Virus record (IMG/VR): IMGVR_UViG_3300010883_000129
Coordinates: 1 to 37,946 of that record
Strand: one strand, 5' to 3'
DNA length: 37,946 nucleotides
Source of the DNA: a virus
This document shows, one piece after another, positions 1 to 37,946 of the stretch. The notes beneath the pieces were generated by a model. It did no database searches and was not told the origin of the DNA. It saw only the letters and a list, made by a program, of their open reading frames with translations. Each line of letters starts with the position of its first letter. Position 1 is the stretch's first letter. The position numbers were made by a program, and so were the translations under genes.

Positions 1-93
1 CATCGCTTTATTATTCTTATCAAAAGTATAATAGACAATAGGATGATCATTAGAACATGAGAATGTTTCGGTATTAATTATTTTAGGTTCCAT
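1..93 (-). CDS. CHCC-type zinc-finger domain protein, 5' part only
   Basis: The first 31 codons of a leftward gene cut by the window edge. The visible part has a Cys followed by an Asp-His-Pro and a Val-Tyr-Tyr-Thr-Phe-Asp stretch. This is the opening of small CHCC zinc-finger proteins related to the 13-kDa subunit of NADH:ubiquinone oxidoreductase; the expected CPYCG half would lie outside the window. ATG at 93 is chosen because AAGAAAGA lies just upstream and an earlier ATG at 107 hits a stop after five codons. It follows nrdA by 23 bases and is probably in the same transcript. Its function in phages is unknown to me. Confidence 0.6.
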   Translation of the reverse strand, partial: MEPKIINTETFSCSNDHPIVYYTFDKNNKAM

Positions 94-116
94 TTCTATC
101 TTTCTTGTTCCATCTT

Positions 117-1865
117 TTATGCCTCGCACATTATACATTCTTCTTCGCTATCAGCACGAACTTGTCTCTCTACTTTTACAGATATATTTTCTGCTCGTCT
201 AATAGCTTCACTTCTTAAATAATATAAAGTTTTTAATCCTTTTGTCCACGCACGTTTATGTACGTTGTTTAATCTTCTTACATCCACATCTGGTGGAAAG
301 AATAAGTTTAATGATTGCGCTTGACAAATATATTTTTGACGTTCGCCAGCCAAGTCAACCAACCACGCTTGATCAATTTCAATTGCGGTTTTAAATACAT
401 TTTTTTCGTGCGCATTGAAGAAGTCCAGATGTTGAACACTCCCCCCGTTAGTAATAATAGTTTGCCAAACATCTTTAGTATTCCTTTCTTTTTTTTCTAG
501 TAGTTTTTTTAAGTACTTGTTCTGAATTAAAAAAGTACCGCTTAATGTTTTTTGTGAAAATGCATTAGCACGTAAAGGCTCAATGCTTGGTGAAGTGTTT
601 CCACATATAACTGAACTACTTGCATTTGGTGCAATAGCAATCATGTGTGCAAATCTTTTACCTGAGCCTTTCATGTCTGGAGCTTCTCCACGTTCCTTAC
701 CTAATAGTAAATTAACTTCGTCAGCTTTCTTTTTAATGTGTTTAAATATTTTAAGGTTAGGCCCCATTGACATGGGACTTTGTAAAGCTATGTCGTTTTT
801 TTGTAAATAGGAATGAAAACCCATTGTCCCAAGACCAATAGATCTTTCTGACTCTGCGCTTTTGATTGCTCTCCACATGCTAGAGGGGGCACTCTTTATA
901 AATGTACTCAAGGTATTATCTAACATACGAATAATATCTTCTAAAAACATTTCATCTTGTGACCACTCGTCAAAGTATTCTAAATTTAAACTAGATAAAC
1001 AACACACAGCTGTTCTGTCTTCTGCTGTAGGTAATGTTATTTCACTGCATAAATTAGAATGGTTTACTCTCAATCCTTTTTGTTTTAATTCTTTAGGCAA
1101 ATGTTTGTTGACTGTATCAATAAACATAAGATAAGGCTCACCAGTTTGCATGCGTGTTTCAATCATTTTTATCCACAGAGTTCTGGCTTTAACGGTTCTA
1201 ACTATATTTTTACTGTTTGGATCAATTAAATCCCAATCTAAATCTTCTGTTACAGCTTTCATGAATTTATCTGATATGTTAACACCATGATGCATATTTA
1301 AATTTTTTCTATTTATGTCACCTCCTGTGGGTTTTCTCATATCAATAAACTCTACAATTTCTGGATGGGACATGTCCATATAACTAGCGTAAGAACCACG
1401 TCTTGTTGAACCTTGATTAAAAGCAAGCATTTGAGAGTCCACTACGTGCATAAAAGGAATTACCCCTGTCGTCTTATTACCTGTGCTAGTTGACTGCCCC
1501 TGTGAGCGAATATGACCCCAATAACCACCTATTCCGCCCCCCATACTAGATAACCAGATGTTCTCGTTGTAGTGATCAGCGAGTCCTTCACGACTATCGG
1601 GAACGTAATTTAAGAAACAAGATATAGGAAGACCTCTTGAAGTACCTCCATTTGATAAGAGTGGTGATGCAAACATAAACCACAGATTAGATACATATTT
1701 ATACAAGCGTTCTGCGTGTGCTTTATTGTCAGCAAATGCCATACAAGCCCTAGCAAAAGATTCCTGTGGGCTTAATTCTTCTGGTAACATATATCTGTCT
1801 CGTAAGATATCCACAGCATTTTGAGGCAGCAGATCGTCTTTAGTCATATCAATTTCTAATTTCAT
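117..1865 (-). CDS. nrdA: Class I ribonucleoside-diphosphate reductase, alpha subunit
   Basis: Reduces ribonucleotides to deoxyribonucleotides in the cytoplasm, feeding phage DNA synthesis. The 582-residue protein shows the active-site set: Cys83 (GLPISCF), Asn271-x-Cys273-x-Glu275, the partner Cys at 288/289, the radical-transfer Tyr pair 548-549 (LYYL), and a C-terminal CxxC (577-580) that passes electrons from thioredoxin or glutaredoxin. It is shorter than E. coli NrdA (761 residues) and begins directly in the catalytic region, so there is no N-terminal ATP-cone and dATP feedback control is probably absent. No nrdB is in the window; a radical-generating partner must lie beyond the left edge or come from the host. 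It has its own promoter and an AAAGGAAAA ribosome site. Confidence 0.95.
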   Translation of the reverse strand: MKLEIDMTKDDLLPQNAVDILRDRYMLPEELSPQESFARACMAFADNKAHAERLYKYVSNLWFMFASPLLSNGGTSRGLPISCFLNYVPDSREGLADHYNENIWLSSMGGGIGGYWGHIRSQGQSTSTGNKTTGVIPFMHVVDSQMLAFNQGSTRRGSYASYMDMSHPEIVEFIDMRKPTGGDINRKNLNMHHGVNISDKFMKAVTEDLDWDLIDPNSKNIVRTVKARTLWIKMIETRMQTGEPYLMFIDTVNKHLPKELKQKGLRVNHSNLCSEITLPTAEDRTAVCCLSSLNLEYFDEWSQDEMFLEDIIRMLDNTLSTFIKSAPSSMWRAIKSAESERSIGLGTMGFHSYLQKNDIALQSPMSMGPNLKIFKHIKKKADEVNLLLGKERGEAPDMKGSGKRFAHMIAIAPNASSSVICGNTSPSIEPLRANAFSQKTLSGTFLIQNKYLKKLLEKKERNTKDVWQTIITNGGSVQHLDFFNAHEKNVFKTAIEIDQAWLVDLAGERQKYICQAQSLNLFFPPDVDVRRLNNVHKRAWTKGLKTLYYLRSEAIRRAENISVKVERQVRADSEEECIMCEA

Positions 1866-1897
1866 AATTTTCCTTTAATTTCACACGCAAAGTACGC

Positions 1898-1926
1898 AGT
1901 ATACCATTTTTCATTTCAACAATCAA
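1898..1926 (-). promoter_or_regulatory. Leftward sigma70-like promoter for nrdA
   Basis: On the minus strand, TTGATT (-35, 1921-1926) is followed after 17 bases by TATACT (-10, 1898-1903), preceded by TG plus one base (extended -10). It fills the gap between the stop of the helicase-like gene and nrdA, placing a start site about 25 bases before the nrdA ATG. Confidence 0.6.
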
Positions 1927-3182
1927 TTACTTTTCACAAGGAAAGATTAAATTCCCATCAACCTTGATGTAACCAGCATCTTCCATTGCTCTTATGGTTT
2001 GTTCTAACTCCCCGGGATTTGGAATCTTTCTTAATAACTCTCGTTTAAATGCTCGTAGGTTAAGGTGAGTTTTCTTGCCTGCAAGTGTGGCATCTAGCCA
2101 CACCCTCATATCGTGGGCGATACGTCCTGTTCTTGCCATACCAAAACCTTCTAAAGCTTTGGGCATGTGCTGTTCCATCTCAAACATAATCTCTTTGGTT
2201 AATTCCCAATCCTCTAACATGATCTCACGAGAAGATCGTCTTGAAGCTGATATTGATATTGCTATTTTTAAGAAGTGAGATACACGTCTTTGGCAATACT
2301 CCGATAGGTGAGGATCTATTGGTTTTGGTTTTAAGTTATGAAAAATATCTTCATTAGCTTTATCAAATGCATCCTTATGAAAAGTCATAGGCCCATACAT
2401 TTTAGCAATGTGGCTTAAGTCATTACGTAGATTGTTGAGCATACTATCACTAATTACTTTTTGATTTAAGTCTTGTGGTATTTCTTCACCTTCATAGAAA
2501 ATAGGTATTATTCTAGCTAACAATCCTTGTGATCGTGCATCTTCTGGTAAGTTTTCTACAAACTGTTCTGGTGTAGCACAAGCTATCCAATTCAAACAAG
2601 GCCCTTCGATAAGATATTCACCAGACGTTTTTGTCTTGTGGCTGTACTGATCTTTAGCATCCCACATGTCTGTTAAAAACATTTGCAAGTATCTTTCATT
2701 ACGACCCATGAATGTACCAAACTCAGATGTGACAAGAGTAAGTGATGAATCATAGAACTCTGGGTTTTCTTCTGTACATAATCTTAAATCCATACGAGTA
2801 ATCTTAGTCATATCGACCGCAAGTTTCTCTGGTGTAATTCTATCTTGTATAGAATACAAAGGATGATTACGTAATCCATATGCGTCTAAGCCAGAATTAA
2901 AATTATGATCGTCTTCTGTAGCACCTACAGGTGATGTGAGTCTACTAAATACTTTTGAGAAAGGTATTATTAAACTTACTGATTTGTTACGTCCAGGCCG
3001 TGCTATTAATATTACAAATAGGTTGGAACCAATGTTGTAATTAGGCATAGGAAACCAGACTTTTCTACCCAATGCACCTGCGATAGAAGAAATAGCTGTC
3101 CATTGTGCAAATGGTTTTGGTATTGACTATACTTAACTGCATCAACACAAGCCTTTATGTAGTCTGGGTAGTTCCTTGCCAT
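1927..3182 (-). CDS. DUF3987-type helicase/ATPase-like replication protein, interrupted by a frameshift
   Basis: A probable replicative ATPase of the DUF3987 type, judged from layout and weak motifs. The long frame (1927 up to about 3122) contains a degenerate P-loop (ARPGRNKS, Asn in place of the last Gly) after an LGRKVWF...NLFVIL segment, and ends in a winged-helix-like tail. The expected N-terminal part (MARNYPDYIKAC...) is in another frame starting at 3182. In the long frame, codons for PKPFAQWTAISSIAGALGRK lie upstream of the first usable start (a TTG at 3072), so the two pieces appear to be one protein broken by a one-base loss near 3119-3127. A genuine mutation, an assembly error or -1 frameshifting could explain it. 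The start at 3182 has GGAAGGA upstream and overlaps the polymerase gene by 28 bases. Confidence 0.6.
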
Positions 3183-4699
3183 GTTTTCATATCCTTCCAT
3201 GTATCACCAATCTCAACTGAAGATGGTATAATCATTTCACGTCCATCGACCTCCAATGGATTGTGCATTCTTTCCAATACTTTAGGCATTAATTCATCCA
3301 ATTTACCAACAGGGCACTGCCCTAATATAGCATCATGAACTTGACCAAGAACTTCAACGCCTTCACTAGCTAATTCATTCCATACTCTATACAAACCAAG
3401 ATTTAATAAATCCCCTATCGTGGATTGTGGTACATATGCAATAGCTTGTCTGAGTGTAGAGTTGTCGGCTAGCCTATCCCAAAATTGCCTACGTCTCCCA
3501 AATGGTGTAGTCAAACAACCTTTTTCATTTAATTCTAATCGTATAGTTCTATGCCAATCTCGGATGCCTGGAAATGCTCCTTTTATTTTTAGCATTCCAC
3601 CAGACAATTTTTCTGCATGATCTATAAGTTCTCTGAAGCCCCCCTTGTTATCTTGTTTGTGCCAACGTTCTAAAGATTCTAATTGTATCAGACCTCCAAA
3701 ATAAAGCAACTGAAATCGTGTAGCTTGTGATACTTTTATTTTAATTTGACGTGCCAAAGAGTGTGCTGTAACACCATAGTTTGTACCATGTCCTGCACGC
3801 TTACATATGTCACGATAACTATGATGCAAGTAGTAGGGTCTATCAGCTAGTGCTCTATCTTGTTTAGGATCCCCAGACCACCCCATGTTGGGCCAGATCA
3901 TCCTAACAACTTCAGTATGCAAGTCCGTACTTTCACAAACATCTATATAGTTTTGATCGCCAGCTAAATATGCAACCGCTCTAGATTCTGCTTGTTCTAA
4001 ATCCGCATAGAACATTTTCTGTCCTGTGTCTGGAATAAATATAGCACGTAAATCTTTTGTAACATTTTGTAAGTTGGTACCTGTTCGCCACGGACTTTCT
4101 GATGAAGACCAACGACCTGTCTCTGTACCAGCTACATTGTAAGAGCAACGGATACGACCATCTGTATCTCTTGTAGATGCTAGTACGGATAAGTGTTTAT
4201 CTATATCACGTAGTGCTAGTATAGTGTAACAGAATGGTTTGGCTCTAGGATATGTTTCAGACAATTGTTCCAACGCCGCTCTATCTGTAGATATCTTTTG
4301 TTTACCTGCTTTGTAAGATACAACTGGTGGTAGATTCAATTCTTCGTATAATAATTTTTTGAGTTGCACAGGACTGTTATGATTTAAATCTTTGCCCCAC
4401 ACAGCATTTGCAAATAGATGTAACATACGTTCTAATTTTAATCTATTTTTTCTAAGCGGTTCTTTTATACTTCTTACTTTATCTTCATCAACTCTAAGCC
4501 CACGCAACATCATACTCATGGCAGGTTTTAAACTGTCCAATTCAAATTGATAAGTCGATATAGTATCATTGTCTAATTCTTCATATATCTTTGTCCATAT
4601 CTCATGAGTAAGTGTGCAGTCTAAGGCACAGTAAACCCAATTCATTTGGTTCTTTGATAATTCGTGTTTACCTAACTCTGTGTTTTTTATTATTCGCAT
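3155..4699 (-). CDS. polA: Family A DNA polymerase, polymerase part (with Exo III motif)
   Basis: Replicative DNA polymerase of the Pol I fold, 514 residues. The start carries only the end of a 3'-5' exonuclease domain: the Exo III motif Tyr23-x3-Asp27. Polymerase motif A is YADLEQAESR (Asp233), the O-helix motif B runs from Arg296 and Lys300 to Tyr308-Gly309, and motif C is QVHDAI (His455-Asp456). By alignment of motif B with E. coli Pol I, position 762 (Phe there, Tyr in T7, Leu in many marine phages) is His304. Motif C has Ala where Pol I has Glu883. Exo I and Exo II are in the separate gene at 5227-6303. The ATG at 4699 overlaps the upstream small gene by 10 bases and has AGGTGA before it. 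Confidence 0.93.
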   Translation of the reverse strand: MRIIKNTELGKHELSKNQMNWVYCALDCTLTHEIWTKIYEELDNDTISTYQFELDSLKPAMSMMLRGLRVDEDKVRSIKEPLRKNRLKLERMLHLFANAVWGKDLNHNSPVQLKKLLYEELNLPPVVSYKAGKQKISTDRAALEQLSETYPRAKPFCYTILALRDIDKHLSVLASTRDTDGRIRCSYNVAGTETGRWSSSESPWRTGTNLQNVTKDLRAIFIPDTGQKMFYADLEQAESRAVAYLAGDQNYIDVCESTDLHTEVVRMIWPNMGWSGDPKQDRALADRPYYLHHSYRDICKRAGHGTNYGVTAHSLARQIKIKVSQATRFQLLYFGGLIQLESLERWHKQDNKGGFRELIDHAEKLSGGMLKIKGAFPGIRDWHRTIRLELNEKGCLTTPFGRRRQFWDRLADNSTLRQAIAYVPQSTIGDLLNLGLYRVWNELASEGVEVLGQVHDAILGQCPVGKLDELMPKVLERMHNPLEVDGREMIIPSSVEIGDTWKDMKTWQGTTQTT

Positions 4700-4956
4700 A
4701 GTTCACCTGCAATGGCTGAGTAACCCACCATATCAATGTAGGTATCTTTAGTAGGATGTCCAGATTTAGTTCTAGCAACTTTTAAAAGTAGCATCAATAC
4801 GGCAACATCATGTGCAGATATATCGTAACGTAAGTAAGCAGACCATAGATTAGCAATATTTTCATGATTAATTTTTTTATTTCCGTATTCTTTTTCTCTC
4901 TCGCCACTCAACAGCTTTTTTGCTTTCTCTAAATTTTCGTTTATAGTCACTACCAT
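4690..4956 (-). CDS. DUF6378-like small protein
   Basis: An 88-residue protein resembling the phage family DUF6378, recognised by an early Gly-x-Arg-Glu-Lys-x-Tyr-Gly segment, a LWSAYL stretch, and a second half rich in DVAVLMLLLKVAR and DTYIDMVGY motifs. The function is unknown. It sits between the two halves of the split polymerase and overlaps the gene before it by 80 bases in another frame. The start at 4956 places the conserved EKAKKLL segment at residue 9, where the family normally begins. Confidence 0.7.
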   Translation of the reverse strand: MVVTINENLEKAKKLLSGEREKEYGNKKINHENIANLWSAYLRYDISAHDVAVLMLLLKVARTKSGHPTKDTYIDMVGYSAIAGELCE

Positions 4957-5227
4957 ATACCTTCTCCATTAAATTGTTAATTTCTCTTCTAGTTCTTTTT
5001 GCATCTAAATCAGATAGATCACATATCAATTCAAAATCTTCTTTGTCGTTCTCGTACCATTGCCAAGAATATATATGTGCCTTCTTATCTTCTTTACCAT
5101 TACCTTCATACAACAAATCTTGAAGCAATTGATCAAGCACACCTCTCCACAACCTAACATAAGATTCGGATTCGATATCCCATGCACCATCGATGGATTT
5201 AACAGAGAAAAAATTGGGTCGTTTCAC
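4877..5227 (-). CDS. Hypothetical protein between polymerase halves
   Basis: A 116-residue protein of unknown function. It is rich in charged and aromatic residues; the middle has a DFELICDLSDLDAKRTRREI stretch and the C-terminus is strongly basic. It starts with GTG at 5227, overlapping the stop of the upstream UDG/exonuclease gene as TAGTG, which suggests coupled translation. Its last 80 bases overlap the DUF6378-like gene. No nuclease, intein or homing-endonuclease motif is visible that would explain why it lies inside the polymerase locus. Confidence 0.65.
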   Translation of the reverse strand: MKRPNFFSVKSIDGAWDIESESYVRLWRGVLDQLLQDLLYEGNGKEDKKAHIYSWQWYENDKEDFELICDLSDLDAKRTRREINNLMEKVYGSDYKRKFRESKKAVEWRERKRIRK

Positions 5228-6303
5228 TATTCATCGGCTTTTGTGCTATCAGAAAACTTGGCTAAAGTTTTCCATGCACCCTCATTAGTGTATGTGGAGC
5301 CGAGAAATCCAAGACCTTTTTCTAGTTCTGGTTGTAATGAATGTTGTGCATGCATAGTGTCGTGGATTACTCCTTTAACTTCTATGTCTTGCATATACTT
5401 CAACCATGACACATCATACGTTTGATTTTGTGCAACTTTAACTGTAGTCTCGTCTTCTAATAATCTCTTAACCCATGCCCAAGCTTTCTTACGATCTGGT
5501 TCTGACCAATAGTTATATGTAAATGGTACGACTATTGCGTGGTTTAAGGAGGGGGCAAACCCAATACAAGTTATCTGCCCGCCTGCTGTTTCAATATCAA
5601 ATGCTAAAGGCTTGGTGTCACCCAAATCTTTTATGTGTTTACTCTCGAATGTATACAAGTCTTCTAGACTTGGTTCTATCCATAGTTCTCGTTCTTCATA
5701 ATTTATTTTTTGTGTTCTTGATTCTCGTTTTGCTTTTTTGTAATCTGAATAAAGATGATATCTAAATCCATAATTTTTAAAGACGGCTGACGGACTGTAA
5801 GAAGGTATAATTTTGTAATTTCTGTTAAGAGAATCCGTAGAAGATTCAATAACAGCACCCCGATAAACACCAATCTTATCAAAGCCCGTCAATGCCCACA
5901 ATGAAAGACTACCCATAGCAATAATAACATTGGGTTGAGCTTCATTGATTTCATTATACAAACGTTCTAAGTCTTGACCCATCTCCTGTTTGAGATATCC
6001 ATAGGTGGTAATCGGATAAGGCGTTCTCCACTCAGATTCTTTGCATAAAGCTTTGTACTCACTTCTTTTATGGAAGAAGTTTTGTAAGTTGTCCTGTGCA
6101 GGTTTTAATTGAAAGGCGTGGGTGAGCATGCATTTGTCGATGTCAATACCAACTTGTGTACAGATTCTGCTTATAATAAAATCACCTGCAAGTATTTTAT
6201 TTAAACGTACTTCATCATTTGAAGGGTGATCCATAACAATGCAGATCTGTGGTTTATCTACAAGTTGTGATGCAACTCTTCTGTGCACAGCATACTCACC
6301 CAT
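5227..6303 (-). CDS. Uracil-DNA glycosylase-like domain fused to the Exo I/II part of a 3'-5' exonuclease
   Basis: A 358-residue two-part protein. Residues 18-180 resemble the family 4/5 uracil-DNA glycosylase fold: IVMDHPSNDE in place of the usual GEAPG motif, the NVIIAMGSLSLWALTG helix, an RG at 148-149 and SYSPSAVF near 168-175 where the family has an HPS-type motif. The altered motifs make glycosylase activity uncertain. Residues 232-345 are the front of a DnaQ-like proofreading domain: Exo I Asp236-x-Glu238 (FDIET) and Exo II Asn293...Asp297 (NQTYD). The protein then stops soon after GLGFLGSTYTNEGAWK, and the matching Exo III is in the polymerase gene at 3155-4699. The two products probably assemble into one proofreading polymerase. 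Confidence 0.82.
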   Translation of the reverse strand: MGEYAVHRRVASQLVDKPQICIVMDHPSNDEVRLNKILAGDFIISRICTQVGIDIDKCMLTHAFQLKPAQDNLQNFFHKRSEYKALCKESEWRTPYPITTYGYLKQEMGQDLERLYNEINEAQPNVIIAMGSLSLWALTGFDKIGVYRGAVIESSTDSLNRNYKIIPSYSPSAVFKNYGFRYHLYSDYKKAKRESRTQKINYEERELWIEPSLEDLYTFESKHIKDLGDTKPLAFDIETAGGQITCIGFAPSLNHAIVVPFTYNYWSEPDRKKAWAWVKRLLEDETTVKVAQNQTYDVSWLKYMQDIEVKGVIHDTMHAQHSLQPELEKGLGFLGSTYTNEGAWKTLAKFSDSTKADE

Positions 6304-6307
6304 ATAA

Positions 6308-6745
6308 TTACGCCCCTTTCAATATACGACTGACCGAAGCCTGTAGTATATCTTTATTTCTACCAACCATTTCGTGTTTAACAACACCGCTAAATGTTTG
6401 ACCAATGGATTGCTCCAACGCTTCGCCAAAGCCAATCTTTGCCATGCCCATAGCTTTGAACAAAAAAGATTTCAATGATATAACAGGATTACCCTGCTTC
6501 AAAGCGTTTTTAGTAGCCCAGAACTCCAGTCTGGTTGGTTCACAGTTTTCTAAATCTGCGTCTGATACATCAGATTCGAGAACCGCTTGAGCCTTGACGT
6601 TGATACGTACAATCTCATTTTGTTTTTCACCCACTTTATCCGAACGATAACTAGTGATAACGAAGTCGTAACTACCCTCTGGTAGCACCTGCGTTTCTGG
6701 TATATCGTCTGGATGCATGGTTAAAAAGTTTTGTATATCTGTCAT
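6308..6745 (-). CDS. DUF669-like single-strand DNA binding protein candidate
   Basis: A 145-residue acidic-to-neutral protein with an LPEGSYDFVI segment early on, as seen in DUF669-type phage proteins that follow a RecA-like ATPase. These are thought to bind single-stranded DNA, by context rather than by proven chemistry in most cases. Its ATG overlaps the stop of the ATPase gene (TAATG), supporting a working pair in recombination or replication. No catalytic motif is seen. Confidence 0.6.
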   Translation of the reverse strand: MTDIQNFLTMHPDDIPETQVLPEGSYDFVITSYRSDKVGEKQNEIVRINVKAQAVLESDVSDADLENCEPTRLEFWATKNALKQGNPVISLKSFLFKAMGMAKIGFGEALEQSIGQTFSGVVKHEMVGRNKDILQASVSRILKGA

Positions 6746-7554
6746 TATTTACCTCCTGTGTTTAAGTTAATGACATTGTCTTTCGACAATTTTTTACGAG
6801 CGTTAGTTTGGATAGCATCAAACAACTTAGCCAAATCCAAAGGAACGTTTGCTTCAAGCAAAGCTGTTACTTTTAGATCCATTCTATGATCTGATGCTGT
6901 TCTCAAGGTACGCTCTGTTCCCTTGCTAGAAGTTCTAGTATCTATTCTGCACACGCAGTTAAAGTACCTACCCAATTTAGTAGATAGTTTAGACCCGACA
7001 CTAGTTGGGTATGCTTTAGAAACTCCTGTGTCTCCTTCCATGTATTGCATATGTGTAGTCACTACAACATTGCACGGCACTTCTGAACCCGTTAGATACT
7101 GAATAATATTCTGAACATCTCGTGCGGCTGTGCCCCACTCGGGTTGAGTTGGTTGGTCGGTTGGTTTCTTATTGTTAAAAGAAAGTGCCCCCCTTAAAGC
7201 CGCCTCACCCATCAATGTTAAGCTATCAATAACTAGAACATCTTTAGATGTCCATTTGCTAACAGGCCCCAAATCTTCGTCACCATCTTTCCAATTACTA
7301 ATTAAGGTTGCACTCTTACGAAATGCATCTGCTTTAGTTATAGGATCTTTGAGTGTTATGAAACTTACCCTATCTACTGCGTCTTCATTTAAAAACTCTG
7401 GTAGAATAGCCAACCCATCATCGAAGTCTAGTATGCGTAGGTTGTAACCTGCATTAGCTAATGTTGCTAACGTTGCAGTTTTACCAGAGCCACTATCTCC
7501 AACGAGAAGTAATTTAGTCACATCGGTTGATGTGTGATTTCTTATACTTGCCAT
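6745..7554 (-). CDS. Sak4-like RecA-fold ATPase, phage recombinase
   Basis: A 269-residue P-loop ATPase with Walker A GDSGSGKT (residues 19-26) and Walker B VLVID (106-110), followed by a THMQY segment. This layout matches the AAA_24/Sak4 group of phage single-strand annealing and recombination ATPases. It lies directly before a DUF669-like protein and after a RecB/Cas4-like nuclease, the usual trio for phage recombination. It has its own promoter at 7576-7603 whose -35 lies inside a palindrome, and an AGGAG ribosome site before the ATG. Confidence 0.85.
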   Translation of the reverse strand: MASIRNHTSTDVTKLLLVGDSGSGKTATLATLANAGYNLRILDFDDGLAILPEFLNEDAVDRVSFITLKDPITKADAFRKSATLISNWKDGDEDLGPVSKWTSKDVLVIDSLTLMGEAALRGALSFNNKKPTDQPTQPEWGTAARDVQNIIQYLTGSEVPCNVVVTTHMQYMEGDTGVSKAYPTSVGSKLSTKLGRYFNCVCRIDTRTSSKGTERTLRTASDHRMDLKVTALLEANVPLDLAKLFDAIQTNARKKLSKDNVINLNTGGK

Positions 7555-7575
7555 ATTTATCTCCTGTATTTTTTA

Positions 7576-7603
7576 ATAATAACACATTGACAAATTTTGT
7601 CAA
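7576..7603 (-). promoter_or_regulatory. Leftward promoter with overlapping operator-like palindrome
   Basis: On the minus strand a consensus TTGACA (7598-7603) is followed after 16 bases by TATTAT (7576-7581), with TG one base before it (extended -10). The -35 is one arm of a perfect 17-base palindrome, TTGACAAATTTTGTCAA (7587-7603; 8-base arms around one base). A dimeric repressor or activator bound here would control the ATPase operon. Confidence 0.65.
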
Positions 7604-7606
7604 CAA

Positions 7607-8299
7607 CTATTTTCCGTTAGGAACTATATTTCCTTGACCGTCCAACTTACTTGGAAGTAAAGGATTAAATGTTTTCGTGTGGTAGTATGCATTGAATGAA
7701 ACAGATCGCCTACTGCCATCACCACGAAAAGGATATACTTGATGTAACAGCCAGGAAGGAAACATATACATATGTCCAACTGTAGGTTTTATTCTCATAT
7801 GTGTGGGTGTCAAACCTGCATCTCTTCCATCAATAAATTCTAAATAACCTGCATAGTCTTTTTCATTATCAAGAGTAATTGATCGTGGAACATCAGTAAA
7901 TAGTACACAAGATAACAGACCATCATGTTTATGTATGGGATTGAAATCACCTGCGACTTGATCATTCATCCACGCACCTGTTATTATAAATTTTGTTATC
8001 TCTGTTTTATTAATCATGTTCTTGCAATAAGCACTGCCTATATTACTAAAGAATTGCAACATGCTAACACCGTATTCGTTACATGTTTTTTCTAAAAACT
8101 CATTGGTAATTTTTATTTCTGTTTTCAAATTACCTGCAAGATCTTTTGAATGATCCAATTCTTTTAATTTTTTATCATCTCTTAGTGCTGAGTCCATGTA
8201 TTTGTTCAATTCAAATATATAGAAATCTGGTAACTTAATCTCTAACACCAATGGTGAAAAAGGAAAGTGTGCTTTAGCTTCAAGTTTTTGTTGAGTCAT
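7607..8299 (-). CDS. 2OG-Fe(II) oxygenase family protein
   Basis: A 230-residue protein resembling the putative 2OG-Fe(II) oxygenases common in marine phages. The double-stranded beta-helix core carries an HKHDG segment (residues 123-127), a distal His186 in WLLHQVYPF and an Arg pair at 197-198 in RRSVSFN, fitting iron and 2-oxoglutarate binding. The substrate is unknown; related phage enzymes are suspected to modify nucleic acids or proteins. I chose the ATG at 8299, which has AGGAG five bases upstream, over the ATG at 8332, which lies deep in the upstream gene. It still overlaps that gene by 20 bases. Confidence 0.82.
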   Translation of the reverse strand: MTQQKLEAKAHFPFSPLVLEIKLPDFYIFELNKYMDSALRDDKKLKELDHSKDLAGNLKTEIKITNEFLEKTCNEYGVSMLQFFSNIGSAYCKNMINKTEITKFIITGAWMNDQVAGDFNPIHKHDGLLSCVLFTDVPRSITLDNEKDYAGYLEFIDGRDAGLTPTHMRIKPTVGHMYMFPSWLLHQVYPFRGDGSRRSVSFNAYYHTKTFNPLLPSKLDGQGNIVPNGK

Positions 8300-9257
8300 G
8301 TTTCTCCTGTTTTTTAAATAAGTCTTCTGCATGAATTAACTCACCTTTTTGATGTAGGCTTTCATGCACTTGCCTATCAAAATCTTCATTGAGTAATGTG
8401 GTTCTATGCTCGGGTGATTCACCACATACTTCTCTAAATTTACAGCCACCATAGTTGCCACACGCAGTAAAGTTTGCAGGATAATAACCTACATCCCAAA
8501 AGGAATCAGCCACAGACAATGAGTATTGAGCATCTATATACCACTCATCGATGGAAGTTTTAGATACATTAAATACTGTACGATTAAATCTACAAAAGTT
8601 AGCACCTGTTTGCACTCCTTCAATTATAAAACCTTTTATAGGTAATCCCATTATTTCACGAGCCGCCCACAAATATGCATACACTTGATTGTTTGGTCTA
8701 TACATTTTAAAGTACTGCTCACCCAAAGCCGCTTTGGTTGTCTTAGTATCACACAAATACAATTCACCTGCAAATAAAACTATCTTATCTATACGACCAG
8801 AGAATCTATGATTGCCGAAAGGAACTTCAAATCTTGTCTCAAGGCAGGGGGCACCATCTGGCATGGCAGCTATTGAAATGGTATCATCCCAATATTCTTC
8901 CGCTCTCCAAACAATTGCCCTAAGAGCCGCCTCGAGTCCCCTTGCTTTATCTTCTGCGCCTTGTAAATCTTCTCCATAGTTTTTCAAAACATATTGAATA
9001 GCTTTTGTTACTGATTCATCTTTACTTTGTTTGTTAAATTTACCTGTGTCCAATATCTCAAAGCCATCATGAACTGCTGAACCAAATCCAGTTACAGTAC
9101 CATATGATTTCATCTTGTAACCATTTAGGTTTGTAAGATTATATAATCGTGGGCATGCTAAGAATGATGAAAGACTTGATGTATCCCATACATTTTGTTT
9201 AGGTTTACCATCTTTATATTCATACTTGGGCAACTTAACTGAATCTAATAAATCCAT
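8280..9257 (-). CDS. RecB/Cas4-like PD-(D/E)XK exonuclease with Fe-S cysteines
   Basis: A 325-residue nuclease of the PD-(D/E)XK superfamily. It shows an early SLSSFLACPRLY segment (Cys35), a GSAVHDGFE motif, RIDKI followed by LYLCDTKTTK (the catalytic Asp and D-x-K core), and a C-terminal CGNYGGCKFREVC cluster. One early plus three late Cys is the pattern that holds a 4Fe-4S cluster in Cas4 and AddB-type nucleases. It probably resects DNA ends for recombination with the ATPase at 6745-7554. It starts at the stop of the upstream small gene. Confidence 0.88.
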   Translation of the reverse strand: MDLLDSVKLPKYEYKDGKPKQNVWDTSSLSSFLACPRLYNLTNLNGYKMKSYGTVTGFGSAVHDGFEILDTGKFNKQSKDESVTKAIQYVLKNYGEDLQGAEDKARGLEAALRAIVWRAEEYWDDTISIAAMPDGAPCLETRFEVPFGNHRFSGRIDKIVLFAGELYLCDTKTTKAALGEQYFKMYRPNNQVYAYLWAAREIMGLPIKGFIIEGVQTGANFCRFNRTVFNVSKTSIDEWYIDAQYSLSVADSFWDVGYYPANFTACGNYGGCKFREVCGESPEHRTTLLNEDFDRQVHESLHQKGELIHAEDLFKKQEKHDSTKT

Positions 9258-9496
9258 TATATATCCTTAATCAGTACATCAAGTATACTGCCTTGTGTTA
9301 CGGGTTCGGGCGTCTTTACCTTTGCCGTCTTACTAGTAATCCGCTTACCCGCTTTTTCTGCTGACCTAATATTCTCACGAGTCTTTTGAAGATAAGAAAC
9401 AATAGTTTGTAATTCTTTTTCATTGCTCGCCAATTCATTAGGATCTTTTTCCAATAGTTCCGTTGGTATGACCAACTCATTATCTTTTTTTGGCAT
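9257..9496 (-). CDS. Small charged hypothetical protein
   Basis: A 79-residue protein of unknown function with a Lys/Glu-rich, probably helical middle (about residues 15-55) and a basic KAGKRITSKTAKVK patch. It has AAGGAGGC upstream and directly precedes the RecB-like nuclease, with its stop overlapping the nuclease start. It may be a partner or regulator of the nuclease, by position only. Confidence 0.65.
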   Translation of the reverse strand: MPKKDNELVIPTELLEKDPNELASNEKELQTIVSYLQKTRENIRSAEKAGKRITSKTAKVKTPEPVTQGSILDVLIKDI

Positions 9497-9644
9497 AGAT
9501 AGCCTCCTTTAATTCATTCCATAAATATGTAAAAGCCATGAGTCTGCTATCTTCAGATGTAAAATCATAATTGTCTTCTACTTTATCCATGATGTCTATG
9601 ATTATTTGTTTGTTTATTAAGTGTATTTCTTTTGGTTCTTTCAT
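9480..9644 (-). CDS. Small hypothetical protein (54 residues)
   Basis: A short leftward gene with ATG at 9644 and AAGGAGGC six bases upstream, ending at 9480 in AYAKKR-like codons that overlap the next gene by 17 bases. The product begins MKEPKEIHLINKQ and is acidic in the middle. It fills an otherwise empty gap in the operon and keeps the overlapping-gene style of its neighbours. Function unknown. Confidence 0.6.
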   Translation of the reverse strand: MKEPKEIHLINKQIIIDIMDKVEDNYDFTSEDSRLMAFTYLWNELKEAIYAKKR

Positions 9645-9652
9645 GTGCCTCC

Positions 9653-9868
9653 TTAAAAAGCTATGTGTAAATTTCTCAACACATCTTCGGTTTCTCTTGT
9701 TACCTCTTGTAACTTATATACTTTAAATGTTCTGTCTTCATTGTCATCTGTTGGTTCAAACATTTCTTTTAACATATCGTTGTTTGATGTTCCTCTTGGA
9801 AAGAGAGCATAGTCAAAGTATTCATAACCGTTGTCTTGTATAGTAAAGGTTGCTAATACATTTTTCAT
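9653..9868 (-). CDS. Small hypothetical protein
   Basis: A 71-residue protein of unknown function, predicted soluble, with a beta-rich start (VLATFTIQDNGYEYFDYALF) and a helical end. Its ATG overlaps the stop of the previous gene (ATGA), indicating coupled translation. Confidence 0.6.
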   Translation of the reverse strand: MKNVLATFTIQDNGYEYFDYALFPRGTSNNDMLKEMFEPTDDNEDRTFKVYKLQEVTRETEDVLRNLHIAF

Positions 9869-10131
9869 TCTGGGTCAGTACCTTCTTTGCCAGAATCAAA
9901 GTCCAAAACATTTTCAAAACCTTGCGATTGTTCCAATGGGCTGACCCCTCGTATGGTTGCATCTGGTATCGTAACCAACCCCATTGTGAGTTTGTTTGAT
10001 ACATATTTTCTGGAAGTCTTATCCCACTTGATATCTCCAGACATTACTTTTTTAGCCGCACTATCTTTGCTCGGTGCTTCTACAACCCAATGTTGTGTAA
10101 ACATATGGGACGTCACTACATCATATTTCAT
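9865..10131 (-). CDS. Small hypothetical protein
   Basis: An 88-residue protein of unknown function, starting MKYDVVTSHMFTQHWVVEA with a beta-strand pattern and an acidic tail. AAAAGGAGATAAAT precedes the ATG. It is translationally coupled to the 71-residue gene that follows. Confidence 0.62.
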   Translation of the reverse strand: MKYDVVTSHMFTQHWVVEAPSKDSAAKKVMSGDIKWDKTSRKYVSNKLTMGLVTIPDATIRGVSPLEQSQGFENVLDFDSGKEGTDPE

Positions 10132-10144
10132 ATTTATCTCCTTT

Positions 10145-10408
10145 TTACATTATATAATAATTAACAATTCCCGTCAAGAAAATAAATGAAGCTACAGCAT
10201 TTACTGTTATCAATGCTCTGTCGTGCCACAACATTCCGACGGTTAACCAACCACAAACTCCTATTAGATGTAAAAATAAATTGTATGGCGTAAAGTTTGT
10301 GGTGGTAAATACCATAGCAATTAAAAGAATAACAGATGAAGTCCATTTAATATACCATGAAATGTCACCTTTGGGTGTAATTTTATTAACATTAAAATGT
10401 TGGTTCAT
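10145..10408 (-). CDS. Small membrane protein, DUF6552-like
   Basis: An 87-residue protein with three likely membrane segments (about residues 18-37, 43-60 and 64-84). The WYIKWTSSVILL start, the GWLTVGMLWHDRALI linker and the closing hydrophobic helix match a small marine-phage membrane family I associate with DUF6552. It probably sits in the host inner membrane; its role is unknown. It overlaps the gene before it by 17 bases. Confidence 0.7.
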   Translation of the reverse strand: MNQHFNVNKITPKGDISWYIKWTSSVILLIAMVFTTTNFTPYNLFLHLIGVCGWLTVGMLWHDRALITVNAVASFIFLTGIVNYYIM

Positions 10409-10589
10409 ATTCTATTCCTTGTTCATGTAATTTTTTATATCTTTCATACAAATTCTTAGCCTCATGGTAGTATCTCCACTTACCATCAAACTCTGCTCCG
10501 TACATTTCATCTGCCCAATATTTAAGTTGAGCAGGGACATATTCAATTCTATCGTCTGTGCTAGTGGATAGTTTTGCTGATGTTGACAT
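10392..10589 (-). CDS. Small hypothetical protein
   Basis: A 65-residue protein rich in Tyr, Glu and Lys (YWADEMYGAEFDGKWRYYHE), probably helical and soluble. GGGAG lies before the ATG. It overlaps both neighbours, as is usual in this operon. Function unknown. Confidence 0.55.
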   Translation of the reverse strand: MSTSAKLSTSTDDRIEYVPAQLKYWADEMYGAEFDGKWRYYHEAKNLYERYKKLHEQGIEYEPTF

Positions 10590-10890
10590 TGTACTCCCAA
10601 TTTTCTATTGCATCTATTTCATCTTCACCTCGTTCCCTCATGGCACGAGTATCTTCTTGTATTAATGCACCAAAGCCACCCAAGTTACTCATAATAGTTT
10701 CAAAGATAGCCATAGTATTTTCGTTGCCTATGCTCAACACAGACATACGAAGTCCTACTTCCATGAGTGCCGAGTGTATCATGTTTATAGGATACTTTTT
10801 AGACAACTCTGCTACGGGTTGTTTTAAATCAGCACAACATTCTATAAAAAGTTTAGCATCACCCCGCAATTCATTATTCTTTTTGCTCAT
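10561..10890 (-). CDS. Hypothetical protein
   Basis: A 109-residue protein, mostly helical by composition, with two Cys (FIECCADL) near residue 18 and an acidic C-terminal third. GGAGAT precedes the ATG. Its start overlaps the preceding stop by four bases. No known family recognised. Confidence 0.62.
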   Translation of the reverse strand: MSKKNNELRGDAKLFIECCADLKQPVAELSKKYPINMIHSALMEVGLRMSVLSIGNENTMAIFETIMSNLGGFGALIQEDTRAMRERGEDEIDAIENWEYNVNISKTIH

Positions 10891-11207
10891 AAGATATCTC
10901 CTTCCTCTGTCATTAGTAGCAAAGACTCCTTCTCCAAAGAAGAAGTTATAAGTACGCCGCTTACCTCCTCTTTAAAGGTGAGGTGGTCGTATTTGTTTTC
11001 GTCTACTTCTATCTCATCTTTCATCTGTACCTTAAATGCTTTGATATACTGATGAAATTTCATTTTTAAGTTAAACGGTTTTTCCGTTTTTATCTCAATG
11101 TAAGGCTCATCTTTATCAGAGTTATTGAGATGATCTACTGCTTTTTCTAAAGCGACCGACAAATCTATCGACTGCAATAGGTTGTGAGTCTTCGGATTGA
11201 AAGGCAT
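10887..11207 (-). CDS. Hypothetical protein
   Basis: A 106-residue protein of unknown function, with alternating charged and hydrophobic residues (EIKTEKPFNLKMKF) suggesting beta strands. The start at 11207 is taken because AGGAGG lies five bases upstream; upstream in-frame ATGs at 11228 and 11234 lack a site. It overlaps the preceding gene by 86 bases in a different frame. Confidence 0.58.
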   Translation of the reverse strand: MPFNPKTHNLLQSIDLSVALEKAVDHLNNSDKDEPYIEIKTEKPFNLKMKFHQYIKAFKVQMKDEIEVDENKYDHLTFKEEVSGVLITSSLEKESLLLMTEEGDIL

Positions 11208-11475
11208 AGTCCTCCTGTTGGGTTTCATAATCATTTAGATCCTCATCCAAATCATCATTGTGTTTATAGTTATCTTTGTCAAGGTGAACACGATAGCCGT
11301 CCATTACAAAGTCTCCATCTTCTAATATTTCAAGCAAGTCTTCAGCTTGATCATATGTTTTTTGTAGTTCTCTTGATATGCCCTTCTCTGACATCGCAAG
11401 GTTTGGGAACCTTTTATGTGTCATCGCATGATATCCTTCGTAAGGTTTAGTTTTTACTTTTTTAGATTTTTCCAT
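11122..11475 (-). CDS. Hypothetical acidic protein
   Basis: A 117-residue protein with a basic N-terminus (MEKSKKVKTK), an acidic middle (DDLDEDLNDYE) and a short basic, serine-rich tail. The start at 11475 has AGGAG upstream. The tail is encoded within the 86-base overlap with the next gene, so it may be a late extension into that frame. No known domain. Confidence 0.58.
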   Translation of the reverse strand: MEKSKKVKTKPYEGYHAMTHKRFPNLAMSEKGISRELQKTYDQAEDLLEILEDGDFVMDGYRVHLDKDNYKHNDDLDEDLNDYETQQEDYAFQSEDSQPIAVDRFVGRFRKSSRSSQ

Positions 11476-11624
11476 GTTAATACTCCTATGTATATAAAAA
11501 ATATTGCTAAAAGAATTGCAAAAGGATTCTGCATATTCTTCTGTGTTAACACACCTACAATAGTGTAGGTTGGTATGCAAGTCAAGGTTACTATCACGAG
11601 TATACTTGTGATGCCATTTATCAT
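11454..11624 (-). CDS. Small two-helix membrane protein (56 residues)
   Basis: A short gene with two hydrophobic helices (about residues 5-26 and 34-50) joined by a short polar turn and ending in a basic WKNLKK tail. Its ATG overlaps the stop of the cyclotransferase gene (ATGA) and its end overlaps the next gene by 22 bases. The size and layout would suit a small holin-like or host-membrane protein, but nothing proves this. Confidence 0.5.
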   Translation of the reverse strand: MINGITSILVIVTLTCIPTYTIVGVLTQKNMQNPFAILLAIFFIYIGVLTWKNLKK

Positions 11625-12043
11625 GCCCAACCCTTCACTTGTCCTGTCACTCCTCCGATCGTGCTTGATTTTATTTCTGCGAGTTTCATGTACTTATCGG
11701 TAGATGGATATATAAAAACAATAGCTTGTTCCACAGATCCAGAATTGTCAAAAGGTTTTACGTCTATAATGAATGGCACGTATCCTGCATTTGTTTCTAT
11801 GGCGTTTACTCTATCCATTACAGAAGGCGTTACTGTATATAATTCTCCTATTATTTTATAGCCTTGCGAGTCTTCCGTGAAGGACATGATTGGAAAAGCC
11901 AAGCCGTACCCATGTAAATCAAAATCATTTAGTACAGTTACGGCAGGATGTATTAAGGTAGATCCCCCACCTAATACACTATTTAATCTATGTCCTCTTT
12001 TCAATGTACCATACACGAAAAGGCTAGTTGTTTGTGTCGTCAT
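11621..12043 (-). CDS. Gamma-glutamylcyclotransferase-like (AIG2/GGCT fold) protein
   Basis: A 140-residue protein of the GGCT/AIG2 fold: LFVYGTLKRGHRL (glycine-rich YGTL loop at 11-14) and a likely catalytic Glu83 in AIETNAGY. Characterised relatives cyclise gamma-glutamyl groups to 5-oxoproline or cut gamma-glutamylamines. The same left arm has an amidoligase and a class II glutamine amidotransferase, enzymes that could make or move glutamyl/amide bonds, so a joint pathway is plausible but inferred. AGGAG precedes the ATG. Confidence 0.8.
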   Translation of the reverse strand: MTTQTTSLFVYGTLKRGHRLNSVLGGGSTLIHPAVTVLNDFDLHGYGLAFPIMSFTEDSQGYKIIGELYTVTPSVMDRVNAIETNAGYVPFIIDVKPFDNSGSVEQAIVFIYPSTDKYMKLAEIKSSTIGGVTGQVKGWA

Positions 12044-12317
12044 TTTGTTCTCCTATTCTAGTTATTTTTTGTATGCAGTTGGTGGGTATAACTGTACCCC
12101 CACCACCACATTGACTATCTTCATCTAATGATGATATAAGAATGGTGATATCGCTATTCTGTGTAAGCAACCAACCGACACAAGTAACGGGTCTTAGCTT
12201 TTGTTTTCTTAGTTCATCTAGTTCTTGCCAGGTGTTATCATCCGACATTGCATCGAGCCATTCCACTTGGACAAGATTCAAATCTTTTTTTAATAGTTTG
12301 TGTACTATCTCATTCAC
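12024..12317 (-). CDS. Small hypothetical protein
   Basis: A protein of about 97 residues with a WQELDELRKQKLRP stretch, a CVGWLLTQNSDITILISS core and a late CGGGG turn; function unknown. I favour the GTG at 12317, which has GAGGAGGG about seven bases upstream; an ATG at 12335 is possible but has no ribosome site. It overlaps both neighbouring genes by a few bases. Confidence 0.55.
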   Translation of the reverse strand: MNEIVHKLLKKDLNLVQVEWLDAMSDDNTWQELDELRKQKLRPVTCVGWLLTQNSDITILISSLDEDSQCGGGGTVIPTNCIQKITRIGEQNDDTNN

Positions 12318-12801
12318 AATTTTCACCCTCCTCATCTGTACAAAGAAGCATTTCCTCTATATGTCGTCTAGCTTGTTCTTGTGCCGTTTCCATTGAATAA
12401 ATGTGTTGACGGCTGACAGTTGTTTTATTCTTGAGATTATATCTCTCCAACATTTTCCGTGCGTGTTCTGGTTTGTATTCTATAACAACACGCCTCCCAA
12501 TTCTATGAACTTTAACATTGATGAGTGAGTCATACAATTTCTTTTGATTCATATCGTTAACCCAATCTTGATACAGCTTAACATCATTCTGGGCATAACT
12601 TTTATGCCTACGTCTATAGTAAACTCCGCCCCCCTTTACAGCCTTACGGCTTGTTTCTAGAATCAAATCATACACATTGGTACATTCATCTTCGTTGACA
12701 CAATATCTGTCATCGTCCTCATTATCATTTTCATATTCCCAGATGGCGTGTGTGTAACGAATTTGCATGGCTTTAGGTGGTAGTAATTTATCAAGTCTCA
12801 T
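12310..12801 (-). CDS. Hypothetical protein, first gene after the 12.87-kb promoter
   Basis: A 163-residue protein with an acidic segment (YENDNEDDD), a basic tract (YYRRRHKSY) and a C-terminal helix containing ETAQEQARRHIEEM. No domain is recognised. AAGGAGA lies 12-13 bases before the ATG at 12801. It is the first gene behind a consensus-like promoter at 12869-12896, so it probably opens the operon that runs to the RecB-like nuclease. Confidence 0.65.
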   Translation of the reverse strand: MRLDKLLPPKAMQIRYTHAIWEYENDNEDDDRYCVNEDECTNVYDLILETSRKAVKGGGVYYRRRHKSYAQNDVKLYQDWVNDMNQKKLYDSLINVKVHRIGRRVVIEYKPEHARKMLERYNLKNKTTVSRQHIYSMETAQEQARRHIEEMLLCTDEEGENCE

Positions 12802-12868
12802 GTCATATGTCTCCTTTTAAAAATTTGATGATGCTCATAGCTTTCCATGTGCATCGGTGCTTAAAGTA

Positions 12869-12896
12869 ATATTATCATGGATAGAATATTTGTCAA
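12869..12896 (-). promoter_or_regulatory. Leftward promoter opening the 12.8-kb operon
   Basis: On the minus strand, consensus TTGACA (12891-12896) is followed after 16 bases by TAATAT (12869-12874), with TG one base ahead (extended -10). A GGATAGAATA copy (12879-12888, plus strand) of the repeat family of the adjacent iteron region lies inside the spacer, so a repeat-binding protein could control it. Confidence 0.65.
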
Positions 12897-12905
12897 GCAT
12901 TATTC

Positions 12906-13110
12906 CGATTGATGTCGGATAGATGTCGATAGGTACGGTTTGGTGGGATGGGTGGCACAAAACCCCCATATATCCTTATATACATACGATTTATAATATA
13001 TTATATTATTATATATATAGTATATATAGATACAAGTAACATACAAGACATCACTTGCCCCCCTTAACCAATAACAGTACCTATCGTATTCTATCGGTAT
13101 TCTATCCGAC
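12906..13110. repeat. AT-rich segment flanked by phased inverted repeats (origin-like)
   Basis: No gene is supported here. Three repeat units beginning with C at 12906, 12916 and 12927 (CGATTGATGT, CGGATAGATGT, CGATAGGTAC) face an inverted set at 13081, 13091 and 13102 (CTATCGTATT, CTATCGGTATT, CTATCCGAC). Perfect 10-base inverted pairs are 12914-12923 with 13101-13110, and 12927-12936 with 13077-13086. Between them, 12968-13032 is almost pure A/T. Repeats spaced one helical turn apart around an easily melted stretch are typical of iteron-type replication origins; regulatory binding sites or a large terminator hairpin for the upstream cassette are alternatives. Confidence 0.6.
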
Positions 13111-13860
13111 TTATGCGGCAGCCCCTGATGTATCATGGGATCGTAAATGGCTACGTGATAATCTATAAACCGAATTGCCATGTAGCACATGATTAAATAC
13201 AGTACGTATGGTAGATTGCCCATTTGTATCACGTTTGTTTGTTGGTCTAATGGTAACATTCAATTCCATAGCCTTAGCATTTTTAGGTATAAGCCAACTT
13301 GAATCATAGTTTACTAAGTTTTTAACAGCATACTTAGTGGTGTCTGCCCATGTTGATGTCCATGCATCTTTATCTTTATGGTTTACTAATTTAAGCCATG
13401 TATCCTTTTGTTTCATAAGTTTCATTAGATTGGGAAAAGATTTTTGAATACTTTTGCTGTAACGTAAATGATTTAATTGAAATTTACTGAAGTTACATGG
13501 ATCTTTTTTATATGAAGATGTGAACATATCTCTAGAAATAGCAGTACCTTTGAAAATAAAATGAGTTACTTTTTCTCTAGGTCTGGCAGGATAGTTACCG
13601 TGATACTGTTCACACACATCCCATGAGGAATTGTAAAGTGTACTTTTATCTTGTAACATTACACCGAATTGTACATCTTTCAAATATAAACTAGATCGCA
13701 ATGATGCACTATTTTTATATACCTTCTGTGTGTTTGCCCAAACCCATTTGCCGTCCAGCATTCTAGTAGTTCTGAACAAAAGTTGGTTAGTTTTGTCAAC
13801 GGGTATACCGAATGTATATGTTTTATCCATAGTATAAGTTAAGTTAGGCATAAAGCTCAT
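13111..13860 (-). CDS. Hypothetical protein of the amidoligase cassette
   Basis: A 249-residue basic protein (many Lys, Arg and Tyr) with no recognised domain or membrane segment. It follows the glutamine amidotransferase by one base, with AGGAGG before the ATG, and is the last gene before the iteron region. Its position suggests a third part of the amidoligase/amidotransferase system, perhaps the substrate or an accessory subunit. This is inference from layout only. Confidence 0.7.
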   Translation of the reverse strand: MSFMPNLTYTMDKTYTFGIPVDKTNQLLFRTTRMLDGKWVWANTQKVYKNSASLRSSLYLKDVQFGVMLQDKSTLYNSSWDVCEQYHGNYPARPREKVTHFIFKGTAISRDMFTSSYKKDPCNFSKFQLNHLRYSKSIQKSFPNLMKLMKQKDTWLKLVNHKDKDAWTSTWADTTKYAVKNLVNYDSSWLIPKNAKAMELNVTIRPTNKRDTNGQSTIRTVFNHVLHGNSVYRLSRSHLRSHDTSGAAA

Positions 13861-13861
13861 A

Positions 13862-14827
13862 TTAAATTCCTCCTGTTATGTTGGCGTGGATGTAACTTGC
13901 TACACCCACAGGGTTTTCCTCACAAAGTTCTACAAGTTCTTCTTTATCTCTTGTTGAGATATCATCCCATTGTATATGTTTGCCGTTGTACATTACATTA
14001 TCTTCCTTAATAATTTGCTTATCAATTTGATCTTTTGTAAAACGTGTGTGATCTTCGAGTTGTTTGGGGGTGTCCAATGTAGTATGCCCCCCTTTAGCAT
14101 ACGTTTTGTATCCACCATATCCACTATATGTTTTGTCGTATGTTCCATACCATCCAGCATCATCATCATCATAATTCCATTTGTCTTTAGCCATATCTTT
14201 CATGGTGTTGGTTTCAAAGTCATAATACTTATCTCTGACACCATACGTTGATGGTTGGATGGAATAGGTATTGGATAGCCAACCTACATTGTCCATGTTT
14301 TTACCCTCAGATTCATTGTAGATAACAAACTCTTTGGTTTTGCCGTCAAGAAATAATAACTTGTCAGTACCAATAAGTTCCTCAATCATTTCTTGCCACT
14401 CAGCATTGTATAGTAGCTTGGGATTGGCTGAGAGTTGTGGTCGCAATACCCATTTGACAAACTGATGTGTGTCTGATTTGTTGTCATCAATCATAGGTGT
14501 TGGTAGTTGTGGTCCGTTGTGCATCACCCACATATCTCTGTCATCACCTTTGGCTTTGGATAGAACAATGAATGGGTGGCTCATGGCTCTGTTAGTATCT
14601 CCGTTTGTATTGAATCTGAAATGTATACCCATATCAGAATCTATATTTTTGTACTTATCCCATAGCTTTTCAATATCCTTGAAATTTTTTGGAACGATTT
14701 TGTGTGTATGCAACTTACCTTGATTGCAAAACATCAGACCAAAACCGTCTGGATTATTTTCGTAAGCCGTTTCTAATAAGCCTTTGTTTAGTTGACTTGG
14801 ATTGTCAGTTTTAATAATTAAACACAT
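13862..14827 (-). CDS. Class II glutamine amidotransferase-like protein
   Basis: A 321-residue Ntn-hydrolase-type protein. After removal of Met1, Cys2 (MCLIIK) would be the nucleophile that frees ammonia from glutamine. Further motifs fit the fold: NPDGFGLMF (25-33), GIHFRFNTNGD (67-77), SHPF (83-86) and MHNGPQL (102-108). The C-terminal third (about 210-321) is Gly/Tyr/Lys-rich with no recognised domain. It directly follows the amidoligase gene by 12 bases and has GGAAGGG upstream. Such a pair could supply ammonia, or a glutamyl group, to a ligase reaction; the target is unknown. Confidence 0.85.
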   Translation of the reverse strand: MCLIIKTDNPSQLNKGLLETAYENNPDGFGLMFCNQGKLHTHKIVPKNFKDIEKLWDKYKNIDSDMGIHFRFNTNGDTNRAMSHPFIVLSKAKGDDRDMWVMHNGPQLPTPMIDDNKSDTHQFVKWVLRPQLSANPKLLYNAEWQEMIEELIGTDKLLFLDGKTKEFVIYNESEGKNMDNVGWLSNTYSIQPSTYGVRDKYYDFETNTMKDMAKDKWNYDDDDAGWYGTYDKTYSGYGGYKTYAKGGHTTLDTPKQLEDHTRFTKDQIDKQIIKEDNVMYNGKHIQWDDISTRDKEELVELCEENPVGVASYIHANITGGI

Positions 14828-14839
14828 ATGATACCCTTC

Positions 14840-16045
14840 CTAGTTAGTAGCTGTGCTAGTTAATTCCTCTTGCTCACTAATTGAGCGTGAGGGTTTACCA
14901 TTGATATGACCTTTACGAATTAACCAAGCACACAAGTTAGGGTACGTTGATTTGTTTTCTGGTCTAGCCATAAATCTATGGAATGATTTGTAATGCAAAC
15001 TTGTTAGTGCCAATGATGTACATTTAACAAAGTCTGTTAGTGCAAACCCAAACTCTAGAACTCTAAAGAAACCATGCTTAGATACATTACTTCTAAATAT
15101 TCTTAGTTCTATGGTATTGCTGTGCGAGGTATTGATAGCCTCATACTTATCTGAACTCCTAAGTGCATCAGTGATTTTCTTAGGAGATTTTTTTGCCCAT
15201 TGATCAGATGATCTACCAGCAATTTCATTAATGAAATCATTGTTGGTTTGGTCATTGATGAATATAAGTATCTTGCCAATCTCAGAAGGTGTTAAAGCAT
15301 TTCTTGAGAAGTGAATATGAAGTCCTGCTGTATCAGTTGACCAACCTTTAAGACCTTCCATGCATAGTTTATCTTCAAAGAATTTTGACCAATTCTTTTT
15401 GTGCATAGCATAGGTACTTGGTGCAGTTACAATCTCAAAACCGTTATCAAGTGAGCCATCTGATTTACAGATAGCAAAACCGTCCAACACTTGATCATTG
15501 ATATGCTCTGATATGTCATCTCTACAATTTCTACGTCTCTCAACTTCGAGTTCAACACCACCATACATAAGTTTTTTACCTTTGATTTCTTGTTGACGTT
15601 CATTGGCTGTACGTTGAAAACTTAGATGATCTAATACATTTGTTTCATAATTGTATACGCCATTGTATGGATCACAATCATAGTCATCATCCTCATCTTC
15701 CTCAAAATCATCTTCATGTATATAAGTATCTCTTTGATCAGACCATCTGTACTCATCTTGTCTGCAAGTGGTACAAATTCTTTGATCTCCACTGTTTGCG
15801 CTATGTGTCTCATCATCAAATACATTTGTTGCACAATTATCACATGAACAAATATTGTAACTACCAGATATCATATCTGCAATTTCATAAGAATGATGCA
15901 ATCGTAATATCTCTAAAAGCTCAATAACTTTATTGGCATCATCAAAAGCAAGAATACACGAAGATTCTGAGCCATCACCATAATTTAATATAGCTTTTAT
16001 CTCAACATCTGAGTATATAGTTTTTAATTTTTTTAGTAAAGACAT
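14840..16045 (-). CDS. Amidoligase (COOH-NH2 ligase) with N-terminal zinc-ribbon and acidic linker
   Basis: A 401-residue protein. Residues 160-380 carry hallmarks of the Amidoligase_2 / COOH-NH2 ligase group (glutamine-synthetase fold): GGVELEVE (162-169), DGSLDNGFEIVTAP (196-209), GLHIHF (241-246), and TIELRIFRS later. This fold uses ATP to join a carboxyl to an amine. The front part has Cys68-x2-Cys71 and Cys91-x2-Cys94, a likely zinc ribbon, then a very acidic stretch (111-126). Related ligases are linked by genome context to class II amidotransferases and GGCT-fold proteins; all three are in this arm. The first gene behind the 16.25-kb promoter, with GGGAG before the ATG. Confidence 0.85.
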   Translation of the reverse strand: MSLLKKLKTIYSDVEIKAILNYGDGSESSCILAFDDANKVIELLEILRLHHSYEIADMISGSYNICSCDNCATNVFDDETHSANSGDQRICTTCRQDEYRWSDQRDTYIHEDDFEEDEDDDYDCDPYNGVYNYETNVLDHLSFQRTANERQQEIKGKKLMYGGVELEVERRRNCRDDISEHINDQVLDGFAICKSDGSLDNGFEIVTAPSTYAMHKKNWSKFFEDKLCMEGLKGWSTDTAGLHIHFSRNALTPSEIGKILIFINDQTNNDFINEIAGRSSDQWAKKSPKKITDALRSSDKYEAINTSHSNTIELRIFRSNVSKHGFFRVLEFGFALTDFVKCTSLALTSLHYKSFHRFMARPENKSTYPNLCAWLIRKGHINGKPSRSISEQEELTSTATN

Positions 16046-16077
16046 AAGTCTCCCATTTTATAATCTAGGTGATAGCA

Positions 16078-16169
16078 CAGTTTAAAACACAACATCATAA
16101 CCCACAATCAAAGTACGTTCACAATTTTGGAAGTTGCTTTTCCGTTTGATTGTTATTGTGTTTGAACTG
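16078..16169 (-). other. Structured leader upstream of the amidoligase gene
   Basis: A noncoding stretch between the promoter and the amidoligase ATG with nested complementarity. An outer arm CAGTTTAAAACACAA (16078-16092) pairs with TTGTGTTTGAACTG (16156-16169) with about one mismatch or bulge; a perfect 9-base inner pair is ACAATCAAA (16104-16112) with TTTGATTGT (16145-16153). The RNA would fold into a long stem with an inner loop, suggesting an RNA control element or small RNA. A DNA site is also possible, since pairing is strand-symmetric. Confidence 0.5.
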
Positions 16170-16192
16170 TAACTACCCTAGAGAATTAAAGC

Positions 16193-16219
16193 CAAGTATT
16201 AAAACCACATTAATACTTG
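16193..16219. repeat. Perfect 9-base inverted repeat
   Basis: CAAGTATTA (16193-16201) and TAATACTTG (16211-16219) form a perfect inverted repeat around nine bases. It lies between the promoter and the structured leader. It may be an operator or part of the leader fold. A related CAAGTATTC occurs near 17732 in the early control region. Confidence 0.5.
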
Positions 16220-16225
16220 AGAATA

Positions 16226-16256
16226 TAGCGTATATATTATTACGCTACATTGTCAA
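16226..16256 (-). promoter_or_regulatory. Leftward promoter with a palindrome over the -10 region
   Basis: On the minus strand a consensus TTGACA (16251-16256) is followed by an AT-rich stretch offering weak -10 matches (TATACG at 16 bases). The whole spacer/-10 area is the perfect inverted repeat TAGCGTA...TACGCTA (16226-16232 and 16241-16247, eight bases between), a good operator candidate. It would drive the amidoligase cassette. Confidence 0.5.
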
Positions 16257-16259
16257 GAA

Positions 16260-16388
16260 TTATTTTTCTTCTACATAATTTTCAATATCTTTCTCAAGTT
16301 TTTGATCTTCTGTAGTTGGCGTTTCTTCTTCCATTGAAAGCACCCAATCTGTAAAAGATTGTCTTACTTTCTTTTCTATAGGTGTCAA
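16260..16388 (-). CDS. Small acidic hypothetical protein (42 residues, TTG start)
   Basis: An open frame from TTG at 16388 with AAGGAGAT five bases upstream, ending at 16260 just before the promoter of the next operon. The product starts (M)TPIEKKVRQSF and is Glu-rich (EEETPTTEDQKLEKD). The strong ribosome site and close fit to its neighbours argue for a real gene; the TTG start and short length keep this moderate. Confidence 0.45.
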   Translation of the reverse strand: MTPIEKKVRQSFTDWVLSMEEETPTTEDQKLEKDIENYVEEK

Positions 16389-16389
16389 T

Positions 16390-16620
16390 TTAAATCTCCT
16401 TAATTGAATCTAGTATTGCTTTATTAGATTTAGTTATATGATAAGATAGATTAACTATTTTATCTATGAATGTATGTGTACTAAAACCATACACCCAACC
16501 AGCATCTGAAGGCGTTGTGATAACACCTTCATTAGTATGAAATTCATATTTAGGGTTTCCGTTAAGGCTGTTACTTAATCTTTTAACAGCCTTAATTCTT
16601 ATATTTGTTTTCAAAACCAT
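16390..16620 (-). CDS. Small hypothetical protein
   Basis: A 76-residue basic protein with a beta-rich first half and a KYEFHTNEGVITTPSDAGWV stretch, then a helix. Function unknown. It overlaps the previous gene by 10 bases with only a weak GAGG ribosome site, so it is probably read by coupling. Confidence 0.6.
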   Translation of the reverse strand: MVLKTNIRIKAVKRLSNSLNGNPKYEFHTNEGVITTPSDAGWVYGFSTHTFIDKIVNLSYHITKSNKAILDSIKEI

Positions 16621-16769
16621 TGTGCTAAGCCTCTATTTATTTCTATGATTTCACTAGGCGTTAGTGCATCTTCCTCAATAAAATCATCATCTAAATATCC
16701 AGCTACTTCAAACATTGATAGCTTGTTAATCATATCTTCGTCAAGTAATGGGTTAAATATTCTTGTCAT
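16611..16769 (-). CDS. Small acidic hypothetical protein (52 residues)
   Basis: ATG at 16769 with AAAGGA upstream, ending at 16611. The product begins MTRIFNPLLDEDMINK and has an acidic middle (LDDDFIEEDALTP). It overlaps the next gene and takes its start from the ATGA overlap with the 31-residue membrane peptide gene before it. Function unknown. Confidence 0.55.
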   Translation of the reverse strand: MTRIFNPLLDEDMINKLSMFEVAGYLDDDFIEEDALTPSEIIEINRGLAQWF

Positions 16770-16861
16770 AATTCACGTCCTTTGTTAGTTGGTTTGTAAT
16801 CTGATAACAAATAAAATGTCATCAGACAAGCGTAGATAAAAAGTAATATGTAAAATATCAT
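16766..16861 (-). CDS. 31-residue single-helix membrane peptide
   Basis: An open frame with ATG at 16861 whose product starts MIFYILLFIYACLMTFYLL, one hydrophobic helix, followed by a short polar tail. It stops in an ATGA overlap with the next gene. There is no clear ribosome site, so translation would rely on the gene just upstream, which ends three bases before. Real but unproven. Confidence 0.4.
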   Translation of the reverse strand: MIFYILLFIYACLMTFYLLSDYKPTNKGREL

Positions 16862-16864
16862 AAA

Positions 16865-17080
16865 TTAATATAATTGATTAATGTTAGTCACTTGTACTTT
16901 TACAAATGGTTTTGGTGTATGTTTATGTTTTGATTTAGAATTCATAATCATATATATGCCATTAAATTCGTTTTCATCTCTAGTTTGTTTAGGCAAGTCT
17001 TTAAAAGGTATAGATATTGTTACTCTTTTACCTTTTTTAAACGCTTTAATTTTGTTTAATTGTTTATTTATAAAATTCAT
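16865..17080 (-). CDS. Small basic hypothetical protein
   Basis: A 71-residue, Lys-rich protein (LNKIKAFKKGKRVTISI) with a beta-like middle. GAAGGGA precedes the ATG at 17080. A 14-codon upstream frame (17077-17121) ends in an ATGA overlap with this start. Early position suggests a host-takeover role, by inference. Confidence 0.55.
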   Translation of the reverse strand: MNFINKQLNKIKAFKKGKRVTISIPFKDLPKQTRDENEFNGIYMIMNSKSKHKHTPKPFVKVQVTNINQLY

Positions 17081-17121
17081 GTAAATTCCCTTCCATATTC
17101 TGAATAGATTGTTTGTAACAC
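17077..17121 (-). CDS. Possible 14-residue leader peptide
   Basis: A GTG at 17121 sits six bases after AAAGGAGA and opens a 14-codon frame (MLQTIYSEYGREFT) that ends in ATGA over the start of the next gene. It may serve only to deliver ribosomes to that gene. Too short to be certain. Confidence 0.25.
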   Translation of the reverse strand: MLQTIYSEYGREFT

Positions 17122-17137
17122 TATTCTCCTTTATTGT

Positions 17138-17365
17138 TTATAAATAACTGTCTATATATATGTTATTTTCTTGTGCGTCATATCTAAATTTTGTGAGGTC
17201 AATCTCACAATCTTTTAATTGCAACATGAGATCAGTTTTTTGTAGTTTGATAGAAAAACCACTTGCGTTGCCGCCACCTAAAACAATGTAAGCATAGACA
17301 AAGTAACAACTTCTTAACAGTCTAATTAATGTCTTTTTATCTTTAATATCAATTCTGTCATTCAT
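17138..17365 (-). CDS. Small hypothetical protein
   Basis: A 75-residue protein with a basic start (KDKKTLIRLLRS), a hydrophobic CYFVYAYIVLGGG stretch that could be a buried or membrane helix, and an acidic end. GAAGGG precedes the ATG. Function unknown; the second gene of the left arm. Confidence 0.55.
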   Translation of the reverse strand: MNDRIDIKDKKTLIRLLRSCYFVYAYIVLGGGNASGFSIKLQKTDLMLQLKDCEIDLTKFRYDAQENNIYIDSYL

Positions 17366-17424
17366 AAGTCAACCCTTCTCGGTTATTGATTTCACATATA
17401 TGGGATATAAATGTGTCTTAAATA

Positions 17425-17446
17425 TGACAAGCTTATCTGCTTGTCA
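17425..17446 (-). terminator. Hairpin across the stop of the first left-arm gene
   Basis: TGACAAGC (17425-17432) and GCTTGTCA (17439-17446) form a perfect 8-base stem with a six-base loop containing the stop codon of the gene at 17433-17702. On the minus strand it is followed by ATATTT, a weak U-rich tail, so it may be a partial terminator or attenuator. Confidence 0.4.
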
Positions 17447-17702
17447 TCATCTTTAGTATAGCTTGTTCTCGTTTGGTTAGTCTCTTTTTGTTGGCTAATT
17501 CTGATACAGCATTGTCAGATTTAACTTGGCAAGACCTAGCGATTAGCTGTTGGCGTGATGTTGGGTTAGTTGCGTACTTCATGACTAGCTTTTTTCTAGT
17601 ATCGTCTGTTAGCCATTCTTCAGATGCTGAGCTGAAAAAAGGCGTTTTACCGATAGGCACGAGCTTGTCAGACCAGAGCCTACTTGAGTTAGTATATGGC
17701 AT
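17433..17702 (-). CDS. First left-arm gene, hypothetical protein
   Basis: An 89-residue basic protein starting MPYTNSSRLWSDKLVPIG. The second half (ARSCQVKSDNAVSELANKKR) reads like a helix-turn-helix-type DNA-binding segment, with the LTKREQAILKMM tail as another helix. This is suggestive only. AGAGGG lies upstream of the ATG. As the first gene of the leftward early arm it could be a regulator. Confidence 0.55.
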   Translation of the reverse strand: MPYTNSSRLWSDKLVPIGKTPFFSSASEEWLTDDTRKKLVMKYATNPTSRQQLIARSCQVKSDNAVSELANKKRLTKREQAILKMMTSR

Positions 17703-17808
17703 ATATACCCTCTAAAAACCAGATTGAAACCCAAGTATTCAGAAGGAATAGCTAGGTCTAGCAAGGGCTTTTTATCTTGCTATATCTCCATTGTACACAA
17801 TAATGTGG

Positions 17809-17964
17809 CACAATTAAGGCAGGTATCGGGGCAACTGTACGAGCTACCCCTTGAGATACCTAGAGTCTTTTTTTAGATGTGCTACTCTTACACATGAAAG
17901 TATTATCGTATATAATTGTGTCACAAATAAGGCACAAATAAGGTAATATTTAGACTTATCCACA
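17809..17964. repeat. 11-base repeats plus DnaA box
   Basis: CACAAATAAGG occurs twice in tandem (17922-17932, 17933-17943), with a one-mismatch copy CACAATTAAGG at 17809-17819. A perfect DnaA-box match, TTATCCACA, follows at 17956-17964. Iteron-like repeats with a DnaA box suggest an origin or a host-protein controlled switch. A single DnaA box can occur by chance. Confidence 0.45.
17821..17874 (+). terminator. Hairpin with T-run, possible rightward terminator
   Basis: AGGTATCGGGG (17821-17831) pairs with CCCC (17847-17850) and GATACCT (17855-17861), with a four-base bulge, and a run of seven T starts at 17868. The shape resembles an intrinsic terminator with an oversized loop. No rightward gene lies upstream, so it may instead act on leftward or antisense transcription. 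Confidence 0.35.
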
Positions 17965-17991
17965 GGGTTAAAAAAGGTCAATACATAGGTT

Positions 17992-18053
17992 TGTCATAAT
18001 TCTGACATAATTGCCAGGTTGGTCCAGCATGCGTCAAGTTGTCACATGTGACA
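17992..18053. promoter_or_regulatory. Two operator-like palindromes
   Basis: TGTCATAATTCTGACA (17992-18007; one mismatched pair) and the perfect 14-base palindrome TGTCACATGTGACA (18040-18053) share TGTCA/TGACA arms. They are 48 bases apart, a layout expected for a dimeric regulator such as a repressor. No repressor gene is identified in the window. Confidence 0.45.
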
Positions 18054-18061
18054 GAATGTCG

Positions 18062-18108
18062 CACCCCCTACGGGGGGTGGGGTAGTCGGTATGGGCGAGG
18101 GGGAGGGG
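18062..18108 (+). other. GC hairpin and G-quadruplex-like tract
   Basis: CACCCCC (18062-18068) pairs with GGGGGTG (18073-18079) around a TACG loop. The plus strand continues as five G-tracts of three or more (18072-18077, 18079-18082, 18093-18095, 18099-18103, 18105-18108), enough for a four-stranded G structure. It is very unlike the AT-rich surroundings. Confidence 0.5.
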
Positions 18109-18184
18109 AAAAAATCGCACACACTACACACACACATATACACCTCAAAAAATTTTATCAACTTTTGGCCTTTTTTTTTAAGTC

Positions 18185-18241
18185 GAGAGGGGTGGCGCTT
18201 TTTGTATGTGTGATGTGTGGTATGCGCTTTGAACCCCTCTC
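18185..18241. repeat. Inverted repeat with 9-base perfect arms
   Basis: GAGAGGGGT (18185-18193) and ACCCCTCTC (18233-18241) are perfect inverted repeats, with inner GCGC segments that can also pair. It precedes the terminase promoter by about 60 bases. A transcription roadblock or protein site is possible. Confidence 0.45.
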
Positions 18242-18252
18242 ATTACAGGAGA

Positions 18253-18275
18253 TGTATACTGCAATGCAATATACA
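18253..18275. promoter_or_regulatory. 23-base near-perfect palindrome
   Basis: Arms TGTATACTGCA (18253-18263) and TGCAATATACA (18265-18275) mirror each other with a single mismatch around one base. It lies just upstream of the terminase promoter, so a dimeric late-gene regulator could bind here. Confidence 0.45.
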
Positions 18276-18298
18276 GGTTTATTATAACCTAGCTATCC

Positions 18299-18327
18299 TT
18301 GTATTACAACTCCTTTTACTGTATAAT
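18299..18327 (+). promoter_or_regulatory. Rightward promoter for the packaging/head operon (leaderless)
   Basis: TTGTAT (18299-18304) and a perfect TATAAT (18322-18327) are 17 bases apart. Only seven bases separate the -10 from the terS ATG at 18335, and no ribosome site precedes that ATG, so the mRNA would start at or next to the start codon. Confidence 0.55.
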
Positions 18328-18334
18328 TTAATTT

Positions 18335-18790
18335 ATGGCAAAAGGCGATAAATTAACCGCACAACAAGAGCAGTTCTGCTTAGAGTTTATAAAAGATCTC
18401 AACGCAGTTCGTGCTGCCATACGTGCTGGATATGGGGAACAACATGCAAAGAAAAATGCTTGGCGAATCATACAGAATCCTATTGTGTCTGAAAGAATTT
18501 CAGAACTCAAAGCAGATCAAACAAAGCGTACTAAAATAGAAGCGGATGATATATTGCGCCGCCTAGTACGTATCTCCGAAAAAACGGAACAAGAAGGAGA
18601 TTATAACGCGGCTATCCGCTCCTTAGAACTTCTCGGTAAACATCAAGCGATGTGGACTGACAAATCCATCACCGAGATGACTGTAGAGAATGCTTTCTCA
18701 TCAGGCAACTCTGATGAAGATATTGAAAGAGATGTAGAACGACTAAAGAAAATAGCAGCACCAAAACTTAAACTAGTAGAAAACGAGTAA
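18335..18790 (+). CDS. terS: Terminase small subunit
   Basis: A 151-residue protein of the Terminase_2 type. It recognises phage DNA and hands it to the large terminase. The N-terminus LTAQQEQFCLEFIKDLNAVR followed by AAIRAGY and a NPIVSERISEL segment is the typical DNA-binding domain, and residues 60-110 form the oligomerisation helices. It is the first gene of the right arm. No ribosome site is visible and a TATAAT box ends seven bases before the ATG, which points to leaderless translation. Confidence 0.9.
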   Translation: MAKGDKLTAQQEQFCLEFIKDLNAVRAAIRAGYGEQHAKKNAWRIIQNPIVSERISELKADQTKRTKIEADDILRRLVRISEKTEQEGDYNAAIRSLELLGKHQAMWTDKSITEMTVENAFSSGNSDEDIERDVERLKKIAAPKLKLVENE

Positions 18791-18799
18791 GGAATAATT

Positions 18800-19279
18800 A
18801 TGTCAGTAGAAGGATATGACGCGCAAATAAAAGCGTTATTAAAAAATAAAGATAAGTTAACTAAAAAAATGACTAAAGACGGTAGAAATGAATATACCGT
18901 TCAAATGAATAAATTAAAGAAAAGAATGAAAGCTGATGGTGCTTCATTTAGTAAAGCATTAAAAGGTGTAAAGAAACAAGAAAAACAAGGAACCTTTGAC
19001 AGAGGCGCTGAAGGCAAAGCTAAAAACAAACTTCGTAAGAAGATGGCTAATGAACCAAGAAAACAATTAACTAAAGGTGTTCATAAAGGTTCAAGAGTAG
19101 ATAGAATTTTATCCATAGGTTCTAAAGGTATAAAAAATCCTTCAGGTGAATATCCGCCAATAAGTGAATTAAGTGACGGAGATGTTGATTTGTCATTGAT
19201 GGCTGGTGGAGAAACAGATGCTCAAAGAGAAAAAAGAAAAAATAAAATGACTACAGCTAAACTAGCAAAAAGCAGATAA
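18800..19279 (+). CDS. Lys-rich hypothetical protein
   Basis: A 159-residue, very basic protein between the terminase subunits. The first 110 residues are Lys-rich and helical (KKRMKADGASFSKALKG), followed by an acidic loop (SELSDGDVDLSLM) and a basic tail. It has AAGGAATA before the ATG. Such composition suits a DNA- or RNA-contacting protein, but no family is recognised. Confidence 0.65.
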   Translation: MSVEGYDAQIKALLKNKDKLTKKMTKDGRNEYTVQMNKLKKRMKADGASFSKALKGVKKQEKQGTFDRGAEGKAKNKLRKKMANEPRKQLTKGVHKGSRVDRILSIGSKGIKNPSGEYPPISELSDGDVDLSLMAGGETDAQREKRKNKMTTAKLAKSR

Positions 19280-19311
19280 TGCCAACCATACAAATCACAG
19301 GAGATACAAAT

Positions 19312-19419
19312 ATGGTACTAAACCCAATACTAGATCTATACGATCCCAATAACCCACCAAAAGATTTACAATCGCAACTGGTGATATGGGGAAAAACAGT
19401 ATATGTCTGTAACAACTGA
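19312..19419 (+). CDS. Small hypothetical protein (35 residues)
   Basis: ATG at 19312 has AGGAG eight bases upstream. The product starts MVLNPILDLYDPNNPPKDLQ and ends in TVYVCNN, overlapping the large terminase start by 17 bases. The clear ribosome site supports it; it may mainly deliver ribosomes to terL, whose own site is weak. An in-frame ATG at 19279 is a less likely start. Confidence 0.45.
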   Translation: MVLNPILDLYDPNNPPKDLQSQLVIWGKTVYVCNN

Positions 19420-20956
19420 AGATAGAGACGCCGCCTCAAGACTAGCAGTCAAACAAGCAAGAGATGATCTATTAGCATTTGTTATGCTAATGAATCCCTC
19501 ATTCAGCATTGGCCCTCATCACAGAGTTTTATGTGATGAACTTATGAAAATAGCCAATAATGAAAATGACAGGCTGATGGTCTTTGTTGCGCCGCGTTCT
19601 AGTAAATCATTAATTACATCTACCTATTTCCCAGCTTGGGCTTTAGGCAGGAATCCTTACTGGCAAGAAATAGCTGTATCACACAGTGATGACTTAGCTA
19701 CAAGGTTCGGCCGCGCTATTCGTGATATTATAAATACACCACAATATAAGGCTATATTCCCTCAAACAAACATACGTAAAGATAACCGAGCAGCTAATAG
19801 CTGGGGTTTACAATACAAAGGAAAAGAAGCAGGCTCGTTCCTCGCAGCTGGTTCTGGATCAGGTATTGCGGGTTTTGGTGCACATTTGGCAATTATTGAT
19901 GATCCTATATCAGAGCAAGACGCCTTTTCTAAGACGAGAAGAGAGAGTTTAAATGATTGGTATGCATCTGGTTTACGCACAAGGCTTATGCCTGGTGGTA
20001 AAATTGTTATAGTTATGACAAGATGGCATGAAAGAGACCTTTCTGGCCACCTATTAGCCATGGAAGACAGTTCACCCATGTCAGATAAATGGGAAGTGGT
20101 GCGTATTCCAGCTTTAAATACGACAGAATCACTAGAAAATTTAGAAAATGCGCGTAAAAAACTAGTAAATCAAGGGTATTTATCTAAAAATTATAAAAAT
20201 TTACAGTTAGGGGAGTCATTTTGGCCTCAAGCAGACGTAGAAAACGGGTTTTGTTGGACAACTGAAGAAATAATACGTACAAAAAACAATACGCCCCCCT
20301 TTAAATTCGATGCACTCTATGGTCAAGCGCCATCTGCGGAAGAAGGTAACATAATTAAGCTAGATTGGTGGCAAAATTGGGATAATCCCAGCCCCCCTGA
20401 TTGCGAATACATCATACAATCATGGGATACGGCATTTTCTACCAAAAGCACTGCAGATTACAGCGCTGTAACTACTTGGGGAGTATTTAGTTCGGGTTTA
20501 GAAATACCTAATTTAATATTATTAGGAGCTGAGAAAGGTAGATGGGATTTTCCTACACTTAGAGAAAAAGCAGTATCTAAATATCATGAACACAATCCAG
20601 ATGCAGTATTAATTGAGAAAAAAGCGTCAGGTCAATCATTGATACAAGATTTGCGTTTAACGGGTATTCCTATTTTTGAGTTTCAACCAGATAGAGATAA
20701 GGTTGCGCGGGCTTATGCAATATCTTCTTTATTTCATAATGGTAGAATTTATGCACCATTTAAAAAAGATTGGGCTATGGATGTAATTGATGAAATAAGA
20801 GCTTTCCCTACAGGATTGCATGATGATTTGGTTGATACAGTCACACAAGCTTTATTATGGATGCGTAATGGCGGATATGTATCTAATACAGCTGATACTT
20901 TCCTTGACAAGAGAGAGAAAGAGATTTATAATAGAGAATCTAGACGTTACTATTAG
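19403..20956 (+). CDS. terL: Terminase large subunit
   Basis: The 517-residue packaging motor. ATPase half: Walker A-like APRSSKS (63-69), Walker B LAIIDDP (162-168) and coupling segment VMTRWHERDLSGH (204-216). Nuclease half: Asp342 in QSWDTAFSTKSTADYS, LIEKKASGQSLIQDL and the C-terminal HDDLVD. It cuts and translocates DNA into the procapsid through the portal. Complete in length for the family. The start overlaps a 35-codon gene; the SD match is poor. Confidence 0.95.
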   Translation: MSVTTEDRDAASRLAVKQARDDLLAFVMLMNPSFSIGPHHRVLCDELMKIANNENDRLMVFVAPRSSKSLITSTYFPAWALGRNPYWQEIAVSHSDDLATRFGRAIRDIINTPQYKAIFPQTNIRKDNRAANSWGLQYKGKEAGSFLAAGSGSGIAGFGAHLAIIDDPISEQDAFSKTRRESLNDWYASGLRTRLMPGGKIVIVMTRWHERDLSGHLLAMEDSSPMSDKWEVVRIPALNTTESLENLENARKKLVNQGYLSKNYKNLQLGESFWPQADVENGFCWTTEEIIRTKNNTPPFKFDALYGQAPSAEEGNIIKLDWWQNWDNPSPPDCEYIIQSWDTAFSTKSTADYSAVTTWGVFSSGLEIPNLILLGAEKGRWDFPTLREKAVSKYHEHNPDAVLIEKKASGQSLIQDLRLTGIPIFEFQPDRDKVARAYAISSLFHNGRIYAPFKKDWAMDVIDEIRAFPTGLHDDLVDTVTQALLWMRNGGYVSNTADTFLDKREKEIYNRESRRYY

Positions 20957-20965
20957 GGGATATAA

Positions 20966-23368
20966 ATGGCAGTAGAAAAAAGAATAGAATTAGAAGATGA
21001 TGTAATATCAGCACAGATACCAAGTTCTGAAGATATTACTGAAATGGAAGATGGTGGCGCACAAGTCACATTAACAAATCAAACAGAAATTGATGAAGCA
21101 GATGCTATGGGTCTTCTTGAAGAAGAATCTATGGCTGAAACCGAACACGATGCTAACTTAGCAGAAGTTATAGAAGAATCTGATATGAACTCACTTTCAA
21201 GTGATTTATTAGAAGGATTCGATAGAGACAAGCAATCAAGAGAAGAATACGATGAAATAGCAGAAGATGGTGTTAATCTTTTAGGATTACAATATGATAA
21301 TTCTGCAGGATCTTTTCCTGGTTCTTCAGGAGTTACACATCCTGTATTAGCACAAGCTGTTGTAAAATTTCAAGCAAAATCATATAAAGAATTATTTCCA
21401 ACTGAAGGCCCAGTACGTACAGTAATTATGGGCACACAAACTCAAGAAAAATTAGATCAATCAAATCGTGTGCGTCAATTTTTAAATTGGCAAACACAAA
21501 CTCAAATGCCTGAGTATGGGCCTGAGTTAGATAAGATGTTATTTCATGTAGCTTTATATGGAACATCATTTAAGAAAACTTATTTTAATCCATCGTTACA
21601 AAGACCTGTTACAGAATTTATTAAAGCACAAGATTTTTATGTAGATTATTATGCATCTGATTTAGAAACTGCAGAACGTTATACTCACAAATATATTATA
21701 TCTAAAAATGAAATAAAGAAAATGCAATTAGCAGGAGTATTTAGAGATGTAGAAATAGATGCTGATTATAACATAGAACAATCTTCAGCTGATGAAGTGT
21801 CAGATGAAACAGTTGGTTCTAGCAAGCCAAGTTCTAATGATGATTATGTCAGCATATTAGAAATGCATGTCAATATAGATTTACCAGGTTTTGAAGATTC
21901 TGATGGAATACAATTACCATACATAGTTCATTTAACAGAAGATGGTGACATTTTAGCTATTAGAAGAAACTATAATGAAGAAGATGCAATGCGTAAAAAG
22001 AAAATGTATTTTACACATTACACAATGATTCCAGGATTAGGATTTTACGGATATGGTTATATTCATCTCATCGGTGGATTAACTAAAACAGCTACTTCCT
22101 CCATGCGTCAATTAATTGATGCGGGTACCTTTGCAAACTTGCCAGGGGGTTTCAAGGCACACGGTCTTCGTGTACTTGCCCCTGACGAGCCAATCGCACC
22201 AGGTGAATTTAGAGAGGTAAATGCTCCAGCAGGTGACTTAGGAAAATCATTACAGATACTTCCATTTAAAGAACCATCATCTACATTATTTAATTTAATG
22301 GATTATGCTGCTAAACTTGCATCCCAATTTGCAGACTCTACTGATAACGTATTAGAGAATGCAACAAACTATGGGCCAGTCGGAACGACTATGGCTCTAC
22401 TTGAACAGTCTTCAAAGCTGTTCAACGCTGTGCACAAGCGGTTACATGCCGCACAAACAAAAGACCTGCGAATACTTACACGTCTAGATTATGAGTATCT
22501 TCCCGATTTATATCCATATGAAGTCGCAGGTGGTGCACAGCAAATATTTAAAAAAGATTTTAATTTAAAATCAATTGATGTTATTCCTGTATCAGATCCT
22601 AATATGCCAACTGAGGCACATAGGATTGCAAAGATTAATGCTATTATGTCAATAGCACAACAAAATCCTGCAGCTTATAACATGGAACAGATTGGTATGG
22701 AATTATTTTCTGCGATGGGAATTAATGAACCACAACGTTATTTAAAACAACAACAACAACCTATTAGTGCAGATCCTATATCTGAAAACATGGCAGCGCT
22801 TAAGGGGGCACCTCTTCAAGCAAAACCAGAACAAAATCATGATGCTCACATTATTACACATGGTACATTTATGCAGAACCCTTCATTTGAAAGTCCACCA
22901 GTTCAACAACTTCTGATCTCTCATATGCAAGATCATTTAGCTATGAAGTACCAACAACAAATGGCTCAGATGATACAAGACCCGCAAATGCAACAAATGA
23001 TTATGTCAGGTCAACAATTACCACCTGAAATGGAAAATCAAATTGCATTGATGGCAGCAGATGCTTCAGATAAAGTTTTACAATTAGATGAAGAAAAAAC
23101 TAAAATTATGAATGGTGAAAAGAAAGATAAATCAGAAGAACAATTAGACATTCAAAGACAAGATTTATCATTGCGTGCTAAAAAATTAATGGACGATATG
23201 AAAATGCATCAAGATAAAATGGATTTACAAGAATCTAAAATTATGATTGATGATGAAAATAAAGATGAAGATCGTAAATTAAAAGAAACACAAATGGCAA
23301 TGGACTCAGCAGAAAAATTAACATCTAATGTAGAAGGTATTATTACAAATGTTACAAAACAAAATTAA
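20966..23368 (+). CDS. Portal protein
   Basis: An 800-residue protein right after terL, the usual position of the portal ring through which DNA enters the head. The first 90 residues are acidic; the core from about 105 (GVTHPVLAQAVVKFQAKSY, then VALYGTSFKKTYF) follows the pattern of large podovirus/P22-type portals. The end (about 640-800) is Gln/Met/Lys-rich and helical, fitting a long barrel. GGGGAT lies before the ATG. Confidence 0.87.
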   Translation: MAVEKRIELEDDVISAQIPSSEDITEMEDGGAQVTLTNQTEIDEADAMGLLEEESMAETEHDANLAEVIEESDMNSLSSDLLEGFDRDKQSREEYDEIAEDGVNLLGLQYDNSAGSFPGSSGVTHPVLAQAVVKFQAKSYKELFPTEGPVRTVIMGTQTQEKLDQSNRVRQFLNWQTQTQMPEYGPELDKMLFHVALYGTSFKKTYFNPSLQRPVTEFIKAQDFYVDYYASDLETAERYTHKYIISKNEIKKMQLAGVFRDVEIDADYNIEQSSADEVSDETVGSSKPSSNDDYVSILEMHVNIDLPGFEDSDGIQLPYIVHLTEDGDILAIRRNYNEEDAMRKKKMYFTHYTMIPGLGFYGYGYIHLIGGLTKTATSSMRQLIDAGTFANLPGGFKAHGLRVLAPDEPIAPGEFREVNAPAGDLGKSLQILPFKEPSSTLFNLMDYAAKLASQFADSTDNVLENATNYGPVGTTMALLEQSSKLFNAVHKRLHAAQTKDLRILTRLDYEYLPDLYPYEVAGGAQQIFKKDFNLKSIDVIPVSDPNMPTEAHRIAKINAIMSIAQQNPAAYNMEQIGMELFSAMGINEPQRYLKQQQQPISADPISENMAALKGAPLQAKPEQNHDAHIITHGTFMQNPSFESPPVQQLLISHMQDHLAMKYQQQMAQMIQDPQMQQMIMSGQQLPPEMENQIALMAADASDKVLQLDEEKTKIMNGEKKDKSEEQLDIQRQDLSLRAKKLMDDMKMHQDKMDLQESKIMIDDENKDEDRKLKETQMAMDSAEKLTSNVEGIITNVTKQN

Positions 23369-23370
23369 AA

Positions 23371-23562
23371 ATGACAGTAAATAAGTCAAAAAGTACAGTA
23401 AATAAGGCTGGTAATTATACTAAGCCGACAATGAGAAAAAAGATCTTTAATCGTATTAAAGCTCAAGCATCTCATGGAACCGCTGCAGGTCAATGGAGTG
23501 CACGCAAAGCACAAACAATGGCTAAGGCATATAAGAAAGCTGGAGGAGGATATACATCATGA
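23371..23562 (+). CDS. Small basic protein, DUF5872-like N-terminal segment
   Basis: A 63-residue basic protein with TMRKKIFNRIKAQ and GQWSARKAQTMAKAYKKAGG motifs, as in the first half of proteins I associate with DUF5872. The second half of that family appears as a separate gene at 23660-23902. Function unknown. It has no good ribosome site and starts two bases after the portal stop, so it probably depends on coupling. Confidence 0.65.
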   Translation: MTVNKSKSTVNKAGNYTKPTMRKKIFNRIKAQASHGTAAGQWSARKAQTMAKAYKKAGGGYTS

Positions 23563-23660
23563 TACATAACATAAAAGATAAATTAAAACATTATTGGTCA
23601 GATCACAAAATTGGTTTAGCAGTAGTTGTAGTTGTTATTATTATAGTCGCTATTTGGTAA
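23559..23660 (+). CDS. 33-residue single-helix membrane protein
   Basis: ATG at 23559 overlaps the stop of the preceding gene (ATGA) and its own stop overlaps the next ATG (TAATG). The product has a charged head (MIHNIKDKLKHYWSDHK) and one very hydrophobic helix (about 18-33, Val/Ile-rich) ending in Trp. Similar tiny proteins occur in other marine phages. A membrane role is likely; lysis or superinfection functions are only guesses. Confidence 0.6.
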   Translation: MIHNIKDKLKHYWSDHKIGLAVVVVVIIIVAIW

Positions 23661-23902
23661 TGGCACTAGCTGAAAGTCAAAAAAGTCTCAAGTCGTGGGG
23701 TAAACAAAAATGGACAACAAAATCTGGCGAGAACTCAAGCGTTACTGGAGAACGATATCTCCCCAAGAAAGCTATAGAAAGCCTGACGTCTGCGGAGTAT
23801 GCGGCCACGACAAGAGCAAAGCGAAAAGGAACAGAAAAGGGCAAACAGCATGTGAAACAGCCGAAGTCCGTTGCAAAGAAAGTAAAACAGTATAGAACAT
23901 GA
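23660..23902 (+). CDS. Small basic protein, DUF5872-like C-terminal segment
   Basis: An 80-residue basic protein beginning MALAESQKSLKSWGKQKW, with ERYLPKKAIESLTSAEYAAT in the middle and a Lys-rich tail. This matches the second half of the family whose first half is at 23371-23562. The start at 23660 is chosen because it overlaps the upstream stop and begins at the family's first conserved residues; an earlier ATG at 23594 would run through the membrane peptide gene. Base composition is more GC-rich than its neighbours. Confidence 0.65.
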   Translation: MALAESQKSLKSWGKQKWTTKSGENSSVTGERYLPKKAIESLTSAEYAATTRAKRKGTEKGKQHVKQPKSVAKKVKQYRT

Positions 23903-24174
23903 GAAAAGAACACAAGAGTGAAACTGGTGGTTTAACTGCAGAAGGCAGAAAGTATTTTAAAAACAAAGAAGGTGCTAACTTAAAAGCTCCTGTACCTAAA
24001 GGTACAAATCCAAGGCGAGTTTCTTTTGCAGCTAGATTTGCAGGCATGAAAGGCCCAATGAAAGATGATAAGGGTCGCCCAACACGTAAGGCACTGGCCC
24101 TGAAGAAATGGGGTTTTGGCTCCGTAGAAGCAGCTCGTAAGTTTGCTGCAAACAATAAGAAAAGTAATGCGTAA
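23899..24174 (+). CDS. DUF6321-like protein
   Basis: A 91-residue basic protein. The GGLTAEGRKYF start, a PVPKGTNPRRVSFAARFAGM core and a LKKWGFGS segment match DUF6321, a small family of marine phages and bacteria without an assigned function. It overlaps its neighbour by four bases and lies in the terminase/portal block. Confidence 0.7.
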   Translation: MRKEHKSETGGLTAEGRKYFKNKEGANLKAPVPKGTNPRRVSFAARFAGMKGPMKDDKGRPTRKALALKKWGFGSVEAARKFAANNKKSNA

Positions 24175-24388
24175 CTACCGTAAAGAATATGATAATTATC
24201 ATAGCACGCCTGAGCAGATAAAGAAACGCTCCTCACGCAATAAAGCTAATGGGATAAAAGGTGTCAAAGGAAAAGATGTAGATCATAAAGATGGTAATCC
24301 TATGAACAATTCTAAAAGCAATTTAATAGTAAAAGATAAATCTGATAACAGATCATTTAAAAGAAATGCGAATGCTGGCAAAGCTTAA
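24167..24388 (+). CDS. Small HNH endonuclease-like protein
   Basis: A 73-residue protein with an HNH-like core, DVDHKDGNPMNNSKSNLIV (residues 38-56): Asp-His, then Asn at 44 and 47-48. Small HNH proteins near terminase genes can help terminase cut DNA in some phages. The metal-binding cysteines of larger HNH enzymes are absent. The start at 24167 overlaps the upstream stop and opens directly with the family's NYRKEYDNY segment. Confidence 0.7.
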   Translation: MRNYRKEYDNYHSTPEQIKKRSSRNKANGIKGVKGKDVDHKDGNPMNNSKSNLIVKDKSDNRSFKRNANAGKA

Positions 24389-25029
24389 TGTCTTTATTGG
24401 TAGCAAACTTACCACCAACAAAAGTATATGTTAAAAAACAATATTTATATGATCACGAAAAAGGTCACGGAGAATTTGTAGAAGGTGTTTGGGTTAGCTG
24501 TAAATCTATCCAGGGTAGAGCGCTCTACTTTGAAACGTATTTGCCGACATACGGTGCTTTATACGATAAGCTGCCTATCAGCGCTTTTGTCAGTGAGCCT
24601 ACTGTTCTCAATCTTGAATTAGAAGAATTGGAATTATGGGATGCATTTGATTACGGTTTAACTGTAATTGAAAAAGCATCTATCTCTGGATGCAAAGCTA
24701 AATATTTAGCACCATCTAAAAAATGGTATTCAGGAGAATATTTATTTACAATAGATAATTATCACCCCGATAAAAATGTCTTGAATACAGGTTATGCAGA
24801 AATACCTGAAGAACATAAATCATTTAATATTTTATTATTAGATAATAAACATTTTGCAGCACAACCAAATAACAGAGTTTTATTTTACGATAAGTCTTTA
24901 TCTCCATCTAAATTAGAAAAACCAGACTTTAAAGTATCTACGATTGAATACAATGTAGAAACAGAAAGTAAATGGACGGCTGGAGATGATGATAATTATT
25001 TTTACGAATTACTTGAAAACAAAGACTAA
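24388..25029 (+). CDS. Hypothetical protein
   Basis: A 213-residue acidic protein, beta-rich by composition, starting MSLLVANLPPTKVYVKKQYL. No domain is recognised. Its first codon overlaps the stop of the HNH gene (TAATG). The promoter for the chaperone genes lies inside its last codons, so it closes the first right-arm segment. Confidence 0.65.
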   Translation: MSLLVANLPPTKVYVKKQYLYDHEKGHGEFVEGVWVSCKSIQGRALYFETYLPTYGALYDKLPISAFVSEPTVLNLELEELELWDAFDYGLTVIEKASISGCKAKYLAPSKKWYSGEYLFTIDNYHPDKNVLNTGYAEIPEEHKSFNILLLDNKHFAAQPNNRVLFYDKSLSPSKLEKPDFKVSTIEYNVETESKWTAGDDDNYFYELLENKD

Positions 25030-25041
25030 CTATGATATAAT
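25013..25041 (+). promoter_or_regulatory. Rightward promoter for the chaperone genes
   Basis: TTGAAA (25013-25018), 17 bases, then TATAAT (25036-25041) with TG one base ahead (perfect extended -10). A hairpin TTGATC...GATCAA (25046-25067) follows near the start of the transcript. It would make Hsp20 and the co-chaperonin independently of the terminase promoter. Confidence 0.7.
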
Positions 25042-25095
25042 TTAGTTGATCGCCAAAATGGGATCAAAACATTAACGCTTAAGAAAGGTTAACTT

Positions 25096-25518
25096 ATGAT
25101 GAAGACACTATTAGACTGGGAACCATATAAACCGTTTACGGTTGGTTTCGATACTATAATGGATAGACTTCTAGAAATAGATACAGCTATCCCCAATTAC
25201 CCACCATACAACATTAGAAAAGTAGATGATTTCATCTATGTTATTGACTTAGCTGTCGCAGGCTTTGGCAAGAAAGATATAGATGTTAAGTATGGGGATA
25301 ATACTTTAACAATAAAATCTATTAAGAAAGAAGGTAAAGATGACGATGATAAAAAAATTGTACACCAAGGAATTTCTCAAAGATCATTTAAGAGAACGTT
25401 TGCACTTGCAGACGATTTGGTGGTAAATAATGCCACGCTTCAAAACGGTCTTCTTTCAATTACAATAGAAAAAATTGTGCCAGAGGCTAAAAAGCCCAAA
25501 ACAATAAACATTTCATAA
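25096..25518 (+). CDS. Hsp20 / alpha-crystallin small heat-shock protein
   Basis: A 140-residue holdase of the IbpA-like type. The alpha-crystallin domain spans about 38-130: YPPYNIRKVDDFIYVIDLAV, AGFGKKDIDV, then HQGISQRSFKRTFALADD and a final GLLSITI strand. It would keep unfolded virion proteins soluble in the host cytoplasm. The usual C-terminal I-x-I anchor is suggested by INI near the end. It has its own promoter and precedes a GroES-like gene, so the two form a chaperone pair ahead of scaffold and capsid. Confidence 0.92.
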   Translation: MMKTLLDWEPYKPFTVGFDTIMDRLLEIDTAIPNYPPYNIRKVDDFIYVIDLAVAGFGKKDIDVKYGDNTLTIKSIKKEGKDDDDKKIVHQGISQRSFKRTFALADDLVVNNATLQNGLLSITIEKIVPEAKKPKTINIS

Positions 25519-25554
25519 TTAAAAAGTGCCCCCTTTATTTAAACAGGAGATAAG

Positions 25555-25761
25555 ATGGACGCAAGTGTATTTAAAGATAGATTAATAATAGCTTTAGGAG
25601 AAGCTATTTCTGCCAACAAAGACCAAATATCTGGAGTTGGCGCAGACGATTTTGCCTCATATAGATATATGTTAGGCATTGCTCATACTTTAGAAGATAT
25701 GAAAGCTAGAGTTTCAGATGAGTACAAAAAACTATATACACAGGAGAGTATAGATGAGTAA
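25555..25761 (+). CDS. Small hypothetical protein
   Basis: A 68-residue, largely helical protein (FKDRLIIALGEAISANKDQI) between the two chaperone genes, with AGGAGAT upstream and an 8-base overlap with the GroES-like gene. Function unknown; its position suggests it belongs to the chaperone/head block. Confidence 0.65.
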   Translation: MDASVFKDRLIIALGEAISANKDQISGVGADDFASYRYMLGIAHTLEDMKARVSDEYKKLYTQESIDE

Positions 25762-26080
25762 GAAAGAATTACCTAAACCATCAGGATTTAGGATATTAAT
25801 TAAATCTAGAGAAATTCTAGAAAAAACCAAAGGTGGTATTATACTAACAGATGATACCAAAGAAATAGCAAAACATGCTTGTGTGGTATCTCAAGTTATA
25901 GATATGGGTCATGATTGTTATCATGATAAACAAAGTTATTGGTGTCATACTGGAGATTGGGTTCTTACAGCCAAATATGTTGGTTTGAAATTCAAATATG
26001 ACGGTGAAGAGTATGCAATGATAAATGATGACGAAGTTTTGGCTATTGTGCCCGATCCTACCAAAATAACACATAAATAG
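25754..26080 (+). CDS. GroES-like co-chaperonin
   Basis: A 108-residue protein of the Cpn10 fold. PSGFRILIKSRE opens the barrel, the mobile loop ETKGGIILT-like segment (about 22-31) keeps the GGI-I-L pattern that contacts GroEL, and DWVLTAKYVGLKFKYDGEEY with NDDEVLAIV closes it. It probably caps host GroEL, as T4 gp31 does, to help fold the capsid protein encoded downstream. An extra short insertion (CYHDKQSYWCH) replaces the usual roof region. Confidence 0.88.
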   Translation: MSKKELPKPSGFRILIKSREILEKTKGGIILTDDTKEIAKHACVVSQVIDMGHDCYHDKQSYWCHTGDWVLTAKYVGLKFKYDGEEYAMINDDEVLAIVPDPTKITHK

Positions 26081-26082
26081 AC

Positions 26083-26111
26083 TTGCAATAAGTATACATA
26101 TAGTATACAAT
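26083..26111 (+). promoter_or_regulatory. Rightward promoter for scaffold and capsid genes
   Basis: TTGCAA (26083-26088), 17 bases, then TACAAT (26106-26111). The spacer contains two GTATAC palindromes one helical turn apart (26092-26097 and 26103-26108), possible operator sites. GGAGAT precedes the scaffold ATG 45 bases later. Confidence 0.55.
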
Positions 26112-26155
26112 AATACATAAGCGTATAACGCGGATCGCAACCGAAGGAGATCTAA

Positions 26156-27130
26156 ATGATAGACGAAGACAAACAATCGGAAGAACAACTAGAAGAAGAG
26201 ATAGTTGTAGAACTTCCAAACGACGAATCTGAAGGTACAGAGAAACCTGAAGAGCCTAAAAATACCGAGGCTCCAGTAGAATCCGAAGAAACCATAGAAG
26301 AAGAACCTGAGTCAATTGATGACGAAGAAGACGAAGAAGTGGAAAAATCTGAAGAAGAAGATGAATCTAAAGATAAAAAGGTATTTGGCAAACGTGCAGA
26401 AAAACGCATTAAACGTCTTGTCAAAGAGAAAAAAGAATTAGAAGCTAAGTTAAATGATCTCTCAAGTAGAGAACAAGCTTGGTCTTCTGAACGAGAAGAA
26501 TTACAATCTCGTACTCAAGATTCAGAATTACACGCGATTAATCAATATATAGATAGATTAAAAGCTCAGGAAAAACAATCTTTATCCGCTTTAAGAACGT
26601 CAAAAGAATCTGGTGATATTGATGCAGAAATAAAAGCACAAGATGCTTTAGCATCAGTCAAAGCAGAATCTCTAGTCGCTGAACAATATAAATCAAGAGC
26701 GGAAACTTCTCCTAGAAAAGAAGTTAAGAAACAAACACCAAGACAAACCAGCAATTCAGCGCCAGATAGAAAAGCTCTAACATGGCAAAAAAGAAATGAA
26801 TGGTTTGGTGGATCTGTTACTAGAGATAGAATCATGACTCAAGCAGCTATGGTAATTCATAAAGAACTTATAGAAGAAGGTATTGCACCTAACACTAGTT
26901 CAGATGAATATTATAACGAACTGGATATGAGAATAAGGGACGAATTTCCTGAGAAGTTTAAGAATAAATCAGTGAAAAAAATTCCAACAGTTATGGGTGG
27001 CACGCGCTCCACCGTGGGTAAAAACCAAGTTAAGCTAACTAAAACGGAAGTTGAAATGGCTAACAGATTGGGAGTTACTCTACAAGAATATGCGCGACAA
27101 AAAGTACGCCAAACACAGGCGGGAGGTTAA
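26156..27130 (+). CDS. Scaffolding protein (probable)
   Basis: A 324-residue protein with a highly acidic N-terminal 80 residues, a helical Lys/Glu core (KRIKRLVKEKKELEAKLNDL) and a conserved-looking tail. Acidic, helical proteins placed between portal and capsid genes are typical internal scaffolds that shape the procapsid. No protease domain is seen. GAAGGAGA lies before the ATG. Confidence 0.75.
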   Translation: MIDEDKQSEEQLEEEIVVELPNDESEGTEKPEEPKNTEAPVESEETIEEEPESIDDEEDEEVEKSEEEDESKDKKVFGKRAEKRIKRLVKEKKELEAKLNDLSSREQAWSSEREELQSRTQDSELHAINQYIDRLKAQEKQSLSALRTSKESGDIDAEIKAQDALASVKAESLVAEQYKSRAETSPRKEVKKQTPRQTSNSAPDRKALTWQKRNEWFGGSVTRDRIMTQAAMVIHKELIEEGIAPNTSSDEYYNELDMRIRDEFPEKFKNKSVKKIPTVMGGTRSTVGKNQVKLTKTEVEMANRLGVTLQEYARQKVRQTQAGG

Positions 27131-27131
27131 G

Positions 27132-27608
27132 ATGACAAAAGCAACACAAACCAGTCGTACAACTAGAGTTGCGACAACTCGAAAAAAAGTCTGGGAACCT
27201 ATGAAAAAATTAGATGTTCCTGAAGACAAAAAACAAGAGGACATGGAATATGTTTGGGTTAGACATGAATTATTGAATAACACAGATGATGCAAATGTTC
27301 ACGAAAGACTACGCGAAGGCTATGAACCAGTTACACCTGATGAACTTGGGGATGACTATCATGCTGACGTAATGTCTGCTGGCAAACACGCAGGTACAGT
27401 TAGATCTGGTGATCTGATTCTTATGAAAAATTCAAAAGAATTGGTTGATCAGAAAAAAGCTTACTACGAAGACCAGACTAGAAAAATGGGCAATGCTTAT
27501 AACGCAGAATATATGCGGCAGCAAAATCCAAATATGCCAGTCTCTGATGAATCTACTTCTTCTACAACAAGAGGTGGACGAGTCGAAAAACCAAAGTTTG
27601 AAAAGTAA
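27132..27608 (+). CDS. Hypothetical virion-assembly protein
   Basis: A 158-residue protein between scaffold and capsid genes. It opens with a Thr/Arg-rich stretch, then VWVRHELLNN and a VRSGDLILMKN segment; no family is recognised. The start at 27132 has GGGAGG upstream. By position it may help head assembly. Confidence 0.65.
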   Translation: MTKATQTSRTTRVATTRKKVWEPMKKLDVPEDKKQEDMEYVWVRHELLNNTDDANVHERLREGYEPVTPDELGDDYHADVMSAGKHAGTVRSGDLILMKNSKELVDQKKAYYEDQTRKMGNAYNAEYMRQQNPNMPVSDESTSSTTRGGRVEKPKFEK

Positions 27609-27668
27609 GTCTAACTGACAACGCTTTATCAAACTGATTAACTTTAAACTTGCACTAAGGAGAAAATT

Positions 27669-28271
27669 ATGGCAGGATACGGATTAGAACCAGTAAGACA
27701 AGCTACTGGTGGAACAATCAGAGCCAACAATTTTACTGATGGTAACGGCTATAGAATAGCTGCTACTGCGCCTACAGCATACTTTGAAGGTGATTTAGTT
27801 ACTTACTCAGCTGGCCTATTGGTCACTGATATGGGTAGCGCATCACCTGGAGCAGTTGTTGGTGTTTTCTGGGGAGCAGAATATCAGGACAATACTACTG
27901 GAGATGTAAAGTTTGTACGTTCAATCGCTAACGGCCAAGTTGCTAAAGCTCAATATAAAGCATATGTCTATGACGACCCTAATACTTTATTTAAGATTCA
28001 AGCAGATCAAGCGTCATCCGCTTTGATAGCAGCTAACGTTGGAGAACTAGTACAAATTGTAGCATCGCCTACAGGCTCAACTATAACTCACAAAAGTGGT
28101 CTCGTAGCAGACTCTAGCACAACAACAACTACAAATACATTCCCACTACAACTTTTAGGTAGCGCGAAAACTGATTTGAGTTATACAAGTGTTGGAACTA
28201 CTATGAACATACTAGTGAGAATCAACTCACATCAACATAATAACGGCGCTACAGGCGTTACGGGTATTTAA
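27669..28271 (+). CDS. Putative capsid decoration / virion protein
   Basis: A 200-residue protein, beta-rich, Ala/Gly/Thr-rich, directly before the major capsid gene with AAGGAG upstream. It contains repeated small-residue strands such as EGDLVTYSAGLLV and GAVVGVFWGAEYQ. Position and composition fit a head decoration or stabilising protein; other virion roles are possible. Confidence 0.6.
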   Translation: MAGYGLEPVRQATGGTIRANNFTDGNGYRIAATAPTAYFEGDLVTYSAGLLVTDMGSASPGAVVGVFWGAEYQDNTTGDVKFVRSIANGQVAKAQYKAYVYDDPNTLFKIQADQASSALIAANVGELVQIVASPTGSTITHKSGLVADSSTTTTTNTFPLQLLGSAKTDLSYTSVGTTMNILVRINSHQHNNGATGVTGI

Positions 28272-28291
28272 TTACGAAAGGATAATATAAT

Positions 28292-29200
28292 ATGGCTATT
28301 TCAAGAGCACAGCTCCTTAAAGAATTGGTACCTGGCTTACATGCAATATTCGGAGTCGAATATAATAGACACGAAAATGAGCATGCAGTACTATTCGATG
28401 AGGAATCGTCTAATAGAGCCTTCGAAGAAGAAGTTTTATTCCCAGGTTTTGGGGAAGCTTCTGTAAAAATGGAAGGTCAAGGCGTTAACTATGCAGATAC
28501 TGGTGAAGGTTGGATCTCTAGATACCAACACGAAACAGTAGCTATGGCATTCTCAATTACTGAGGAAGCTATGGAAGACAATCTGTATGACAAATTGTCA
28601 ACTAGATTAACGAAAGCATTAGCTAGATCAATGGCTTCTGCAAAACAAACAAAAGCAGCAAATGTATACAACAATGCGTTTTCATCTACTCAATTAGGTG
28701 GTGACGGAGTTGTATTATGTTCTACTGCACATCCACTACAAAGTGGAACTACAGCATCTAACACATATGCGGTTCAAGCAGAACTTTCTGAAACTTCTTT
28801 AGAAACTGCTTTAATTGCAATTGCTGGATTTACTGACGATAGAGATATCCCAGTAGCATTGCAAGCTAAAACTTTGCATATTCCAAGACAATTAGTGTTT
28901 GTTGCAGAGAGATTGTTAAAATCTCCTGGTAGAGTTGGCACAGCTGATAATGATATTAATGCTAGTAATTCAATGGGTATGTTACCTGGTGGATATATTG
29001 TAAATCATAGATTTACTGATACTAACAATTTCTTCATTAGAACTGATTCACCTAACGGTATGAAGATGTTTAATAGAGCACCTATTAAAACTTCTATGGA
29101 AGGTGATTTCGAAACTGGCAACGTTCGTTACAAAGCAAGAGAAAGATATTCTTTTGGTTTTTCTGACTGGCGTGGCGTGTTTGGATCTAACCCAAGCTAG
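28292..29200 (+). CDS. Major capsid protein
   Basis: A 302-residue protein with the order of an HK97-fold capsid subunit related to the gpT-type head proteins: an N-terminal arm (LLKELVPGLHAIFGVEY), a long helix around RLTKALARSMASAKQTKAAN, a beta region, then PRQLVFVAERLL and a final VRYKARERYSFGFSDWRG. It follows scaffold and precedes a strong hairpin at 29209-29234. AAAGGA lies before the ATG. Confidence 0.85.
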   Translation: MAISRAQLLKELVPGLHAIFGVEYNRHENEHAVLFDEESSNRAFEEEVLFPGFGEASVKMEGQGVNYADTGEGWISRYQHETVAMAFSITEEAMEDNLYDKLSTRLTKALARSMASAKQTKAANVYNNAFSSTQLGGDGVVLCSTAHPLQSGTTASNTYAVQAELSETSLETALIAIAGFTDDRDIPVALQAKTLHIPRQLVFVAERLLKSPGRVGTADNDINASNSMGMLPGGYIVNHRFTDTNNFFIRTDSPNGMKMFNRAPIKTSMEGDFETGNVRYKARERYSFGFSDWRGVFGSNPS

Positions 29201-29208
29201 AATATTTA

Positions 29209-29234
29209 AAGGGGCACCATAAAAAGTGCCCCTT
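29209..29234 (+). terminator. Strong hairpin after the major capsid gene
   Basis: AAGGGGCAC (29209-29217) pairs perfectly with GTGCCCCTT (29226-29234) around an A-rich loop, 9 bases after the capsid stop. There is no T-run, so it may slow transcription or protect the capsid mRNA end rather than terminate fully. Confidence 0.6.
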
Positions 29235-29321
29235 ATAACCCTAGGATTAAACCAATTATACTGACTGCCCTAGCAGACAATCGTAGAAGCGACAGTATGA
29301 TTTAACTACGAAGGATTAACA

Positions 29322-30350
29322 ATGGCTAACACCACATTTAATGGATCGGTTCGATCAGAGAACGGTTTCAAAAAAATTACAAAAAATAGCACTACAGGCG
29401 CTATTACTACAAATTCAACATACGACACTAACGCATCAGTTGGTGGAACACTAGCAGTTACAGGTGACACTACACTAAGTGGTTCTTTAACAAGACAAAC
29501 ACCAGAAACAATTTTTAAATACAATTACATTACATGCGCAGCACCTATTGTTACAAATTTAGGTAACTCAGGTGACGGTGTAATGGCAACAGAAGATAAA
29601 TTTGGACTATTATTTTTTGGCCCAAATAATGAAATGTATCCATCAACAGCAATTTCTATTGGTGCTTATACAGCAGTTGGTAAAACTCCACAATTAGATG
29701 GAACAGTTCCAGCAACTGATACAGCTACAACTCAAGCAGGATTTGATATTCAAATGGATACTGAATCAGCAGCAGCGACAGGAGTAGAAATGGTTCTAGC
29801 GGGCGGCCCAATGGGTGGAAACAATAATGGCTTTACAGTTGGTACACATACAGCTGCATTTGAAGCAACATTTAATACACCTGACTGGTCTGACTATGAT
29901 GCTTGCGGTATTGGATTTAGAAAAGTTGAAGATTTTAATGATGGTCACGTACCAATTCTTGATGCAGCCTCGGCTGGTGATGGAATTTATACAGACTTTG
30001 CTGCATTTGGAGCAATGGGTGATACAAACCTTGAAATCATGACTGACTTAAATGATTCAGGAACTTCTACGTCTACGGACTGTGGTGCTTCTGTACCAGT
30101 AGATGGTCAAAATTTAAGATTAAAAATAGATGTATCAGCAGCGGGTGTAGTAACTTACTCATTTGTTGTAAACACTGTAGCAGGAGCGGGAACTTTAGCT
30201 GCACCAGCAACAACAGCAGCATTTACTTTTGATGATGGTGACGTAATTGTACCTTATATCTTTACATCAAGTGACACAGCAGCAGCTGATGTACTTTGGT
30301 TAAAAGATGTTTCAATAACTCGTACTCCTAGTATAAGTTATACTAACTAA
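29322..30350 (+). CDS. Virion structural protein
   Basis: A 342-residue, Gly/Ala/Thr-rich protein. The first 60 residues (FNGSVRSENGFKKI, GGTLAVTGDTTLSGSL) resemble repeated strands of phage fibre or head-surface proteins; the rest looks like a beta-sandwich. It lies between the capsid gene and an intrinsic terminator. I cannot tell a head fibre from a decoration protein. Confidence 0.65.
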   Translation: MANTTFNGSVRSENGFKKITKNSTTGAITTNSTYDTNASVGGTLAVTGDTTLSGSLTRQTPETIFKYNYITCAAPIVTNLGNSGDGVMATEDKFGLLFFGPNNEMYPSTAISIGAYTAVGKTPQLDGTVPATDTATTQAGFDIQMDTESAAATGVEMVLAGGPMGGNNNGFTVGTHTAAFEATFNTPDWSDYDACGIGFRKVEDFNDGHVPILDAASAGDGIYTDFAAFGAMGDTNLEIMTDLNDSGTSTSTDCGASVPVDGQNLRLKIDVSAAGVVTYSFVVNTVAGAGTLAAPATTAAFTFDDGDVIVPYIFTSSDTAAADVLWLKDVSITRTPSISYTN

Positions 30351-30362
30351 TAAATTAACATT

Positions 30363-30392
30363 GAGTGGGGTGTAAAAACCTCACTCTTTTAT
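30363..30392 (+). terminator. Rho-independent terminator
   Basis: GAGTGGGGT (30363-30371) pairs with ACCTCACTC (30378-30386), one G-U pair, six-base loop, followed by TTTTAT. A canonical intrinsic terminator 12 bases after the stop of the gene at 29322-30350. Confidence 0.8.
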
Positions 30393-30405
30393 AAAGGAAT
30401 AAATT

Positions 30406-31035
30406 ATGGCAGGATATTCAGACGTAAAGTCTACATTTATATCAGATGTTGTAGCAGCAGATGATAACGGTTATTCAGTTTCAGCGGCAGTTGCAAACAA
30501 TGCTGCATTAGTACTTGGAGGCGCTTTAGCTGACGGTGGTTCTGTAACTAATAGTTCTGGAAGAATAACTGAAATTACATCAGGTGGAGATGACAGTGGT
30601 ATTTCATTTACTGTTGTTGGCACAGATGTAACAGGAACAGCTTTAACTGAATCAATTACTGGAGCAGACACAGGCGCTGCAACAGGATCTAAGTTTTTTA
30701 AAACAATCACATCTATAACTGCAGTTGGTGACCCAGTTGGAACAGTAATAGCAGGAATAACTGCAGGTGCCGCAGACGTTGTATTCGCAGGCCCTACTAG
30801 ATTAAAGGGGGCAAATATTGTTAATGATGCAGCAGCTGGAACAGTTGAATTTTTAAATACTTCCGATGGATCAGCTATTAGCTCAGGAACTAGTATATTA
30901 ACAGTTGGCACTGTAGCTTCGGCTACTGTTATCAGAGATATGACAATACCAGATGAAGGATTGCATTTTAAAGATGGTTGTTTTGTAAAGTTTGATGTAG
31001 GCAAATGTGAAAGTATAACTACATTCCAAGCTTAA
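30406..31035 (+). CDS. Virion structural protein
   Basis: A 209-residue, low-Lys, Gly/Ala/Ser/Thr-rich beta protein (VAADDNGYSVSAAVANNAAL). It starts 13 bases after the terminator with AAAGGA upstream, so either terminator read-through or a weak promoter supplies it. A surface or decoration role is likely. Confidence 0.6.
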   Translation: MAGYSDVKSTFISDVVAADDNGYSVSAAVANNAALVLGGALADGGSVTNSSGRITEITSGGDDSGISFTVVGTDVTGTALTESITGADTGAATGSKFFKTITSITAVGDPVGTVIAGITAGAADVVFAGPTRLKGANIVNDAAAGTVEFLNTSDGSAISSGTSILTVGTVASATVIRDMTIPDEGLHFKDGCFVKFDVGKCESITTFQA

Positions 31036-31036
31036 C

Positions 31037-31249
31037 ATGGAAGAACCAACTGATATAAAGAATAAATTAGATATAGTAGAACTCAGAGGTGAAATAAAAT
31101 TATTGCGTCAAGAAGTTGACACAGTAAAAAATAATCACATTTGGCATTTACAAAAATCAATAGACGGTATTAATAAAGTATTATGGACTGTAGGGTTTAT
31201 GGTATTAGCTCAATTTCTTTGGGTTATTAAAACTGTTATAATGGGATAG
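31037..31249 (+). CDS. XhlA-like membrane protein (holin candidate)
   Basis: A 70-residue protein: a charged helix that could form a coiled coil (IVELRGEIKLLRQEVDTVKN), then one C-terminal membrane segment (about 48-68). This layout matches hemolysin XhlA/phage holin-associated proteins. No endolysin is seen nearby, so the lysis role is tentative. It starts two bases after the preceding stop and has no good ribosome site. Confidence 0.6.
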   Translation: MEEPTDIKNKLDIVELRGEIKLLRQEVDTVKNNHIWHLQKSIDGINKVLWTVGFMVLAQFLWVIKTVIMG

Positions 31250-31258
31250 GAGAATAGT

Positions 31259-31957
31259 ATGGCTACCTCTGGTACTTATACTTTTAATCTTGACACTGGT
31301 GAAATAATACAAGAAGCTTATGAGCGTTGTGGTGTAGAAACCAAAAGCGGTTATGATTTAAAAACGGCTAGGCGCTCATTAAACTTGTTATTAACAAAAT
31401 GGGTTAATGATGGTGTAAATTTATTTACATTAGATTTAGAAACATTTAATATGACCAAAGATCAAGGTTTTATTACAATGGACTCTACAGTTCGTTTGGA
31501 TATATTAGATGCAGCTATCAGAGATAACTCTGATACAGATGCAACTTCAGATATTATAATTGAAAGAATTAGCATGGATGAATATCTTGCTATACCAAGT
31601 AAATTAAATACAGGAAAACCTGTGCAATATTCAGTTGAAAGAAATTCTCAATTTGCATCTTCAGGTTCAAATACACATAAAGTTTATTTATGGCCTGTGC
31701 CAGATCAAACATATTACCAACTACTATCATGGAGTATTAAGTATCCACAAGATGTGTCTGCGACGTACACACAAAATCCAGATATACCTAGAAGATATTT
31801 ACCAGCATTAATTAGTGGTTTAGCTGTAGAGCTAGCTGTTAAAAAAGCACCAGATAGACTTGCAGTATTAAAACCATTGTATGATCAAGATTGGGAAAAA
31901 GCAAGAGAAGAAGATAGAGAAAGAGTAAGTTTTAACGTTTTACCACAGGTTTATTAA
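31259..31957 (+). CDS. Head-tail adaptor, P22 gp4-like (probable)
   Basis: A 232-residue protein starting with a helix-rich IIQEAYERCGV segment, then LNLLLTKWVNDG and a PALISGLAVELAVKKAP helix near the end. This resembles tail accessory / adaptor proteins that extend the portal in P22-like podoviruses. It is followed directly (TAATG overlap) by a structural gene. Clear AGGAG before the ATG. Confidence 0.7.
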   Translation: MATSGTYTFNLDTGEIIQEAYERCGVETKSGYDLKTARRSLNLLLTKWVNDGVNLFTLDLETFNMTKDQGFITMDSTVRLDILDAAIRDNSDTDATSDIIIERISMDEYLAIPSKLNTGKPVQYSVERNSQFASSGSNTHKVYLWPVPDQTYYQLLSWSIKYPQDVSATYTQNPDIPRRYLPALISGLAVELAVKKAPDRLAVLKPLYDQDWEKAREEDRERVSFNVLPQVY

Positions 31958-32676
31958 TGGCTAGGTATTCTTCAGGAAAGAAAGCATTTTTAATAGATGA
32001 ACGATCAGGTTTTAAAATTAGATACAAAGATGCTCGCACAGAGTGGACGGGCGTTAAAGTTCACAAATCAGATTATGATTCCAAACATCCACAATTAGAA
32101 CCTCAAAAATATTTAAAGAAAACCCGTGGTGGCGTTTTACGTAATCCACGTCCTGATAACGATAATAAAAATCAAACTACAACTTATAGAGCTGGGCCTT
32201 TATTTAAAGGTTTTGCTGGTAAGATGGGTACATTTATTGGTGAAGTTCGTTTGGATGTGGGAGAAGATTCTCCAGGTTTTGGTGCAACAGTATCTCAAGG
32301 AACACCAGCATACACAGCATCAACTCTTCCATCTGGAATAGCAGGAACATCTGGTCTTGGTTCAATAACTGCAATATCTCAAACTAATCCAAGTGGTCAA
32401 CAAGGTACATCTGCTCAAGGAACTGGATTAACATTTAATTTAACTGAAAATGCTGTAGGTATTACAGGAACTACAGGAATTGGTTCTTTAATATTTAGTG
32501 CTACAGAGAATGCAGTTGGCATCCAAGGGACATCAGCACAAGGTTCAGTTATTCCTCAAACAATAGCTGTTATCGATGGCAGTGCATTGCAAATGACTGC
32601 TGGACGTGGTACAATAACAGTACAACAACCAGGATGGGGCAATAACCCTTACGGTCTAGGAACATGGAACGCTTAA
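31957..32676 (+). CDS. Virion protein with Gly-rich repeats
   Basis: A 239-residue protein. The first 85 residues are basic (YKDARTEWTGVKVHKSDYD); the rest contains repeats such as TENAVGITGTTGIGS and ATENAVGIQGTSAQGS, ending in an NNPYGLGTW tail. Similar proteins follow the adaptor gene in other marine podoviruses. Probably a tail or internal virion part. Confidence 0.6.
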   Translation: MARYSSGKKAFLIDERSGFKIRYKDARTEWTGVKVHKSDYDSKHPQLEPQKYLKKTRGGVLRNPRPDNDNKNQTTTYRAGPLFKGFAGKMGTFIGEVRLDVGEDSPGFGATVSQGTPAYTASTLPSGIAGTSGLGSITAISQTNPSGQQGTSAQGTGLTFNLTENAVGITGTTGIGSLIFSATENAVGIQGTSAQGSVIPQTIAVIDGSALQMTAGRGTITVQQPGWGNNPYGLGTWNA

Positions 32677-32677
32677 T

Positions 32678-33352
32678 ATGGGATTAACTTACGTACAATT
32701 AAAACAAGCCATACAAGACTGGGCTGAAAATGACGCGGCTGAATTTATTACAGCTACTGGCTCAGGTAAAGCGCCGATTGACTTATGTATAGAATTAGCT
32801 GAAGATAGGATTCAAAGAGAAACTGATTTAAATTCCTTTAGAAAAACCACTACTATTACTGTATCAGGAAATGACAATACAGTAGCTATTCCCCAAGAAG
32901 TATATGTTACAAGATATATGAAAATTCAAACAGGGGAGTTTTTAGAAGAAAAAGATGATACATTTATCAGAGAATATACACAAAATAGTGCTACAACAGG
33001 CACACCAAAGTTTTTTGGATATACAAACGCAGGGTCTGGTTACTCTTCTAGTAATAGACAGGTAAATTATTTATTTGGCCCTGTTCCTAGTGTTGACACT
33101 ACGCTAGAAATAGGGTATACTGTTAAACCATCAGGGTTGAGTTCAACCAACGCAAATACTTACGTTGGGGATTATGCTCCTGATGTCATATTATATGGTA
33201 GTCTTGTAGAAGCTAGTATATTTATGAAAGACGAGGCTGAGAAGTTACAAAGATATCAAGGGTTATATGACCGATCTTTACAAACATTCATAAGTCAAGA
33301 ACATTTAAGAAAACGAACTGACGAGTTCATAAAAGGCGAAATAAAAGGATAA
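32678..33352 (+). CDS. Head-tail adaptor-like protein (SU10 adaptor type)
   Basis: A 224-residue protein with an opening helix (YVQLKQAIQDWAEND), CIELAEDRIQRETDLNSFRK, a beta region, and APDVILYGSLVEASIFMKDE near the end. This matches the adaptor family of short-tailed phages such as SU10. It follows the gp4-like adaptor, as expected for a portal-to-tail connector. Confidence 0.72.
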   Translation: MGLTYVQLKQAIQDWAENDAAEFITATGSGKAPIDLCIELAEDRIQRETDLNSFRKTTTITVSGNDNTVAIPQEVYVTRYMKIQTGEFLEEKDDTFIREYTQNSATTGTPKFFGYTNAGSGYSSSNRQVNYLFGPVPSVDTTLEIGYTVKPSGLSSTNANTYVGDYAPDVILYGSLVEASIFMKDEAEKLQRYQGLYDRSLQTFISQEHLRKRTDEFIKGEIKG

Positions 33353-33355
33353 GAT

Positions 33356-33808
33356 ATGGGATTAACATCAGCACTTTGCAGCAGTTTTAAAAGAGAACTA
33401 TTAGAAGGAGATCATGACTTCAATAACGGAGCTGATGCTTTCAAAATAGCTTTATTTAAAGCCAACGCAAGTATTACAGGCACACACGGAGCGGCTAGTA
33501 CCAACTATTCTGGTATGACTGGCGCATCAGATGAGCTAGCAAACGGAAACGGATATTCAACAACTGGAAATACATTAACAAATGTAGACCCAAGTGTTTC
33601 AGGAACAACAGGTATAACAGATTTTGCAGATACGTCATGGACTGCTGCAACTTTTACAACCAGAGGTTGTATGATATACAACACAAACGACAGTAATTCA
33701 GCAGTAATGGTAATTGACTTTAGTGGCGATTACACAGTAACAGGGGGCACATTTACTATTGCATTCCCTACAGCTGATGCATCAAACGCAATTATTAGAA
33801 TTGCATAA
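33356..33808 (+). CDS. Virion structural protein
   Basis: A 150-residue beta-rich protein starting MGLTSALCSSFKRELLEG, with a short AFKIALFKA strand and many Thr/Ser/Gly residues later. Similar proteins sit in tail modules of marine phages. Exact role unknown. Confidence 0.62.
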   Translation: MGLTSALCSSFKRELLEGDHDFNNGADAFKIALFKANASITGTHGAASTNYSGMTGASDELANGNGYSTTGNTLTNVDPSVSGTTGITDFADTSWTAATFTTRGCMIYNTNDSNSAVMVIDFSGDYTVTGGTFTIAFPTADASNAIIRIA

Positions 33809-33818
33809 GGATTAAACT

Positions 33819-34310
33819 ATGGCATCAACATGGAGTAATTTAGGTCTAAGGCTAATGACCACAGGGGAAAATGATGGAACCTGGGGTGCACAAACTAACG
33901 ACAACATGAATCGACTCGAAGATTCCATTAGCGGTTATGCAACTATAGCTGTATCAGGAAATACTTCTTTAACTTTTACTACACAACCAACATCTTATGC
34001 AGATGAAAATGGTCGTAATAAAATTTTAGTATTTACAGGTACACCAGGTTCAACTGCAACAATAACTTTACCAGATGTTGAAGCAAACTATTTTGTACAA
34101 AATGATACAGACTCTAGTTTAACTTTTCAATCTGGCACAAATGCTGTTACTTACACTTTACCATCTGGTAGAGATACAGCAATATTTGTAGATGGTTCAG
34201 ACGAAGTATTTAATGCTTTGGCGAACTTAGACGTAACAACTGTTAATGGGATTGACCCTAGCAACAGTGCAACAAAGGGCTTCTCCACAGCAATGGCGAT
34301 CGCTCTCTAA
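33819..34310 (+). CDS. Tail fibre-type protein
   Basis: A 163-residue protein beginning STWSNLGLRLMTTGENDGTWGAQTN-like, the common opening of phage tail fibre proteins in marine phages (only the first part is quoted: STWSNLGLRLMTTGENDG). The rest is beta-rich. Probably a fibre or baseplate component contacting the host. AAGGAT lies before the ATG. Confidence 0.65.
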   Translation: MASTWSNLGLRLMTTGENDGTWGAQTNDNMNRLEDSISGYATIAVSGNTSLTFTTQPTSYADENGRNKILVFTGTPGSTATITLPDVEANYFVQNDTDSSLTFQSGTNAVTYTLPSGRDTAIFVDGSDEVFNALANLDVTTVNGIDPSNSATKGFSTAMAIAL

Positions 34311-34327
34311 TTTAGGAGGAATAAAAT

Positions 34328-34795
34328 ATGGCAGATTCAGCAAGTGTAACTATTACAGCTACAGTATTGCCTGATGAAATAGCTAAAACTATAAGTGGTT
34401 CAATGACATTGGCTCCAACTGATGCAAACGACAAATGGTATTACAAGTTAACAGCTTGTACAGCAACAAGCACTGACTTGATAGCTGGTTATTTTACAGA
34501 TTATACAGCAGTAGATGATGACACAGCACCAACAGCCGTTCACACAGCAGATTTAATTAATTTTATATTTATTAAAAATTTAAGCGCTGGAGACGGTATT
34601 ATTGTATGTTTCGATGGTGGAACAGCAGCTAACGATTTAGTAGATGGAGTATTTATTGGAGCAGGCGAGTCCTGGTATGGTAGATTACCAAATACTACAG
34701 TAGCGAATCTACATGCTATTAGTGCTGATATAGGCGGAACAGGTGACGCAACAGTTGACTGTATCGTAGCAGCTTTAATAGATGATGTAGCATAA
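34328..34795 (+). CDS. Virion structural protein
   Basis: A 155-residue Ala/Thr/Asp-rich protein with a beta-strand pattern (SVTITATVLPDEIAKTISGS) and a GDGIIVCFDGG turn. AGGAGG lies before the ATG. Likely a small tail or surface protein. Confidence 0.6.
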   Translation: MADSASVTITATVLPDEIAKTISGSMTLAPTDANDKWYYKLTACTATSTDLIAGYFTDYTAVDDDTAPTAVHTADLINFIFIKNLSAGDGIIVCFDGGTAANDLVDGVFIGAGESWYGRLPNTTVANLHAISADIGGTGDATVDCIVAALIDDVA

Positions 34796-34806
34796 GGTAG
34801 GTATTT

Positions 34807-35136
34807 ATGGCTCAAGATTTTAGACGGGCAATTGCAAGAGCGCAAGGAACCACAGCAGCAGATATTCTGAGTGCGGGTAACTATGATGCTGTTATTGGTA
34901 TTCGTTGCACAAACATACTTACCACTACAATTAAGGTAGATGTGTATGTACATCAAGGATCTAATGATAATTATTATATATGTAAATCAACTCCAATTCC
35001 TCCAGGGGGTTCAATTGAATTGATCCAAGGTGGGGCAAAACTTGTTTTAGTAAGTGGTGATGTGTTAGCACATGATTGTGATACTGCAAGTGGTTTGGAT
35101 ATTTGGGTGAGTTATGTAGATACTATAAGTGAATAG
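34807..35136 (+). CDS. Virion structural protein
   Basis: A 109-residue protein with a basic start (AQDFRRAIARAQGTTAADIL) and a beta-sandwich-like rest (TTIKVDVYVHQGSNDNYYIC). The end resembles small domains that cap or attach fibres. Function is unproven. Confidence 0.6.
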   Translation: MAQDFRRAIARAQGTTAADILSAGNYDAVIGIRCTNILTTTIKVDVYVHQGSNDNYYICKSTPIPPGGSIELIQGGAKLVLVSGDVLAHDCDTASGLDIWVSYVDTISE

Positions 35137-35145
35137 GGTAAATAT

Positions 35146-35325
35146 ATGAGTGAAGTAGCAACAATTAATGGAATACTATATGTTGGGTGCTCAGCGCCCA
35201 ATGAATCTGTTGTATCTCATACTGGTGTAATGGACGCAAGTCAGACAATAGAGAATGCCGTTTTGGCAGGGCCTGTTACATTTCCCAATGTAATGACAAT
35301 AACAGGTAACTTGGTAATAGTATAA
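35146..35325 (+). CDS. Small virion-type protein (59 residues)
   Basis: ATG at 35146 with AGGG upstream fills the 198-base gap between neighbours. The beta-rich product starts MSEVATINGILYVGCSAPNE and ends with TITGNLVIV, like a small fibre segment. Spacing and codon style match the flanking genes. Confidence 0.6.
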   Translation: MSEVATINGILYVGCSAPNESVVSHTGVMDASQTIENAVLAGPVTFPNVMTITGNLVIV

Positions 35326-35334
35326 GGATAGAAT

Positions 35335-35922
35335 ATGAGTGTAGAATTAGATGGTGCCAATAATATAGTAAAAACTGATACAATATCAGAAGTTACTTCA
35401 GCTAATGGAGTTACTATTGATGGATTAAATATTAAAGATAGTGCTATTACAGATTATCCTAAAGGAATTACTGTTGCTGACCAATGGTTTTTAACAGCAA
35501 ACACAGCTATGGCCGCAGGAGCTAATGATATTACATCAAATTTAGCAAGAACCGTGTCCTCACCATTTGGCTCAATCGGGAGTGCAATGACAGAATCCTC
35601 TGGTATATTTACATTTCCATCAACTGGTATTTATGAAGTTAGGGCTAGTTTTCAAGGAGATGCATCAGATGCAAACGATTCTTATCAAGGACTAATTCAA
35701 TCAACAACTGACAATAGTTCATATGGAGTTAGAGCAATAGCATATAACTATTTAGACCAAATTACTATGACGATTAGTGCAATATTTGACATAACAAATG
35801 TAAGTAATGACAAAGTTAAATTCTCAACACAAAATGTAGCTAGCGGTCAAACAGCAACTTTATTAGGTAATAGTGGACAGGCTCAAACTTGCTTTTTATT
35901 TCTAAGATTGGGAGATACATAA
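35335..35922 (+). CDS. Tail fibre-type protein, paralog A
   Basis: A 195-residue protein with a DTISEVTSANGVTIDGLNIK opening, a common attachment sequence in marine phage fibres, and a beta-sandwich tail ending in FLFLRLGDT. It shares this layout with the next gene, including a 32-base identical stretch (35587-35618), so the two arose by duplication. It probably binds host surfaces. Confidence 0.68.
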   Translation: MSVELDGANNIVKTDTISEVTSANGVTIDGLNIKDSAITDYPKGITVADQWFLTANTAMAAGANDITSNLARTVSSPFGSIGSAMTESSGIFTFPSTGIYEVRASFQGDASDANDSYQGLIQSTTDNSSYGVRAIAYNYLDQITMTISAIFDITNVSNDKVKFSTQNVASGQTATLLGNSGQAQTCFLFLRLGDT

Positions 35923-35940
35923 AATGGAAAAGGATAAATA

Positions 35941-36669
35941 ATGGCAAGTGAAATAAAAGTAGATACAGTATCAGAGAAGACAGCAGCTAATGGTGTAACA
36001 ATTGATGGAGTTAATATAAAAGATAGCGCACTTGTAACTGCAGGTTCAGTTCCTTTATCAACTATTGATATTGATGGTGGAACAGATATCGGTGAGGCAA
36101 TTGTAGACGCAGATTTATTAATTATTGACAATGGTGCAGGCGGAACAAATAGAAAAACTATAGCATCAAGATTAAAAACTTATATAGGCAGTGGTCTTTC
36201 TACGGCATCACAATGGAGAATCACAGCTAATTTTGACCCTGCCAATTCTTCTGGTGCAGATATTGCTTCTAATTGGGAAGTTTCAGATGGGTCAGCGTAC
36301 GGAAGTTTAGGAAGTGCTATGACAGAATCCTCTGGTATATTTACATTTCCCAGCACAGGTGTTTGGTATGTTGTTTTTAATATGTTTAGTAATGGTGCTA
36401 ATAATACAGCACAATATCAAGTTGGAAAAATAGTGACAACAACGAATAATTCAAGCTATGCAGTTGCTGCACAAGCAGCTTATTCTATTAGTGATACAAA
36501 TTATTGGGAATCTTGTACTATTGATGCAATAATTGATGTTACTAATACAACTAATGTAAAAGTTAAATTTCAACAACAATCCCAATCTACTAGTGGCAAT
36601 ACCACTATTGTTGGTAGTAGTAGTATTCAATATACAGGGGCGACCTTCATTCGGTTAGGAGATACATAA
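35941..36669 (+). CDS. Tail fibre-type protein, paralog B
   Basis: A 242-residue relative of the gene just upstream, with KVDTVSEKTAANGVTIDGVN at the front, an additional segment (about 32-80) and a matching beta domain ending in FIRLGDT. The identical 32 bases are at 36319-36350. Different tip sequences suggest different or broader binding. Confidence 0.68.
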   Translation: MASEIKVDTVSEKTAANGVTIDGVNIKDSALVTAGSVPLSTIDIDGGTDIGEAIVDADLLIIDNGAGGTNRKTIASRLKTYIGSGLSTASQWRITANFDPANSSGADIASNWEVSDGSAYGSLGSAMTESSGIFTFPSTGVWYVVFNMFSNGANNTAQYQVGKIVTTTNNSSYAVAAQAAYSISDTNYWESCTIDAIIDVTNTTNVKVKFQQQSQSTSGNTTIVGSSSIQYTGATFIRLGDT

Positions 36670-36670
36670 A

Positions 36671-36994
36671 ATGGATAATACTGGTAAACCAAATAACATA
36701 GAAGATTACCTTTGCAGTTTGCATACTGGGCAATGGTTTGGGTGGTCTGACAGTAAGAATAAGATTTATGCAAATATAGTCATACATCCTAAAATTCAAG
36801 ATGAAAATAATGATACTATTGATAATCCCCATTCTAAACCAACGGAACAACAATGTATTGATGGATTAGCGGCATTAAAGACAACATTTGATGATGCACA
36901 AACAAAAGCAACATCAGATAAAACCAGTGGCAATAATAAACTGAAAGCACTAGGATTAACTGATGATGAAATTACAGCAATTACTAAAGGATAA
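36671..36994 (+). CDS. Hypothetical protein
   Basis: A 107-residue polar protein with a WFGWSDSKNKIYANIVIHP segment and a helical end (GLAALKTTFDDAQTKATSDK). It resembles short tail-fibre accessory or assembly proteins by position, but no family is recognised. It begins one base after the fibre stop. Confidence 0.6.
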   Translation: MDNTGKPNNIEDYLCSLHTGQWFGWSDSKNKIYANIVIHPKIQDENNDTIDNPHSKPTEQQCIDGLAALKTTFDDAQTKATSDKTSGNNKLKALGLTDDEITAITKG

Positions 36995-36997
36995 TAT

Positions 36998-37762
36998 ATG
37001 TCAGAACTAAGATTAAATACAGACGGACACATAATTAAGTTTGGTGCTGATAATGATATTAACATTACTCATGTAGCAGACACAGGATTAACAACTAATG
37101 GAGCATTTACTGCTAGTGGTTCAATTACAGTAGAAGGTGCTACACCAACTTTAACAATCGGAGATGCAGGGGCAGAGGACACAAAGATTGTGTTCGATGG
37201 CAACGCACAAGATTTTCACATAGGTTTAGATGACACAGACGATAGTATAAAAATAGGATTAGGTAGTGCTTTAGGTACTACGGCTCATATAATTTCTGAT
37301 GCTACTGGCGCAGTAACTAAACCTTTACAACCTGCATTTTTAGCCGTATCGCAGGAAGTTACAGGAGCACTAACAGACATAGCAACCGATAATTCAAATA
37401 ATGACCTTAGATTTGCTACGGAAGTTTTTGACCAAAACGGAGATTATAATGCCGCTAATGGTATTTTTACAGCACCAGTAGCAGGTCGTTATTTATTTTC
37501 ATTTAATGTAAGATTGGCTGAGATAGATTCAGCAGCAACATATGTAGCATTAAGATATATTTCAAGCAACAGGTCAATTGATGTAAACGTTATGCACCCT
37601 CTTTTTGATGGAGACCCGGGTAGATTTACATTAACAGGTTCGTTAATTGGAGATATGGATGCTTCTGATACTGCAAAATTAGCAGTGGCACAATATGGAG
37701 GAACAGCACAAATGAACTTCGAGACAGGTCATTCAACTTTTTCTGGATGTTTACTAGCCTAA
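36998..37762 (+). CDS. Tail fibre protein with C1q-like C-terminal domain
   Basis: A 254-residue protein. The front (RLNTDGHIIKFGADNDINIT, then GAFTASGSITVEG) has the repeat strands of phage fibres; from about 118 (FLAVSQEVTG) to the end is a C1q/TNF-like beta-sandwich (NGIFTAPVAGRYLFSFNVRL, closing with FSGCLL). Such domains trimerise and bind surfaces. Likely a receptor-binding part. Confidence 0.75.
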   Translation: MSELRLNTDGHIIKFGADNDINITHVADTGLTTNGAFTASGSITVEGATPTLTIGDAGAEDTKIVFDGNAQDFHIGLDDTDDSIKIGLGSALGTTAHIISDATGAVTKPLQPAFLAVSQEVTGALTDIATDNSNNDLRFATEVFDQNGDYNAANGIFTAPVAGRYLFSFNVRLAEIDSAATYVALRYISSNRSIDVNVMHPLFDGDPGRFTLTGSLIGDMDASDTAKLAVAQYGGTAQMNFETGHSTFSGCLLA

Positions 37763-37793
37763 ATGAAACAATTTAACATAAAGGAGTTATAAA

Positions 37794-37946
37794 ATGGCAA
37801 CACATACTAAAACAGTAAGTCTAACGGATTTACAACAAACAATATTAAAAAACGATTTATATAGTGATACGGATAATGCAGGACTGGATTTATGGATTCA
37901 AACAGCAGTTGATGGTAAACTTAATTCTTGTTGGAAAAGATTTCAA
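37794..37946 (+). CDS. Virion-type protein, cut by the window end
   Basis: The first 51 codons of a rightward gene with AAGGAG before the ATG. The visible part (MATHTKTVSLTDLQQTILKN, then DLWIQTAVDGKLNSCW) is not enough to assign a family. It continues the tail module. Confidence 0.6.
   Translation, partial: MATHTKTVSLTDLQQTILKNDLYSDTDNAGLDLWIQTAVDGKLNSCWKRFQ

Follow-up and report, generated by a model that had tools for sequence, protein, structure and literature searches.

The locus described here raises the question of whether a phage DNA polymerase whose exonuclease motifs are spread over two genes can still act as one proofreading enzyme. It lies in the IMG/VR virus record IMGVR_UViG_3300010883_000129, whose 37,946 bases were analysed as a whole and are referred to below as the window. 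Our preferred reading, which we hold with a probability of roughly 0.85, is that the replicative polymerase of this marine phage is a heterodimer. Chain 1 would contribute a UDG-like domain at its N terminus and the portion of the 3'-5' exonuclease that bears Exo I and Exo II, the Exo III helix and the whole polymerase would come from chain 2, and the two would fold together into one Klenow-type enzyme with a composite proofreading site.

Two chain genes in a four-gene locus

The four genes of the locus are on the minus strand, in the order chain 1 (6303-5227), an unnamed gene (5227-4877), a DUF6378 gene (4956-4690), and chain 2 (4699-3155). Every adjacent pair overlaps: the stop of chain 1 and the start of the unnamed gene have one base in common (TAGTG), the unnamed gene and the DUF6378 gene overlap by 80 nt, and the DUF6378 and chain 2 genes by 10 nt, leaving the gap without untranslated sequence. 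The earlier note had placed two genes between the chains; both were recovered, and the overlap of all four genes refines that description. Elsewhere in the window, at about position 17000, the genes and the GC skew both flip strand, with replication genes on the minus and structural genes on the plus strand around the switch.

Chain 1 (5227-6303, minus strand, 358 aa) combines a UDG-like domain with the Exo I and Exo II motifs of a family A DNA polymerase. It matches the Pfam family PF01612 (exo1) over profile positions 12-129 of 173 only (E 4.9e-11), and the end of the exonuclease fold is absent from this chain. Exo I is the D-I-E motif at 5590-5598 (FDIE; D236 and E238), and Exo II the N-x-x-Y-D motif at 5413-5427 (QNQTYD; N293 and D297), both on the minus strand. 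The UDG assignment is weak for the window protein alone, which reached 23.4 bits against the curated PF03167 cut-off of 24.3 bits; the profile built from the family alignment of chain 1 matched family 4 UDG structures with an E of 1e-21. The motif B histidine of UDG is a serine in the window (YSPS); in split representatives this position is histidine in 35/42 and serine in 6/42. Judged from this histidine-to-serine change, the UDG domain (about 5700-6250) may be inactive in the window's branch.

Chain 2 (3155-4699, minus strand, 514 aa) begins with the Exo III motif Y-x3-D (WVYCALD; Y23 and D27; 4619-4633, minus strand) and continues with a complete family A polymerase domain (PF00476, E 1.9e-43), including the D of motif A, the R, K, and Y of motif B, and the H-D of motif C. 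The motif assignments made in the earlier note, a UDG-like protein ending in Exo I and Exo II and a downstream gene with Exo III and all polymerase motifs, thus hold at both sets of coordinates. The Exo I, II, and III motifs of the family A 3'-5' exonuclease are all present, but on two chains.

Several features of chain 2 were observed in passing. The fingers region contains an insertion of about 40 residues (window 3575-3697; LIQLESLERWHKQDNKGGF...), which is common to marine relatives and is found neither in Caulobacter phage Kuura nor in intact fusions. Position 762 (E. coli numbering) is histidine in 42/42 split and 57/60 intact representatives; in the accessible part of a survey of virioplankton PolA, this position is discussed as Phe, Tyr, or Leu. 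In split representatives, alanine or serine stands in place of the glutamate of motif C (883).

Phage proteins that combine UDG, exonuclease, and polymerase in one chain are already known, including that of Pseudomonas phage PaBG (PMC7412058). These phrog_17 fusions (Microcystis phage Mel-JY34, Manatee Spring phage ctMlz233, and PaBG) share the domain order and the motifs of the window, and those of Mel-JY34 and ctMlz233 align over both halves; they differ in consisting of one chain, whereas the window has two genes, cut between Exo II and Exo III, with two others between them. The two halves match phrog_17 consecutively, chain 1 at 478-796 and chain 2 at 807-1238, and both match the single Klenow chain 1d9d_A, at 17-122 and 170-602, respectively; a profile of intact phage fusions matched 1d9d_A in one stretch (22-588). 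This alignment to intact phage polymerases, which the earlier note had proposed as a check, bears out its claim that the cut lies in the segment linking Exo II and Exo III.

If the 605 residues of 1d9d_A are numbered 324-928, like the other Klenow entry, the cut corresponds to approximately residues 445 to 493. On this numbering, it probably falls in the segment of the exonuclease domain between helices E and F, a segment that is mobile in the DpoZ structure and that other PolA enzymes lack or have in divergent form (PMC8599892). Two free ends could be tolerable in such a variable segment. From the Exo II aspartate to the Exo III tyrosine, intact proteins have 66 residues versus a summed 84 in the split clade; the ends of the split chains therefore carry extra sequence.

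The same cut in a clade of phages

A protein search of phage records gave Caulobacter phage Kuura as the nearest relative (38% identity), and further relatives were collected by scanning IMG/VR. Among the classified entries, 177 are split at the same breakpoint (about a dozen being the same contig twice, which leaves about 165 distinct records), 88 are fused, 10 are without the upstream part, the contig beginning near the polymerase in those inspected, and 5 have another arrangement. Of these five, three (L125-L127) are split at the same point, their Exo III region being diverged, and the interruptions of the other two (L048 and L051) lie elsewhere. In bacterial genomes, a scan returned only six distant relatives. 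Relatives whose chain 2 is 89-94% identical to that of the window have the same four-gene order and a 527-nt gap; at 65-78% identity the slot between the chains is kept, with gaps of 503-608 nt.

An assembly rearrangement had been named in the earlier note as the finding that would overturn its view. Many independent viral contigs repeat the gene order, and about 165 distinct records share the breakpoint, which excludes both chance and mis-assembly; the split is real. It is present in an isolated phage as well: Kuura (OQ067476, PMC9959647) has the same cut and two gap genes, with 36% identity in chain 1 and 44% in chain 2, but its gap genes are unrelated to those of the window. The accessible part of the Kuura paper (PMC9959647) makes no mention of the split.

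The history of the split was examined in a tree of the polymerase part, built without the Exo III region and without inferring a root. The split representatives form one group (44 rows, SH-aLRT 100 under LG+G4), and the intact UDG-exo-pol proteins stand opposite them (54 rows, SH-aLRT 100), with one stray, L225, inside the intact group. In a mixture-model tree with fewer rows, from which L225 was left out, the split label needs a single change (support 94). These topologies suggest that the split arose once, long ago, in one clade; we infer the direction from intact to split because single-chain PolA is widely distributed. As for the stray itself, L225 (2213-4642) has a lone in-frame stop between Exo II and Exo III, at the same place as in the split clade, possibly through a sequencing error or through a split of independent origin.

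Retained catalytic residues and compatibility with one fold

Had either chain been released from a role in proofreading, its exonuclease residues should no longer be conserved. Among 42 split representatives, the D and E of Exo I are invariant (42/42), the N of Exo II is present in 42/42 and its D in 41/42 (one E), and the Y and D of Exo III are present in 42/42, as well as in 60/60 intact representatives. The polymerase residues D, R, K, Y, H, and D are each found in 42/42. The distances in the exonuclease part are correlated with those in the polymerase part, with an r of 0.79 for split and 0.90 for intact proteins, although linkage alone can give such a correlation.

The junctions indicate how the two chains may be made. 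In most lineages without a gap, the stop codon of chain 1 abuts or overlaps the chain 2 start codon (GTGA, TAATG). A Shine-Dalgarno-like AGGTGA lies in the end of the window's DUF6378 gene, just upstream of the chain 2 start (4700-4709, minus strand), and a motif of this kind stands ahead of that start in 28/38 representatives compared with 19% of random ATGs. Because of these sites and the touching or overlapping stops and starts, the chains are separate but probably coupled in translation, and the overlapping genes together with the Shine-Dalgarno-like sites would probably keep the two chains in balance.

Whether the split sequences fit one fold was assessed by AlphaFold2. The two chain genes of the window are out of frame with two others between them, and the model was therefore made for a relative, L152, whose halves are adjacent in one frame; reading the in-frame TGA as W gives a linked chain. 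The model had a pLDDT of 93.9 and a pTM of 0.90, and pLDDT was below 50 only at residues 324-343, that is, the end of chain 1 and the linker; chain 2 opens with a short strand, and its Exo III helix is predicted with confidence. By VIA-align, residues 177-825 matched residues 298-876 of the single-chain Bst Pol I (2y1i_A) with a Z of 31.3 and an rmsd of 3.2 over 538 aligned residues, and residues 175-825 matched Klenow 324-928 with a Z of 30.4. The model aligned to Bst Pol I and to Klenow as one unit across the junction. The split sequences thus still appear to fit one Klenow-type fold, which speaks for compatibility rather than for binding: the chains were linked, and of the 114 other rows in the alignment, 40 were intact fusions, which favour an intact fold, the remainder being separate halves.

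It could be argued that the chains form no joint exonuclease, chain 1 being a separate UDG-like or nuclease protein and chain 2 a polymerase without proofreading; the chains are indeed separate genes, and UDG-like proteins can act alone. However, the Exo III residues of chain 2 and the Exo I and II residues of chain 1 are all kept, chain 1 by itself is without the end of the exonuclease fold, and the joined model is confident, which makes this separation of functions very unlikely. The two-chain proofreading enzyme that the earlier note considered plausible is, by comparison and modelling, well supported: the same cut is found across a deep clade, both chains have kept their catalytic residues, and the joined model is one Klenow-like fold.

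The gap slot, its genes, and the meaning of a proposed bipartite polymerase

The unnamed gene of slot 1 (4877-5227, minus strand, GTG start, 116 aa) is kept in all close relatives. Its product is predicted to consist of five helices (AlphaFold2, pLDDT 84.5). The predicted fold had no PDB match with an E below 3, the window protein matched no Pfam family and only weakly matched PHROG families, and Foldseek returned weak matches to uncharacterised tailed-phage proteins (best E 0.012). A distant relative, gp19 of pelagiphage HTVC023P, is encoded well away from a polymerase that is annotated as one 1,875-nt gene. Slot 2 holds the DUF6378 gene (4690-4956, minus strand, 88 aa; PF19905, E 1.7e-29).

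Across the split loci the slot is variable. With some duplicated contigs included in the counts and family names taken from scanned representatives, it holds the unnamed gene with DUF6378 in 79 loci, the unnamed gene with DUF3310 in 30, KTSC-like genes in 22, DUF7768-like genes in 16, and HNH endonucleases (HNH_3) in 7; other contents are DUF1937, an NrdR-like zinc ribbon, RNase H, and assorted orphans, and in 10 loci nothing lies between the chains. Since its content is varied or absent, the split requires no particular content. After a single old split, unrelated small genes would have entered the slot, left it, and been followed by others. The exchange of DUF6378 and DUF3310 takes place at the same position, between the unnamed gene and the polymerase, and hints at related roles for the two families.

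The earlier note had suggested that the inserted proteins could be assembly partners. As a general explanation this was not borne out: the split exists with an empty slot, the contents vary, DUF6378 occurs in 1,486 phage records, and the HTVC023P relative of the unnamed protein lies elsewhere. A narrower form, in which the gap proteins, above all the unnamed one, serve specifically in assembly or form a third subunit, can point to the one-base overlap of the unnamed gene with chain 1 and to its retention in the complete loci of the window's clade, where, within the searched contigs, it was seen in slot 1 only (167 loci). Yet elsewhere among the split lineages the slot is empty or holds unrelated genes, and DUF3310 replaces DUF6378 in relatives even near the window (L091-L114 and others) while slot 1 stays constant. 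We regard this narrower form as quite unlikely; a clade-specific role is conceivable only for the unnamed protein in the marine branch.

Phage polymerase genes often contain group I introns (PMC10580990), and the gap might therefore be taken for a self-splicing intron, or the chains for halves joined by a split intein into one protein. Against an intron, the entire gap is taken up by coding genes, each of which overlaps its neighbours, leaving no room for one, and neither the window nor 11 relatives gave an Rfam match to a group I intron. Intein halves would need much longer chain ends, and in gapless relatives each chain has its own stop and start. Both candidates were rejected, and splicing of either kind is hardly credible here.

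How the split began is a separate matter, compatible with the heterodimer. An HNH homing endonuclease gene that landed within the exonuclease coding sequence is a fair candidate, at somewhat less than even odds. HNH_3 genes occupy the slot in seven loci, and phage nrdA and T4 gene 60 are cases of genes split by homing endonucleases (PMC2988022); but the HNH genes are scattered and in the minority, belong to several types, and sit at different slot positions, and for these reasons may have arrived only after the gene was split.

Phage enzymes split by homing endonucleases can still work (PMC2988022), as in phage Aeh1, whose split NrdA is fully functional (PMC2988022). The split gp43 of Aeromonas phage 25 (PMC2988022) is likewise a phage replicative polymerase in two chains, which co-purify with polymerase activity; gp43 is a family B enzyme and has no cut in a family A exonuclease domain. 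In the OM43 phages MEP401 and MEP402 (PMC10580990) and in Vibrio phage VS-ABTNL-3, a family A polymerase is encoded in two genes with a small gene between, but the cut lies inside the polymerase domain and the exonuclease is whole. For the OM43 phages, the authors suspected an intron (PMC10580990); in VS-ABTNL-3 (L048, 2878-6012) one gene separates the parts. Split phage polymerases are thus already known; a limited search of the open-access literature turned up neither a split PolA with a UDG domain nor a cut inside the exonuclease, and nothing on this clade.

A more far-reaching proposal is that family A polymerase is an obligate two-subunit enzyme in a large phage clade, with proofreading tuned by the supply of chain 1 and the marine slot protein acting as a regulating third subunit; taken together, these parts are rather unlikely. 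The heterodimer itself, if confirmed, would mean that a branch of environmental phages replicates with a polymerase that comes in two parts by nature, both being needed for its proofreading site. It would provide a natural split point for polymerase engineering and a possible natural way of varying proofreading. The slot would be a well-defined hotspot, showing how an essential phage operon can take in small genes while its enzyme stays functional, and gene callers and PolA-based surveys may count such viruses as having no complete exonuclease.
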